Positions 1 to 64,000 of a DNA stretch of 64,000 nucleotides are shown here, piece after piece (the stretch's first letter is position 1; every line of letters starts with the position of its first letter). The position numbers and the translations under genes were made by a program. Source of the stretch: Pseudazoarcus pumilus (GTDB taxonomy: Bacteria > Pseudomonadota > Gammaproteobacteria > Burkholderiales > Rhodocyclaceae); the NCBI RefSeq assembly GCF_002872475.1, contig NZ_CP025682.1:2480001-2544000 (forward strand). Direction: 5' to 3'. The notes beneath the pieces were generated by a model. That model saw nothing but the letters and a program-made list of their open reading frames with translations, was not told the DNA's origin and did no database searches.

Positions 1-468
1 GTCAAGCCGCAGGCCAACGGCAGCTCCGTGTACGTGCTCTCCGAGCGCGGCGCGACCAGTACCGCCGCACGCTGGCTCGCCCAGAAGGAGAACGAGGCCG
101 ACCTGATCGGCGGCGTCAACCTCACGCGCCAGGAAGGCCATCTCGCCCGCACCCTGCTCGACCTGTCGCAGACGGCCACGATCAACGACAGTCTCAAGCT
201 GGCCTCCTCCGTGCTGAGCCAGCTCGGCGGCATCAATCGCTTGCACAAGCCGCAGGTCGAACAGGCCGGCTTCGCCGTGCTGCGCTCGCCCGACGTGCCG
301 TCGATCCTCGTCGAGACGGCCTTCATCAGCAACCCCGACGAGGAGCGGCGCCTGAACGACGGCGCCTATCAGAACAAGCTGGCCGACGCCATCATCGACG
401 GCATCCGCGAATACCTCGACACCGGCGCCCCGGCACGGCGCACGACGGTCGCACGCGCGACCGACTAA
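1..468 (+). CDS. amiC: N-acetylmuramoyl-L-alanine amidase, C-terminal part (5' end outside window)
   Basis: This is the C-terminal 155 residues of an Amidase_3 family enzyme, which cuts the amide bond between N-acetylmuramic acid and the stem peptide when daughter cells separate. The frame is open from base 1, so the start lies upstream. Visible family features are a segment VYVLSERGATS, a helix with LARTLLDLSQ, and the late motif SILVETAFISNPDEE, which carries the conserved catalytic Glu of this family. The C-terminus is a short basic tail after the last helix. AmiC is the best match because of the periplasmic division context, but AmiA/B-type paralogues cannot be excluded without the N-terminal AMIN domain. 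Confidence 0.85.
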   Translation, partial: VKPQANGSSVYVLSERGATSTAARWLAQKENEADLIGGVNLTRQEGHLARTLLDLSQTATINDSLKLASSVLSQLGGINRLHKPQVEQAGFAVLRSPDVPSILVETAFISNPDEERRLNDGAYQNKLADAIIDGIREYLDTGAPARRTTVARATD

Positions 469-502
469 GCGGCGCGCATCGCGCAGAACGTGTTCAATAC
501 CG

Positions 503-508
503 TATAAT
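503..508 (+). promoter_or_regulatory. -10 box upstream of ribF
   Basis: A perfect TATAAT lies 20 bases before the ribF ATG, in an otherwise GC-rich sequence. No good -35 is seen 16-18 bp upstream. A short hairpin (GCGCC / GGCGC arms, 510-526) follows at once, abutting the start codon, and would lie at the 5' end of the transcript. The leader is far too short for an FMN riboswitch. Confidence 0.45.
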
Positions 509-528
509 TGCGCCTTTTTCAGGCGCTT

Positions 529-1464
529 ATGCAGGTTCTTCGGAGGATTCCGGAGCGGGCTACGCAGCCGTCGGTGCTGAGCATCGGCAACTTCGACGGC
601 GTGCACCGCGGCCACCAGGGCTTGCTCGATCTGCTCGTAGAGCGCGCGCGCGCGCTGGACGCGGCTGCAACCGTGCTGACCTTCGAGCCGCACCCGCGCG
701 AGTATTTCTCCCCGGAGACCGCCCCGACGCGACTCGCGTCGATGCGTGACAAGCTGCTACAGCTCGCCGCCCATGGGGTCGATCGCGCCTACGTGTGCCG
801 CTTCGACGCGGGCCTTGCCGCGATGAGCGCCGAGGATTTCGTCGAAAACATGCTGGTGCGCGGGTTGGACGTGCGCCATCTGATCATCGGTGACGACTTC
901 CGCTTCGGCGCGCGCCGCCAGGGTGATTTTGCCCTGCTACAGCGTGAAGGTGCGCGCGCCGGTTTCGGTGTCGAGGCGATGCCCACGCTCGAACACGACG
1001 GCGTGCGGGTTTCCAGTTCGGCGGTTCGCGCCGCGCTGGCCGATGGCGCGCTCGATCGCGCGGCCGAGCTGCTCGGCCGGCCCTACAGCATCGCCGGGCG
1101 GGTGGTGGCCGGCAAGCAGCTCGGGCGCAGCATCGCCTACCCCACCGCCAACATCGCGCTGCGCCATCGCCGCCCTGCGCTGACCGGCGTGTTCGCGGTC
1201 GCCGTCGAAGGGCTCGCGCCCGCGCCCGTGGCCGGCATCGCCAACCTCGGTTCGCGCCCGACGGTCGGCGGCCAATGCCCCAACCTCGAGGTGCACATGC
1301 TCGACTGGAGCGCCGAGTGCTATGGCGCCCATCTGCGCGTGCATTTCCTGCACAAGCTGCGCGACGAGGCGCGTTACGATTCGCTCGATGCGCTGAAACA
1401 ACAGATTCGCCGCGACGAGGCCGCCGCCCGCGCCTGGTTCGCAGACCACCCCCTACAGGACTGA
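529..1464 (+). CDS. ribF: Bifunctional riboflavin kinase / FAD synthetase
   Basis: RibF phosphorylates riboflavin to FMN and adenylylates FMN to FAD in the cytosol. The product is 311 aa, the usual size. The N-terminal nucleotidyltransferase half shows [13 protein letters not shown] (the HxGH-type adenylyl-transfer motif) and FRFGARRQG. The C-terminal kinase half shows [11 protein letters not shown] with the conserved PTAN. The ATG at 529 was preferred to an in-frame TTG at 508, because 508 overlaps the -10 box and the family starts MxV(L)R. It is followed after 14 bp by ileS, the conserved proteobacterial order ribF-ileS-lspA. Confidence 0.96.
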
Positions 1465-1478
1465 ATCCCACCGCAGAC

Positions 1479-4289
1479 ATGGCCGACTACCGCAAGACGC
1501 TCAATCTCACGGACACGCCCTTCCCTATGCGCGGCAACCTCGCCAAGAGGGAACCGGGCTGGATCGCCGAGTGGCAGGACCGCCGACTCTATCAGCGCAT
1601 CCGCGAGAAGGCGCAGGGGCGCCCGCGCTTCGTGCTGCACGACGGGCCGCCGTACGCCAACGGCGACATCCACATCGGCCATGCGGTGAACAAGATCCTC
1701 AAGGACATCATCGTGCGCTCGAAGACGCTGGCCGGCTTCGACGCCCCTTACGTGCCGGGCTGGGACTGTCACGGACTGCCGATCGAGCACCAGATCGAGA
1801 AGACCCACGGCAAGCATCTGCCCGCCGACCAGGCACGGCGCCTGTGCCGCGAATATGCCGAGGAGCAGGTACAGCGCCAGAAGAAGGACTTCATCCGTCT
1901 GGGCGTGCTCGGCGACTGGGACAACCCCTACCGCACGATGGCCTTCGAAACCGAGGCGGCGGAAGTGCGCGCACTCGGCGAGATCCTGCAGCGAGGCTAT
2001 CTGTTCAAGGGACTCAAGCCGGTGAACTGGTGTTTCGATTGCGGTTCGGCCTTGGCCGAGGCCGAGGTCGAATATCAGGACCATCGCTCGCCGATGGTCG
2101 ACGTCGGCTTCCCGCTGGCGATGGCCGAGCGCAGCCGACTCGCACACGCCTTCGGTCTCGATGCGTTGCCCGGCGGGCCGGTATTCGCGGTGATCTGGAC
2201 AACCACGCCGTGGACCATCCCCGCCAACCAGGCACTCAACGTGCACCCCGAGGTGGTCTACGAGCTGGTCGAGACCGAGCGCGGCATGCTGGTGCTCGCC
2301 GCCGAGCTGCGCGCGGCCTGCCTCGAACGGTACGCGCTGCAAGGCCGCGTGCTCGGCGCGTGCCGCGGCATCGCCCTCGACCGCATCGAGTTCCGCCATC
2401 CGTTCTACGATCGCGTCTCGAGCGTCATGCTCGGCGACTACGTCGGCACCGACACCGGCACCGGCGTCGTACACAGCGCGCCGGCCTACGGCATGGACGA
2501 CTTCGTCACGTGCACGCGCTACGGCATGCGCTTCGACGAGATCCTCACGCCGGTACAGGCCGACGGGCGCTACGCCGACAGCCTGGAATTCTTCGGTGGC
2601 CTGTCAATCTGGAAGGCCAACCCCAAGGTCATCGAAAAGCTCGACGAAGCCGGCTGCCTGTTCTCGTCGGGCAGCCTGAACCACAGCTACATGCACTGCT
2701 GGCGCCACAAGACGCCGGTGATCTACCGCGCAACCACGCAGTGGTTCGTCGGCATGGAGCGGGCCGAAGGGCGCGCCGCGGACGCGCCGACGCTGCGCGA
2801 ACTGGCGCTCGACGCGGTCGAGGCCACCACCTTCTACCCGTCGTGGGGCAAGGCACGCCTGCACGCGATGATCGCCAACCGCCCGGACTGGTGCGTCTCG
2901 CGCCAGCGCAACTGGGGCGTGCCCATCCCGCTGTTCCTGCATCGCGAAAGCGGCGAGCCGCACCCGCGCAGCCTGGAACTGCTGGAACAGGTCGCGCAAC
3001 GCATCGAACGCGAGGGCATCGACGCCTGGTTCCGTCTGGACGCGGCAGAGCTGCTCGGCGACGAGGCGGACGAGTACGAGAAGATGCGCGATACGCTGGA
3101 CGTGTGGTTCGACTCCGGCACCACGCACTGGAGCGTGCTGCGCGGCTCGCATCGCGACGAATCGGGCTGGCCGGCGGATCTCTATCTGGAAGGCTCGGAC
3201 CAGCATCGCGGCTGGTTCCACTCGTCGCTGCTCACCGGCTGCGCGATCGACGGCCGCGCACCCTACAAGGCACTGCTCACGCACGGCTTCGTGGTCGACG
3301 GCCAGGGCAAGAAGATGTCCAAGTCCAAGGGCAACGTCGTCGCCCCGCAGCAGGTCTCCGACACGCTGGGCGCCGAAGTCCTGCGTTTGTGGGTGGCGGC
3401 CACCGACTACTCGGGCGAGTTGACGATCTCCAAGGAGATTCTCGATCGCGTCGTCGAAGTCTATCGCCGGCTGCGCAACACGCTGCGCTTTCTGCTCTCC
3501 AACACCGCGGATTTCGACCCGGCGCGCGATGCCGTGCCGGTCGACCAGCTCCTCGACGTCGACGCCTGGGCGCTCGCCCATCTGGCGGGCCTGCAGCGCC
3601 AGATCACGGCCGACTACGAACGCTTCGAATTCCACCGCATCGTGCAGGCGCTGCAGAACTACGCGGCCGAAGATCTGGGCGCCTTCTACCTCGACATCCT
3701 CAAGGACCGCCTGTACACCACGCGCGCCGACTCGCGCGCACGCCGCTCGGCGCAGACCGCGCTGTGGCACATCACGCAGGCGGTGACGCGCCTGATGGCG
3801 CCCATTCTGTCTTTCACCGCCGAGGAGATCCAGGCACTGACCGGCGCGGGCGAAGACGACAGCGTGATGCTGCACACCTGGCACGAGATTCCCGGGATCG
3901 CCGACGCCGAAGCCCGCCTCGCGCGCTGGACGCTGATCCGCGAGGCACGCGCCGAGGCGCAGAAGGTGCTCGAGGACTTGCGCAGCGCCGGTGGCATCGG
4001 TGCCTCGCTGCAGGCGAACGTGTGCATCCGCGCCGCCGGCGAGCGCTTTGATGCGCTGGCCAGCCTGGGCGAGGACCTGCGCTTCGTCATGATCACCTCC
4101 AGCGCCGAGCTGGTGCGCGTCGCGACAGAAGCCGAACAAGGCGTCGAGGCGAACGCCTCGGAGCACGCCAAATGCGAACGCTGCTGGCACTACCGCGCCG
4201 ACGTGGGCGCGCACGCCGAGCACCCGCAACTGTGCGGCCGCTGCCACGGCAACCTGCACGGCGAGCCCGAGGTGCGCCGCCATGCGTGA
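1479..4289 (+). CDS. ileS: Isoleucyl-tRNA synthetase
   Basis: This class I aminoacyl-tRNA synthetase charges tRNA-Ile. The product is 936 aa, close to the 938 aa of the E. coli enzyme. The signature HIGH is at residues 65-68 and KMSKS at 612-616. The editing (CP1) domain lies between, with [12 protein letters not shown]. The C-terminus carries a zinc-binding pair of Cys motifs (CERCWHY and CGRCHGN). The frame is open upstream into ribF, but the ATG at 1479 gives the normal N-terminus ([11 protein letters not shown]) and follows the ribF stop by 14 bp. It is probably co-transcribed with ribF and lspA. Confidence 0.98.
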
Positions 4290-4307
4290 TGCACGACAGG
4301 CTCGCCG

Positions 4308-4799
4308 ATGAACGCGCGACTGGCGTCCTGGCTCGCGCTGTCGGCGCTGGTGGTGGTGGTCGACCAGGCCACCAAATGGCTCGTGCTGCAGACGCTGGCG
4401 GACCGCGCGCCGATCCAGGTGACGGATTTCTTCCGCCTGGTGCTGGTCTATAACCCGGGAGCGGCCTTCAGCTTTCTGGCCGACCAGCCGGGCTGGCAGC
4501 GCTGGTTCTTCGTCGGTCTGGCCGTGGTGATCTGCGGCTGGCTGCTCGCGCTGCTCTACCAGCACCGCGACGAGACCGCCTTGCCGCTGGCCTTCAGCCT
4601 GATCATCGGCGGCGCGATCGGCAACGTCATCGACCGCATCGCCTACGGTGCTGTGGTCGATTTTCTGTATTTTCACGTCGGCCAGTACGGCTGGCCGGCG
4701 TTCAATGCCGCCGACTCGGCGATCACGGTCGGCGTCGTCCTGATGCTGTGGACGCAGTTCCGCCCGCAGCGCAGGCCATCAAAGGAGTCCCCGCAATGA
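4308..4799 (+). CDS. lspA: Lipoprotein signal peptidase (signal peptidase II)
   Basis: LspA removes signal peptides from diacylglyceryl-prolipoproteins at the inner membrane. The product is 163 aa with four predicted membrane segments. The catalytic aspartates of this aspartyl protease family are visible in GAVVDF (D118) and FNAADS (D136), with the conserved [10 protein letters not shown] and GNVIDR segments. It sits 18 bp after ileS, and its TGA overlaps the fkpB ATG (ATGA). Confidence 0.97.
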
Positions 4800-5230
4800 A
4801 TTCATCCATCCAGTCCGAGAGCCTCGTCACGCTGCACTACCGCATCGAGCTGGCCAGCGGCCAGCCGCTGATCAGCACCTTCGACGGCAACCCGGCCACC
4901 CTGCAACTGGGCGCGGGCGAGATGCAGCCGCGCCTCGAGAGCCTGCTCGTGGGCCTCGAGAACGGCGCCGAGAAGAGTTTCGAACTGGCGCCGGGCGAAG
5001 CCTTCGGCGACTATCGCGAGGACCTGATCGAGCGCGTGCGGCGCGCCGACCTGCCCGAGAGCGAGGCCGGCATCGAGCCGATGAGCTTCATGGAATTCTT
5101 CGCGCCGGACGGCTCGCGCTATTCGGGGCTGGTCACCGAGGTGGACGACGAGGCGGTGACGATCGACTTCAACCATCCGCTCGCGGGCAAGGACATCCGT
5201 TTCGACGTCCGCGTGATCGGCGTGCTCTGA
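4796..5230 (+). CDS. fkpB: FKBP-type peptidyl-prolyl cis-trans isomerase (SlpA/FkpB type)
   Basis: This 144-aa protein belongs to the SlyD/SlpA subfamily of FKBPs, cytosolic prolyl isomerases with a chaperone-like insert. The N-terminal strand [13 protein letters not shown], then [13 protein letters not shown] and a central insert-in-flap ending in [20 protein letters not shown], are typical. NHPLAG is the SlyD/SlpA signature near the end. The ATG at 4796 has a strong AAAGGAGT ribosome site 8 bp upstream inside the lspA end, so translation is coupled. The lspA-fkpB-ispH order matches E. coli. Confidence 0.93.
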
Positions 5231-5241
5231 GCGGAGCGCGC

Positions 5242-6180
5242 ATGAACGAAAAGCAGATCCTGCTGGCCTCCCCGCGCGGCTTCTGCGCCGGCGTGGAACG
5301 CGCCATCGACATCGTCGAGCGCGCGCTCGAACTGTTCGGCGCGCCCATCTACGTGCGTCACGAGGTCGTGCACAACCGCTTCGTGGTCGAGGACCTGCGC
5401 GTCAAGGGCGCGGTCTTCGTCGAGGAGCTCGACGAAGTGCCGGCCGGCGCGACGGTGATCTTCAGTGCCCACGGCGTGTCGCAGGCCGTACGCGACGAGG
5501 CCGACGCACGCGGCCTGAAGGTGTTCGACGCGACCTGCCCGCTGGTCACCAAGGTGCACAACGAAGTCGCGCGCATGCACGAGCAGGGGCGCGAAATCGT
5601 CATGATCGGCCATCGCGGCCACCCGGAGGTCGAGGGCACGATGGGTCAGATCGACGGCGGCATCCATCTGGTGGAATCGGTCGCAGACGTGGCCACGCTG
5701 GCGCCGGCCACGCCGCATTTCCTCTCCTTCGTCACTCAGACCACGCTGTCGATCGACGACGCCGCGGCCATCGTGACCGCCCTGCGCGAGCGCTTCCCGG
5801 ACATACAGGGCCCGCGCAAGGACGACATCTGCTACGCCACGCAGAACCGTCAGGACGCGGTGCGCGCACTCGCCGGGCAGGTCGATGCGGTGATCGTGGT
5901 GGGCTCGCCCAACAGTTCCAATTCCAACCGCCTGCGCGAGGTTGCCGCCCTGCGCGGCATTCCCGCCTGGCTGGTCGATGATGCCGACGCGATCGACCCC
6001 GACTGGATCGCCGACAAGTCGCGCATCGGCGTGACCGCCGGCGCATCCGCCCCGGAAGTGCTGGTCGACTCGGTCATCGCACGCATCAGGGAGCTTGGCG
6101 GCAATTCGGTGCGAACCCTCGAGGGCGTGCCCGAGAAGGTCGTGTTTCCGCTGCCCAGGGCATTGCAGAAACAAAGCTGA
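5242..6180 (+). CDS. ispH: 4-hydroxy-3-methylbut-2-enyl diphosphate reductase
   Basis: IspH is the last enzyme of the MEP pathway. It reduces HMBPP to IPP and DMAPP using a 4Fe-4S cluster. The 312-aa product has the three cluster cysteines: C15 in PRGFCAGV, C99 in DATCPLV and C197 in DDICYATQ. The conserved [11 protein letters not shown] and SNRLREVA motifs are present. It is the last gene of the ribF-ileS-lspA-fkpB-ispH run and is followed at once by a strong terminator. Confidence 0.98.
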
Positions 6181-6184
6181 CATC

Positions 6185-6226
6185 GCAATGCAACAAGGCC
6201 GCCCGAGGGCGGCCTTGTTGCATTGC
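6185..6226. terminator. Bidirectional intrinsic terminator between ispH and the Rieske gene
   Basis: A perfect 20-bp inverted repeat (6185-6204 and 6207-6226) has only a GA between its arms. It starts 4 bp after the ispH stop and ends 12 bp before the stop of the convergent oxygenase gene. The inner part is GC-rich (GGCCGCCC) and the outer part is A/T-containing on both sides, so it can end transcripts from either strand. Confidence 0.85.
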
Positions 6227-6238
6227 GGGCACGACGAA

Positions 6239-7342
6239 TCACCCAGCGCCCATGCCCATCACCCGCCGGTAGAACTCGTGGAAGTGCTGCATGCCGTCTT
6301 CCATCGGCGACTGATAGGGGCCGACCTCATTGCGCCCCTCGCGGTACAGCGCCAGACGCCCGCGATCCATGCGTTCGGCGATCTCGTCGTCCTCGACGGC
6401 CGTCTCCATGTAGGCTGCCTGTTCAGCCTCGACGAAGTCACGCTCGAACTCCATGATCTCTTCCGGATAGTAGAACTCGACCACGTTGGTGGTCTTGTTC
6501 ACGTCGCGCGGAATCAGCGTGCTTACCACCAACACGTGCGGATACCACTCGACCATCACGTTGGGGTAGTAGGTCAGCCACAGTGCGCCGTGAGGCGGCG
6601 GCTCGTCGCCGTAGATCGAGCGGACGGCCTCGTGCCAGCGCGCATAGGCCGCCGTGCCAGGTTTCGTCAGGGAGGTGGCGCCCACGCGCTGCACCGAATA
6701 CCAGTCGCCGAACTGCCAGGTGAGGTCGTCGCAGGTGACGAAGTTGCCCAGCCCGGGGTGGAAGGGCGCGACGTGATAGTCCTCCAGATAGACCTCGATG
6801 AAGGTCTTCCAGTTGTAGTTGCACTCGTGAATCTCGACGCGGTCGAGCTTGAAACCGGAGAAATCGAACTGGTCGGCCACCTTCATTCCGGCCAGATCCT
6901 GCGCCACGTCGCGCGGCCCGCGAAACAACAGACCGTTCCAGCCCTGCAGCGGCTCGCGCCGCAGGTTCAGGCAGGGGTTGCAGGCGAAGTGCGGCGCACC
7001 CTTGAGGGCTCCGGCGGTGTCGTAGGTCCAGCGGTGCACCGGACACACGATGTGTTCGGTCGTGCCGCTGCCCTGCAGCATGATCGCCTGGCGATGGCGG
7101 CAGACGTTGGACATGCGATGGACGCCGTCGGCGTTGAGCACCAGCAGCGCCGCATGATCCAGCCATTCCAGGGACCGGTAGTTGCCGACTTCGGGTACCA
7201 TCAGTTCATGGCCGACGTAGCCCGGACCGGCATCGAAGAGCAGCTTCAGCTCCTGCTCGAAGACCTTCTCGTCGAAATACGTCGACACCGGAAGCTGCGA
7301 AGCTGCCGGCGCAAGTTGCGCACGAAGAGCCGCGTCGGACAT
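6239..7342 (-). CDS. Rieske non-heme iron ring-hydroxylating oxygenase, alpha-subunit type
   Basis: This 367-aa protein has an N-terminal Rieske 2Fe-2S domain with CRH (near residue 80) and, 17 residues on, CPVH. The C-terminal catalytic domain carries the mononuclear iron site: NWKTFIEVYLEDYHVAPFH gives the D/E-x-x-H-x4-H motif. The third ligand is probably in the acidic stretch ERDFVEAEQ. Such enzymes insert oxygen into organic substrates and need a separate reductase, which is not encoded nearby. The substrate cannot be read from the sequence. It stands alone, convergent with ispH and divergent from the isoprenoid operon xseB-ispA-dxs. The ATG at 7342 gives a typical family length. Confidence 0.88.
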   Translation of the reverse strand: MSDAALRAQLAPAASQLPVSTYFDEKVFEQELKLLFDAGPGYVGHELMVPEVGNYRSLEWLDHAALLVLNADGVHRMSNVCRHRQAIMLQGSGTTEHIVCPVHRWTYDTAGALKGAPHFACNPCLNLRREPLQGWNGLLFRGPRDVAQDLAGMKVADQFDFSGFKLDRVEIHECNYNWKTFIEVYLEDYHVAPFHPGLGNFVTCDDLTWQFGDWYSVQRVGATSLTKPGTAAYARWHEAVRSIYGDEPPPHGALWLTYYPNVMVEWYPHVLVVSTLIPRDVNKTTNVVEFYYPEEIMEFERDFVEAEQAAYMETAVEDDEIAERMDRGRLALYREGRNEVGPYQSPMEDGMQHFHEFYRRVMGMGAG

Positions 7343-7391
7343 GTCCGAACCCCCACAAGCCAGAACAAAGAAATTCGGCGAAAAAAGAACC

Positions 7392-7405
7392 GGTTAATGT
7401 AAACC
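7392..7405. promoter_or_regulatory. Imperfect dyad in divergent intergenic region
   Basis: GGTTAATGTAAACC is a near-palindrome in the unusually AT-rich 129-bp gap between the Rieske gene and xseB. Its place between two divergent genes fits an operator, but no regulator can be named. Confidence 0.25.
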
Positions 7406-7414
7406 AAAAGCCGT

Positions 7415-7444
7415 TTGACCGCCAGCCGGGGGATCGGTTATGTT
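7415..7444 (+). promoter_or_regulatory. Putative sigma-70 promoter of xseB-ispA-dxs
   Basis: TTGACC (7415-7420) is followed after 18 bp by TATGTT (7439-7444). This predicts a transcript start about 20 bases before the xseB ATG. Confidence 0.45.
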
Positions 7445-7471
7445 CGAAACTTTCCCCGCGCACGCATCCCC

Positions 7472-7705
7472 ATGAGCAAATCCCCTGCAACGCCAAAATC
7501 CTTCGAGGCCGCCATCGGTGAACTGGAGGAGATCGTGCGCGCGATGGAGGCGGGTCAGCTCAGCCTGGAGCAGGCGCTCGACCATTACCAGCGCGGCGTC
7601 GGCTTGTTGCGCCACTGTCAGGATACCCTCGCGCGCGCCGAGCAGCGCGTCAGCCAGCTCGAAGGCGACACCCTGGTCGACGCTCCCCCGGGGAAGACAT
7701 CGTGA
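7472..7705 (+). CDS. xseB: Exodeoxyribonuclease VII small subunit
   Basis: XseB is the small helical subunit of exonuclease VII, which degrades single-stranded DNA to oligonucleotides with XseA. The product is 77 aa, as usual. FEAAIGELEEIVRAME and LSLEQALDHYQRG are the family signature helices. The ATG at 7472 was chosen over an earlier in-frame start inside the promoter. Its TGA overlaps the ispA GTG (GTGA), and xseB-ispA-dxs is a conserved proteobacterial operon. Confidence 0.94.
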   Translation: MSKSPATPKSFEAAIGELEEIVRAMEAGQLSLEQALDHYQRGVGLLRHCQDTLARAEQRVSQLEGDTLVDAPPGKTS

Positions 7706-8595
7706 GTTCGCGCGACTTCGCGGCCTGGATGGCCGCGATCCAGCAGCGCACCGAACAGGCGCTGGACGCGGCGCTGCCCGACGCAGCGCTCTCTCCCGAC
7801 GAGCTCCACGCCGCGATGCGCTACGCGGTGCTCGAGGGTGGCAAGCGCGTGCGCGCCCTGCTTGTGCACGCCGCAGGCGAGATCGCTGCGGCCGAGCCCG
7901 AGCGGCTCGACCGCGCCGCCTGCGCAGTCGAGTTGATCCATGCCTATTCGCTCGTGCATGACGACCTGCCATGCATGGACAACGACGTGCTGAGGCGCGG
8001 CAAACCGACCGTACATGTCGAGTTCGGCGAGGCCACCGCCCTGCTCACCGGCGACGCCCTGCAGACGCTGGCCTTTCAGGTACTCTCCGATACGCCGCTG
8101 GCAGACGACGCAGGCCGTCAGCTCGAGATGATCGCGCAGCTCGCGCAGGCCTCGGGTTCGCGCGGCATGGCCGGCGGCCAGGCCATCGACCTGGCCTCGG
8201 TCGGCAAGGAGCTCACGCGCGAGGAGCTCGAATTCATGCACATCCACAAGACCGGCGCGCTGATCCGCGCCTCGGTACGTCTGGGTGCGCTGTGCGGCGC
8301 ACCCGACGACGACGCCCTCGACCGGCTGGATCGCTACGGCAAACTCGTGGGTCTGCTCTTTCAGGTCGTCGACGACATCCTCGATGCGGACGCCGACACC
8401 GCGACCCTGGGCAAGACGGCCGGCAAGGATGCCGACCACGACAAGCCCACCTATGTCAGCCTGCTCGGCATCAGCGAGACGCGTGCGCTCGCCGACGCGC
8501 TGCTGGCCGAAGCATGCGAAGCACTCGCTCCGCTGGGCGGACGCGCGCATCATCTGGCGGAACTCGCCGGATTCATCGTCCATCGCAAGTTCTGA
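7702..8595 (+). CDS. ispA: Geranyl/farnesyl diphosphate synthase
   Basis: IspA condenses IPP with DMAPP and GPP to make farnesyl diphosphate, the precursor of undecaprenyl phosphate and quinone tails. The product is 297 aa, starting with GTG. The first aspartate-rich motif is DDLPCMDND, within VHDDLPCMDND, and the second is VVDDILDAD. GGKRVRALL is the IPP-binding segment. Translation is coupled to xseB by a 4-bp overlap, and dxs follows after 30 bp. Confidence 0.96.
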   Translation: MSSRDFAAWMAAIQQRTEQALDAALPDAALSPDELHAAMRYAVLEGGKRVRALLVHAAGEIAAAEPERLDRAACAVELIHAYSLVHDDLPCMDNDVLRRGKPTVHVEFGEATALLTGDALQTLAFQVLSDTPLADDAGRQLEMIAQLAQASGSRGMAGGQAIDLASVGKELTREELEFMHIHKTGALIRASVRLGALCGAPDDDALDRLDRYGKLVGLLFQVVDDILDADADTATLGKTAGKDADHDKPTYVSLLGISETRALADALLAEACEALAPLGGRAHHLAELAGFIVHRKF

Positions 8596-8625
8596 AGCCC
8601 GCACCGGGCGAAAGCTGATCCGATC

Positions 8626-10488
8626 ATGTCCCAGTATCCCCTGCTCGAACGCATCGAATCCCCGTCGGACCTGCGCAGACTCGAACGCAGCGAGTTGCCC
8701 GCGCTCGCCGACGAGCTGCGCGCCTTCCTGCTCGAATCGGTGTCGAAGACGGGCGGCCACCTGTCGTCCAACCTCGGCACGGTGGAATTGTCGATCGCGC
8801 TGCACTACATCTACGACACCCCGGACGATCGCATCGTGTGGGACGTCGGCCACCAGACCTACGGCCACAAGATTCTCACCGGGCGGCGCGAGGCGATGGC
8901 GGGGCTGCGCCGCGCGGGCGGCATCTCGGGCTTTCCGCGGCGCTGCGAGAGCGAATACGACACCTTCGGCACGGCGCATTCGTCGACCTCGATCTCGGCC
9001 GCGCTGGGCATGGCCGTGGCGGCACGCGACAAGGGCGAAAAGCGCCAGAGCATCGCCGTGATCGGCGACGGCGCGATGAGCGCCGGCATGGCCTTCGAGG
9101 CACTCAACAACGCCGGCGAACTCGACGGCATCGACATGCTGGTGATCCTCAACGACAACGAGATGTCGATCTCGCCACCGGTGGGCGCGATGACGCGCAT
9201 TCTCGCGCGCATGCTCTCCGGGCGCACCTACAACGCCGCGCGCCGCGCCGGCGAGAAGGTGCTCGGGCTGGCCCCGCCGATGCTCGAATTCGCGCGCAAG
9301 GTCGAGGAACACGTCATCGGGCTGGTCACGCCGGGCACGCTCTTCGAGGAATTCGGTTTCCATTACTACGGCCCCATCGACGGGCACGATCTGGACGCGC
9401 TGATCCCGATGCTGCACAACCTGCGACGCCTGCCGGGCCTGCAGTTCCTGCATGTGGTCACGCGCAAGGGCCATGGCTACAAGCTCGCAGAGGCCGACCC
9501 CATCCTCTACCACGGGGTGTCGCAGTTCGAACCCGAGGCCGGCATCGCCGCCGGCAAGGGCGGCGGCAAACTCACCTACACCAAGGTTTTCGGCGACTGG
9601 CTGTGCGACATGGCGGCCGAGGACGAACGCCTGGTGGCGATCACGCCGGCGATGCGCGAGGGCTCCGGGCTGGTGCGCTTTGCCGAGGAATACCCGCGCC
9701 GCTATCACGATGTCGGCATCGCCGAACAGCATGCCGTGACCTTCGCCGCCGGCCTCGCCTGCGAGGGCCGCAAACCGGTCGTGGCGATCTATTCGACCTT
9801 TTTGCAGCGCGCCTACGACCAGCTCATCCACGACGTGGCGCTGCAGAACCTGCCGGTGGTGTTCGCGCTCGACCGCGCCGGCCTGGTCGGCGCCGACGGC
9901 GCGACCCATCACGGGGCCTTCGACCTGTCCTATCTGACGTGCATCCCGAACATGGTGGTGATGGCGCCGGCCGACGAGAACGAATGTCGCCAGATGCTGT
10001 ACACGGCGTACTGTCATGACGGCCCGACGGCCGTGCGCTATCCGCGAGGTGGCGGCATGAAGGTCGAGCCCGTGCAGAAGATGGCGACGCTGCCAATCGG
10101 CAAGGCTGAAGTTCGCCGCAGCGGCAAGCGCATCGCCCTGCTCGCCTTCGGCAACCTGCTCGCGCCGGCACTGACCGCCGGCGACGCGCTCGATGCGACG
10201 GTGGTCAACATGCGCTTCGTCAAGCCGCTCGATGCCGAGTGCATCCAGGCCCTGGCCGCGGATCACGATCTGATCGTCACGCTCGAGGACAACGTCGTCA
10301 TCGGCGGCGCCGGCAGCGAGGTGGCGCGCGTACTCGAAACGCTGAACACCCGTCCGCGCCTGCTACGCCTGGGCCTGCCCGACGCCTTCGTCGACCACGG
10401 CGAACAGGCGCAGCTGCTGTCCGAAGCCGGTTTGGACGCGGCCGGCATCCTCGCGTCGATTGAGAAACTGAATCAGGACAATAGTTGA
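8626..10488 (+). CDS. dxs: 1-deoxy-D-xylulose-5-phosphate synthase
   Basis: DXS makes DXP from pyruvate and glyceraldehyde 3-phosphate with thiamine diphosphate, the entry step of the MEP pathway. The 620-aa product shows [14 protein letters not shown] near the N-terminus, the thiamine diphosphate motif [16 protein letters not shown], and the transketolase pyrimidine-domain segment [14 protein letters not shown]. It is the last gene of xseB-ispA-dxs. Together with ispH this window holds the first and last steps of the MEP route plus prenyl elongation. Confidence 0.98.
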
Positions 10489-10513
10489 GCGTTTTGGTCG
10501 GGTTTGTTAATAT
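10485..10513 (+). promoter_or_regulatory. Putative promoter of folE2
   Basis: TTGAGC (10485-10490, overlapping the dxs stop) and TAATAT (10508-10513) are separated by exactly 17 bp and lie 32 bp before the folE2 ATG. No clear Zur-type palindrome is seen. Confidence 0.4.
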
Positions 10514-10544
10514 CCGGCCTCGCTGATCCCCACCGGACACCCAG

Positions 10545-11354
10545 ATGAACCCCAACGATCTCCAGACCATTCCGGACGTGCAGAGCTTCGAGGACAACCG
10601 TCGCCTCGCGATCAACAAGGTCGGCATCAAGTCGATCCGCCATCCGGTCAAGGTGCTCGACAAGAGCGGCGGCGTGCAGCACACGGTCGCGACCTTCAAC
10701 ATGTACGTCGGTCTGCCCCACAACTTCAAGGGCACGCACATGTCGCGCTTCGTCGAGTTGCTCAACGGCAACGAGCGCGAGATTTCGGTCGAGTCCTTCG
10801 AGCCCATGTTGCGCGGCATGGTGCAGCGACTCGAAGCCGAGTCCGGCCATGTCGAAATGACCTTTCCCTACTTCATCAACAAGGCCGCTCCGGTCTCCGG
10901 CGTGCAAAGCCTGATGGACTACGAGGTCACCTTCATCGGCGAGATCCGCGAGGGCGGCGAGTACGAGTTCACGATGAAGGTTCTCGTCCCGGTCACCAGC
11001 CTGTGCCCGTGCTCCAAGAAGATCTCCGACTACGGCGCGCACAACCAGCGCTCGCACGTCACCGTCACGGCCACGCTGGCCGACCATGTGTGGATCGAGG
11101 AGATCGTCGCCCTGGTCGAAGGGCAGGCCTCGTGCGAAGTCTACGGACTGCTCAAGCGCCCCGACGAGAAGTACGTCACCGAGCGCGCCTACGACAACCC
11201 CAAGTTCGTCGAGGACATGGTGCGCGACGTCGCCGGCCTGCTCAACGCGGAAAAGCGCATCGTCGCCTTCGCGGTGGAATCGGAAAACTTCGAGTCCATC
11301 CACAACCACTCGGCCTACGCAATCATCGAGCGCGACAAGCGACTCGCCGCCTGA
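10545..11354 (+). CDS. folE2: GTP cyclohydrolase IB (FolE2 type)
   Basis: This enzyme converts GTP to 7,8-dihydroneopterin triphosphate, the first step of folate synthesis. It belongs to the type IB family, which is unrelated to the zinc-dependent FolE and accepts several metals. The product is 269 aa. Family features include [27 protein letters not shown], and [19 protein letters not shown] with the conserved metal-binding Cys and substrate-binding residues. It has its own likely promoter and a strong terminator, so it looks like a single-gene unit after dxs. Confidence 0.95.
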
Positions 11355-11374
11355 TCCGCATCCAGCGTCTTTGC

Positions 11375-11402
11375 GCAACGGCGACCCTGGGGTCGCCGTT
11401 GC
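11375..11402 (+). terminator. Intrinsic terminator after folE2
   Basis: A perfect 13-bp inverted repeat (GCAACGGCGACCC and its complement, loop TG) lies 20 bp after the folE2 stop and is followed by TCGTTT. Confidence 0.8.
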
Positions 11403-11511
11403 TCGTTTACCCGCCCGCCGCGCGTCGCCGCGCATTCGCATGGTCTATCATGGAGTTCGTGAAAGCCGCCGCAGCGGCCGCTTGCACACCCCCCAGACCA
11501 AGGAGAGAACG

Positions 11512-12036
11512 ATGAAAAAAACAATCCTGCTCGCGCTGTGCGTGAGCGTCACCGCTGGCGCCGCATCCAAGGAAGAGATCGATGCCGAAGTGCGCGCGGC
11601 GCTGGTTGCATTCGAGAAACAGGCTCCGGCCGGCCACGAACTGGCCAAGAACGCCTCGGGCATGCTCGTCTTTCCGAACGTCGTCAAGGCCGGCATCGGC
11701 GTCGGCGGCGAGTACGGCGAGGGCGCCCTGATCATCGACGGTCAGACCGTGGGCTACTACAGCCTCGCTTCGGCCTCGATCGGCTTTCAGCTCGGCGCAC
11801 AATCGCGCAGCCAGATCATGCTCTTCATGAATGACGAGGTGCTGGCCAAATTCCGCAACAGCGAGGGCTGGAAGGCCGGCGTCGATGGCAGCGTCGCCGT
11901 CGCCACGCTGGGCGCCGGCGGCGGCATCGACACCGAGACGGCGCAGAAGCCCATCATCGGCTTCATCTTCTCGGGCAAGGGCCTGATGTACAACCTGACC
12001 TTCGAAGGCTCGAAGATCACCAAGCTCGATCGCTGA
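11512..12036 (+). CDS. SYLF-domain (YSC84-related) exported lipid-binding protein
   Basis: This 174-aa protein has a short N-terminal signal peptide (MKKTILLALCVSVTAGA) and then a SYLF/DUF500 domain. Features of that domain are GMLVFPNVVKAGIGVGGEYGEG, the strand ASIGFQLGAQS, and the glycine-rich VATLGAGGGID. SYLF proteins bind phosphoinositides in eukaryotes. In bacteria their role is uncertain and periplasmic or envelope-associated. The ATG at 11512 has AGGAGA 5 bp upstream; the longer open frame starts inside folE2 and was rejected. A TATCAT (11446-11451) may be its -10. Confidence 0.85.
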   Translation: MKKTILLALCVSVTAGAASKEEIDAEVRAALVAFEKQAPAGHELAKNASGMLVFPNVVKAGIGVGGEYGEGALIIDGQTVGYYSLASASIGFQLGAQSRSQIMLFMNDEVLAKFRNSEGWKAGVDGSVAVATLGAGGGIDTETAQKPIIGFIFSGKGLMYNLTFEGSKITKLDR

Positions 12037-12113
12037 CCCACCCGGCTCGTTGGAACGACCCGCTCGACCATGCGTCGCGGTCGGCGTCGCACGCGCTGCC
12101 AACACCTGCCGAC

Positions 12114-12286
12114 GCGTCGACCCTCGCTGCGCTCGCACCGACCTTGTATGTTGAAGGTGACTGCCTGAGCAACTCGTAGGTCGCGACGAGCGCAGCGAGT
12201 GCGACGCACCAAGCTGACACATGCCACTGCGTCGGCCCTCGCTGCGCTCGCACCGACCTTGTATGTTGAAGGTGACTGCCTGAGCA
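12114..12286. repeat. Cluster of REP-like palindromic units with two direct 51-bp repeats
   Basis: Positions 12121-12171 and 12236-12286 are identical 51-bp direct repeats (115 bp apart, preceded by similar GCGTCG-A/G). Each contains the core CTCGCTGCGCTCG. Between them, at about 12176-12206, lies the same core in the opposite orientation (TAGGTCGCG then GAGCGCAGCGAG). The result is an alternating reverse-forward-reverse arrangement like a bacterial interspersed mosaic element. The same core follows olsA and waaA elsewhere in the window. Confidence 0.8.
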
Positions 12287-13524
12287 GTCGATGTAGCCGA
12301 TCACCGGGGAGGCCGTACCGACCCTGAGGCAGCGCGATGCTGACCTCGTATGTAGAGCGGCCCCCCGCCTCATTGCCGACTTCGAGGAGTATCCGAAAGC
12401 CAGCGCTGAGCTGGACTTTGCATCACAAGGTCGAAGTGGCAAAAAGTACGAGGTCGGGGAAGCCGGTGTTCACAGGTACCAAATCTTGCGCTGGAGGGAA
12501 AGCCCATGTGTGTGGTGGGAATCGATATTGCCGCCAAGAGTTTCGATCTGGTCGTACGCCGCAACGGCACCAATGCCAAGGTGCGCCGCTTTGAGCAAAC
12601 CCCTGCGGGCCACGCCCAGGCTGCGGCGCATCTGAAGAAGCTCGCGCCCGAGCGGGTGGTCATGGAGGCGACCGGAGTGTATTTCGTGGATTTGGCTGTG
12701 GCCCTGCACGCGGCCGGCCTGCCGGTGAGCGTGATCAACCCGCGCAGCTTCAAGCACTTTGCCCAGATCAAACTCAAAGGCAGCAAGACCGATGCGATCG
12801 ACGCGGCCTTGCTGGCCGAATACGCCCAGCGCATGGCGCCCGCGCTGTGGGTGCCGCCGGCGCCCGATCGGCTGGCCTTGCGCGATCTGGGCCGTCAAAT
12901 CAACCGCCTGATCCACGCCCGCACCCAGGCCAAGAACCGCCTGCATGCGCTCCAGGCACGTCGAGACGTCTCCGCGCTACTGATCGACGATGAGCGCGAA
13001 GGCATCGAACAACTCGATGCGCGCATCGAGCGGCTCAAAGGCGCTGCGCAGCAACGCATCGAACAGTGCGCGCAACTGTCGGTGATGGCCCAGCACCTGC
13101 GTTGTGCCAAAGGGCTCGGTGCGGCCAGCACGCTGGCGATCCTGGCTGAGTTGTGCGTGTTGCCCACGCAGATGAACAGCGCGCAGGTCAGCTGCTTTGC
13201 CGGACTGGACGTGCGCCTGAACCAGTCGGGTAGCAGCGTGCACAGGCCCGGGCGCCTGTCCAAGGCCGGGAACGCCTATCTGCGCGCAGCCCTGTTCATG
13301 CCGGCCATGGTCGCCGTGCAATCGGACCCCAACGCCAAGGCCTTCTACGAAGCCTTGCTCGCCCGCGGCAAAAAACGCATCCAGGCCTTGTGTGCGCTCA
13401 TGCGAAAAATGCTCACCGGAATCTGGGCGTGCATCCGCAATGGAACCCCGTTCGATTCGAGCCGACTGTTCAGCTGCGCTCAGACTCTTTTAAAGGCTTG
13501 ACCGTCAACGGAGTATCTACACTC
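12287..13524 (+). mobile_element. IS110-family insertion sequence (ends approximate)
   Basis: One transposase gene of the IS110 DEDD type is preceded by about 220 bp of noncoding DNA and followed by only about 23 bp before the argJ stop. This asymmetric layout, with long noncoding sequence upstream of the transposase, is that of the IS110 group, whose bridge RNA is encoded there. No terminal inverted repeats or target duplications were found, as expected for the group, so the exact ends are not fixed. The 219 bp at 12287-12505 hold no convincing gene. Confidence 0.7.
12506..13501 (+). CDS. IS110-family transposase (DEDD recombinase)
   Basis: This 331-aa transposase has an N-terminal RuvC-like domain with the DEDD residues visible: D in VGIDIAAKSF, E in VMEATGVY, and two D in KTDAIDAALLAEY. 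A central coiled segment follows. The C-terminal Transposase_20 domain has GLGAASTLAILAE, and the conserved serine region HRPGRLSKAGNAYLR carries the proposed nucleophile of this family. It appears intact. These enzymes are guided to target and donor DNA by an RNA encoded in the element. The second IS110-family transposase in the window (55144-56196) is only distantly similar. Confidence 0.92.
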   Translation: MCVVGIDIAAKSFDLVVRRNGTNAKVRRFEQTPAGHAQAAAHLKKLAPERVVMEATGVYFVDLAVALHAAGLPVSVINPRSFKHFAQIKLKGSKTDAIDAALLAEYAQRMAPALWVPPAPDRLALRDLGRQINRLIHARTQAKNRLHALQARRDVSALLIDDEREGIEQLDARIERLKGAAQQRIEQCAQLSVMAQHLRCAKGLGAASTLAILAELCVLPTQMNSAQVSCFAGLDVRLNQSGSSVHRPGRLSKAGNAYLRAALFMPAMVAVQSDPNAKAFYEALLARGKKRIQALCALMRKMLTGIWACIRNGTPFDSSRLFSCAQTLLKA

Positions 13525-14763
13525 CTAGCTACGATATTCCGCGTTGATCTTGACGTAATCGTAGGAAAAATCGCAGGTCCACACCGTCGCGGCCGCATCA
13601 CCGCGGGCCAGCGCGATGCGCACGCCAATCTCCGCGCGCTGCATGATGCGCGCACCATCCTCCTCGCGATAGCCTGTCGCGCGCCCTCCACGCTCGGCGA
13701 CCAGCACTTCCTCTCCAGCGCTGGAAAGCCACACCGAAACCTTGCCGACGTCCAGATCGTCGATACCGGCATAGCCCACGGCCGCGAGAATGCGCCCGAG
13801 GTTCGGGTCCGATGCGAAGAATGCTGTCTTCACCAGCGGGGAATGCGACACCGCATAGGCCACGGCGCGGCATTCGTCGCGGTCGCGCCCACCTTCGACG
13901 GCGACCTCGATGAACTTTGTCGCACCCTCGCCGTCGCGCACCAGCGCCTGCGCCAACTCGATGGCGATGCCGGCCAGCGCCTCGCGGAAGGCCGCGTAGC
14001 CATTCGACTGTTCGTCGATGATCTCGGCATTCTCCGCCTGGCCGGTGGCGATGACGACGAAGGCATCATTGGTCGATGTATCGCCATCGACCGTGATGCT
14101 GTTGAACGAGAGATCGGCCACCTCGCGCACGAGGCCTTCGAGCATATCCTGCGCGATGTGCACGTCAGTGGCGATGAAGCCCAGCATGGTCGCCATGTTG
14201 GGGCGGATCATGCCCGCGCCCTTGCTCATGCCCGTCAACGTGACCGTACGTCCGCCCAGTTCGACGCTGCGCGAAGCGGCCTTGGCCACGGTGTCGGTGG
14301 TCATGATCGCGTGCGCCGCATCGAACCAGCCATCCGCGCGCAGATCGGCGGCAGCCGCCGGCAGACCGGCGACCAGTCGATCCACCGGAAGCTGCTCGAG
14401 GATCACGCCCGTCGAGAACGGCAGCACCTGGTTGGGCGCGACCTCGAGCAGCTTCGCCACCCCCTCGCAGGTCTCGCGCGCTGCCGCCATGCCCTGCTCG
14501 CCGGTGCCGGCATTCGCGATGCCGGTATTGATGACCAGCGCGCGCACGCTCGCCTGCGCCAGATGCGCGCGACACACATGCACCGGCGCAGCACAGAAAC
14601 GGTTCTTCGTGAACACCCCGGCCACGCGACTGCCCTCGTCGACCTCGATCAGCGTCAGGTCACGCCGCCCCTTCTTGCGGATGCCCGCCTCGGCGATGCC
14701 GATGCGCACCCCGGCGACGGGTGCGAGGCTGGCGGCGGACGGGGTAACGTAGTTCACGGGCAT
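13525..14763 (-). CDS. argJ: Bifunctional ornithine acetyltransferase / N-acetylglutamate synthase
   Basis: ArgJ transfers the acetyl group of N-acetylornithine to glutamate, recycling it in arginine synthesis; some versions also use acetyl-CoA. The 412-aa precursor self-cleaves before a Thr in the conserved [13 protein letters not shown] segment. [27 protein letters not shown] and [10 protein letters not shown] are typical. The ATG at 14763 was chosen over an upstream frame extension because it gives the normal N-terminus. The TAG stop lies just next to the IS110 element, which inserted downstream without damaging the gene. Confidence 0.95.
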
Positions 14764-14888
14764 CGTTGGACTCCGGGCGAATAAATGGGAATGCGGAACA
14801 AAATGCGTCGAAGATGATTGGTGAGGCAGTTTACGCGAGCGGGGCGACGACGGTAAGCACGGGCGAAATGTGCTGACGCACATGGCAT

Positions 14889-14918
14889 GAGGCCCCGGCA
14901 CATACGCGCCGGGGCCTC
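14889..14918 (-). terminator. Hairpin terminator downstream of secA
   Basis: An 11-bp perfect stem (GAGGCCCCGGC / GCCGGGGCCTC, 8-base loop) lies 70 bp past the secA stop. The T-tract is poor. The rest of the 224-bp secA-argJ gap shows no gene and probably contains the argJ promoter. Confidence 0.65.
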
Positions 14919-14987
14919 GTCTTCAGCATACCGCGGGTCGGCCGACTTCCAAATGGCGGGGCCGCACCGACCCCGAACCATTATCGC

Positions 14988-17729
<2,742 letters not shown>

Positions 17730-17762
17730 GGATGTGTGGTGGGTCGAATCGGCAAATGCAGT

Positions 17763-17771
17763 AGTGTAGCA
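17763..17771 (-). promoter_or_regulatory. Extended -10 of secA
   Basis: On the minus strand TGCTACACT is an extended -10 (TGnTAnnnT) 33 bp upstream of the secA ATG, in the 115-bp gap shared with the divergent DciA-like gene. Confidence 0.4.
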
Positions 17772-17844
17772 TGCAGCCGATGCCCGCCCGTGGCACGTGC
17801 TCCGCCGCGAGCAGGCGCCCGTCACCCCCGCCAGGACCGCCCCG

Positions 17845-18279
17845 ATGTCCGAACCCGTCCAGCGCTTTCTCGGCAGCGGCGAGACCCTCGCCCGGCTGCA
17901 TGACCGTGCGCGTACATTGCGTCGCCTGCAGGAGGTGCTCGCCCGCTCGCTGCCGGGGCCGCTGGGTGAAGCATGCTCGGTGGCCAACCTCAAGGGCGAC
18001 AGCGTGATCCTGATCGCGCGCAGCGGCAGCGTCGCTTCGCGCCTGCGCCACATGGCCCCGAGCCTGACTGCGGCGCTGGCCGCCGAGGGCTTTGCGGTGA
18101 CGCGTGTGGAGGTCAAGGTCGGGGTGACGGTCGCGCCCCAAGAGCAGGCACCGCGGCCGTCGCGCACCGTAGGCGCCGCCGGTCGCGAAAGCCTGGAGAA
18201 ATTGATCGCGCAACTGCCCGAGGGCGACGCCTTGCGCGCGTCGCTTCAGCGGCTCGTCGATCGCAGCCGCCCGGAGTGA
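17845..18279 (+). CDS. DUF721 / DciA-like protein
   Basis: The 144-aa product has a DUF721 (DciA) domain at its N-terminus, recognised from the helix-strand pattern around [19 protein letters not shown] and [23 protein letters not shown]. DciA is the ancestral loader of the replicative helicase DnaB in bacteria lacking DnaC, which is the likely role here. The C-terminal tail ([22 protein letters not shown]) is predicted helical. It is divergent from secA, a frequent neighbour. Its TGA abuts the stop of the opposing small gene with no spacer. Confidence 0.78.
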
Positions 18280-18468
18280 TCAGCCGCCGGGGCTGGAGAA
18301 GCGCTCGAAGACGAAGGTCAGCAACACCGCGAGAATGACCAGCAGCGCGCCGATGAACAGGTTCCATGCGTACTGGCGATATTTCGGATCACCGGTGAAC
18401 ATCCATGCCAGCAAGGTGCCACCGATGGCCAGCAGCGCAGCCAGTGCGACGATGCGTATTACGAGCAT
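18280..18468 (-). CDS. Small two-helix membrane protein, unknown function
   Basis: This 62-aa protein is almost all membrane: one hydrophobic helix at residues 3-25 (MLVIRIVALAALLAIGGTLL) and another at about 36-54 (FIGALLVILAVLLTFVF). They are joined by a short polar loop GDPKYRQY. It lies 8 bp downstream of lpxC on the same strand and is likely co-transcribed. I do not recognise a named family. The GC-rich codon use and conserved spacing argue that it is real. Confidence 0.65.
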   Translation of the reverse strand: MLVIRIVALAALLAIGGTLLAWMFTGDPKYRQYAWNLFIGALLVILAVLLTFVFERFSSPGG

Positions 18469-18476
18469 GGGCAGCG

Positions 18477-19400
18477 TCAGGCGGCCAGCGGCTCGGCGCC
18501 AAAGCGCCGAGCAACCGCAGCCGGAGTGTCGTCAGCCGTATCGAAGCTGACCGATTCCCAGGCTGTGCGGTCTTCGAGCAGGGCGCGCAGCAATTCATTG
18601 TTCATCGCGTGACCGGACTTGTGGGCGGTGTAAGTGGCCAGCAGCGGTCGTCCGCACAGGTACAGATCGCCGATCGCGTCGAGCACCTTGTGCTTGACGA
18701 ACTCGTCGGCATAGCGCAGCCCTTCGGTGTTGAGCACACGGTACTCGTCCATCACGATGGCGTTGGCCAGGCTGCCACCCAGCGCCAGCCCGTTGGCCTG
18801 CATGAATTCCACGTCCTGCATGAAGCCGAAGGTGCGCGCCCGCGCGATGTCGCGCTCATAGGAGTGCTCGGCGAAGTCGACCAAGACACGCGTAGCCGTG
18901 CCATCGACCGCCGGGTGGTTGAATTCGATCGAGAACTCCAGCCGGAAGCCATCGTAGGGCTCGAGACGCACCCACTTGTCGCCGTCGCGGTACTCGACCG
19001 GCCGGGTGACGCGGATGAAGCGCTTGGGCGCGGCCTGCTCCTCGATGCCGGCCGAACGCAGCAGGAACACGAAGGGGCTGGAACTGCCGTCGAGAATCGG
19101 AATCTCGGGCGCATCGATGTCGACGTGGACGTTGTCGATACCCAGCCCGGCCAGCGCCGACATCAGGTGCTCGACCGTGCCCACCTTGGCCGTTCCACGC
19201 TGCAGCCCGGAGCACATGCGCGTGTCACACACCGAGTACGGATCGGCGGGTAGCGAGACCACCGGATCAAGGTCGACGCGGTGGAAGACGATGCCCGCAT
19301 CCGGCGCCGCCGGCCGCAGGGTCATCGTAACCTTGCGGCCACCGTGTAGCCCGACGCCGGTGGCGGTGACGCTGGATTTGAGCGTGCGCTGTCGGATCAT
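18477..19400 (-). CDS. lpxC: UDP-3-O-acyl-N-acetylglucosamine deacetylase
   Basis: LpxC is the zinc-dependent committed step of lipid A synthesis. The 307-aa product begins [21 protein letters not shown], typical for the family. It shows [15 protein letters not shown] with the first zinc His, [14 protein letters not shown] with the second His and Asp, and the catalytic-His segment [16 protein letters not shown]. It follows ftsZ after a terminator-like hairpin, the common end of the proteobacterial dcw region. Confidence 0.98.
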
Positions 19401-19475
19401 TCACAACTCCAGATTGGAACGCCCATTCTAGCCTGCAACGCCGCACGGGTCACGCGATCGGGCGCGGCAAACGTG

Positions 19476-19525
19476 ACGGGCGCCGCACCCGGGACCGGAG
19501 GCAGGGGTCCGAGTGCGGCGCCCGT
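19476..19525 (-). terminator. Large hairpin after ftsZ
   Basis: A perfect 13-bp stem (19476-19488 with 19513-19525) encloses a second 5-bp stem (GGACC / GGTCC). It begins 20 bp after the ftsZ stop and is followed on the minus strand by a short T-containing stretch. It can end or attenuate transcription between ftsZ and lpxC. Confidence 0.65.
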
Positions 19526-19544
19526 GCAGGGCTGTCGCGGCCGC

Positions 19545-20690
19545 TCAGTCGGCCTGGCGGCGCAGGAAGGCGGGGATGTCGTAGGTCCCCATGCCGTTGG
19601 TGCTCATCGCCTCGACCTTGTTGCGTCGGTTGCTGCGCATCACCGCCGGCACGTCGGAGCCCTGTTCCTCGGCATAACCGCCGTCACCGTAGGTGCCGGT
19701 ACCCCGCACCACCTGCATCACCGGCTGGCGACCGGCCGCCTGCGAACCCAGGCCGGTGGCGACCACGGTCACGCGGATGCGGTCTTCCATGTCGTCGTCG
19801 AAGACCGTGCCGTACTTGACGAAGGCTTCCGGCGCGGCGAAGGCCTGCACCGTCTTGACCGCGTCACGCACCTCGGACATCTTCAGCGCGCCGCGCGCGG
19901 AGGTGATGTTGATCAGCACGCAGCGCGCGCCCGACAGCTCCGTGCCTTCGAGCAGCGGGCTGACCGCAGCCTGCTCGGCCGCGATGCGTGCGCGATCCAG
20001 ACCCGAGGCCTCGGCCGAGCCCATCATCGCGCGACCCATCTCGCCCATGGCGGTGCGCACGTCCTGGAAGTCGACATTGACCAAACCGGGCACGTTGATG
20101 ATCTCGGCAATGCCGCCGACCGCGTTGCGCAGCACGTTGTCGGCCGAGCGGAAGCAGTCCTCGAAGCCGGCATCGTCGCCGAAGACCTCGAGCAGCTTGT
20201 CGTTGAGCACGACGATCAGCGAATCGACGTGGCGCGACAACTCCTCGACGCCGCTCTCGGCCACGCGCAGGCGATTCTCGAAATCGAAGGGCTTGGTCAC
20301 CACGCCGACGCACAGGATGCCTTTCTCGCGTGCGATTTCGGCGACCACCGGTGCCGCCCCGGTGCCGGTGCCGCCGCCCATGCCGCCGGTGATGAAGCAC
20401 ATGTGCGCACCGGAGAGCGCGTCGGCGATGACGTCGGCCGACTCCTGCGCGGCCACGCGCCCGGCCTCGGGCTTGGAGCCCGCGCCCAGGCCGCTGGTCC
20501 CGAGCTGCACCTTGGTCGGCGCGAGGCATCGCTTGAGCGCCTGCGCATCGGTGTTGGCGACGACGAATTCCACGCCCTGCACGCCTTCGCGAATCATGTG
20601 GTCGACGGCATTGCCGCCGGCGCCGCCGATGCCGATCACCTTGATGACCGTGCCGGTCTGCTCCTTTTCCACGATTTCGAACGTTGCCAT
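19545..20690 (-). CDS. ftsZ: Cell division protein FtsZ
   Basis: FtsZ is the tubulin-like GTPase that forms the division ring. The product is 381 aa. The tubulin signature GGMGGGTGTGAAP is near residues 100-115, and the T7 loop region is NVDFQDVRTAMGEMG. The C-terminal peptide DIPAFLRRQAD is the FtsA/ZipA-binding tail. The ATG at 20690 gives MATFEIVEKEQ; a start 48 bp upstream was rejected. It is separated from ftsA by 132 bp, unlike the tight overlaps upstream. Confidence 0.99.
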   Translation of the reverse strand: MATFEIVEKEQTGTVIKVIGIGGAGGNAVDHMIREGVQGVEFVVANTDAQALKRCLAPTKVQLGTSGLGAGSKPEAGRVAAQESADVIADALSGAHMCFITGGMGGGTGTGAAPVVAEIAREKGILCVGVVTKPFDFENRLRVAESGVEELSRHVDSLIVVLNDKLLEVFGDDAGFEDCFRSADNVLRNAVGGIAEIINVPGLVNVDFQDVRTAMGEMGRAMMGSAEASGLDRARIAAEQAAVSPLLEGTELSGARCVLINITSARGALKMSEVRDAVKTVQAFAAPEAFVKYGTVFDDDMEDRIRVTVVATGLGSQAAGRQPVMQVVRGTGTYGDGGYAEEQGSDVPAVMRSNRRNKVEAMSTNGMGTYDIPAFLRRQAD

Positions 20691-20822
20691 TGTCGAGCCT
20701 CCTCTGAGTTCCTGCTCACCGGCGAATTGACCCGCCATTTAGTGAGCTCTTTGCAGTCTATAACTAAATAGCCTGTTTTTACAGGCAGAATTTTCAAAAA
20801 ATGCGCGGCCTTGGCACGCCTT
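20691..20822 (-). promoter_or_regulatory. AT-rich ftsA-ftsZ intergenic region with hairpin
   Basis: This is the only sizeable gap inside the division cluster. It is strikingly AT-rich for this genome. It contains a small 6-bp hairpin (GCCTGT / ACAGGC, 20771-20786, T4 loop on the plus strand). It probably carries an ftsZ-specific promoter, but no -35/-10 pair with correct spacing stands out. Confidence 0.35.
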
Positions 20823-22055
20823 TCAGAAATTGCGTTCCAGCCAGGACCGCGCACGCGCGAACCAGTCGCGCAGATTGCCCGGATCTCGGCCGATCAGGCC
20901 GCGCCGGCGCTGCGCTTGCCCTTCGATGACCAGACCCATCGCAGTCGCGTAATAGGGCTGACACACGACATCGGCCAGCGCGCCGCGATACTGCGGCGCG
21001 CCCACCCGCGCGGGCAGGTGGAAGATCTCCTCGGCCAGTTCCACCATGCCGTGCATCACCGACGAACCACCGGTCAGCACCACGCCCGACGAGAGCAGTT
21101 CTTCGTATCCGCTGCGCCGCAGCTCGGCCTGAACCAGCTCGAACATCTCGGACACGCGCGGCTCGATCACGTCGGCCAGGCGCTGGCGCGACAGCGCGCG
21201 CGCCGGGCGGTCGCCCACGCCGGGCACCTCGATCATCTGCTCGGGCTCGGCCATCGAGTGCATTGCGACGCCGTAACGGATCTTGAGCTCTTCGGCCTCC
21301 GAGGTCGGAGTGCGCAGCGCCATCGCGATGTCGTTGGTGATCTGATCACCGGCCACCGGCAGCACCGCGGTATGACGGATCGCGCCCTGCGTGAACACCG
21401 CGATGTCGGTCGTGCCACCGCCGATGTCGATCAGGCACACGCCCAGATCCTTCTCGTCCTCGGTGAGCACCGCGTGGCTCGAGGCCAGCGGCTGCAGCAC
21501 CAGGTCGACCACTTCCAGACCGCATCGGCGCACGCACTTGACCACGTTCTGCGCGGCCGAGACCGCGCCGGTGACGATGTGCACCTTGACCTCGAGCTTG
21601 ACGCCGCTCATGCCGATGGGCTCGCGCACGCCGCCCTGGCCGTCGATGATGAATTCCTGGGTAAGGATGTGCAGGATCTGCTGCTCGGCCGGGATCGGCA
21701 TCGCGCGGGCGACCTCGATGACGCGTTCGACGTCGAGCGGGCTGACCTCCTTGTTGTCCTTGATCGCGACCATGCCGTTGGAGTTGAAGCTCTTGATGTG
21801 GCTGCCCGCGATCCCCGTGAACACGTCGCGGATCTTGCAGTCGGCCATCATCTCGACCTCCTGGATGACGCGCGAAATGGCATCCACGGTGGCCTCGATA
21901 TTGACCACCACGCCGCGCTTGAGCCCGCTCATCGGTTGCGTGCCCAGGCCCACCACTTCGAGTTCGCCGTCGGGCAGCGCGTGTGCGACCAGGCAGGTGA
22001 CCTTCGATGTGCCGATGTCGAGTCCGACGACCAGTTCCTTGGTTTCCTTGCTCAT
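20823..22055 (-). CDS. ftsA: Cell division protein FtsA
   Basis: FtsA is the actin-like ATPase that tethers FtsZ to the membrane. The product is 410 aa. The actin-fold phosphate loops are visible as VVGLDIGTSKVTCLVA and CLIDIGGGTTDIAVF, and the adenosine motif as VLTGGSSVMHGM. The C-terminus RARSWLERNF is the amphipathic membrane-targeting helix. ATG 22055 overlaps the ftsQ stop (ATGA). Confidence 0.98.
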   Translation of the reverse strand: MSKETKELVVGLDIGTSKVTCLVAHALPDGELEVVGLGTQPMSGLKRGVVVNIEATVDAISRVIQEVEMMADCKIRDVFTGIAGSHIKSFNSNGMVAIKDNKEVSPLDVERVIEVARAMPIPAEQQILHILTQEFIIDGQGGVREPIGMSGVKLEVKVHIVTGAVSAAQNVVKCVRRCGLEVVDLVLQPLASSHAVLTEDEKDLGVCLIDIGGGTTDIAVFTQGAIRHTAVLPVAGDQITNDIAMALRTPTSEAEELKIRYGVAMHSMAEPEQMIEVPGVGDRPARALSRQRLADVIEPRVSEMFELVQAELRRSGYEELLSSGVVLTGGSSVMHGMVELAEEIFHLPARVGAPQYRGALADVVCQPYYATAMGLVIEGQAQRRRGLIGRDPGNLRDWFARARSWLERNF

Positions 22056-22852
22056 TGCTTCCCTTTGCCTTGCTCCGGCATGAGCGCCGGCGTCAGTGCG
22101 AATCCACGCTGGTAACGCAGGTCGGCCAGCGCCACGGGAACGCCGACGCGCTCGCGCGCCTCGGGCCACAGGCGCACGAAGCGCACCAGTCGCTCAGCCA
22201 GCGGCGCGCGTTCACGGTCACGGCCGAGCAGGATCACCAGGCCGTCTTCCAGTTCCAGCTCCCACGCCTCGCGCGGCGACAGCCACAGGCGCTTCATGCG
22301 CAGGCCCAGCGGCTCGACCAACGCCGCGAACTCGCGATGACGCGCGAAAAGATGTCCTGCCGAGCCCTGCGGGCCGGAGAACGACGGCAGTTCTGCGTTG
22401 CTCGCCGCCACGAAGACCTCGCCCTGACGGTTGATCAGATGCACCTCGTCGCTGCCCACAGGGGACCAGTAGGCGACGGCCTGCTGCTCCTCCAGGCGCA
22501 GCTCGAGCGCGTCCGGCCAGCGTCTGCGCACCTCGGCGCGCCGCACCCAGGGGAGCTTCTCGAGCGCCTCGCGCACGTCGGCGAGCTGCACCGTGAAGAA
22601 ATTGCCGGTGACCGAAGAGCGCGCCGCGTACTCGATCTGCGCCGGCGTGACCTGACCCGGCGGCGTCAGCACCACGACTTCGCGCAACGGAAAGAACGGC
22701 CGGCTGGTCAGCCACGCGACGAATGCCCAGGCGAAGGCCAGCGCCACGAAGAACATCAACGCGTCGGAGATCGCGTTCAGCGTCGCGGGACGATCCCACA
22801 GCCCCTCGCGCGCGTTCGCACGCGAGGCCCTGCCGTTGCGCCGCTCAGCCAA
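22052..22852 (-). CDS. ftsQ: Cell division protein FtsQ
   Basis: FtsQ is the bitopic scaffold of the FtsQBL complex. The product is 266 aa with a cytoplasmic basic N-terminus, one membrane helix (residues about 30-50, [17 protein letters not shown]) and a periplasmic POTRA domain starting at FPLREVVVL. The segment [21 protein letters not shown] is typical of POTRA/FtsQ. It overlaps ddl by 8 bp and ftsA by 4 bp. Confidence 0.96.
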
Positions 22853-23759
22853 GACTTGCCCCTTCCAGGATCGCGATGCACAACTGCCCGAAACCCAGAC
22901 CGGCGGCCTGCGCCGACATCGGCACCAGGGAGTGGCCGGTCATGCCCGGCACGGTGTTCATTTCCAGCAGCCAGGGACGGCCGTCGCGGTCGAGCATGAT
23001 GTCCACGCGTCCCCAGCCGCGGCAGCCGAGCACTGCCGCGCTTTGCATCACAAGGCGCTTGAGTGCGTCCTCGAGCGCGGCGTCCAGCCCCGACGGACAC
23101 AGATAGCGCGTCTCGTCGCTGAAATACTTGTGCTCGTAGTCGTAGTTGCCGCCCGGCGCGTCGATGCGGATCACCGGCAGCGCGCGATCATTCAGGAAAG
23201 GCACGGTCAGCTCGGCGCCGTCGATGAAGGCCTCGGCCAGTACCAGGCGGTCGTAGCGCGCGGCCAGCTCCCAGGCTGCACGCAACTGCGATGGCTCGAC
23301 GACCTTGGTCGCGCCCATGCTCGAGCCTTCGTGCGCCGGCTTGACGAACACCGGCATGCCCAGTTCGGCGGCGACGGCATCGAAATCCGTCTGCGCGTCG
23401 AGAATCGCATAGCGCGGCGTGGGCAGGCCGCAGGCGGCCCACACCATCTTGGTACGCCACTTGTCCATGGCCAGCGCCGAAGCCATCACGCCGCTGCCGG
23501 TATACGGAATGCGCAGGGTCTCGAGCACCCCCTGCACCGTGCCGTCTTCGCCGCCACGGCCGTGCAGTGCGATGAAGACACGCTCGAATCCCTCGTCGCG
23601 CAGCGCACACAGATCGCGCTCGGCCGGATCGAAGCCGTGCGCATCCACGCCGCAACCCTGCAGCGCCGCGAGCACGGCGCTGCCCGACATCAGCGAGACC
23701 TCGCGTTCGGCCGATGTGCCGCCGAACAGCACCGCGACCTTTCCGAACCTGTCCGTCAC
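22845..23759 (-). CDS. ddl: D-alanine-D-alanine ligase
   Basis: This ATP-grasp enzyme makes the D-Ala-D-Ala dipeptide for peptidoglycan. The product is 304 aa, starting with GTG at 23759 that overlaps the murC stop (GTGA). The family motifs are [14 protein letters not shown] near the N-terminus, [21 protein letters not shown] (ATP lid), and the C-terminal metal site [16 protein letters not shown]. coli has murC-ddlB in this place too. murB, found nearby in some bacteria, is absent from this window. Confidence 0.97.
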
Positions 23760-25162
23760 ACGCCCTCCCCGTATTCCTGGGCCACGCGCGCGGCCACCTG
23801 ACCGATCGACCCCGCGCCCATGGTGATCACCACATCGCCGTCGCGGGCCGCATCGACAATCGCCGCGGGCATGTCGGCGATGTCCTCGACGAACACCGGC
23901 TCGACCTTGCCGGCCACGCGCAGCGCGCGCGCCAGGCTGCGCGCGTCGGCGGCCACCAGCGGCGGCTCGCCGGCGGCGTAGACTTCGCCCAGCAGCAGCC
24001 CGTCGACCTTGGAGAGCACCTTGACGAAATCCTCGAAGCAATCGCGGGTGCGGGTGTAGCGATGCGGCTGGAAGGCCAGCACCAGGCGCCGGCCCGGATA
24101 GGCGCCGCGCGCGGCAGCAATGGTCGCCGCCATCTCGATGGGGTGGTGGCCGTAGTCGTCGATCAGGGTGAAGCGGCCCGCCCCGTGCGCGACCGGGATC
24201 TCGCCATGGTCCTGAAAACGCCGGCCCACGCCGCGAAACTCCGACAGTGCCTTGACGATGGCCGCGTCGCTGACCTGCAATTCGGTCGCCACCGCGATCG
24301 CGGCCAAGGCGTTGAGCACGTTGTGCACGCCGGGCAGGTTGAGTTCCACGGCCAGGCGGCTGGTCGAACCATTGACGCGCACCACGTCGAAGCACATGCG
24401 CCGCCCCACCGCGCGCAGATTCTCGGCGCGCACGTTGGCCTCTTCGGACAGGCCGAAGCGCACGATCTGCTTGGACACCTGCGGCGCGATTTCACGCACG
24501 TTCGGGTCGTCCTCGCACAACACGGCCACGCCGTAGAAGGGCAGACGCTGCAGGAAATCGACGAATGCCTGCTTGAGCCGGGCGAAGTCGTGCGCGTAGG
24601 TCTCCATGTGGTCGGCGTCGATGTTCGTGACCACCGAGATCACCGGATTGAGCAACAGGAAGGAAGCGTCGGACTCGTCGGCCTCGGCCACCAGGAAGTC
24701 GCCCTTGCCCAGTCGCGCATTGGCGCCGGCGGCGGTGAGGCGCCCGCCGATCACGAAGGTCGGGTCCATGCCGCCTTCGGCGAGGATGCTCGCCACCAGC
24801 GAGGTCGTGGTCGTCTTGCCGTGCGTGCCGGCGATCGCGATGCCCTGCTTCAGGCGCATCAGTTCGGCGAGCATCTGCGCGCGCGGCACCACCGGGATGT
24901 TGCGCTCGCGTGCGGCCACCACCTCGGGGTTGTCGTCGGACACCGCCGTCGAGACGACCACCGCGTCGGCACCGTCGACGTGCGCGGCATCGTGACCCGT
25001 GAGAACACGCACGCCCAGGCCCTGCAGGCGCCGGGTGGTCGCCGTCTCGGCCAGATCCGAACCGCAGACGGTGAATCCCAGGTTGGCCAGCACCTCGGCG
25101 ATACCGCTCATGCCCGCGCCGCCGATGCCGACAAAATGAATACGCTTGACCTTGTGTTTCAT
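23756..25162 (-). CDS. murC: UDP-N-acetylmuramate-L-alanine ligase
   Basis: MurC adds L-Ala to UDP-MurNAc, the first amino acid of the stem peptide. The 468-aa product has the Rossmann start [18 protein letters not shown], the Mur ligase P-loop [11 protein letters not shown], and the C-terminal domain [13 protein letters not shown] with [11 protein letters not shown]. It is translationally coupled on both sides (murG and ddl) by 4-bp overlaps. Confidence 0.98.
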
Positions 25163-26235
25163 TCCTTCCTTCCTTCGGCGAGCGCCTCGCAGGCGTCGGC
25201 CACGGCAGCGGCCGCACCGGGGCGCGCCAGCTCGCGCGCGCGCGCGGCCATGCCGGCCAGCCGAGCGCGATCGAGCCCCCTGAGGATGCCCGCCAGTTGT
25301 CCGGCGTCGAGCTCGGCCTGCGCGATCAGCATCGCCGCGCCACGCTCGGCGAGGAACTGCGCGTTGCGGCTCTGGTGGTCATCGACCGCATGCGGGTAGG
25401 GCACCAGCAGGCTGGCCGCGCCGACCGCCGCCAGTTCGGCCACGGTGATCGCGCCCGCACGGCAGATCACCAGATCGGCGGCGGCGTAGCGCGCTTGCAT
25501 GTCTTCGATGAAATCGACCAGTTCGCCGTCGACGCCGTGCTGCGCATAGGCCGCCTGCAAGGCGGCGAACTGGCGGCGACCGGCCTGGTGAGTGACCTGC
25601 GGGCGCTCACCCAGCGGAATGCGCGCGAGCGCCTGCGGCACGATGTCGTTGAGTGCGGCGGCGCCGAGACTGCCGCCGACCACGAGAAGGCGCAACGGCC
25701 CCTCGCGTCCGGCGAATCGCTCGCCCGGGCCGGCCACCGCCGCGATCTCGCGCCGCACCGGGTTGCCCACCCATGTGGCCTTGCGCAGGGCATCGGGAAA
25801 GCCGGCGAGCACACGGCCTGCGACGCCGGCGAGCACACGGTTGGCCAGCCCTGCCACCGAGTTCTGCTCGTGCAGCACCAGCGGGCGCCCCGTCAGGGCG
25901 GCCATCATGCCGCCCGGAAAGCTGATGTAGCCGCCCATGCCCAGCACCACGTCGGGCTTTACCCGGCGCAGCACGCCCAGCGCCTGCCAGAATCCGGAGA
26001 GCAGACTCAGCGGGAGCAGCAACTTGCGCACCAAGCCCTTGCCGCGCAGGGCACCGAAACGGATCCATTCGCAGCGGTAGCCGCGCGGTGCGACGATGCG
26101 CGCTTCCATGCCATCCGGATTGCCCAGCCACACGATGTCCCAACCGCGCGTGCGCAGTTCTTCGGCCACCGCGATGCCCGGATAGATGTGCCCGCCGGTT
26201 CCTCCGGCCATGATCAGCGCGGTGCGCGCGCTCAC
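25159..26235 (-). CDS. murG: UDP-GlcNAc-undecaprenoyl-pyrophosphoryl-MurNAc-pentapeptide transferase
   Basis: MurG makes lipid II from lipid I on the inner face of the membrane. The 358-aa GT28 enzyme starts with a GTG that overlaps the ftsW stop. The glycine-rich loop [14 protein letters not shown] and the second-domain signatures [16 protein letters not shown] and [15 protein letters not shown] are the expected lipid-binding and UDP-GlcNAc-binding segments. Confidence 0.97.
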
Positions 26236-27452
26236 GACCCCACCCCGCGCTTCATCTGCCGGTTTTCCCAGTCCACGCGCAACAGGATGCCGAGCGCCAG
26301 GCACGCGGAGACGATGGCCGAACCCCCGAAACTCATCAGCGGCAGGGTCAGCCCCTTGGTGGGAAGCAGACCCATGTTCACGCCCATGTTGATGAAGGAC
26401 TGCACACCCAGCCACATTCCGACGCCCATCGCCACCAGCCCGGAGAAATAGCGCTCCAGGTTGATCGCCTCGCGGCCGATGGCGAAGGCTCGTTGCACCA
26501 GGATGGCGAACAGCACGACGACGACGGCGACGCCGATGAAGCCCAGTTCCTCGGCGATCACCGCGAGCAGGAAGTCGGTGTGCGCCTCGGGCAGGTAGAA
26601 CAGCTTCTCGACGCTGCCGCCGAGGCCGACACCGAACCACTCGCCACGTCCGAAGGCGATGAGCGCATGCGACAACTGGTAGCCCTTGTCGAACGGATCC
26701 TGCCAGGGGTCCATGAAGTTGAGCAGACGGTCACGCCGGTACGGCGATAACCACATCAACAGGCTCAGGCCGATCGAGGCGACGCCGATGAGCAGGCCGA
26801 AGACCTTCACGTTCATGCCGCCCAGAAAGAGCACGCCAAAAGCGATCGCACAGATCACCACCATCGCGCCGAAGTCCGGCTGCTGCAGCAAAAGCATGCC
26901 CACCAGCACGATGATCCCCGCCATCGGCAGGAAGCCACGGCGGAAGCTGCCCATGTCCGGCAGCTTGCGCACCGTGTAGTCGGCCGCGTAGAGCGCGACG
27001 AAGATCTTCATCAGCTCGGAGGGCTGCAGGTTCACCGGGCCGAGCGAGATCCAGCGCTGCGCGCCGTTGACCGCGCGGCCGATGCCGGGAATCAGCACCA
27101 GCACCAGCAGCACCACGCCCAGCAGGAACAACCAGGGCGCGATTCGCTGCCAGGCTCGCATGGGCAGAAGGAAGGCGAGATAGCCCGCCCCCAGGCCAAT
27201 GCTCAGGAACACCGCGTGACGCAGCAGAAAATAGGTGGACTGATTGCCGGTGAAGCGGCTGCCCTCGGCCACCGCGATCGAGGCCGAGTACACCATCACC
27301 AGACCCAGCAGGATCAATGCCACGGCGGGTCCGAGCACCAGCGGGTCGAGCTCGCGCGGCGGCGCCTGCGGGCGCACCAGACGGCGCGCGGCGCGCGCGG
27401 CAGCGGCGCTGCCGTCGTCACGCGACAGACCCAGGATCTGCAGCGCGCTCAT
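26232..27452 (-). CDS. ftsW: Cell division lipid II polymerase FtsW (SEDS family)
   Basis: FtsW is the septal peptidoglycan glycosyltransferase that works with FtsI. The 406-aa protein has about ten membrane helices. SEDS signatures are [31 protein letters not shown] (with the conserved PSE), the periplasmic loop [18 protein letters not shown] with the catalytic Asp region, and [12 protein letters not shown]. The frame is open far upstream through murD, but ATG 27452 overlapping the murD stop gives the normal length. Confidence 0.97.
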
Positions 27453-28846
27453 CGCAGCGCCTCCACGCCCGGCAACGCGCGCACCGCCGCAGCGAATACC
27501 TCGGCGCGATGCACGTAGTTGCGGAACATGTCGAAGCTCGCGCAGGCCGGCGAGAGCAGCACCGCGTCGCCGCGCCGCGCCAGCACGTTGGCGCGCTCGA
27601 CCGCCGTCGCCAGATCGGGGGCGCGCACGCTCTCGAAGCGATGCAGCGACAGGGCCGAGGCGATCGCCGGCGCATCGCGGCCGATGAGCACCGCCGCGCG
27701 CGCGTGTGCAGCCACCGCTTCGGCCAGCGGGGCGAAATCCTGCCCCTTGCCGTCGCCCCCGGCGATGAGCACCACGGGCCGACCCAGTCCGGCAAGCGCG
27801 GCGACCGTGGAACCCACGTTGGTGCCCTTGGAATCGTCGTAGAAGACCACGCCGTCGGCGCGGCAGGCGATCGGCTCGACGCGGTGCGGCAGCCCGCGAA
27901 AGGCCTTGAGCGCCTCGATCATGCGCGGCATCGGCGCGCCGGCGAGCGCACCCAGCGCGAGGGCGGCCATCGCGTTGAGCGCGTTGTGACGCCCGGCGAT
28001 CGCCAGTGCAGACAGCGGCACGAGGGCGGAGTCGCCAAGCGCGATCCATTCCTCGCCGTCGCGCTCGATCAATCCGAACCCACCCTCGTCGGGAACGCCG
28101 GCACCGAAGCGCACCTGACGCCGCCCCAAGAGCGCCATCGCCGCAACCCGCGGATCGTCGCGGTTGAGGACCTGTACGCAGTCGCCGGCGAAGATGCGCG
28201 CCTTGAGCGCGGCATAGGCGTCCAGATTGCCGTGACGGTCGAGATGATCGTCGCTGACGTTGAGCACGGTGGCCGCGTCGGCCCGGAAGGCACCGGCGCT
28301 CTCGAGCTGGAAGCTCGACACCTCCAGCACCCAGCATGTGGGCAAGGGACGTCCCTCGTCGAGGCGATCGCACAGCACTGCCAGCGCGGCCGGGCTGATG
28401 TTGCCTGCCGCCACCGCATCGATGCCGCAGCCGGCGAGCAGCGCCGCGCTCAGCGCGGTGGTCGTACTCTTGCCGTTGGTTCCGGTGACCGCGATGATGG
28501 AAGTTGCCGGGCGCACCTGCAGCGCATCGAGCGCATCGGCGAACAAGGCCATCTCGCCGAGCACCGCGAGACCGCGCGCACGCGCTTCGCTCAGCACGGG
28601 ATCGGCCGGGTCAATGCCCGGACTGAGCGCAACCAGATCGATCCCGTCGAGCAGCTGCAGGTCGAACTCGCCGCACACGATCTCGGCCTCGGGCACGGCG
28701 GCGGCCAGGGCGGCGCGCATCGGCGGCGACGCGCGCGTGTCGGCCACGCGCAGACGCGCCCCGGTACGCGCGCACCAGCGGGCCATCGCGAGCCCCGACT
28801 CGCCGATGCCCAGTATCAGCACGAAGCGCGCACCCACGTCCGTCAT
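27449..28846 (-). CDS. murD: UDP-N-acetylmuramoylalanine-D-glutamate ligase
   Basis: MurD adds D-Glu to the stem peptide precursor. The product is 465 aa. It begins with the dinucleotide-fold [13 protein letters not shown], followed by the P-loop [14 protein letters not shown], the motif [10 protein letters not shown], and in the C-terminal domain [21 protein letters not shown] 28846 overlaps the mraY stop and TGA overlaps the ftsW ATG. Confidence 0.97.
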
Positions 28847-29931
28847 CGCAGCTTCAGCGTCGACAGCCCGAACAGCACGAGCATGATGGTGATGATCCAG
28901 AATCGCACCACGACCTGGGTTTCCTTCCAGCCGCCCAGTTCGTAGTGATGGTGCAGCGGTGCCATGCGGAAGATGCGCTTGCCGCCGCTCATGCGGTAAT
29001 AGACCACCTGCAGCATCACCGACAGCGTCTCGGCGACGAACAGGCCGCCCATGATGAAGAGCACGATCTCCTGGCGGACGATCACTGCGATCACGCCCAG
29101 CGCCGCACCCAGCGCCAGCGCCCCGACGTCGCCCATGAACACTTCGGCCGGATAGGCGTTGAACCACAGGAAGCCCAATCCGGCCCCGCAGATCGCGCCG
29201 CAGAAGATCGCCAGCTCGCCGGCGCCCGCGATGTAGGGCACGCCCAGGTATTTGGCGAAGCCTGCATGCCCGGCGACATAGGCGAAGATGGCCAGCGCAC
29301 CGGCGACCATCACGGTGGGCATGATCGCCAGGCCGTCGAGGCCGTCGGTCAGGTTCACCGCGTGGCTGGTGCCGTTGATCACGAAGTAGGACAGCGCGAC
29401 GAAGCCGAACAGGCCCAGCGGATAGGCCACGCCCTTGAAGAAGGGCACGATCAGCTCGGTCTGCGCCGGCGCGCTTGCGGTCAGCCCCAGAAACAGAGCG
29501 GCAGCCAGCGCGATGGCCGAGGTCCACAGATACTTCCAGCGGCTGGCCAGCCCCTTGGGATCGCGGTGCACGACCTTGCGCCAGTCGTCGACCCAGCCCA
29601 CTGCGCCGAAGCCCAGGGTCACGAACAGCGTGACCCACACGTAGTGATTGGACAGATCGCCCCACAGCAGCACCGTGATGCCGATGGCAATCAGGATCAG
29701 CGCACCGCCCATGGTCGGCGTGCCGGCCTTGGTCAGATGCGATTTGGGACCGTCATCGCGCACGGCCTGGCCGATCTTCTTGACCGCCAGCCAGCGGATC
29801 ACCGGGGGCCCGAGCAGGAAGGAGATCACCAGCGCCGTCATCGCCGCGAGCACGGTACGCAGCGTGATATAGCCGAAGACGTTGAAGGCACGCACGTCCT
29901 GGCCCAGCCACAGCGCGAGTTCAAGCAACAT
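28843..29931 (-). CDS. mraY: Phospho-N-acetylmuramoyl-pentapeptide-transferase
   Basis: MraY transfers phospho-MurNAc-pentapeptide to undecaprenyl phosphate, making lipid I. The 362-aa protein has about ten membrane helices. Active-site segments are [10 protein letters not shown], the DDWRK aspartate pair (GWVDDWRKV), [10 protein letters not shown], and the histidine motif [15 protein letters not shown]. It overlaps murF by 11 bp, the longest overlap in the cluster. Confidence 0.98.
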
Positions 29932-31327
29932 CGGAATCCCCTTGTGGGCCGGCCGCGCCGGCGTCGCGCGCAGCGAGCAGCGCCTCGACGACGCGCTCCA
30001 TGCGCATGAATCGCGAACCCTTCACGAGTACCGTGGTGTCCGCCGCGAAATACGGCGCAAGCGCCGCGACGAGTGATTCGATGCTGCCGAAGTGACGGCC
30101 GCCGTCGCCGAAATTGCGCGCGGCCAGCAGGCTCAGGTCGCCGAATGCGAACAAGGCGTCGACACCCCGGCTCTTGGCGTAGCCGCCGACCTCGTCATGC
30201 ACCTGGGCGGCGGTCTCGCCCACTTCGCCCATGTCGCCGAGCACCAGCAGCTTGCGGCCGGGCATCGCCGCCAGGACGTCGATCGCGGCCCGCACCGAAT
30301 CGGGGTTCGCATTGTAGGTGTCGTCGATGATGCACGTACCGCGCGGCCCGGTAACTTTCTGCAACCGGCCGCACGTGCCGGTGTAGGCCTGCAGGCCGGC
30401 GACCACCGTGTCGAGCCCGACGCCGGCGGCCAGACAAGCGGCCGCAGCCCCCAGCGCGTTGCGCGCATTGTGCTCGCCGGGCACGCGCAGCACGATCCGC
30501 GCGTGCCCGGCGAAACTGTCCACTTCGAGCTCCACGCCAAGCCCGTGCACGATCGCACTGCCGCGCACGTCGGCGTCGCGGGCGATGCCGAAGGCGAGCA
30601 TGCGCCGCCCCGCCACGAGCGAACGCCAGTAGTCGGCACGCGCGTCGTCGGCGTTGATCACGGCCACCGCATCTTCGCGCCCGGCCGTATAGATCGCGCC
30701 CTTTTCGCGCGCGACCTCGTCGAGCGAACGCAGCCCTTCCAGATGGGCTCGCTGGGCGTTGGTGACGATCGCCACCGTGGGGCGTGCGATCGCTGCCAGG
30801 CGGGCGATCTCGCCCGGGTGGTTCATGCCCAGCTCGACCACCGCCGCGCGATGGCCCTCGCGCAGGCCAAGCAGCGTCAGCGGCAGGCCGATGTCGTTGT
30901 TCAGGTTGCCGACGGTGGCGAGCACCGTATCCTCGCCCTGCAGATGCTCGCGCAGGATGGCCGCACACATTTCCTTGACCGAGGTCTTGCCGTTGCTGCC
31001 GGTCACGCCGATGAGCGGAATGTCGAAGCGGCTGCGCCAGTACGCCGCCAGGCGCCCCAGTGCGACGAGGGTGTCCTCGACCACCAACAGCGGGCGCGCG
31101 GTACGCAGGCGCGCGAAACCTTGGCGGTCGATCAGCGCCGCGACCGCGCCACCGGCCAGCGCATCGGGCACGAAATCGTGCGCATCGAAGCGCTCGCCGC
31201 GCAGCGCCACGAACAGTTCGCCGTCGCGCACACGCCGGCTGTCGGTGCCCACCGATTCGAAGCGCGTCGCGCCCTCGCCATGCAGTTGCGCGTCGAGCGC
31301 CTGCGCCAGTTCGGCCAGCGTCATCAT
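29921..31327 (-). CDS. murF: UDP-N-acetylmuramoyl-tripeptide-D-alanyl-D-alanine ligase
   Basis: MurF adds D-Ala-D-Ala to the tripeptide, completing the precursor. The product is 468 aa. The P-loop is [15 protein letters not shown], followed by [17 protein letters not shown] and the C-terminal [18 protein letters not shown]. The start ATG at 31327 overlaps the murE stop. Confidence 0.97.
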
Positions 31328-32823
31328 GGGGCCGACTCCCCCTGCGACGCGCGTGCAGCCAGCGCCGCGCGAACCGCTGCGGCATCGCTGTACGGATGAC
31401 GCACGCCGCCGATCTCCTGCCAGCTCTCGTGGCCCTTGCCGGCCACCACCACCACGTCGTCGCCATGCGCCTCGGCCAGCGCGAGGCGGATGGCCTGCGT
31501 GCGGTCGAGTTCGCAGCGCGCGCTGCCGCCCGTGCCTTCGAGCACCATCGCCGCGATCGCGGCCGGGTCCTCGCCGCGCGGGTTGTCGCTGGTGACGATG
31601 ACGCGGTCGGCCAGCGCCGCGGCCGCTTCGCCCATCAGCGCGCGCTTGCCCGGATCACGCTCGCCACCGCAGCCGAACACGCAGGCCAGACGTCCGCCAC
31701 GGCGGGTGGCCGCATCGCGCGCGGCCTCCAGCACCTTGGCGAGCGCATCAGGCGTATGCGCGTAATCGACCACCACCAGCGGCTCGCCCACGCCACCGAA
31801 CAACTGCATGCGCCCCGGCGGCGGCACCACGCGGCTGGTGGCCTGAGCCGCCTCGGCCAGCGGCACACCACGCGCGCGCAGCACGCCGATCACGGCCAGC
31901 GCATTGGCCACGTTGAAGCCGCCGACCGTCGCCAGCGCGACCTCGGCATGTTCGCCGTCCTCGCACACGGTGAAGCGGATGCCCGACGGCGCCACGCCCA
32001 GGGGCTTGCCGACCAGTCGTGGCAGCCCGGGCAGGGTCGTCTCGTGCATCGTGCAGCCAATCACCCGCTGACCGCGAGCAGCCAGCTTCGCGGCAAGTTC
32101 CGCGCCAAAGGCGTCGTCGATGTTGAGCACCGCACAACTCAGCCCCGACTGGTCGAACAGGCGCGCCTTGGCACGGCCGTAGGCGTCCATCGTGCCGTGA
32201 TATTCGAGATGGTCGCGACTGAGGTTGGTGAACACCGCGACGTCGAACTCGACACCGGCCACGCGGGCCTGATCGAGCCCGATCGAGGACACCTCCATCG
32301 ACACGGCACGCGCTCCGGCCCCGTGCAGCGCGGCCAGCGCGCGATGCAGGACGATGGCATCGGGCGTGGTGTTGGCGAGCGGCTCGAGCCGCCCCGGAAA
32401 ACCGGCGCCCAAGGTCCCGATCACGCCGCAACGCACGTCAAGAGCCTCCAGTGCCTGCGCGATCCACTGGCTGACCGTGGTCTTGCCGTTGGTACCGGTG
32501 ACGCCGGCCACCCACAGCGCGGCCGATGGACGACCGAAGACCTCGTGCGCGAGGTGGCCCGCGATCGCGCGCAGGCCCTCGACGCCGATCGCCGGCACCG
32601 CGCAATCGGGCAGCGCGCGGCCGTCACCGCTCTCCCACAGCACGGCCGCCGCACCACGCGCCAGCGCGTCGCCGATATGCTCGCGGCCATCGCTGCGCAC
32701 GCCGGGCCAGGCCAGGAACAGGTCACCGGTGCGAGCCTCGCGCGAGTCGGCACATACGCCACGCGGCCGCACACCGGCGGCCGCGAGGGCGTCGAGCAGC
32801 TCCAGGGCGCGCTCGCGGCTCAC
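31324..32823 (-). CDS. murE: UDP-MurNAc-L-alanyl-D-glutamate-2,6-diaminopimelate ligase
   Basis: MurE adds meso-diaminopimelate to the stem peptide. The product is 499 aa and starts with GTG at 32823, inside the ftsI stop. The P-loop is GVTGTNGKTTVSQW. The C-terminal domain has TSDNPRGEDP, which matches the DNPR motif that selects mDAP over lysine. VVDYAHTPDAL is also typical. Upstream frame extension into ftsI was rejected. Confidence 0.97.
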   Translation of the reverse strand: MSRERALELLDALAAAGVRPRGVCADSREARTGDLFLAWPGVRSDGREHIGDALARGAAAVLWESGDGRALPDCAVPAIGVEGLRAIAGHLAHEVFGRPSAALWVAGVTGTNGKTTVSQWIAQALEALDVRCGVIGTLGAGFPGRLEPLANTTPDAIVLHRALAALHGAGARAVSMEVSSIGLDQARVAGVEFDVAVFTNLSRDHLEYHGTMDAYGRAKARLFDQSGLSCAVLNIDDAFGAELAAKLAARGQRVIGCTMHETTLPGLPRLVGKPLGVAPSGIRFTVCEDGEHAEVALATVGGFNVANALAVIGVLRARGVPLAEAAQATSRVVPPPGRMQLFGGVGEPLVVVDYAHTPDALAKVLEAARDAATRRGGRLACVFGCGGERDPGKRALMGEAAAALADRVIVTSDNPRGEDPAAIAAMVLEGTGGSARCELDRTQAIRLALAEAHGDDVVVVAGKGHESWQEIGGVRHPYSDAAAVRAALAARASQGESAP

Positions 32824-34562
32824 ATCTGCTCCTGTGGCGGGCGTCGTCCGGCCAGGTGCAAGGGCACCAGCGGCGCATCCGGCGCGACGCCAAGGGCACG
32901 CAGCGCTCCCTCGGTGACGCGCGCGAACACCGGCGCGGCGACGGCGCCGCCGAAGTGCGCGCCGGCCTTGGGCTCGTCGATCATCACGGCGACCACGATG
33001 CGCGGGTCGGACGCCGGCGCGAAGCCGACGAAGGACGAGACGTATTTGTCGGTATAGCGTCCGCCCTCCAGCTTGTGGGCGGTTCCGGTCTTGCCGGCGA
33101 CGCGGTAGCCGGTGACGCGCGCGCGCTGTCCGGTACCGCCGGGGCCGGCCGCGTTCTCGAGGATGGTGCGCATCGCGCGCGCCGTCTGCGCCGAGAAGAT
33201 CTGACCCACCGGCTTTGGCGGGCGCTCCTGGCGTACCAGCGAGATCGGCAGCAGTTCGCCGTCGCGCGCGAAGGCGAGGTAGGCGCGCGCCATGTGCATC
33301 AGCGTGCTCGAGATCCCGTGGCCATAGGCCATGGTCGCCTGCTCGATCGGCTTCCAGCTGTCGGCCGCACGCAACAGGCCGCCGGCAGTGCCGGGAAACT
33401 TGACTTGCAAGGGCCGCCCGAAGCCGAGGCGATCGAACAGCGTCCACATCTCGCGCGGCTGGAACTGCATGGCGATCTTCACGGTGCCCACGTTGGACGA
33501 CTTCTGGATCACTTCCGCGACGCTCAGCATGCCGTGGCGACGCACGTCGGAAATCGTCGCGCGGCCGATGCTCATTCGGCCTGGATCGGTCTCGACGATG
33601 GTCTCGGGCGTGACACGCCCGGCCTCGATGGCAAGCGCGCCGATGAACGGCTTCATCGTCGAACCCGGTTCGTACAGATCGGTCAGCGCGCGGTTGCGCA
33701 GCTGCGCACCGGACAGGCCGGCACGGTTGTTGGGATTGTAGGTCGGCGCATTGACCAGGGCGAGCACCTCGCCACTGCGCACATCGAGCACCACCACCGA
33801 GCCAGCGGCGGCCGCGTTGTCGCGGATCGCCTGGCGCAGCGCGGAATAGGCGACGAACTGGATCTGGTTGTCCACCGACAGCGTCACGTCCTGCCCGTCG
33901 CGCGGCGCGCGCAGCAATTCGACGTCCTCGATGATCTGGCCGCGATTGTCGCGGATCACGCGACGCGCGCCGGCCTCGCCGCGCAGCACCTCGTCGTAGG
34001 CCAGTTCGATGCCGTCGATGCCGCGCTCGTCGATGTCGGTGAAGCCAAGCAGATGCGCGGACATCTCACCGCCCGGATAGAAACGGCGGTAGGCCGGATC
34101 CTGATGAACGCCGGGCAGGCCGAGTTCGGCAATGCGCCGCGCCACTTCCGGCGAGACCTGACGTTGCAGATAGACCCGGTCGCGCTCACTGGCGAGTTGG
34201 CGGTTGAGCGCCTCCACGTCCATTTTCAGCAGCGCCGCGAGGCGACGCGCGTCGGCCGGCAGCAGACGCGCCTCGCGCGGACTCGCCCAGATCGCGCGCA
34301 CCGGAGAACTGACCGCGAGCACGTCGCCGTGACGGTCGGTGATGCGTCCGCGCGTGGCGGGCACCGGAACCACGCGTGCGTATCGCTGTTCGCCCTGGGC
34401 CTTGAGCATGTCGTGGTTGACGCCTTGCAGCCAGGCGGCGCGGGCGACCAGCACCAGCGAGCCGAGCAGCATCAGGCCCAGCACCGTGCGCGCGCGCCAG
34501 CCCTGCAGGCCGCGCTCGAGCAGCGGATTGTGATTGAAGGTGACCGAATGGCGACTCGTCAT
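32820..34562 (-). CDS. ftsI: Septal peptidoglycan transpeptidase (PBP3)
   Basis: FtsI cross-links septal peptidoglycan. The 580-aa class B PBP has a short cytoplasmic tail, one membrane helix (residues about 27-45) and a dimerisation domain. The transpeptidase domain has the SxxK nucleophile at S301 (EPGSTMKP), SSN in QKSSNVGTVK, and KTG in AGKTGTAHK near residue 488. It overlaps ftsL and murE by 4 bp each. The start at 34562 gives [12 protein letters not shown]. Confidence 0.98.
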   Translation of the reverse strand: MTSRHSVTFNHNPLLERGLQGWRARTVLGLMLLGSLVLVARAAWLQGVNHDMLKAQGEQRYARVVPVPATRGRITDRHGDVLAVSSPVRAIWASPREARLLPADARRLAALLKMDVEALNRQLASERDRVYLQRQVSPEVARRIAELGLPGVHQDPAYRRFYPGGEMSAHLLGFTDIDERGIDGIELAYDEVLRGEAGARRVIRDNRGQIIEDVELLRAPRDGQDVTLSVDNQIQFVAYSALRQAIRDNAAAAGSVVVLDVRSGEVLALVNAPTYNPNNRAGLSGAQLRNRALTDLYEPGSTMKPFIGALAIEAGRVTPETIVETDPGRMSIGRATISDVRRHGMLSVAEVIQKSSNVGTVKIAMQFQPREMWTLFDRLGFGRPLQVKFPGTAGGLLRAADSWKPIEQATMAYGHGISSTLMHMARAYLAFARDGELLPISLVRQERPPKPVGQIFSAQTARAMRTILENAAGPGGTGQRARVTGYRVAGKTGTAHKLEGGRYTDKYVSSFVGFAPASDPRIVVAVMIDEPKAGAHFGGAVAAPVFARVTEGALRALGVAPDAPLVPLHLAGRRPPQEQM

Positions 34563-34825
34563 GACTCCTCTCCTGCGACGAGGATGCGGCCCGGCTCGGG
34601 CTCGGCCAGACCGAGGCGCTCGCGCGCGACCGCCTCGATGCGCACCGGCGAGGCCCAGGTACTCTGTTCGAGCTGGAGCTGCCCCCATTCGACCTCGAGC
34701 TGGTGTGCACGTGCCTGCTCGCGCTCATACTCCGCGTGAAGCTTGCGCGACTGATGCTGGGCCGCCACCACGCCCAGCGCGCTGACGACCACCGCAACGA
34801 CCAGCATGCTTGCGAGTCGTGTCAT
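34559..34825 (-). CDS. ftsL: Cell division protein FtsL
   Basis: FtsL is a small bitopic protein that forms a coiled coil with FtsB and binds FtsQ. The product is 88 aa with one membrane helix (residues 2-21) and a heptad-rich periplasmic stretch ([20 protein letters not shown]). It has the position and size of FtsL between rsmH and ftsI, with 4-bp overlaps on both sides. Confidence 0.92.
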
Positions 34826-35760
34826 GCCGCCACTCCGGTACGTTCGGCCACGCGCAGCACGGCGCTGCGCGCGCGCGGGTTGGCGGCGACCTCGGCGGCA
34901 CCCGGACGGCGTGCCTTGCCGAGCAAACGCAGGCGTGGCTGCGGCAACTGGTCGGCGCGCAAGGGCATGCGCGCAGGCGCGTCGTCCGGTCGCGACTGGT
35001 CACGCATGAAGCGCTTCACGATGCGATCCTCGAGACTGTGGAAACTGATCACGACCAACCGCCCGCCGGGTGCGAGCATGCGCATCGCGGCGGGCAGGGC
35101 CTCGCTCAGTTCCTCGAGCTCCTGATTGATGAAAATCCGTAGAGCCTGAAAGCTCCGCGTCGCCGGATGCTGCCCCGGCTCGCGCGTACGGACCGCCTTT
35201 TCCACGATCGCGGCAAGTTGTCCAGTGGTCTCGACAGCCCCCCCTGACCGAGCAGCTGCAATCGCCTTTGCAATCGCATGAGCAAACCGTTCTTCCCCAT
35301 AATCCCTGAGCACCTCCCTGATGTCGGCGACGCTGGCATGCGCCAGCCATTGCGCCACCGTTTCCCCGCGGCTCGTATCCATGCGCATGTCCAGCGGCGC
35401 ATCGAAACGAAAGCTCATGCCGCGCTCGGCTTCATCGAGCTGGGGTGAGGACACCCCGAGATCGAGCAGCACGCCATCGACGCGGCTCACGTCCAGCGCA
35501 TCGAGTTCCTCGGCCAGCGCCGAGAACGGCGCATGTACCAGCGTCAGACGCGCATCGTCGATCGCGCGTCCGGCCTCGATCGCCGACGGATCGCGATCGA
35601 AGGCCACCAGCCGGCCCGCCGCGCCCAGCCGCGCGAGAATCGCCCGGCTGTGTCCGCCCCGCCCGAAGGTGGCATCGACGTAGATGCCGTCCGGCCGGAT
35701 CGCCAGCGCGTCGACCGCTTCTTCGAGCAGGACCGTGATGTGCGTGCCGGCATGTTTCAT
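34822..35760 (-). CDS. rsmH: 16S rRNA (cytosine-1402-N4)-methyltransferase
   Basis: RsmH (MraW) methylates C1402 in the ribosomal decoding centre. The product is 312 aa. Motifs are [13 protein letters not shown], the SAM site [27 protein letters not shown], and the late [19 protein letters not shown] 35760 overlaps the mraZ stop (ATGA). Confidence 0.97.
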
Positions 35761-36200
35761 AGCGCCAGACTCTCGAAGCCCGGCGGCAGCGCATCGCCAT
35801 CGAGCGACTGCATGGCTTCCTGCTGCGCGAGCCAGCCCGCCTCCGACCACAACTCGAAATGCGAACCCTGGCCGACCAGCCATACCTGCTTGTCCAGCCC
35901 CGCCCACTGACGCAGCGACGGCGCAATCAACACGCGCCCGGCTCCGTCGAGCGTTTCCGCCTGCGCAAAGCCGACCAGCAATCGTTTGAGCGTCGCGGTG
36001 CGCGGGTCCAGCCCGGGCATCGCCGCGATCTGGCGACTGATCGGCTCCCAGGCCTCCTGCGGATAAACGAGAAGACAGCGATGCGGATGCGCGGTGATGA
36101 CCAGCGGCGCGCCGTCCGGCACGAGGGCGTCGCGATGACGCGCCGGGATCGCCATGCGTCCCTTTGCATCGACACTGAGCGCGGCCGCACCCTGGAACAT
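35757..36200 (-). CDS. mraZ: Transcriptional regulator MraZ
   Basis: MraZ is an AbrB/SpoVT-fold DNA-binding protein that represses the dcw promoter by binding repeated GTGG boxes. The product is 147 aa with two MraZ repeats: [16 protein letters not shown] near residues 9-24 and [20 protein letters not shown] in the second half. GGGGGAG precedes ATG 36200. It is the first gene of the cluster and sits directly behind its own predicted operator (36240-36273). Confidence 0.97.
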
Positions 36201-36239
36201 CGCTCCCCCTGATTTGCGCGAAGATTCCGGCTCAGACGC

Positions 36240-36273
36240 CCACCGAAACCCACTTTTCTCCACTTACCCCCAC
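36240..36273 (-). promoter_or_regulatory. MraZ operator: four GTGG boxes with exact 10-bp period
   Basis: On the minus strand GTGG occurs at 36273, 36263, 36253 and 36243 (first base), each separated by six bases. This is the known MraZ recognition pattern of direct repeats one helical turn apart. The array begins at the -10 box and runs to 40 bp before mraZ, so bound MraZ would block initiation. Confidence 0.85.
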
Positions 36274-36300
36274 TCTAGAGTAAAGAAATTCCACGGTCAA
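36272..36300 (-). promoter_or_regulatory. Promoter of the dcw cluster
   Basis: On the minus strand TTGACC (36300-36295), a 17-bp spacer and TAGAGT (36277-36272) make a good sigma-70 promoter. It sits directly upstream of, and touches, the first MraZ box. The 200 bp between this promoter and the rnpB terminator hold no gene that I can support. Confidence 0.7.
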
Positions 36301-36502
36301 GCCGGCATGCACACGCTTTTCCGTTGCGCCACAAGGACTTATGAAACCCCTCGAAACACCCGGAAATGCTGGTAAATCAAGCCCCAAGACCTGCGATGGC
36401 GAGCACGCCAGGCGCACCGCAGCCTGCTGCAGACATCACAAGATGTGGGGAAAACGAGACGATGGCGACGGAACGCCGCGCGACGCCCGGAACGGACGCC
36501 GC

Positions 36503-36535
36503 GCGTGAAAAACGGCCGCGCAACGCGCGGCCGTT
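36503..36535 (-). terminator. Intrinsic terminator of rnpB
   Basis: A perfect 11-bp stem (36511-36521 with 36525-36535, loop of three) is followed on the minus strand by TTTTTCAC. It lies 10 bp past the predicted 3' end of RNase P RNA. Confidence 0.85.
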
Positions 36536-36544
36536 CGAAAGGGG

Positions 36545-37141
36545 TGGGGAAGTCCGCCGATAAGCCGGGTTCTGTCGAGGCGTGCCGACCATAGCCGGCA
36601 CGCCCGGGCAATCATTCCTCTGCGAGCCGCGTTGCCGCGACCCTGAAGCAGCCTACCCGGGAGCAGCGCGAGCCACGCCATCGCTCCCCTATTTGGCCTT
36701 GCCCCGGATGGGGTTTGCCGTGCCGGTCCTGTTGCCAGTCCCGCGGTGGTCTCTTACACGACGGAGCTTTCGCCCCGCCCGAGATCTCGCTCACGCTCCC
36801 GACCGGCTTGCGCCGGCCGGTCGCACTCGCGCGATCTCGCACCGTTTCACCCTTACCTGTGCCGTCAGGCGCAGCTTGCGCCGCGCCTGCCGCGGTCACT
36901 CCGGGCAAGCCCGGAGTGACCGCGGCTGATACATCGGACTTTCGCCCGATCGCACCACCCTCTTCGAGAGGGGGACTTTGCCGCCTTGCGGCGGCGAAGC
37001 CCGGACGGCCATCGGCGGTCTGCTCTCTGTTGCACTTTCCGTCGCCTCACGGCGCCCGGCCGTTAGCCGGCATCCTGCTCTGCGGGGCCCGGACTTTCCT
37101 CCACGCACCGCGAGGTGCGCAGCGACTGCCTGGCGAACTTC
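36545..37141 (-). ncRNA. rnpB: RNase P RNA, class A, with expanded P9 and P12 regions
   Basis: RNase P RNA is the catalytic RNA that matures tRNA 5' ends. On the minus strand the 5' end GAAGTTCGCCAGGCAGTCGC pairs with the 3' GGCGGACTTC to form P1. Between them are the universal blocks GGAGGAAAGTCCGGGC, CAACAGAGAGCAGACCGCCG, GGTAAGGGTGAAACGG, GGCAAGGCCAAATAGG, CCCGGGTAGGCTGCTT and ACAGAACCCGGCTTATCGG. The length is about 597 nt against 377 in E. coli. The excess is in two places: about 149 nt between GATGGCC and GGTAAGG, where E. coli has 16, and about 80 nt in the P12 region. P3 is shorter than in E. coli. Promoter and terminator are both visible. Precise ends are inferred. Confidence 0.96.
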
Positions 37142-37149
37142 CCGGGCGG

Positions 37150-37155
37150 ATTATA
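37150..37155 (-). promoter_or_regulatory. -10 box of rnpB
   Basis: A perfect TATAAT on the minus strand ends 8 bases before the first base of RNase P RNA, the correct spacing for a start at 37141-37143. No strong -35 is seen. Confidence 0.7.
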
Positions 37156-37167
37156 CGCTGCGACGAC

Positions 37168-37602
37168 TCAGGCGGCCGGTTCGAAGACGGGTTCGCCGTC
37201 GCGTAGCCGGAAAGTGCCGACGGCCGGGCCGGGGGCGCCACCGCCGGGGTTGTTCCAGTCCTGCACCAGACAGCGTTCGGTGCTGGCCAGATACCAGCGC
37301 TCGCCCTGATGCAGGGCCCACAGCAGACTGCCCGCCTCGAAGACCTCGATCGGGGTGTACGCGGTGGTATCCGGGTGAATGGCCACCTTGCGCTGGCAGT
37401 GCGGCAGGCGCGTGACGACGATGGCCTGTTCGACCTCGTCGGCCCAGAAATACGGTTGCTCGCGCATCAGCACCACCGCATGCTGGCTGCTGTCGACGGT
37501 GAACGAGGTCGCGCTGTTCTCGCACGCGGCCAGCAGCGGCGCCAGCAGGGCCACCGCCAGCAAGGCGCCGCGGCGCCTCAGGACGGCGACTGCAGCCGCC
37601 AC
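37168..37602 (-). CDS. Small predicted lipoprotein, unknown function
   Basis: The product, counted from the GTG at 37602, is 144 aa. It has a basic N-region, a hydrophobic stretch [15 protein letters not shown] with lipobox LAAC, and a compact mature domain with [21 protein letters not shown] and two Cys ([13 protein letters not shown]). It would be a membrane-anchored periplasmic protein. The start overlaps the pyrC end by 25 bp; TTG 37563 is an alternative that would shorten the signal peptide. I do not recognise a named family. Being coupled to pyrC suggests co-expression only. Confidence 0.65.
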
Positions 37603-38621
37603 GCCACCGACTCGCCGGCGCGCAACGGCACGACGACCTGTCCGCCCACCCACGGATATGCCTCGGGTACGGTCCATGATTCCCTCACCAGCGTGATGTG
37701 CTCGCGATTGGGCGCGAGTCCGTAAAACGCGGGCCCGTTGCGGCTCGCGAAGGCCTCGAGGTGCTCGAGCGCGTCCGCCTGCTCGAACACCTCGGCATAC
37801 AACTCGATGCCGGCATGCGCCACGTAGCAACCGGCGCAGCCGCAGGCCGACTCCTTGTCGCCGCGGGCATGCGGCGCCGAATCGGTGCCGAGGAAGAAGC
37901 GCGCATCCCCCGAGGTCGCCGCTTCGACGAGCGCATGACGGTGCTGCTCGCGCTTGAGCACGGGCAGGCAGTAATGATGCGGCCGGATGCCGCCGGCGAA
38001 GATCGCGTTGCGGTTCATCAGCAGATGGTGGGGCGTGATCGTCGCCGCCAGGTTCGCGTCGCGCGAGCGCACGAAGTCGACTGCCGAGGAGGTCGTGATG
38101 TGCTCGAACACGATGCGCAGCCCGGGAAAGCGGCGCGTGAGCGGCTCGAGCACGCGCTCGATGAACACATGCTCGCGGTCGAACACGTCGATGTCGGCAT
38201 CGGTCACTTCACCGTGCACACACAGCAAGAGACCGCGCGCCTGCATGCGCTCGAGCACCGCGTAGGTGTTGGCGATGTCGGTCACGCCCGAGTCCGAGTT
38301 GGTCGTCGCTCCGGCCGGATACAGCTTGAGCGCCACGATCGCGCCCGAATCGGCGGCGCGATCGATCTCCTCCGGCGCCATGTTGTCGGTCAGATACAGC
38401 GTCATCAGCGGCTCGAACGAAACACCGTCGGGCACTGCGGCGAGGATGCGCTCGCGATAGGCCAGCGCCTGTGCCGTGGTGGTCACCGGCGGGCGCAGGT
38501 TGGGCATGATGATGGCGCGTCCGAAGCGCTCCGCGGTGTGCGGCACGACGGCCGCCAGCGCCTCGCCGTCGCGCACGTGCAGATGCCAGTCGTCGGGCCG
38601 CAGCAGGGTGATGGACTGCAT
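37578..38621 (-). CDS. pyrC: Dihydroorotase (class II)
   Basis: PyrC closes carbamoyl-aspartate to dihydroorotate in pyrimidine synthesis. The 347-aa product shows [12 protein letters not shown] (metal His pair), the carbamylated Lys in [18 protein letters not shown] and EHITT with metal His residues, and the catalytic Asp in LGTDSAPH. The ATG at 38621 gives the usual [15 protein letters not shown] start with AGGAG 11 bp upstream. An ATG 9 bp earlier (38630) is too close to that site. Confidence 0.95.
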
Positions 38622-38647
38622 TTCTCGCATTGCTCCTGTTGATGACG

Positions 38648-39514
38648 TCATTCTAGTCCCTGTTTCATTTCGAGCGCGCGCGCGTAGAGCGCATTGCGCG
38701 ATGCTCCGGTGATCTCGGCGGCGAGCCGGGCCGCACCCTTGAGCGGCAGTTCCGCGAGCAGCAGGGCGAGCACGCGCTCGGCCTCCGGCTCCAGCCCTTC
38801 GCTCGGCGGGCAGCCGGACACGACCAGCACGAACTCGCCACGCCGGCGGTTCGCGTCCTGCGCCAGCCACGCCGGGGCATCGGCCAGCGGCATGCGCACG
38901 ATCTGCTCGTGCAGCTTGGTCAGCTCGCGCGCCAGAACCACTTCGCGCTCTTCGCCGAACACCGCCACGAGATCGTCCACGCACTCGACGATGCGATGCG
39001 GCGACTCATACAACACCAGCGCCACCGGGCTGGCGACGAGTGCCGCGAGCGTGGCGCGCCGGGCGGCGGACTTGGGCGGCAGGAACCCGGCGAAGCGAAA
39101 GCCCGTCTCGCCCAGCCCGGAGGCCGACAGTGCGGCGATCGCCGCGCACGCGCCGGGCACCGGCACGACCGGATGGCCCGCAGCATGCACGCGGGCCACG
39201 GCACGTGCGCCGGGATCGGACACGCCCGGCGTGCCGGCGTCGCTGACCAGCGCAACGTGCCGGCCCTCGGCGAGCAGCGCGATCACGCGGCTGGCCGCGC
39301 TCTGCTCGTTGTGCTCGTGTAGCGCGAACAGCGGCGTGCGAATGCCGTGCGCCTCGAGCAGACGCTGGCTGTGGCGCGTGTCCTCGGCGGCAATCGCGTC
39401 GACCTCGCGCAGCACGCCCAGGGCTCGCGCGCCGATGTCGGCGAGGTGGCCGATCGGCGTGGCCACCACATACAATGACGGCGTACTGGACAGAAAGCTC
39501 GCGACATCGCGCAT
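38648..39514 (-). CDS. rsmI: 16S rRNA (cytidine-1402-2'-O)-methyltransferase
   Basis: RsmI methylates the 2'-OH of C1402, the same base that RsmH (also in this window) modifies on N4. The 288-aa product has [39 protein letters not shown] and [14 protein letters not shown], the tetrapyrrole-methylase fold signatures. Its ATG (39514-39512) overlaps the ATG of the divergent yraN on the other strand. Confidence 0.95.
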
Positions 39515-39932
39515 GAAAAAGGATCCGGCACCTGAAGGGGCGCCCATTGTCGGGCGCGGCGGCACCGCGGCGCAAGCGCGGGGGCTGGCCGCGGAGGCGC
39601 TGGCCGAATCGCATCTGGCCGCGCATGGGCTGCGCACCCTGGCGCGACGCGTGCGCTGCCGTCGTGGCGAGATCGACCTGGTGTGCCGCGACGGCGCGAC
39701 CCTGGTCTTCGTCGAGGTGCGTCTGCGCGCGCCGGGCCGCTTCGGTTCGGCCGCCGACAGCATCACCGCAGCCAAGCGTGCGCGCGTCATCCATGCCGCA
39801 CGCTGGTGGCTCGCCGGCGCGGGCCGCGCCCACGCGCACCGACCCATGCGCTTCGATGTGGTGATGCTCGGGTCGCTGGATGCGCACGCGGTTGAATGGA
39901 TTCGCGCGGCTTTCGACGCCGACGCAAGGTAA
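39513..39932 (+). CDS. yraN: YraN/UPF0102 family nuclease-like protein
   Basis: This 139-aa protein belongs to UPF0102. It has an endonuclease-like fold with the motif GEIDLVCRDGATLVFVEVR (catalytic-looking E, D and E-x-R). The biological role is unproven. The start at 39513 overlaps the rsmI start codon on the other strand. The downstream SIS and BON genes keep the E. coli order rsmI / yraN-diaA-dolP. Confidence 0.88.
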   Translation: MKKDPAPEGAPIVGRGGTAAQARGLAAEALAESHLAAHGLRTLARRVRCRRGEIDLVCRDGATLVFVEVRLRAPGRFGSAADSITAAKRARVIHAARWWLAGAGRAHAHRPMRFDVVMLGSLDAHAVEWIRAAFDADAR

Positions 39933-40007
39933 CTTCGTGTAAGAGGCCGATGCCCGCGTGCACGGGCTTGGCATACTCGTCGCATCATGAGGGGCGCACT
40001 GCCCCCA

Positions 40008-41296
<1,289 letters not shown>

Positions 41297-41320
41297 GCGG
41301 CCCGCCGGCTGCCCGCCGCG

Positions 41321-42664
41321 TCACTCGAGCGCGGCGAGCAGGCGCTCGTGCACACCGCCAAAGCCGCCGTTGCTCATCACCAGTACATGGTCGCCCGCGC
41401 GCGCCTCGCGCGCGATGGCGGCGACCAGTGCATCCAGGTCCTCGAACACCCCGGCCAGCCGGCCAGCGAGCGGCGCCAGCGCCTCGCCCGCGTCCCAGCC
41501 CAGGGCATTGGCGTAGCAGAACACCGCATCGGCCTGCGCCAGCGCCTCGGGCAGGCGCGCCTTCATGACCCCCAGCTTCATCGTGTTCGAGCGCGGTTCG
41601 AGCACCGCGAGGATGCGTCCCGAGGTCGCGCTGCGCCGCAAGCCCCCGATGGTCAGCGCGATCGCGGTCGGATGATGGGCGAAATCGTCGTAGACGGTCA
41701 CTCCGCGGGCCACGCCGCGCACCTCCATGCGTCGGCGCACTCCGCCAAAGCGGTCAAGCGCCTCGATCGCGACGGCCGGCGTGACGCCCACATGGCGCGC
41801 GGCGGCAACCGCGGCGAGCGCATTGAGCCGGTTGTGGCTGCCCGGCAACGACATGCGCGCGCGCCCCAGTGCCTCGCCGTCGAGACAGAAGCGCGCGGCA
41901 TCCGCCCCGTCGGCCTCGACCGTCCACGCGCCCCCGTCTCCGAAGCGCTCGACCTGCGACCAGCATCCACGCCCGAGCACGCGTTCGAGACTGGCCTCGG
42001 CGGCATTGACGAGGATGCGCCCCGAGCACGGCACGGTGCGCACCAGATGATGGAACTGCGTTTCGATCGCCCCCAGATCGGCGAAGATGTCGGCGTGATC
42101 GAACTCCAGATTGTTCAGGATCGCCGTGCGCGGCCGGTAGTGCACGAACTTCGAACGCTTGTCGCAGAAGGCCGTGTCGTATTCATCGGCCTCGATCACG
42201 AAGAACGGCGTCTCGCCCAGCCGCGCCGACACGCCGAAGTTGTCCGGCACACCACCGATCAGAAAGCCCGGCGCGAGCCCGGCGTGCTCGAGCATCCACG
42301 CGAGCATCGAACTGGTCGTGGTCTTGCCGTGCGTGCCGGCCACCGCCAGCACCCAGCGTCCGGCGAGCACGTGCTCGGCCAGCCACTGCGGGCCGGACAC
42401 GTAGGGCAGGCCGCGATCGAGGATTTCCTCGAGCAGCGCGTTGCCGCGCGAGACCGCGTTGCCGATGACGAAGACGTCCGCGCCGCAATCCGCCTGCGCC
42501 GCATCCCAGCCCTCGATCAGGCCGATGCCCTGTGCCTCGAGCTGGGTGCTCATCGGTGGATAGACGTTGGCATCGCAGCCGGTCACGGTGTGGCCGGCCT
42601 CGCGCGCGAGCAAGGCCACGCCGCCCATGAAGGTGCCGCAGATGCCGAGAATGTGGATGTGCAT
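41321..42664 (-). CDS. mpl: UDP-N-acetylmuramate:L-alanyl-gamma-D-glutamyl-meso-diaminopimelate ligase
   Basis: Mpl reattaches recovered tripeptide to UDP-MurNAc in cell wall recycling. The 447-aa Mur-ligase-like product starts MHIHILGICGTFMGG (GGAGAA ribosome site 5 bp upstream). It has the P-loop [32 protein letters not shown] (typical of Mpl) and VYDDFAHHPTAI. It stands apart from the dcw cluster, convergent with dolP and divergent from the next gene. Confidence 0.95.
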   Translation of the reverse strand: MHIHILGICGTFMGGVALLAREAGHTVTGCDANVYPPMSTQLEAQGIGLIEGWDAAQADCGADVFVIGNAVSRGNALLEEILDRGLPYVSGPQWLAEHVLAGRWVLAVAGTHGKTTTSSMLAWMLEHAGLAPGFLIGGVPDNFGVSARLGETPFFVIEADEYDTAFCDKRSKFVHYRPRTAILNNLEFDHADIFADLGAIETQFHHLVRTVPCSGRILVNAAEASLERVLGRGCWSQVERFGDGGAWTVEADGADAARFCLDGEALGRARMSLPGSHNRLNALAAVAAARHVGVTPAVAIEALDRFGGVRRRMEVRGVARGVTVYDDFAHHPTAIALTIGGLRRSATSGRILAVLEPRSNTMKLGVMKARLPEALAQADAVFCYANALGWDAGEALAPLAGRLAGVFEDLDALVAAIAREARAGDHVLVMSNGGFGGVHERLLAALE

Positions 42665-42704
42665 GCGTTCTCCGGGAGCGCCGGCAGGCAACGCCCGGCC
42701 CGTG

Positions 42705-42710
42705 TAGAAT
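42705..42710 (+). promoter_or_regulatory. -10 box upstream of 42754 gene
   Basis: TAGAAT (five of six consensus bases) lies 43 bp before the start codon, in the 89-bp gap divergent from mpl. No convincing -35 is seen. Confidence 0.35.
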
Positions 42711-42753
42711 CGGCGCATTCTACCCGACGCACCCGGTCCCCCGCGCCCGCATC

Positions 42754-43359
42754 ATGCGCCATAGAACCCACCCCTCCCGAGGCTCCCAAATCCGCCGCGA
42801 GATCGCCGCGCTGGCCGCCCGCATGATGGCCGAAGACGGCATCGGCGACTTCGGCTTCGCCAAGCGCAAGGCGGCGCGTCAGCTCGGCGTGTCGGTGACC
42901 GAGGCCTTGCCCAACAACGCCGAGGTCGAAGCCGAACTGCGCGCCTGGCAGGCGCTCTACCAGGACGACGAGCAGGATGAACGCATTCGCGCCATGCGCG
43001 AGGTCGCCGTCGAGGTCATGTCCCTGCTCGAGGAGTTCCGCCCCTATCTCACCGGCGGCGTGCTCGACGGCACGGCCGGACGCTATTCCGAGGTGGACAT
43101 CGAACTGTTTCCGGAAAGCGCCAAGGATGTGGAGATCTTTCTGCTCAACCACGACATCGCCTACGAACATCGAGAACCGCGCCGCGTCACCACGCACACG
43201 CCCGAGGCCATCCTCAGCCTGGACTGGGCCGAGGTGCCGGTGCGGCTGACGCTGCACGAGCGTATCGGCGAGCGCAATCCGCGACGCGGCACGGAACGCG
43301 CCCGCCGCGCGGCGGTCGAGGCACTGCTCGACGAGTCCCCGGAGGAGGAGGAAGAATGA
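42754..43359 (+). CDS. Nucleotidyltransferase-like protein, unknown function
   Basis: The 201-aa protein has an N-terminal helical region ([16 protein letters not shown], then [13 protein letters not shown]). Its middle segment [22 protein letters not shown] resembles the GG/GS-x9-11-D-x-D/E core of minimal nucleotidyltransferases. The C-terminus is a run of Glu. No partner HEPN gene is adjacent. Its stop overlaps the start of the thioredoxin-like gene, so the two are co-translated. The fold assignment is inference from one motif. Confidence 0.7.
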
Positions 43360-43904
43360 AGTCCGTGCTGCGCACCCTGATCGTACTCGCGGTCGCCGCC
43401 GCGGCCGCCGTGGCGGGTCTGTATGCCGGGCAGGCGCTCAATCGCCCGGCGCAGGCACCCGAGGGGGTCACACCGGACGCCGCGCAGCGCCTGCTCGCCA
43501 CCGCACTGCCCGACGCCGACGGCCGCATGCACACCGTATCCGACTGGAACGGGCGGGTGATCGTCGCCAACTTCTGGGCCACCTGGTGCCCACCGTGCAT
43601 CAAGGAGATTCCGGAGTTTTCCGAAGTCGCGAGGCGCTACCGCGACGCCCCGGTGCAGTTCGTCGGCCTGTCGATCGACTCGGCCGAGAACGTACGCGAC
43701 TTTCGCGAACGCTTCGATGTACCCTATCCGCTGCTGGTCGGCACCAGCAACACTCTGGGGCTGGCGGAAGCCTTCGGCAACAGCGCCCGCGCCCTGCCCT
43801 TCACGGTCATCCTGGGCCGCGACGGCGCGGTCGCCGACGTCACGCTGGGCACGCTCAACGAAGACCAACTGGTCGAGCGCATCGAGGGTCTGCTTCACCC
43901 ATGA
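43356..43904 (+). CDS. Membrane-anchored TlpA/ResA-like thioredoxin
   Basis: This 182-aa protein has an N-terminal membrane anchor (residues 5-27) and a periplasmic thioredoxin fold. The active site is WCPPC (C78, C81) within [18 protein letters not shown], and the cis-Pro loop is ARALPFTVI. It probably reduces disulfides of periplasmic clients, for example in cytochrome c maturation, but no such genes are nearby. It overlaps the preceding gene by 4 bp. A near-perfect 15-bp hairpin (43906-43941) follows its stop. Confidence 0.9.
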
Positions 43905-43969
43905 TGCATGCTGCCCGGCGTTTCAACGCTGGACAGCATGCAGCGATTTGCGGCAAACTCGCCCGCATC

Positions 43970-44458
43970 ATGAGTGCAAAACGCAAGAAAGAGACCGAAT
44001 CGCCACCGCCGCCCAAGGGCCGCGTGCTGGCCCTGCACGGCCCCAACCTGAATCTGCTCGGCACGCGCGAGCCGGGTCACTACGGCCTGACCACGCTGTC
44101 CGACATCCATCGGGCGATGGAAGCGCGCGCCCAGGCCGAGGGCGTCGTGCTCGAGACCTTCCAGAGCAATCACGAAGGTCAACTCATCGACCGCGTCCAG
44201 GCCGCGGCCTCCGAGGAGATCGACTTCATCGTCATCAACCCGGCCGGCTACACGCACACCAGCGTCGCCTTGCGCGACGCGCTCGCCGCCGTCGACATCC
44301 CCTACGTGGAGGTTCACCTGTCGAACATCCACGCGCGCGAGCCCTTCCGTCAGCACTCGTATTTCTCCGATCGCGCCGCCGGCGTGATCTGCGGACTCGG
44401 AGCCTACGGCTACCTGGCCGCACTCGAATTCGCGCTGTTGCGCCTCAGAGATCGTTGA
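43970..44458 (+). CDS. aroQ: 3-dehydroquinate dehydratase type II
   Basis: AroQ dehydrates 3-dehydroquinate in the shikimate pathway. The 162-aa product has the active-site segment [17 protein letters not shown] with the catalytic Tyr, [15 protein letters not shown], and [15 protein letters not shown] with the catalytic His. A 15-residue basic N-terminal extension precedes the usual start of the fold. aroQ-accB-accC is a conserved proteobacterial order. Confidence 0.96.
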
Positions 44459-44471
44459 ACCCCCTATCCCC

Positions 44472-44500
44472 GGCCGGCCCGCGCAGTGCGCGGGCCGGCC
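44472..44500 (+). terminator. Strong GC hairpin between aroQ and accB
   Basis: A perfect 13-bp stem GGCCGGCCCGCGC with a three-base loop lies between aroQ and accB. It lacks a U-tract and ends 16 bp before the accB start, so it may be an attenuator or mRNA stabiliser rather than a plain terminator. Confidence 0.5.
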
Positions 44501-44516
44501 CATTCCGGAGACCAGC

Positions 44517-44969
<453 letters not shown>

Positions 44970-44977
44970 GCGCGACC

Positions 44978-46339
44978 ATGTTCGAGAAGATTCTCATTGC
45001 CAACCGGGGGGAGATCGCTCTCCGCATCCTGCGTGCCTGCCGCGAGCTCGGCATCCGTACCGTCGCCGTGCATTCGGAGGCCGACACCGAGGCCAAGTAC
45101 GTCAAGCTCGCCGACGAGTCGGTGTGCATCGGCCCGGCCCCGTCCGCGCTGAGCTATCTGCACATTCCGGCGCTGATATCGGCGGCCGAGGTCACCGATG
45201 CGGAGGCCATCCATCCGGGCTACGGCTTCCTGTCGGAGAACGCCGATTTCGCCGAGCGCGCGGAACAGTCCGGCTTCGTGTTCATCGGTCCGCGCGCCGA
45301 GACCATCCGCCTGATGGGCGACAAGGTGAGCGCCAAGGACACCATGAGAGCCGCCGGCGTGCCCTGCGTGCCGGGCTCCGAAGGTGCGCTGCCGGAAGAT
45401 CCGCAGGAGATCCTGCGCATCGCCCACGACATCGGCTATCCGGTCATCATCAAGGCCGCCGGCGGCGGGGGCGGGCGCGGCATGCGCGTGGTGCACACCG
45501 AGGCGGCCCTGCTGGGCGCCGTGAGCATGACCCAGTCCGAGGCCGGCGCGGCCTTCGGCAACCCCACGGTGTACATGGAGAAGTTCCTCGAGAACCCGCG
45601 CCATGTCGAGATCCAGGTGCTGGCCGACGAGCATGGCAACGCCGTACACCTGGGCGAGCGCGACTGCTCGATGCAGCGGCGTCACCAGAAGGTCATCGAG
45701 GAGGCGCCCGCGCCGGGCATCGAGCGCAAGCACATCGCCAGGATCGGCGAGCGCTGCGCCGACGCCTGCCGGCGCATCGGCTATCGCGGCGCCGGCACCT
45801 TCGAGTTCCTGTACGAGAATGGCGAGTTCTACTTCATCGAAATGAACACGCGCGTGCAGGTCGAGCATCCGGTCACCGAGCAGATCACCGGCATCGACAT
45901 CGTGCAGCAGCAGATCCGCATCGCCGCCGGAGAACGACTGCCCTTCCGCCAGAAGGATATCGAGTTTCGCGGTCACGCCATCGAATGCCGCATCAACGCC
46001 GAGGATCCGTTCCGCTTCACGCCCAGCCCCGGCAAGGTCACCAACTGGCACACGCCGGGCGGCCCCGGCGTGCGTGTCGATTCGCATGTATACGGCGGGT
46101 ACACGATTCCGTCACACTACGATTCGATGATCGGCAAACTGATCACCTTCGGCGACACGCGCGAGCAGGCCATCCGGCGCATGCGCATCGCGCTCTCGGA
46201 GATGGTCGTCGAGGGCATCCGCAGCAATGTCGCGCTGCATCAGGAACTGATGCTCGACGCGCGCTTCGTCGAGGGCGGCACGAGCATCCACTACCTCGAA
46301 CACAAGCTTGCCGAACGCAACGAAGTTAAGAGCGACTAG
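44978..46339 (+). CDS. accC: Biotin carboxylase subunit of acetyl-CoA carboxylase
   Basis: AccC carboxylates biotin on AccB using ATP and bicarbonate. The 453-aa ATP-grasp protein starts [17 protein letters not shown]. It shows the glycine-rich lid [27 protein letters not shown], the [16 protein letters not shown] metal site and [10 protein letters not shown]. It is cotranscribed with accB. Confidence 0.98.
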
Positions 46340-46343
46340 AACC

Positions 46344-46377
46344 GCGTGACCGGGCGCCGCAACGCACCCGGTCACGC
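46344..46377 (+). terminator. Hairpin between accC and prmA
   Basis: An 11-bp perfect stem (GCGTGACCGGG and its complement, 12-base loop) lies 5 bp after the accC stop, without a clear U-tract. Confidence 0.5.
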
Positions 46378-46394
46378 ACCCCGGGAGATCGAGG

Positions 46395-47288
46395 ATGTGG
46401 ATTTCGGTCACGCTGCAGGCTGAGGCGAACCAGGCCGAAACCCTGTCCGAGGCCCTGATGGACGCCGGCGCGCTGTCGGTCTCCATCGAGGACGCCGACG
46501 CCGGCACCGCGGCCGAGACGCCGCAGTTCGGCGAGCCCGGCCTGGCGCCGGCCGGGCTGTGGGATCACAGCCGCGTGATCGCGCTGTTCGACGCCGATGC
46601 GGCGCTCGAACGCGCACTGGCCGAGGCAGCCGCGGCGGCCGGCTTCGACACCGTGCCGCCCTTCACCTGCGAGCCCGTCGCCGAGCAGAACTGGGTGCAG
46701 CTGACGCAACGCCAGTTCGAACCGATCCGCATCGACGCGCGTCTGTGGATCGTGCCCTCCTGGCACGAAGCGCCCGATGCGGGCGCGATCAACATCGAAC
46801 TCGATCCCGGCATGGCCTTCGGCACCGGCTCGCACCCGACCACCCGGCTGTGCCTGCAGTGGCTGTGCGACACGGTCACACCGGGCGCACGCGTGCTCGA
46901 CTACGGCTGCGGTTCGGGCATCCTCGGCATCGCCGCGCTGATGCTCGGGGCACGCGACGTGCTCGGCGTCGACATCGACGACAAGGCGCTTGCAGCCGCG
47001 CAGGACAACGCCGCGCGCAACGGCGTGACGATGCGCGTGCAGCACTCGGGCGAGACGCTCGAGGAACGCTTCGACATCGTCGTCGCCAACATCCTGACCA
47101 ATCCGCTGTGCGTGCTCGCACCACTGCTCGCCGCACGTGTCGCGCCGGGCGGGCGCATCGCGCTCTCGGGCGTACTCGGCGAACAAGCCGACGCGGTGAT
47201 CGCCGCCTACGCGCCATGGATCACGCTTGAGGTCGGCGCCACGCACGAGGGCTGGGCGCGCCTCGAAGGCCGACGGGAGGCGGCATGA
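46395..47288 (+). CDS. prmA: Ribosomal protein L11 methyltransferase
   Basis: PrmA trimethylates ribosomal protein L11. The 297-aa product has the N-terminal L11-binding domain starting MWISVTLQAEANQAETLSEAL. The linker is NWVQLTQRQFEPI, and the SAM domain has GMAFGTGSHPTTRLCL and LDYGCGSGILGIAAL. accBC-prmA is a conserved neighbourhood. Its TGA overlaps the next ATG. Confidence 0.97.
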   Translation: MWISVTLQAEANQAETLSEALMDAGALSVSIEDADAGTAAETPQFGEPGLAPAGLWDHSRVIALFDADAALERALAEAAAAAGFDTVPPFTCEPVAEQNWVQLTQRQFEPIRIDARLWIVPSWHEAPDAGAINIELDPGMAFGTGSHPTTRLCLQWLCDTVTPGARVLDYGCGSGILGIAALMLGARDVLGVDIDDKALAAAQDNAARNGVTMRVQHSGETLEERFDIVVANILTNPLCVLAPLLAARVAPGGRIALSGVLGEQADAVIAAYAPWITLEVGATHEGWARLEGRREAA

Positions 47289-48334
47289 GCATCGCGCGCT
47301 GCCCGGCCTGCCTGACCGCCTTCCGGGTCGGCGAGGACGTGCTCGCGCAACGCGGTGGGCGCGTGCGCTGCGGTCACTGCTATCGGCCGTTCAACGCGCT
47401 CGAACACCTCGTGGCGGAGCAGCCGGAGGAAGCCTCACCCGCGCGCGCCACGGACGCGGGTCTCGACTTCGAGATCCCGGAGCGTTTCGGCCCGCCGCGC
47501 AGCACGACCGCGCCCGCAGCGGAGCCGATGGCCAGCACAATGGTCGCCAGGACCGGTGCGCAGGACGAGATCGACGAGCCGACTCCCGATGACGCACCAC
47601 AGGAGGCGCCTGCGCCAATCTGGAAAGCGCTGACGCCCGCCCGTGCCGAGGCGCACGGGCGCAATGCATTCGCCGCCAGCGGCTTCACTCGTCGCGTCGA
47701 GGAAGACGACCGGGTGGAACCCTCGCTGGACGGCGAGCCCGACCTGCCCCCGCCGGCCACCGCCAGCATCGCCGCCGTCGACGCCAGCATGGATACGGAC
47801 GACCACGATCCGATCGAGCGCTGGCGCGAACGAGCCTACGGGCCGGAACCACAACCGCGGCGATGGGCCTGGGCGCTGGGGGTCGGAATGCTGCTGGGCA
47901 CGCTGGTGGCCCAGGCGAGCTTCATCTACCGCGAGCCGATCACGCGCGAATGGCCGCGACTGCGGCCGGTCTACCTGCAGGTGTGCGAGCGTCTGGGCTG
48001 CGAGATGCCGCTGCCGCGCGTGCTCGAGCGCCTCGACGTGGCCGCCACGCGGCTCGATCCGGTGCCGGGCAGCGATCGCCGCTTCGTGCTCGTCGCGGAG
48101 ATCGCCAACCTCGCCAATCATCCGCAGCAGCTGCCGCACCTGGAACTGTCGCTGCAGGATCGCGACGACCATGCCGTGGCACGCCGCGCCTTCGCCCCCG
48201 AAGAATGGCTGCCGGCCGACGCCGACCCCGCCGCAGGCATCGCCGCCGGATCGCGCCTGAACGTGGCCCTGCCGTTCGAGACGGCCGAGCAGGCACGCCC
48301 GGCCGGCTTTCGCGTGAACCTGTTCTATCCGTAA
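47285..48334 (+). CDS. Zinc-ribbon and DUF3426 membrane protein
   Basis: The 349-aa protein begins with an MJ0042-type zinc ribbon: CPACLTAF, then CGHCYRPF (two CxxC pairs, residues 6-39). A long acidic/Pro-rich disordered stretch follows. One membrane helix (about residues 196-213, WALGVGMLLGTLVAQAS) leads to a DUF3426 domain. DUF3426 proteins are widespread next to prmA in betaproteobacteria, and their function is not known. The domain order suggests a cytosolic sensor ribbon joined to a periplasmic domain, which is inference. Confidence 0.88.
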   Translation: MSIARCPACLTAFRVGEDVLAQRGGRVRCGHCYRPFNALEHLVAEQPEEASPARATDAGLDFEIPERFGPPRSTTAPAAEPMASTMVARTGAQDEIDEPTPDDAPQEAPAPIWKALTPARAEAHGRNAFAASGFTRRVEEDDRVEPSLDGEPDLPPPATASIAAVDASMDTDDHDPIERWRERAYGPEPQPRRWAWALGVGMLLGTLVAQASFIYREPITREWPRLRPVYLQVCERLGCEMPLPRVLERLDVAATRLDPVPGSDRRFVLVAEIANLANHPQQLPHLELSLQDRDDHAVARRAFAPEEWLPADADPAAGIAAGSRLNVALPFETAEQARPAGFRVNLFYP

Positions 48335-48341
48335 CTTCGGA

Positions 48342-48800
48342 TCAGCGGCTCACCCGCGTCGTGCGCCCGTCACGCACTACGCGCACGCGCTCACCGGGCG
48401 AAAAGCCCTCGCCCTCGTCTTCCTGCACGACCGCCAGGAGCTGACCGTTGTCGAGCTTGACCGTCACCTCGACGCCGCGCTTGCGCGTGGCGCTCTCCTC
48501 CACGGCCGAGCCGGCCACGCCACCGGCGACCGCGCCGAGCACGGTCGCGATGGTGCGTCCGCTGCCGCCGCCGATGGTGCTGCCCGCGACCCCGCCGACG
48601 GCCGCACCGGCGATCGTGCCGACCGGCGTCTTGGTGCCCTCGAGCTGGACCTGGCGCACGCTCTCGACCGTGCCGTAGTCGACCGTCATCGCACGCCGCG
48701 CCTCGGCGCGCTCGTAGGTGCCGCCGCCCAGGCCACCGGCACAGCCGGCCAGCAGGGCCACGGCACACATCACCACCATCATCCGCATCCTGTCACTCAT
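48342..48800 (-). CDS. Glycine-zipper outer-membrane lipoprotein (SlyB/Lpp-17 kDa type)
   Basis: The 152-aa product has a signal peptide with lipobox LAGC (near residues 18-21) and then a glycine-zipper 2TM domain (VGTIAGAAVGGVAGSTIGGGSG and VLGAVAGGVAGSAVEE). A C-terminal beta domain follows (VTVKLDNGQLLAVVQ). Relatives such as SlyB and 17-kDa antigens sit in the outer membrane. The ATG at 48800 has GAGGAG 10 bp upstream and overlaps the kinase stop as TGATG; earlier GTG codons are less well placed. Confidence 0.88.
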   Translation of the reverse strand: MSDRMRMMVVMCAVALLAGCAGGLGGGTYERAEARRAMTVDYGTVESVRQVQLEGTKTPVGTIAGAAVGGVAGSTIGGGSGRTIATVLGAVAGGVAGSAVEESATRKRGVEVTVKLDNGQLLAVVQEDEGEGFSPGERVRVVRDGRTTRVSR

Positions 48801-49735
48801 CACCACAACTCCTCACCGAAGGATTCCCTGAACACGCGCGCGATGTCCTCGCGCGTCGGGCGGTGATTCTGCCCGCCGCGATGCGCGATCTTGAGCGCAC
48901 CCATTACCGAGGCTAGCCGGCCGCTGCGCTCCCAGTCGTAATCGTTTGCAAGCCCGAAGAGCAGCCCGGCACGGTAGGCGTCGCCGCATCCGGTGGGGTC
49001 GGCCACGCGTTCGGCCGCCACGCACGGAATCTCGATGCAGCGCCCACCGGTGTGGATGTGCGAACCCTCGCCGCCACGCGTGACGACGAGTGCCTCGAGC
49101 TCACCGGCGATCGCCTCGAGACTCAGGCCGGTGCGCTCGCACAGCATGCGCGCCTCGTAGTCGTTGACGGCACACCAGGTCGCGAGGTTCAGGAATCGGC
49201 GCAATTCCTCCCCGTCGAACATCGGCAGGCCCTGACCCGGATCGAACACGAAGGGGATGCCGGCGGCGGCGAACTGTTCGGCGTGCTGCATCATGCCCTC
49301 GCGCCCGTCGGGTGCGACGATGCCCAGACGCACGCCGGCCGCGTCGGCGATGCGGTTCTCGTGCGCGTGGTTCATCGCGCCCGGATGGAAGGCCGTGATC
49401 TGGTTGTCATCGATGTCGGTGGTGATGAAGGCCTGCGCGGTGAAGCTGCCGGCAACCGGGCGCACGTGATCGCGCGCCAGCCCGAGTTCGTCCAGCCGCG
49501 CGAGATAGGGGCCGGCGTCGTCGCCGACGGTGGCCATGATGCTCGCATCGCCGCCCAGCAGGCTGAGGTTGTAGGCGATGTTGCCGGCGCAGCCGCCGAA
49601 CTCGCGCCGCATGTCGGGCACCAGAAAGGCGACGTTCAGGATATGGATCTGCTCGGGCAGGATGTGATTGCGAAAGCGGTCGTGGAACACCATGATGGTG
49701 TCGTAGGCGACCGAGCCACATACCAGAATCGTCAT
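48800..49735 (-). CDS. PfkB-family carbohydrate (adenosine-like) kinase
   Basis: This 311-aa ribokinase-superfamily enzyme has the N-terminal substrate segment GGCAGNIAYNLSLLGG and the C-terminal signature DPTGCGDAYRAGLLFG with the catalytic Asp. The pattern MTILVCGSVAYDTIMVF is like bacterial adenosine kinase/ribokinase-type members often annotated as sugar kinases. The exact substrate is not decided. ATG 49735 has GAGGAG upstream, and a perfect TATAAT lies 26 bp before it. Confidence 0.9.
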   Translation of the reverse strand: MTILVCGSVAYDTIMVFHDRFRNHILPEQIHILNVAFLVPDMRREFGGCAGNIAYNLSLLGGDASIMATVGDDAGPYLARLDELGLARDHVRPVAGSFTAQAFITTDIDDNQITAFHPGAMNHAHENRIADAAGVRLGIVAPDGREGMMQHAEQFAAAGIPFVFDPGQGLPMFDGEELRRFLNLATWCAVNDYEARMLCERTGLSLEAIAGELEALVVTRGGEGSHIHTGGRCIEIPCVAAERVADPTGCGDAYRAGLLFGLANDYDWERSGRLASVMGALKIAHRGGQNHRPTREDIARVFRESFGEELW

Positions 49736-49760
49736 GCAGGTCTCCTCGGACAAAGCACCG

Positions 49761-49766
49761 ATTATA
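49761..49766 (-). promoter_or_regulatory. -10 box of the kinase-lipoprotein pair
   Basis: A perfect TATAAT on the minus strand is 26 bp upstream of the kinase ATG, in the gap divergent from olsB. The -35 is not evident. Confidence 0.5.
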
Positions 49767-49871
49767 GGCGCGCGGGCATCGCCGCCGCCTTCATCGCGGC
49801 GTAACCGTGGCGTCACCGGCGTGCAATGCAGCGTCCCGACAATGGCGGCAGCCAACAGGAGGACGACCACC

Positions 49872-50630
49872 ATGCTGCTGACCGAACCACGCGCCTTCCT
49901 GCGCCAGCCGCGCAGCCTTCACGTGACGCTGGCCTCGTGCCAGAGCGAGGTACTCGAGGCGCAGAAGCTGCGCTACCGCGTATTCCACGACGAAATGGGC
50001 GCACGCCTGCCCGGCCGCACGCCCGGCGTCGATCGCGACATTTTCGATCCGCACTGCGAACATCTGCTGGTGCGCGACGAGGCGCGCGGTCGCATCGTCG
50101 GCACCTATCGCATCCTCGCCCCCGAGGCCGCGCGACGCGTCGGCGGCTATTACGCCGAGAGCGAATTCGACCTGACCCGTCTGCAGCACCTGCGCAGCCG
50201 CATCGTCGAGATCGGACGCGCATGCATCGACGCCGACTACCGCACCGGCGCGGTGATCTCGCTGCTGTGGTCGGGGCTTGCACGCTACATGACCGAGCAC
50301 GGGCACGACTATCTGATGGGCTGCGCCTCGATCGGCATGGGCGACGGCGGTCACGCCGCGGCCAGCCTGTACAATCGGCTGCACGAGGCGCACGCGGCGC
50401 CGCTCGAATATCATGTCTTCCCGCGCCACGCGCTGCCGCTCCAGCGTCTGCGCGGCGACCTGGACGTGCCCACGCCGCCGCTGCTCAAGGGGTATCTGCG
50501 CGCGGGCGCGTGGATCTGTGGGGAGCCCGCATGGGATCCGGACTTCAACACCGCCGACCTTCCGATCCTGCTGCCGATGAGCCGGCTGCGGGAGCGCTAC
50601 GCCCGCCACTACCTGGGCCGTCCCGACTGA
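49872..50630 (+). CDS. olsB: L-ornithine N-alpha-acyltransferase (OlsB)
   Basis: OlsB N-acylates ornithine with a 3-hydroxy acyl-ACP, the first step of ornithine lipid synthesis. These are phosphorus-free membrane lipids. The 252-aa GNAT/hemolysin-like product contains LRYRVFHDEMGARLPGR, FDPHCEHLLVRDE, VGTYRIL, EIGRACIDADYRTGAVI and LMGCASI, which are typical. It is directly followed by and overlaps a PlsC-type acyltransferase, the classical olsBA pair. AGGAGG precedes ATG 49872. Confidence 0.9.
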   Translation: MLLTEPRAFLRQPRSLHVTLASCQSEVLEAQKLRYRVFHDEMGARLPGRTPGVDRDIFDPHCEHLLVRDEARGRIVGTYRILAPEAARRVGGYYAESEFDLTRLQHLRSRIVEIGRACIDADYRTGAVISLLWSGLARYMTEHGHDYLMGCASIGMGDGGHAAASLYNRLHEAHAAPLEYHVFPRHALPLQRLRGDLDVPTPPLLKGYLRAGAWICGEPAWDPDFNTADLPILLPMSRLRERYARHYLGRPD

Positions 50631-51391
50631 CACCGGCCGGCGCGGCCACACGACTCGCGCGCCGCGTCCGTCTCGTACTCCACCTGCTGGGTGGCCTGGC
50701 GATCGTGCTGACGCTGTTCCCGTTCGCCGGCCTGGCGCGCCGGCGCGCACTGCGCCAGCGCTGGTCGGCACGTCTGCTGGCGATCGTCGGCATCGAGTTG
50801 CGCGTGAGCGGTGAACCGCTCGAATCGGGCGCGCTGCTGGTCGCCAACCACGTCTCCTGGCTCGACATCTTCGTCATCAACGCGCTCACCCCGGCGGCCT
50901 TCGTATCCAAGGCCGAGGTGCGCTCATGGCCGGCCATCGGCTGGCTCGCCGCGAAGAACGACACGCTGTTCCTGCATCGCGGCAGTCGCGGCCACGCACG
51001 CATCGTCAGCCGTGAAATCGGCGCGGTGCTCGCCACCGGCCAGGTCGTCGCGCTGTTTCCCGAAGGCACGACCACCGATGGCAGCCACGTGCTGCACTTT
51101 CATGGCGCGCTGCTGCAGCCCGCGCTTGACGCGCGCGCGCCGATTCAGGCGGTGGCGCTGCGCTATCGCGACGCGCATGGCCACTTCACGCGGGCACCCG
51201 CCTACTGGGGCGACATGACGCTGATGCAATGCATCGCCAACATCGTCGCCGCGCCCGCCATCGTCGCTGAAGTCATCCTGCTGCCGCCCGTGCGTGGCGA
51301 GGCCGATGTCGATCGCCGCGCACTCGCCGCGGCACTGCGCGAGCGCATCGTCTCGCAGGTCACCCTGAAAGCGGACGCCGAATCCGCGTAG
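50627..51391 (+). CDS. olsA: Lyso-ornithine lipid O-acyltransferase (OlsA, PlsC family)
   Basis: OlsA adds the second fatty acid to lyso-ornithine lipid. The product is about 254 aa with an N-terminal membrane segment (VLHLLGGLAIVLTLFPFAGL). The PlsC motifs are NHVSWLD (HX4D), FLHRGSRGHA and FPEGTTT. The start is uncertain. No ATG, GTG or TTG lies near the expected N-terminus, and CTG at 50627 overlaps the olsB TGA as CTGA. An ATG at 50531 with GGGGAG upstream would add 32 residues read out of frame through olsB. The TAG stop is also the first bases of a REP-like repeat. Confidence 0.85.
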   Translation: MTPAGAATRLARRVRLVLHLLGGLAIVLTLFPFAGLARRRALRQRWSARLLAIVGIELRVSGEPLESGALLVANHVSWLDIFVINALTPAAFVSKAEVRSWPAIGWLAAKNDTLFLHRGSRGHARIVSREIGAVLATGQVVALFPEGTTTDGSHVLHFHGALLQPALDARAPIQAVALRYRDAHGHFTRAPAYWGDMTLMQCIANIVAAPAIVAEVILLPPVRGEADVDRRALAAALRERIVSQVTLKADAESA

Positions 51392-51525
51392 GTCGTGGCG
51401 AGCGAAGCGAGTGCGACATCATCGGGCGAGCATGACGCAAGCCGGGGTGTTGCAATTCGCCTTCGGCTCATCGGCAACCTACAGCTCACGCCTCATCCGG
51501 CGATCCACCGCGAACGGAGTACCTA
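51389..51525. repeat. REP-like palindromic repeats between olsA and apaH
   Basis: Starting with the olsA stop, TAGGTCGTGGCGAGCG and AAGCGAGTGCGACATC form a palindromic unit. In the opposite orientation TAGGTTGCCGATGAGCC, GAAGGCGAATTGCAAC (about 51478-51446) forms another. A third head, TAGGTACTCCGTTCGC, starts at the apaH stop (51525). The whole gap between the convergent genes consists of such units, and no gene is seen in it. Confidence 0.75.
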
Positions 51526-52326
51526 CAGCTGACCGTCTTCCTGAAAGGCCACACCGTCGTCGAGCCGCAGCGCGGTGAGCTTGCCGCCCCACACGCAGCC
51601 CGAATCGAGCGCGATCAGACCCGGCTCGCAATGAAAACCGAGCGCCGACCAGTGCCCGCACACGACCGTGTGACCGCGCCAGGCCGGCTTGGGTACGCGA
51701 AACCATGGCACGGTGCCGGACGGCGCGCGTGCCGGCGGGCCCTTGGCCGACAGCGCCAGGCGCCCGTCAGGAGTGCAGCAACGCATGCGCGTCATGACGT
51801 TGACGATGAAGCGCAGCCGATCCCAGCCCTTGAGTCCGTCGTCCCATTTCACCGGCTTGTCGCCGTACAGATGCTTGAGAAAGTCATGGCGCCGCTCGCC
51901 GCGCAAGGCCGTCTCGACCTCGCGTCCGAGAGCGGCCGCCTTGGCCACATCCCACTGCGGCACCAGGCCGGCATGCACCAGGATGCGACCGTCGGCCACA
52001 TGCACCATCGGCCGGTGGGTGAGCCAGTCGAGAAGCTCGTCGCGATCATCGGCCGCGAGCAGGCCACCGAGGGTGTCGTCGCGCGTGCGCGGCGCGGCGC
52101 GCGCGGCCACCATCAGCAGATACAGGTCATGGTTGCCGAGCACGGTCACCGCCGCCTCGCCGAAGCCGCGCACCAGACGGATCACCTCGGCCGAATGCGG
52201 CCCGCGGTTGACCAGATCGCCCGCGATCCACAGCCGGTCGACGGCCGGATCGAAGCGGATGCGTTCGAGCAGCCGGGAAAACGGCGTGTAGCAGCCCTGG
52301 ATGTCGCCGATCGCGTAGGTAGCCAT
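51523..52326 (-). CDS. apaH: Bis(5'-nucleosyl)-tetraphosphatase, symmetrical
   Basis: ApaH splits Ap4A into two ADP, controls alarmone levels and can remove Np4 caps from RNA. The 267-aa calcineurin-like phosphatase has metal motifs GDIQGCY, AGDLVNRGP, LGNHDLY and ILVHAGL near the N-terminal half, and CGHWSALG later. The start ATG overlaps the stop of the upstream epimerase gene by one base (TGATG). Confidence 0.96.
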   Translation of the reverse strand: MATYAIGDIQGCYTPFSRLLERIRFDPAVDRLWIAGDLVNRGPHSAEVIRLVRGFGEAAVTVLGNHDLYLLMVAARAAPRTRDDTLGGLLAADDRDELLDWLTHRPMVHVADGRILVHAGLVPQWDVAKAAALGREVETALRGERRHDFLKHLYGDKPVKWDDGLKGWDRLRFIVNVMTRMRCCTPDGRLALSAKGPPARAPSGTVPWFRVPKPAWRGHTVVCGHWSALGFHCEPGLIALDSGCVWGGKLTALRLDDGVAFQEDGQL

Positions 52327-53333
52327 CAGCGTGCGTAGTAGTCGCGGTACCAGGCGACAAAGCGCGCCACGCCCTCGCGCACCGGCGTGGCTGGCGCGAA
52401 TCCGACCCAGTCGGCCAGCTCGCGCGTATCCGCATGCGTGGCCGGCACGTCGCCGTCCTGCAGTGGCAGGAAGTTCTTGCTCGCCTCGATGCCGAGCGCG
52501 GACTCGATGGCGGCGATGAAGTCCATCAGCGGTACCGGGTCGTGGTTGCCGATGTTGAATACGCGATACGGTGCCCGCGCACGCGCCGGATCGGCAGCCA
52601 CGGCGTCGTAGCCCGCGTCCGGTTGCGGCACGCGGTCGAGCGTGCGCAGCACGCCTTCGGCGATGTCGTCGATGTAGGTGAAGTCGCGCCGCATGCGGCC
52701 GTGATTGAACACGTCGATGGGCCGCCCCTCGAGCATCGCCGAGACGAACAGGAACAGCGCCATGTCCGGGCGCCCCCACGGGCCGTAGACCGTGAAAAAT
52801 CGCAGACCGGTGGTGGGCAAGCCGTACAGGTGACTGTAGGTGTGGGCCATCAGCTCGTTGGCCTTCTTGGTCGCCGCGTACAGGCTCACCGGGTGGTCGA
52901 CGCTGTCGTGCTCGGAGAACGGCATCTTCTCGTTGCCGCCGTAGACGCTGGAACTGCTGGCATACACCAGGTGCTCGACGCACGCGTGGCGGCAGCCTTC
53001 GAGCACGTTGGTGAAGCCGACCACATTGCTGTCGACGTAGGCGTGCGGATTCTCCAGCGAATAGCGCACACCGGCCTGCGCGGCCAGATGCACGACGCGA
53101 TCGAAACGCTCCTCGGCGAACAGCCGCGCCATGCCCGCGCGATCGGCGACATCCATGCGCACGAAGCGGAAGTGCTCAATGGCCTCGAGGCGCGCGAGTC
53201 GGGCGCGCTTGAGCGCGGGATCATAGTAGTCGTTGAGGTTGTCGAGGCCGACCACGATGTCGCCGCGCGCGAGCAGGCGCAGCGCGACGTGCATGCCGAT
53301 GAAGCCGGCTGCGCCGGTAACGAGGACTTTCAT
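52326..53333 (-). CDS. NAD-dependent UDP-sugar epimerase (UDP-glucuronate 4-epimerase type)
   Basis: The 335-aa extended short-chain dehydrogenase has the NAD motif [13 protein letters not shown], the catalytic Ser region [10 protein letters not shown] and YxxxK as [27 protein letters not shown] and [14 protein letters not shown] are characteristic of UDP-glucuronate 4-epimerases, which supply UDP-galacturonate for surface polysaccharide. The neighbour waaA makes an LPS core role plausible. UDP-glucose 4-epimerase activity is a less likely alternative. Confidence 0.88.
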
Positions 53334-53421
53334 GCGGGAGGCCCGGTGCGGGAGTAGATCATCGCCGGCGATTATCGCATGTCCGTCGTCTTGCCACGGC
53401 GGGCCGGGGACGGCGCTTCGC

Positions 53422-53427
53422 TATACT
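53422..53427 (+). promoter_or_regulatory. -10-like box of waaA
   Basis: TATACT lies 27 bp before the waaA ATG, in the gap divergent from the epimerase. No properly spaced -35 is visible. Confidence 0.3.
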
Positions 53428-53454
53428 GGGCGCCCTATCGCCCCCCGAGCGCCG

Positions 53455-54762
53455 ATGTCCGCACGCTTCGCCTACTCGCTGATCTGGACCCTGCTCCTGC
53501 CCGCCGTGGCCTTGCGTCTGCTGTGGCGCGCCCGCCGCCAGCGCGGCTATCTCGAAGACGCTGGCGCCCGCTTCACGCGCTGGCGCACGCGGCCTCCGGC
53601 GCGCCCGGTGATCTGGGTGCACGCCGTGTCGGTCGGCGAGACGCGCGCGGCTGCGCCGCTGGTGCGTGCGCTGCGCGAGCGCCATCCCGACCACGACATC
53701 CTGCTCACGCAGATGACGCCGACCGGGCGCGACACCGCACGCACCCTCTTCGGCGAGGACGCACGGATACACCTGGAATGGCTGCCTTACGACCTGCCCG
53801 GCTTCGCGCGGCGCTTCTTCGCGCATTTTCGCCCACGCGTGGGCGTGATCATGGAAACCGAGCTGTGGCCCAACCTGCTGCTCGCCGCGCGCGAGGCCGG
53901 CGTGCCGGTGCTGCTCGCCAACGCCCGCCTGTCCGCGCGATCGACACGGCGCTATGCGCGCTGGCCGAGCCTCGCGCGCATGACGCTCGCCGCGCTCGCC
54001 GGCGTGGGCGCGCAGACGCAGGCCGACGCCGACCGGCTCGCCGCGCTGGGCGCGCGACACGTCGAGATCAGCGGCAACGTCAAGTTCGACATCGAACCGC
54101 CGGCCGCGCAACTCGCCCTGGCCGAACGCTTTCGCGCCGCCACCGGCTCACGTGCGGTGCTGCTCGCTGCGAGCACGCGCGACGGCGAGGAGGCCTTGCT
54201 GCTCGATGCCTGGGCACGCGCCGCACTGCCTGCCGACGTGCTGCTGGCCATCGTGCCCCGCCATCCGCAGCGCTTCGACGCCGTCGCGGCATTGGTCACC
54301 GCACGCGGGCTGAGGCTGGCGCGCCGCAGCCGCGAGGACGCGATCGACGCGCACACGCAGGTGTGGCTGGGAGACTCGATGGGCGAGATGTTCGCCTACT
54401 ACGCGGCCGCCGAGGTCGCGCTCATCGGCGGCAGCTGGCTGCCCTTCGGCGGACAGAACCTGATCGAGGCCTGCGCGGTGGGCACGCCGGCCATCGTCGG
54501 ACCCCACACCTTCAACTTCCTCGAGGTCGCCGAGCAGGCCGTCCAATGCGGCGCGGCGCAGCGTGCGGCCGACCTGGACGAGGCGCTGGCACGCGCGCGC
54601 GCCCTGCTCGCCGATGGCGCGGCGCACGCACGCGCTGCTGCGGCCGGGCGCGCATTCGCCCAGGCGCATCGCGGCGCGACCGCAGGCACGCTCGAGCGCA
54701 TCGACGCGTTGATGGACGAAGCGACGACGCTCGGCGACCGCAGCCCGGATATTCGGGCGTAG
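53455..54762 (+). CDS. waaA: 3-deoxy-D-manno-octulosonic acid (Kdo) transferase
   Basis: WaaA attaches Kdo to lipid A at the inner membrane. The 435-aa GT30 enzyme has an N-terminal membrane anchor (residues 5-22), then PVIWVHAVSVGETRAAAPLV, METELWPNLL and the C-terminal domain with ALIGGSWLPFGGQNLIEACAVGTP. Its stop codon TAG forms the first three bases of a palindromic repeat, which an IS1111-type element interrupts 100 bp downstream. That insertion now separates waaA from tolC. Confidence 0.96.
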   Translation: MSARFAYSLIWTLLLPAVALRLLWRARRQRGYLEDAGARFTRWRTRPPARPVIWVHAVSVGETRAAAPLVRALRERHPDHDILLTQMTPTGRDTARTLFGEDARIHLEWLPYDLPGFARRFFAHFRPRVGVIMETELWPNLLLAAREAGVPVLLANARLSARSTRRYARWPSLARMTLAALAGVGAQTQADADRLAALGARHVEISGNVKFDIEPPAAQLALAERFRAATGSRAVLLAASTRDGEEALLLDAWARAALPADVLLAIVPRHPQRFDAVAALVTARGLRLARRSREDAIDAHTQVWLGDSMGEMFAYYAAAEVALIGGSWLPFGGQNLIEACAVGTPAIVGPHTFNFLEVAEQAVQCGAAQRAADLDEALARARALLADGAAHARAAAAGRAFAQAHRGATAGTLERIDALMDEATTLGDRSPDIRA

Positions 54763-54862
54763 GTCGCGTCGAGCGCAGCGAGTGCGACATCGCCCGCTGC
54801 ACATGGCGGGAGGGCGATTTATCGGGCCGAGGCGTCGCCCTCGCCTTCGGCTCGACGCGTAT
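54760..54862. repeat. REP-like palindromic repeats after waaA, interrupted by an insertion sequence
   Basis: From the waaA stop, TAGGTCGCGTCGAGCGCAGC and GAGTGCGACATC form a palindromic unit almost identical to that after olsA. Reading the minus strand, GCGTCGAGCCGAAGGCGA (54857-54840) is the second half of an opposing unit. Its head GTAGGTC lies at about 56288-56282, on the far side of the insertion sequence. Confidence 0.75.
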
Positions 54863-54875
54863 ATGGACTCCTCCC

Positions 54876-55143
54876 GTTTGCAAGCCTTTTGTCGTCTTTG
54901 GCTGTTGGGTACGACTGCGCACGTATATCCGACCTCAGTAGTTGAGCGCATTTGCTCGGGTCTCGATGGGCTATTCGCACGCCGGCGCCTGATCGACCTA
55001 TCGTGCTTGGGAGCACTTCGCGTTAAGCAGGCTGTGCCGACGTCGGTTCGACCTGTGAGCCATCCACGACTTGGGCTTCGCAATCGACGGTAGGGGCTTA
55101 CTCCTTCTCGTTACTTCGATTCACTTCAATCACTGCGCAGCGC
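54876..55143 (-). other. Noncoding end of the IS1111-type element, candidate guide (seek/bridge) RNA locus
   Basis: This 268-bp stretch between the transposase stop and the left inverted repeat has no credible gene, and the short frames in it lack family character. Recent work on IS110/IS1111 elements places a structured guide RNA in the long noncoding end, on this side for IS1111. No RNA structure was computed here, so this is a positional inference. Confidence 0.4.
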
Positions 55144-56196
55144 TCACGCCACACCCACAGGCTCTTCGGTCCGTGTTCGTGCATGCTCCGGATCGTACTC
55201 ACCGCCTCGCACCAACAACGCCCAGGCCATGCGTAGCGTCTTGTTGGCCAGCGCCACCGCGGCCACGTTCTTGTTGCGTCGCGCGCACAGCGCCTGCACC
55301 CAACAGCTCAACGCATCGTCCTTGTGCGCGCAGTTCTTGATCACCGAGCGCGCGCCGTGGATAAGCAAGGTGCGCACATACGCGTCACCGCGCTTGCTGA
55401 TGCCCAGCAGGCGCTGCTTGCCCCCGCTCGCGTGCTGCGCTGGCACGATCCCCGCCCAGGCACTGGCCTGGCGCGCCCGGGCGAACTGACGGCCATCGCC
55501 CAAGCTGGCCACCAGCGCGGTGGCGGTGATCGGGCCCACTCCGCGCAAACTCATCAGCCGTCGCGCGGCCCCATCCTCGCGCGCGATGCGCTCGATCTGT
55601 GCGTCGAGCCGGGCGATGCGCTCATCGAGCGCGACCAGATCGTCGTACTGTTCCGACAGAATCTGCACGAACGCCTCGCTGAGCCGCTCGTCTGCGTTCT
55701 CGATCAGCACGGGCAGCGCCACCCGTACCTGCCTGACCCCTTGTGCGATCGCAATCCCGTACTCGCCCACCAGGCCGCGAATCTGATTGACCAGCGCCGT
55801 GCGTGAGGTCACCCGCTCGCTGCGCACCCGGTGCAGCGCCTGAATGTCCTGCTGCGCCACCGTCTTGATGCGCACAAAGCGCATGTCCGGACGACCCACC
55901 GCTTCGCAGATCGCCTCCGCGTCGTTGGCATCGTTCTTGTTGCCACGCACGTACGGCTTCACAAATTGCGGCGCAATGAGCCGCACATCATGGCCCAGCT
56001 CGCGCAGGCGCCGCGCCCAGTGGTGCGCACCGGCGCACGCCTCCATCCCGATCAGGCACGGCTCAAGACGCGCCAGATACTCCAGCAGCTGCGCCCGCCG
56101 TACCTGACGGCGCAACACCCGATGACCCCGCTCATCCACCCCATGCAACTGAAACACCTGCTTTGCCAGATCAATGCCAAGGCGCGTAATCTTCAT
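55144..56196 (-). CDS. IS110-family transposase, IS1111 group
   Basis: This 350-aa DEDD recombinase starts MKITRLGIDLAKQVFQLHG, the usual IS1111-group N-terminus, with D in GIDLAKQVF, E in GMEACAGAHHWA, and two D in KNDANDAEAICEA. The C-terminal Transposase_20 domain has LRGVGPITATAL, and the serine region is LLGISKRGDAYVRTLL. GAGGAG lies just upstream of ATG 56196. An earlier in-frame start was rejected. It appears complete. Confidence 0.93.
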   Translation of the reverse strand: MKITRLGIDLAKQVFQLHGVDERGHRVLRRQVRRAQLLEYLARLEPCLIGMEACAGAHHWARRLRELGHDVRLIAPQFVKPYVRGNKNDANDAEAICEAVGRPDMRFVRIKTVAQQDIQALHRVRSERVTSRTALVNQIRGLVGEYGIAIAQGVRQVRVALPVLIENADERLSEAFVQILSEQYDDLVALDERIARLDAQIERIAREDGAARRLMSLRGVGPITATALVASLGDGRQFARARQASAWAGIVPAQHASGGKQRLLGISKRGDAYVRTLLIHGARSVIKNCAHKDDALSCWVQALCARRNKNVAAVALANKTLRMAWALLVRGGEYDPEHARTRTEEPVGVA

Positions 56197-56303
56197 CTCG
56201 GACTCCTCCTCAACCTGTGACTGGGAATGCAATTCTCAGTCTGGCACCTCGATGCCGTAAGGGGGAGGAGTCCATCCCATTGACCTACGGATCGCCGATC
56301 GGC

Positions 56304-57599
56304 TCAGGGTTCGAGCATGGCGTTGAGGGTTTGCAGTTCGGCCTCGTCGAGCGTGCCGGCCGCGGCCTTCAGGCGCAGTTGCGCGAGCAGCGTATCGTAG
56401 CGTGCGCGCGCCAGCTCCTGGCGCGTCTCGGCGAGCTGGGTGAGCGAATTGAGCACGTCGATGTTGATGCGCACGCCCACCTCGTAGCCCAGCCTGTTGG
56501 CATCGAGCGCCGACAGGGACGACACCTCGGCGGCTTCGAGCGCGCGGATGCGCGCCATGCCGCTGGTCACGCCAAGGTAGGCCTCGCGCGCGGCCAGCGC
56601 CGCGGCGCGGCGTGCCGACTCGAGCTCGGAATCGGCACGCATCTTCAGCGCGGCGGTTTCGCGCGACACCGATGAAACGCGCCCGCCGGCGTACAGCGGC
56701 AGGTTGAACTGCAAGCCGATGGTGCTGGTTTCGGTGCGCGGGCTGGCGAAGTTGTTCTGCCGGTTCGAGCGACCGTGCGTCGCCACCAGATCGACCGTGG
56801 GCAGGTGGCCGGCGCGCGCGCGCTCGACCTCGCGCGCCGCGATCTGTTGCTGCAGCAGCCCGGTGCGCACGCCGAAACCGCCCTCCGCGGCGCTCGCCGC
56901 CCAGCGTGCTGCATCGGCCGGCCGCGGTGCAACCAGGCTCATACCCTCGCGCAGGCGGGCCAGTTCACCGGGATCGTCACCGACGATGCGCGCCAGCGCA
57001 TCGCGCGCAACGTCGAGCGCGCTCTCGGCGGCGATCACCTGCGCATTGGCCAGATCGAAGCGCGATTGCGCCTCGTGCACGTCGGTGATGGTCACGGTGC
57101 CGACGTCGAAACTGGTCCGGGCGATCTCGAGCTGCTCCTCGGCGGCCTCGCGCAGGCGCAACACCGCGTCGAGCGCGTCCTGTGCATTGAGCACTTCGAA
57201 ATAGGCCTCGGACACGCGCAGGATCAGGTCCTGGCGCGCCTGCTCGAAGAGCACGCCGGCCAGATCGGTACGCAGCTCGCCCTGGCGGGCCGCCACGATG
57301 TTTTGCATGCGAAACACCGGCTGCGTCAGTTGCACGCCCCAGGCGTTGCTGTTGAAACGCTCCGACGGCAGGCCATCCGGTTCGCTGCGGTTGCGCGTGA
57401 CGTTGCCCGTCAGCGCGACCTCGGGCAACAGGCCGGCCCGGCCCTGTACGACGGCCTCCTGTCCAGCCAGCAATTCGGCGCGCGCGGCGGCGAACTCCGC
57501 GTCATTGGCCTGGGCGCGGTGATAGACGTCGAGCAGGTCGGCCGCGGCCGCCGTCATCGGCAACAGGCTCGCGACACACAGGATCAGGTTTCGCTTCAT
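56304..57599 (-). CDS. tolC: TolC-family outer membrane efflux/secretion channel
   Basis: The 431-aa product has a signal peptide (MKRNLILCVASLLPMTAAAA) and two OEP repeats. Typical segments are LLDVYHRAQANDAEFAAARAE, SEAYFEVLNAQDAL, the LPLYAGGRVSSVSRE turn, and YEVGVRINIDVLNSLTQL near the second-repeat helix end. It would form the trimeric outer-membrane duct for type I secretion and RND pumps. The C-terminus is close to the inserted IS1111-type element, which lies between it and waaA. Confidence 0.93.
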   Translation of the reverse strand: MKRNLILCVASLLPMTAAAADLLDVYHRAQANDAEFAAARAELLAGQEAVVQGRAGLLPEVALTGNVTRNRSEPDGLPSERFNSNAWGVQLTQPVFRMQNIVAARQGELRTDLAGVLFEQARQDLILRVSEAYFEVLNAQDALDAVLRLREAAEEQLEIARTSFDVGTVTITDVHEAQSRFDLANAQVIAAESALDVARDALARIVGDDPGELARLREGMSLVAPRPADAARWAASAAEGGFGVRTGLLQQQIAAREVERARAGHLPTVDLVATHGRSNRQNNFASPRTETSTIGLQFNLPLYAGGRVSSVSRETAALKMRADSELESARRAAALAAREAYLGVTSGMARIRALEAAEVSSLSALDANRLGYEVGVRINIDVLNSLTQLAETRQELARARYDTLLAQLRLKAAAGTLDEAELQTLNAMLEP

Positions 57600-57611
57600 C
57601 GGCAACTCCGG

Positions 57612-57935
57612 TCAGTAACGGGGCATGGCCGGGTCGACCTGGTCCGCCCATGCGGCCACGCCTCCGGCGAGATTGAAGACGTTCGTGAAACCCTGACGTT
57701 CGAGGAACATGCACACGTGCGCGCTGCGCACGCCATGGTGGCAGACAACGACGATTTCCTCGTCCGGATCGAACTGCTGCTCGCATGCGGGAACGGTCGC
57801 CATGGGCACGTTGCGCGCACCATCGATGCGGCACAGTTCGAACTCCCACGGTTCGCGCACGTCGAGCAGCACGGGGCGGCTACGCGCGCGGTCGGCCAGG
57901 CGGTCGGCGAGTTCGGTCGCGCGGAGGGTCTTCAT
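57612..57935 (-). CDS. Rhodanese-like sulfurtransferase
   Basis: The 107-aa single rhodanese domain has the CDC25/rhodanese N-motif LLDVREPWEFELCRI and the active-site loop VVVCHHGVRSAHV with Cys65. It probably handles sulfane sulfur in the cytosol; the acceptor is unknown. It sits 12 bp upstream of tolC on the same strand, so the two are likely co-transcribed, an arrangement I recall from other betaproteobacteria. ATG 57935 was chosen over an upstream frame extension. Confidence 0.9.
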   Translation of the reverse strand: MKTLRATELADRLADRARSRPVLLDVREPWEFELCRIDGARNVPMATVPACEQQFDPDEEIVVVCHHGVRSAHVCMFLERQGFTNVFNLAGGVAAWADQVDPAMPRY

Positions 57936-58040
57936 CGGCTTCCTGCAGCATGGCTTGAACGTACGGACAGTCGCCAAGCATACCTGCATTCGCGGCCGAT
58001 GCCGCCGGCCGCGCCACGCGATCAGTGATCGATTTGGCGC

Positions 58041-59867
58041 TCAGCCGCAGGCGAGTGCGTCGTCGGAAACCAGGCCGCACAGGTGGATGCCGCCCTCCGA
58101 ACGCTTGGCGACCATCTTGGCGGCGGCCGCGGCGCTGGCCACGTCCTCGGGCGTCGAAAAGGCATCGGGACGCACCTCGACCGCACCGACCGACAGCGCG
58201 GTGAGCGGGAACAGGGTGCGAAAGCCGCGCCGATCCTCGCTCTCGAAACCGCCGCGGGCAAGGTCCTGGGGGTCGAACAGGGTGCGCGAGCGCAACGCGA
58301 ACTGTTCGATCACGCGCCGGCAGCGCGCCAGCCAGTCCTCGGACTGGAACAACACGAGGAAGTCGTCGCCGCCGACGTGACCGACGAAATCCTGTCCCGC
58401 ATCGCAGCTGTCGAGGATGGTCGATGCGGCCAGCTTGATCATCTCGTCGCCGCGCCAGTAGCCGTACAAGTCGTTGTAGGGCTTGAAATTGTTCAGATCG
58501 AAATAGCACGCGGCAAACTGCGCGCGCGCCGCGAGCAGCCGCCGGATGTGCTCCGTGACCGGTATGTTGCCCGGCAGCAGCGTCAGCGGATTGGCGTGGC
58601 GCGCGGCCTCGATGCGCCGCTCGGTGACCGCGCGCACCAGACTCTCGCCGGTAGCCAGGCCGGCATAGCGCCCGGCCTCGGTGACGATGAATCCTTCGAA
58701 CAGGTAGCGCTGATCGTCGCCGGCGAGCATTCGCACCATGGAGTCGATCGGCACGTCGCGTTCAACACGCATCGGGTCGGGATTCATCATCTGCGCGCAC
58801 GGGCGACGACCGAACAGTTCGCTGAAGTATGGCTGGGCATAGCGGTCGAGAAACGTGCGGCGGTCGATCAGGCCCACCGGCCAGTCGCCGTCGACGATGG
58901 CCACCGCATGCAGGTCCGGCCATTTGGCGAACACGCGGCGCACATCCTCGTTGCAGGCGTCGGCCGACACGGTGGGCGCGCGCACGATCAGGCGAGCGAC
59001 GGTCTGGTCCGGATGCGGCCCCGGCAAGGCATTGGGCAGCACCGCGATCTTTCCCGAGGCGAGCACCGCGCTGACCTCGTCGGGCACGCCGGCGACGGGC
59101 CGCTCGTGGGGGCGCCCGAGCAGATAGCCCTGGGCGTAGCGACAGCCCAGATCCCGCAGCACGGCCAGTTCGGTGGCGGACTCGATTCCCTCGGCGACCA
59201 CCAGCGAGCCGAAGCGCTCGGCGAGCGTAAGCATCGCGCGCACGACATCGACCTTGCGCGGGTCGCGATGCACGTCACGCGCAAAGTACTTGTCGAGCTT
59301 GACGATGGCCGGCTGCAGCTGCGCCCACAGGCGCAGACTGGAACGCCCGTCGCCGAAGTCGTCGAGCGCCAGCCCGATGTCCTGCGCGGCGAACACCGTC
59401 AACGCCGCATGCAGGCGCTCGTATTGCTCGACGCGTTCGTGCTCGGTCAGTTCCAGCATCAGGCGCGAAGGCGCCACGTCCGCGTCGACCGCGGCGCGGA
59501 ACAGCCGACTGCCGCGATCGGCGGCAAAGGCCTCGATGGCCGGTGCGCCGAGATTGATGAACAGGCGTCCCGGCAGGCGCAGCCGGCCGAAGGCCGCGAT
59601 CGCCGCCAGCGCGGCCTCGCACTCCAGTTCGAGCAAACGCCCCGCCGCGCGGGCCGCGCCCAGCAAGGCGTCCGCGCCATGCAGCGGCGAGCCCTCCGCC
59701 CCCCGCACCAGGGCCTCGTAGCCGAACACCTCGGCGGCCGCGACATCGACGATGGGCTGAAAGACGAAGTGGTAGCGCCGTTCGTCCATGATTGCGGTGA
59801 TTTCCGCGTGCGCCTGGGCTACTGCAACCGACGCGCTCTGACGCCGATCCGAACACGTGCAAGTCAT
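58041..59867 (-). CDS. EAL-CBS-GGDEF protein, predicted c-di-GMP phosphodiesterase
   Basis: The 608-aa protein has an N-terminal EAL domain (about 25-265), a CBS pair region (about 300-430) and a C-terminal GGDEF domain (about 450-600). The EAL residues look complete: EALVRG, FINLG, LELTEHE, ALDDFGDGRSSL, KLDKYF, VAEGIES and AQGYLLG. The GGDEF active site reads GGDDF, with metal Asp in YFDLNNFKPYND, and no RxxD inhibitory site precedes it. The likely main activity is therefore c-di-GMP breakdown, with GGDEF regulatory or weak. No signal peptide or membrane helix is seen. Confidence 0.92.
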   Translation of the reverse strand: MTCTCSDRRQSASVAVAQAHAEITAIMDERRYHFVFQPIVDVAAAEVFGYEALVRGAEGSPLHGADALLGAARAAGRLLELECEAALAAIAAFGRLRLPGRLFINLGAPAIEAFAADRGSRLFRAAVDADVAPSRLMLELTEHERVEQYERLHAALTVFAAQDIGLALDDFGDGRSSLRLWAQLQPAIVKLDKYFARDVHRDPRKVDVVRAMLTLAERFGSLVVAEGIESATELAVLRDLGCRYAQGYLLGRPHERPVAGVPDEVSAVLASGKIAVLPNALPGPHPDQTVARLIVRAPTVSADACNEDVRRVFAKWPDLHAVAIVDGDWPVGLIDRRTFLDRYAQPYFSELFGRRPCAQMMNPDPMRVERDVPIDSMVRMLAGDDQRYLFEGFIVTEAGRYAGLATGESLVRAVTERRIEAARHANPLTLLPGNIPVTEHIRRLLAARAQFAACYFDLNNFKPYNDLYGYWRGDEMIKLAASTILDSCDAGQDFVGHVGGDDFLVLFQSEDWLARCRRVIEQFALRSRTLFDPQDLARGGFESEDRRGFRTLFPLTALSVGAVEVRPDAFSTPEDVASAAAAAKMVAKRSEGGIHLCGLVSDDALACG

Positions 59868-59914
59868 GACATTCCACTCCCCGGGAGGCGGAATTCGAGT
59901 GTGCGCGAAGCCGG

Positions 59915-61075
59915 TTACAGGCGCGTGAAACCTGCGTCGCGCGCAGCGGCCAGGCGCCACAGCGAGGTGACTTCGGCCGCGCGCGCAGCGTGCAAGGGGT
60001 CGTTCGCGTCGCGCGTGCGCGCGTGACGCGGCGCCACGTCGAGCCGATCGATGACCACCAGGCCGGCCGCATCGAAGGCCGCGAGCAACTCCTCACGGCT
60101 GCGCAGGCCGAGATGCTCGGCCAGGTCCGAGAGAATCAGCCAGCCCTCCCCGCCCGGCGCCAGGTGTTCGCACAGTCCGGCCAGAAAGCCGCGCAGCATC
60201 GCGCCGTCCGGGTCGTAGACGGCGCGCTCCAGCGTCGATGCGGCCTTGCCCGGCAACCATGGCGGATTGCACACGATCAGCGGCGCACGCCCTTGCGGGA
60301 AGAGATCGGCCTCGACCGGTTCGACGCGATCGCCCAGTTGCAGACGGGCGATATTGTCGCGCGCACACGCCAGCGCACGCGGCGCATTGTCGGTGGCGAG
60401 CACGCGCTCGACACCGCGCCGCGCCAGCAGTGCGGCGAGCACGCCGGTGCCGGTGCCGATGTCGAAGGCCAGGCGCGTATCGGCCGGCAGCGGCGCGGCG
60501 GCGACCAGATCGATGTATTCGCCGCGCACCGGCGAGAACACACCGTAATGCGCGTGGATGCGCGCGCCCAGCGCGGGCACCTCGACGCCACGCTCACGCC
60601 ACTGGTGCGCACCGATGGCGCCGAGCAGATCGCGCAGCGGCACGGCGCAGGGTTCGGGACATTCGCCCCAGGCTTGGGTGCACGCGTTCGCGACGTCGGG
60701 CGCGCGCCCGGCGAGCAGGCGCCAGCCGGCATCGAAGCGCACCAGCAACGCACCCAGGGTGTGCGCGCGCTGGGCCTGGCCGAGGCGATACAGATTGAAA
60801 GCAGCTACGCGATCATCAGGCCACTTGCGGCGCGCGCGGCTGCGTTCGAAACGTCTTCCCAGCGCCTGCAGCAGCTGCCGCGCGTTGTGGTAATCGCCCC
60901 GCCACAGCAGGGCCGTGCCCTCGCAGGCCAGCCGCCAGGCAGCATCGGCGCGCGTCGTATCGTCGGCCTCGATCACGCGGGCGGGCGGTTTCGCACCCGC
61001 TTCGCTGCGCCAAGCGAGCACTTGCTCGAGGCCCGAGGCGTCGTGCCAACGGATGACCGGCTGCGCCGGATTCAC
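59915..61075 (-). CDS. SAM-dependent methyltransferase with NPPW motif
   Basis: The 386-aa class I methyltransferase has an N-terminal domain of unclear role. The SAM fold follows, with FDIGTGTGVLAALLARRG, then LATDNAPRAL and the catalytic-type motif VCNPPWLPG. NPPY/W motifs mark N-methyltransferases acting on glutamine or exocyclic amino groups (HemK/PrmC or RsmC/RlmG types). The substrate is not decided here. It starts with GTG 61075, which overlaps the esterase stop (GTGA). Confidence 0.85.
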   Translation of the reverse strand: MNPAQPVIRWHDASGLEQVLAWRSEAGAKPPARVIEADDTTRADAAWRLACEGTALLWRGDYHNARQLLQALGRRFERSRARRKWPDDRVAAFNLYRLGQAQRAHTLGALLVRFDAGWRLLAGRAPDVANACTQAWGECPEPCAVPLRDLLGAIGAHQWRERGVEVPALGARIHAHYGVFSPVRGEYIDLVAAAPLPADTRLAFDIGTGTGVLAALLARRGVERVLATDNAPRALACARDNIARLQLGDRVEPVEADLFPQGRAPLIVCNPPWLPGKAASTLERAVYDPDGAMLRGFLAGLCEHLAPGGEGWLILSDLAEHLGLRSREELLAAFDAAGLVVIDRLDVAPRHARTRDANDPLHAARAAEVTSLWRLAAARDAGFTRL

Positions 61076-61737
61076 GCCGCGAGCACGCGCTGCAGGAAGC
61101 GCTCGATGTCGCGAATCTCGTTGAGCGTCACGGTGTGTACCATGGAGTAGGCATGCCACTCGACGGGGTAGCCGAGCGCCGCCAGCGCGTCGCGCGAGAG
61201 CTCGCCGCGGGCGAACGGAATCACCGGGTCGGCGGTGCCATGCGCGAGGAACACAGGCACGTCGGCGTTGGCGTCGCTGCGCTCGGCGGCAAGCCTGTCG
61301 GCCAGCGGCAGATAGCCCGACAGGCCGACCAGACCGGCCAGACGCTGACCGAAGCGCAGCCCGGTCATCAGCGTCATCGCGCAACCTTGCGAGAAGCCCA
61401 TCAGCACGATGCGCGAGGCCGGCACGCCCCGCGCGATCTCGTGCTCGACCAGTTCGGCGATGGCTGCCTGCGATTCGCGCAACCCGGCTTCGTCCTCGTT
61501 CTGGCCGCGCTCGAAGCTGAGCACGTCGAACCAGGCGCGCATCGGATAGCCGCCGTTGATCGTCACCGGGCGCACCGGCGCATGCGGGAAAACGTAGCGC
61601 ACCGCGCCGGCTGCGGACAGGTCGATCTCGTCGCAGATCGGAACGAAATCGCTGCCGTCCGCACCCAGGCCATGCATCACGATGATGGCCGCGCCGGGGT
61701 CGGCGCCGGTTTCGCGTTCGATGGTTTCAAGCGTCAT
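61072..61737 (-). CDS. Carboxylesterase/phospholipase family alpha/beta hydrolase
   Basis: The 221-aa hydrolase has IVMHGLGADGSDF (oxyanion loop), the nucleophile elbow LMGFSQGCAM, the acid GTADPVIPF and the His in YSMVHTVTLNEI. It belongs to the Abhydrolase_2 (YpfH/EstB/acyl-protein thioesterase-like) family. In many relatives the His is preceded by Gly (GH), and here it is VH. It acts on small esters in vitro, and the physiological substrate is unknown. It is coupled to the methyltransferase by a 4-bp overlap. Confidence 0.9.
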   Translation of the reverse strand: MTLETIERETGADPGAAIIVMHGLGADGSDFVPICDEIDLSAAGAVRYVFPHAPVRPVTINGGYPMRAWFDVLSFERGQNEDEAGLRESQAAIAELVEHEIARGVPASRIVLMGFSQGCAMTLMTGLRFGQRLAGLVGLSGYLPLADRLAAERSDANADVPVFLAHGTADPVIPFARGELSRDALAALGYPVEWHAYSMVHTVTLNEIRDIERFLQRVLAA

Positions 61738-61920
61738 GTCGGGAACCTCGGGAATCGGAAAGGGCGCGATCGCCGCGGCGTGCGATGCGCGAACACGGGC
61801 CGCCATCATCCCCGCTTGCGCGGGCGTGTGCAACGCGTCACGCGTGGCACTTGATCCAGATCATCACAGCTGCCTGCAACGAACACGCAGCGACGCGGAA
61901 CACGCTAAGCTCGTCATGTC

Positions 61921-63489
61921 ATGCCCGACTCCCAGCCCTCTCCCGCTGCCGGCCCGCAACTGCGCCGGGCGACCTCGCGCCGCACCGCGATGCTGCTCGC
62001 CGCCGCGCTGATCATGCTGTTGTGCGTGTCGCTGATCGCGCTCGACATCCGTCATACCAGCGAGGCGCGCGAGCTTCGCCTGAGCCAGGCCGAGAAGGTG
62101 CTGGGCAACTTCACGCGCTCGCTCGCGCAGCACGCCGAGGACAAGATCAAGGAGGCCGACACCTATCTGGCGCAACTGGTCGAGCGCCTGGAGGCGGAAG
62201 GCATGGGTGACGCGCACGCCGCACGCCTGCACCCGCTGCTGATGGACAGCGTACGCGACATGCCGCAACTGCACGGCCTGTTCGTCTACGACGAGACCGG
62301 GCGCTGGATCGTCAATTCGCAGCCGGTGCTGCTCACGCAGTACAACAACTCCGACCGCGACTACTTCATCCAACACCGCGACGATCCTTCCAGGCGGGTA
62401 TTCATCGGCCCGCCGATCCGCAGCCGCTCCACCGGCGACTGGATCATCACCGTGTCGCGGCGCGTCGACCAGCCCGACGGGCGCTTCGGCGGCGTGGCGC
62501 TGGCGACCATGGCGATGGCCCATTTCAACGAGTACTACAAGGGCTACGATATCGGCGCGAGCGGCACGATCTCGCTGCTGCTCACCAACGGCACGCTGCT
62601 CGCGCGCCACCCCTTCGTCGAGGACGCGATGGGGGCCTCGCTCGCCGAGCAGGCACTCTACCGTGACCACGTACTCGTCGCCGAGCGCGGCGTGCTGCGC
62701 GAAGCGGGCGAGTACGGCGAACGACTCGTCGCCTTCCGCCACCTCAAGCGCTATCCGCTCGCGGTGGTCGTCACGCAGTCGCGCGAGGAGGTGCTCGCCG
62801 GCTGGATCGGCGAGGCGCGCCGCGGTACGCTGGGCGTGGTCCTGCTGTCGATCAGCCTGGCCGGCGCGGGCCTGTTCGTGCTGCGCCTGATGGCGCAACG
62901 CCTGCGCGCCGAGGACGAATTGCGCGACGCGCGCGATGCGCTGCGCGAGGCCAATGTGCGACTGCAGCGTCTGGCCGCCGAGGACGGGCTGACCGGGCTG
63001 GCCAACCGACGCGCCTTCGACGAGCGTCTGGCTGCCGAGATTGCCCGGGCGCGGCGCGAACGTACGCCGCTGTCGTTGCTGCTCGTCGACGTCGACCACT
63101 TCAAGCCCTACAACGATCTATACGGCCATCTCGAGGGCGACGACTGTCTGCGCGAGGTGGCCGCGCTGATCCGACAGGTCGCCACCCATCGCGGTGGCGA
63201 TTTCGCGGCGCGCTACGGCGGCGAGGAGTTCGCGGTGCTGCTCTCCGGCACGGCCGAAGACGGCGCGGCGCGCGTCGGCGAGCGCCTGCGCGCGGCCATC
63301 GCCGACGCGGGCATCGAGCATGCGGGCAGCCCGTGCGGCTACCTGACCTTGAGCGTCGGCGCGGCCGCATTGTGCATCGACATGCCCGGCGACGCCCAGG
63401 ACCTGATGCGCCGTGCCGACCGGGCCCTGTATCAGGCCAAACATGACGGACGCGACCGCGTCGTCGTCGATGTCGCCTCGCCGGGCTGA
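61921..63489 (+). CDS. Membrane diguanylate cyclase with periplasmic Cache sensor
   Basis: The 522-aa protein has a membrane helix at about 23-43 and a periplasmic dCache-type domain (with FVYDETGRWIVNS and NNSDRDYFIQHRDD). A second helix at about 301-325, a short coiled coil and a C-terminal GGDEF domain follow. The active site is GGEEF (RYGGEEFAVLL), with metal residues in VDVDHFKPYNDLYGH. An inhibitory RxxD site (RGGD) lies five residues before it. It should make c-di-GMP in response to an external ligand. It is divergent from the esterase. Confidence 0.94.
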   Translation: MPDSQPSPAAGPQLRRATSRRTAMLLAAALIMLLCVSLIALDIRHTSEARELRLSQAEKVLGNFTRSLAQHAEDKIKEADTYLAQLVERLEAEGMGDAHAARLHPLLMDSVRDMPQLHGLFVYDETGRWIVNSQPVLLTQYNNSDRDYFIQHRDDPSRRVFIGPPIRSRSTGDWIITVSRRVDQPDGRFGGVALATMAMAHFNEYYKGYDIGASGTISLLLTNGTLLARHPFVEDAMGASLAEQALYRDHVLVAERGVLREAGEYGERLVAFRHLKRYPLAVVVTQSREEVLAGWIGEARRGTLGVVLLSISLAGAGLFVLRLMAQRLRAEDELRDARDALREANVRLQRLAAEDGLTGLANRRAFDERLAAEIARARRERTPLSLLLVDVDHFKPYNDLYGHLEGDDCLREVAALIRQVATHRGGDFAARYGGEEFAVLLSGTAEDGAARVGERLRAAIADAGIEHAGSPCGYLTLSVGAAALCIDMPGDAQDLMRRADRALYQAKHDGRDRVVVDVASPG

Positions 63490-63598
63490 CGCGCATCGGC
63501 GCGCGCGCGATAATCAGGTTTTCACCATGGTCGTGGCGCAGTACGCACCACAGCCGAGACCGCATCCGACACGCGCCGGCGCACCTGCGCGACAACCG

Positions 63599-64000
63599 AT
63601 GAAACCACCCCGTCGCATCGCCCACCTCGACATGGACGCCTTCTATGCGTCGGTCGAACTGCTGCGCTACCCGCAGCTGCGCGGCCGCGCGGTCGTCGTC
63701 GGCGGACGCCGCGCGCAGGCACCGCAACGCCTGCCCGACGGTTCACTGCGCTTCGCGCGTCTGGCCGACTACGTCGGACGTGGCGTGGTCACGACTTCGA
63801 CCTACGAGGCACGCGCGCTCGGCGTGTTCTCGGCGATGGGCATGATGAAGGCCGCAAGGCTCGCGCCCGACGCCGTGCTGCTGCCGGCCGACTTCGACGC
63901 CTACCGCCACTACTCGCGGATGTTCAAGGCGGCCGTGGCGACCATCGCACCGAGCATCGAGAACCGCGGCATCGACGAGATCTACATCGACCTGACAAAC
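63599..64000 (+). CDS. Y-family DNA polymerase (DinB/Pol IV-like), 5' part only
   Basis: The window ends inside this gene, with 134 codons visible. The catalytic palm motif AHLDMDAFYASVELL is near the N-terminus and the second acidic motif is RGIDEIYIDLT, as in translesion polymerases. Between VVVGG and VVTTSTYEARALGVFSAM there is an insert of about 20 residues (with QRLPDGSLRFARLADYVG) that E. coli DinB lacks. No LexA-type palindrome was recognised in the 109-bp gap upstream. Confidence 0.88.
   Translation, partial: MKPPRRIAHLDMDAFYASVELLRYPQLRGRAVVVGGRRAQAPQRLPDGSLRFARLADYVGRGVVTTSTYEARALGVFSAMGMMKAARLAPDAVLLPADFDAYRHYSRMFKAAVATIAPSIENRGIDEIYIDLTN

Follow-up and report, generated by a model that had tools for sequence, protein, structure and literature searches.

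The rnpB gene found in the window, i.e., the whole 64,000-nucleotide stretch of DNA analyzed here, probably encodes a functional RNase P RNA of class A, in which the specificity domain has undergone a lineage-specific expansion, with the added hairpins retained as peripheral struts. In the proposed arrangement, the tip of helix P12 would have become a multi-helix junction, built on a core module of one recurrent hairpin (hairpin 1) and a second hairpin that would form a three-way junction in most carriers, and the P12 domain would have grown to five hairpins in the window genome and in five other genomes. P13 would have gained two GNRA-capped hairpins as well. The hairpins would stay in the mature RNA and, as struts, could stabilize or orient the specificity domain.

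The rnpB gene and its expanded P12

The gene occupies positions 36545-37141 on the minus strand (597 nt) and was identified by its match to the covariance model RF00010, which is covered in full (positions 1-367 of 367, untruncated) at 222.9 bits (E 5e-71; gathering score 100). The conserved core aligns with the model from end to end, bearing out the original prediction that the conserved segments are intact; the conserved RNase P RNA core segments GAGGAAAGUCCGGGC, ACAGAG, GGUAAGGGUGAAA, GGCAAACCCCA and ACAGAACCCGGCUUA were all found in this alignment. It is the single RF00010 match in the window genome (99.94% complete, one contig). In length it is the maximum both in the family sample (141 of 150 genomes with a match; runner-up 582 nt) and in the phylum sample (144 of 150; runner-up 502 nt), and it exceeds the 250-550 nt given for bacterial RNase P RNA in the covered part of one source (PMC7191817). 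Among the full-length matches in the family sample the window gene scores lowest, which may matter for annotation. Compared with class A RNase P RNA as modeled by RF00010, it shares the full-length match, the conserved blocks and an ordinary P9, but differs in P12 and P13, which are junctions bearing extra hairpins.

A promoter and a terminator had also been reported for the gene. A consensus scan recovered neither, although candidate elements can be read by eye on the minus strand: a TATAAT hexamer upstream of rnpB (37155-37150), and a hairpin rich in G+C that leads into a few Ts (36535-36508), a possible rnpB terminator. For the RNase P protein, RnpA, no oddity was found in the 11 genomes searched, all of which have one copy; in the window genome it is an open frame of 134 aa.

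The insert lies between the blocks GATGGCC (37013-37007) and GGTAAGG (36857-36851), and the spacing of 149 nt originally counted between them (37006-36858, minus strand) is exact; in E. coli the same two blocks are 16 nt apart, as had also been noted. In the RF00010 alignment the insert opens within the helix that follows ACCGCC and precedes GGUAAGG, which we take to be P12 from the usual order of the helices in the specificity domain. These helices are given as P7/P10/P11/P12, P8/P9 and P13/P14 in a figure legend of PMC4919922. The expanded P12 segment between ACCGCC and GGUAAGG, delimited by the alignment and the spacing count, measures 156 nt (36858-37013, minus strand). P9, to which the insert had been assigned in the original prediction, is an ordinary GUGA-capped hairpin near 37055-37041 in the same alignment, and is ruled out as the site since the covariance model puts the insert into a helix further along. 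The covariance-model comparison suggested at the time thus returned a P9 of normal length, but the bases concerned are still an insert, located in P12.

In the minimum free energy (MFE) fold, the P12 domain (36861-37009, minus strand) is closed by a 6-bp stem, GCCGUC/GACGGC (37009-37004 with 36866-36861), which encloses five hairpins in a six-way junction; this pairing had been foreseen, though as an extension of P9 rather than P12. The fold has an energy of -124.5 kcal/mol, compared to -79.05 +/- 4.42 kcal/mol for shuffled sequences (z -10.28; 0 of 200 equally low). Hairpin 1 (36973-37002), the recurrent module, is placed by the fold, by a covariance model of the hairpin (R1) and by covariation, and consists in the window of a lower stem GGGCUU/AAGUCC, a C.A mismatch, an upper stem GCCGCC/GGCGGC and a GCAA loop. 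The other four, also on the minus strand, are hairpin 2 (36958-36972; CCCUCU/AGAGGG, loop CGA), hairpin 3 (36927-36957; 6 + 7 bp, GAAA loop), hairpin 4 (36889-36926; 17 uninterrupted bp, CUUG loop) and hairpin 5 (36867-36888; 9 bp, GCAA loop), so that three of the five end in GNRA loops. Each of the hairpins described earlier (36980-36995, 36958-36972, 36933-36950, 36889-36926 and 36867-36888) is present in this fold; the "perfect 18-bp stem" of hairpin 4 has 17 bp and a CUUG tetraloop, and reaches 18 only if the C and G of the loop are taken as a further pair. Read by eye, the internal features of the fold are one 1x1 internal loop and one single bulge.

Across 44 folded P12 segments, z ranges from -12.8 (window) to -0.5, and the weakest folds among the carriers of hairpin 1 (G191, z -0.5; G088, z -0.9) are no better than shuffles. 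No known Rfam family came near its gathering score inside the insert, the best being a miRNA model at E 0.025. Because P12 has five hairpins in other assemblies as well, an assembly error is unlikely.

A recurrent hairpin in P12

When the insert was searched against 395 genomes of the family, the best matches covered approximately its first 55 nt. Hairpin 1 has the approximate consensus GACUUyG...GNRA...CAAAGUC. All 19 loci listed besides the window's own lie in rnpB; 18 of these were extracted as P12, and the nineteenth (G020) was taken from another copy at the same place. For prevalence we used an even sample of the family only, comprising 150 genomes, of which 141 have an rnpB match; eight were not extracted, leaving the P12 of 133 genes. 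The median P12 length in these genes is 21 nt, with at least 50 nt in 26 of 133 and a maximum of 175 nt, compared to 156 nt in the window. Hairpin 1 is present in the P12 of 24 of the 133 genes and in 14 of 63 genera, and eight of these 14 carrier genera also contain non-carriers. The module, being patchy even inside genera, cannot be essential.

The five-hairpin form of P12 was found in the window genome, in four g81 genomes and in one g72 genome, and the six diverged sequences, folded separately, give five hairpins each. Two of the four g81 genomes have an additional tandem copy of the module, which is absorbed into the first hairpin in the folds of G131 and G242. A fifth g81 genome carries two module copies in a different arrangement, and a sixth has a P12 of 23 nt. 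Second copies of hairpin 1 within P12 occur at L043 (G030), L151 (G242), L152 (G131) and L161 (G197), suggesting that the domain may grow by duplication, whereas the g7 genome G142 has lost hairpin 1 and has apparently retained the next hairpin. The original prediction spoke of a domain grafted onto the RNA; in the sense of foreign this does not hold, as hairpin 1 is a P12 module of eight families and five further genomes share the five-hairpin P12. A long P12 without the module was observed in L257 (G143; 139 nt) and, outside the family, in L025 (G041; 107 nt); these are apparently independent expansions of one helix.

Outside the family, the R1 model had a match at E <= 0.05 in 41 of the 399 genomes of the order searched. 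Among the 30 R1 loci listed, 17 are in rnpB, every one of them in P12, and 13 are elsewhere; at E <= 0.0012, 17 of 19 matches are in rnpB. The 17 rnpB matches span eight families, the window's own and seven others. For the loci L290-L309, Rfam calls RNase P in 14 of 20. A second model of the hairpin (R2), searched against 369 genomes of the class, returned the window genome alone at E <= 0.005 (1 of 369). Both searches used strict filters with few candidates scored per genome, by which weak members are missed. Against 44 named loci, P12 of which was extracted from eight, R1 gave one weak match (E 0.027), outside the P12 of that locus. Among named sequences, the closest RsmH hits are from an Azoarcus MAG (80%) and a Rhodocyclaceae MAG (76%), and the host is accordingly a probable Rhodocyclaceae-type bacterium.

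The pairing of hairpin 1 was assessed in a set of 45 sequences from eight families (A4; 44 distinct, 13 pairs). This set descends from A1, which leaves out identical P12 rows and one spurious row from another family (G041), through A3 (54 rows), in which three A1 rows were dropped as duplicates; for A4, nine of the 54 were dropped because of loop indels or register shifts, and the coordinates of one row were corrected. In A4, 87.4% of cells pair and changes on both sides are seen at eight of 13 pairs, neither value being reached by any of 500 shuffles, whereas the value for further pair types was reached by 12 of 500. When the 3' partners are slid by +2, 18 cells with both-side changes are counted vs 15 in the true register, though these fall on five pairs instead of eight and only 35.3% of cells are paired. 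Compensatory changes thus show that the pairing of hairpin 1 is kept.

Sequence is conserved as well, though unevenly. Among all 54 hairpin 1 sequences, 45 have the lower-stem motif AAAGUC unchanged, compared to 39 for the upper arm CGCC and 35 for the upper arm GGCG, which puts conservation of the lower stem only slightly above that of the upper. Other families contribute 14 sequences; AAAGUC is intact in 12 of these, whereas their upper 5' arm is of seven kinds. Ten of the 15 double-change cells are in the upper pairs and three in the lower pairs (columns 4-8 and 10), corresponding to 10 of 220 cells in the upper five pairs vs 3 of 264 in the lower six (p 0.025, for non-independent cells); two of the six lower-stem pairs are invariant. 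For hairpins 2-5, arms combined across species in the six five-hairpin genomes pair at 150 of 160, 120 of 144, 187 of 224 and 221 of 240 positions; four of the six genomes share one genus. The own arms of these hairpins pair at 39 of 39, 39 of 39, 48 of 48 and 46 of 48 positions, by construction, because they were taken from the folds, and the comparison as a whole is weak support.

P13, the role of the hairpins and alternative explanations

The window gene also has an expanded P13 (36744-36844, minus strand), which folds into an outer stem and two GNRA-capped hairpins, P13.1 (36839-36780, GCAA) and P13.2 (36779-36760, GAAA), together a three-way junction (z -6.18). Expansions of P13 of 46-102 nt, the two-hairpin form included, are also seen in the rnpB of other family members. 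In the even family sample, with P13 length known for 128 of 133 genes, a P13 of at least 45 nt is found in 15 of 24 carriers of the P12 module vs 17 of 104 non-carriers (p 1.4e-5, ignoring kinship).

Kinship was taken into account with a tree built from the rnpB core, P12 and P13 excluded (146 rows, 42 carriers); 19 of the 42 carriers come from outside the even sample and were added via the insert search, so that the tree is enriched for carriers. Presence of the module requires 26 changes on this tree, at least eight of them forced by supported branches, compared to a mean of 36.6 in shuffles, none of 500 being as low. Over eight supported independent pairs, P13 follows the P12 module in 4.8, opposes it in 0.2 and is the same on both sides in 3.0 (median p 0.0625). 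The even sample by itself offers five such pairs, with 2.1 following vs 0.2 opposing (median p 0.5). The tendency of the P12 module to go with a two-hairpin P13 is therefore suggestive, but not significant when allowing for kinship. As 12 of the 42 carriers have a short P13, a contact between P12 and P13 is not obligatory.

The trend for P13 is nevertheless stronger on the independent pairs than that of every core-column trait tested. Among 131 column-letter traits on supported independent pairs, no core partner of the module emerged, the best trait following it in 3.3 and opposing it in 0.2. Core columns do associate with module presence when uncorrected (best p 2.7e-7), though kinship may be the cause; in the closest within-genus contrast of a carrier and a non-carrier, 12 core columns differ. 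New tertiary contacts had been proposed from the GNRA loops, and the one hint of them is that the P12 and P13 expansions tend to be gained and lost together. Class A RNA has a contact between L13 and P12. The likeliest action of the added hairpins would be to stiffen P12, packing against P13; the hairpins of P12 and P13 may perhaps pack together or bind a partner.

The main rival to the strut reading is neutral accretion, in which P12 is merely a tolerant site where hairpins are gained by slippage or duplication and lost again, without function. The patchy presence of the module, with at least eight changes that supported branches in the core tree make unavoidable, favors this explanation, and the tandem copies of hairpin 1 in G030, G131, G242 and G197, the apparent retention of the next hairpin in G142 after loss of hairpin 1, and the long, module-free P12 of G143 and, outside the family, of G041 are in line with it. 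In contrast, the compensatory changes in hairpin 1 indicate that pairing is maintained, both-side changes are rarer in the lower than in the upper stem, within the limits of non-independent cells, and AAAGUC is retained in other families despite the variety of upper arms. We regard functionless growth as possible, though on balance doubtful. The conservation of AAAGUC hints that something may read the lower stem specifically, and a bolder reading than that of struts would have a partner or a receptor helix recognize it by sequence. Hairpin 1 would then be the bacterial equivalent of the P12 expansions that bind proteins in archaea and eukaryotes, a sequence-specific site that recruits a second partner (protein or RNA) or contacts the co-varying P13 hairpins, a proposal that we consider speculative and rather improbable.

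Other explanations bear on the fate or the origin of the insert. It could be cut after transcription, with RNase III acting on the 17-bp stem of hairpin 4 and leaving a two-piece RNase P RNA, analogous to the intervening sequences of 23S rRNA, which are cleaved after transcription. The stem of hairpin 4 is uninterrupted and the longest of the domain, but its length is peculiar to the window genome (8-10 bp in the five other five-hairpin genomes), the closing stem of P12 would keep the pieces joined, and the covered portions of the literature searched yielded nothing on such cleavage, making this unlikely. We find it more improbable still that a mobile or dispersed palindromic element was inserted into rnpB. 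Such an element could account for the patchy distribution, the similar sequence across distant genera and the hairpin shape; among the family genomes, weaker matches to the insert's 3' half lie elsewhere, at E values down to 1.8e-5, and G636 has a similar palindrome outside rnpB, GACTTTGCCGCCCTAGGGCGGCAAAGTT (L312 around 1501; E 0.009). This palindrome is possibly a terminator. Against an element of this kind, all 30 carrier genomes searched have their hairpin 1 matches at E < 1e-3 exclusively in rnpB (150 first-look candidates scored per genome), giving no sign of a dispersed repeat; all 17 order-wide copies in rnpB sit in P12, the window genome outside rnpB gives nothing better than E 0.06, and the insert has no phage match. 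A dispersed repeat or phage origin is thus unsupported by the own genome, the 30 carriers and the phage search. In a plasmid collection only partial matches to the rnpB core were found, none spanning 80% of the gene.

Finally, hairpin 1 has a 5' strand, GGACUUU, with complementarity to the core segment GGAAAGUCC; this strand could in principle pair with the conserved AAAGUCC of P4 in the catalytic core, acting as a regulatory switch, for which the well-conserved lower stem might also speak. However, hairpin 1 is far more stable than the alternative duplex (-15.9 to -20.7 vs -5.4 to -8.4 kcal/mol in seven sequences), and an antisense switch with P4 is so unlikely energetically that we give it hardly any credence.

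Relation to other expanded RNase P RNAs

Bacterial P12 has been described, in the covered portions of the literature, as variable and without universally conserved nucleotides. The P12 analyzed here stands in contrast to this description, as it carries a recurring module whose sequence is conserved and which is found in eight families of a single order. Class A RNase P RNA as such is familiar; a recurrent bacterial P12 hairpin module is apparently undescribed in the literature searched. No description of the hairpin 1 module was found there, in a search that did not extend to subscription journals or to the old RNase P database, and it is absent from the covered sections of PMC2858038, PMC4264200, PMC12974513, PMC8172020, PMC7191817, PMC4919922 and PMC2245857.

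In archaea and eukaryotes, expansions of P12 (P12.1/P12.2 and ES5.1/ES5.2) provide protein-binding sites, according to section 13 of PMC12974513. The window gene resembles these in having extra helices at the tip of P12, a likeness of architecture, and differs in being bacterial and in a fold without a kink-turn-like internal loop. In type M RNAs a kink-turn binds L7Ae/Rpp38 (PMC4919922, in part); no kink-turn with a 3-nt bulge was seen by eye in the MFE fold of the P12 domain. Section 12 of PMC12974513 lists P5.1, P18.0 and P10.1 as expansions that arose later in bacteria, and none of P12. RNase P RNAs of CPR bacteria are similar to that of the window in combining large helix extensions with an otherwise recognizable RNA; the covered part of PMC8172020 reports, for example, an extended P15 and the loss of P12 in two genomes, and does not mention the P12 module.

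Two further kinds of insertion are comparable in part. The palindromic elements of Rickettsia are palindromic DNA within functional genes, and are dispersed. They share with the module a palindrome inside a functional gene, but differ in this dispersal, as the module is confined to rnpB at E < 1e-3 in the 30 carriers. STRR insertions in rnpB, as described in the sources in part, are likewise lineage-specific extra sequence, but consist of a short tandem repeat array, of which Tandem Repeats Finder detected none in the window rnpB (0 rows).

Close relatives with and without the module constitute natural pairs of rnpB genes, in which growth of a ribozyme by neutral accretion can be set against the gain of useful additions. 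The same pairs bear on the question of an additional partner in some bacterial RNase P, such as the archaeal and eukaryal enzymes have.

A separate motif, approximately AGTGAAGGCTAACC-hairpin-GGTTATGCCGGAGCTAAA, was recognized by eye in the rnpB of two other families of the order (L290, L293, L298 and L304). It occupies two sites of the molecule, P13 in L290, L293 and L298, and a position just 5' of ACCGCC in L304.
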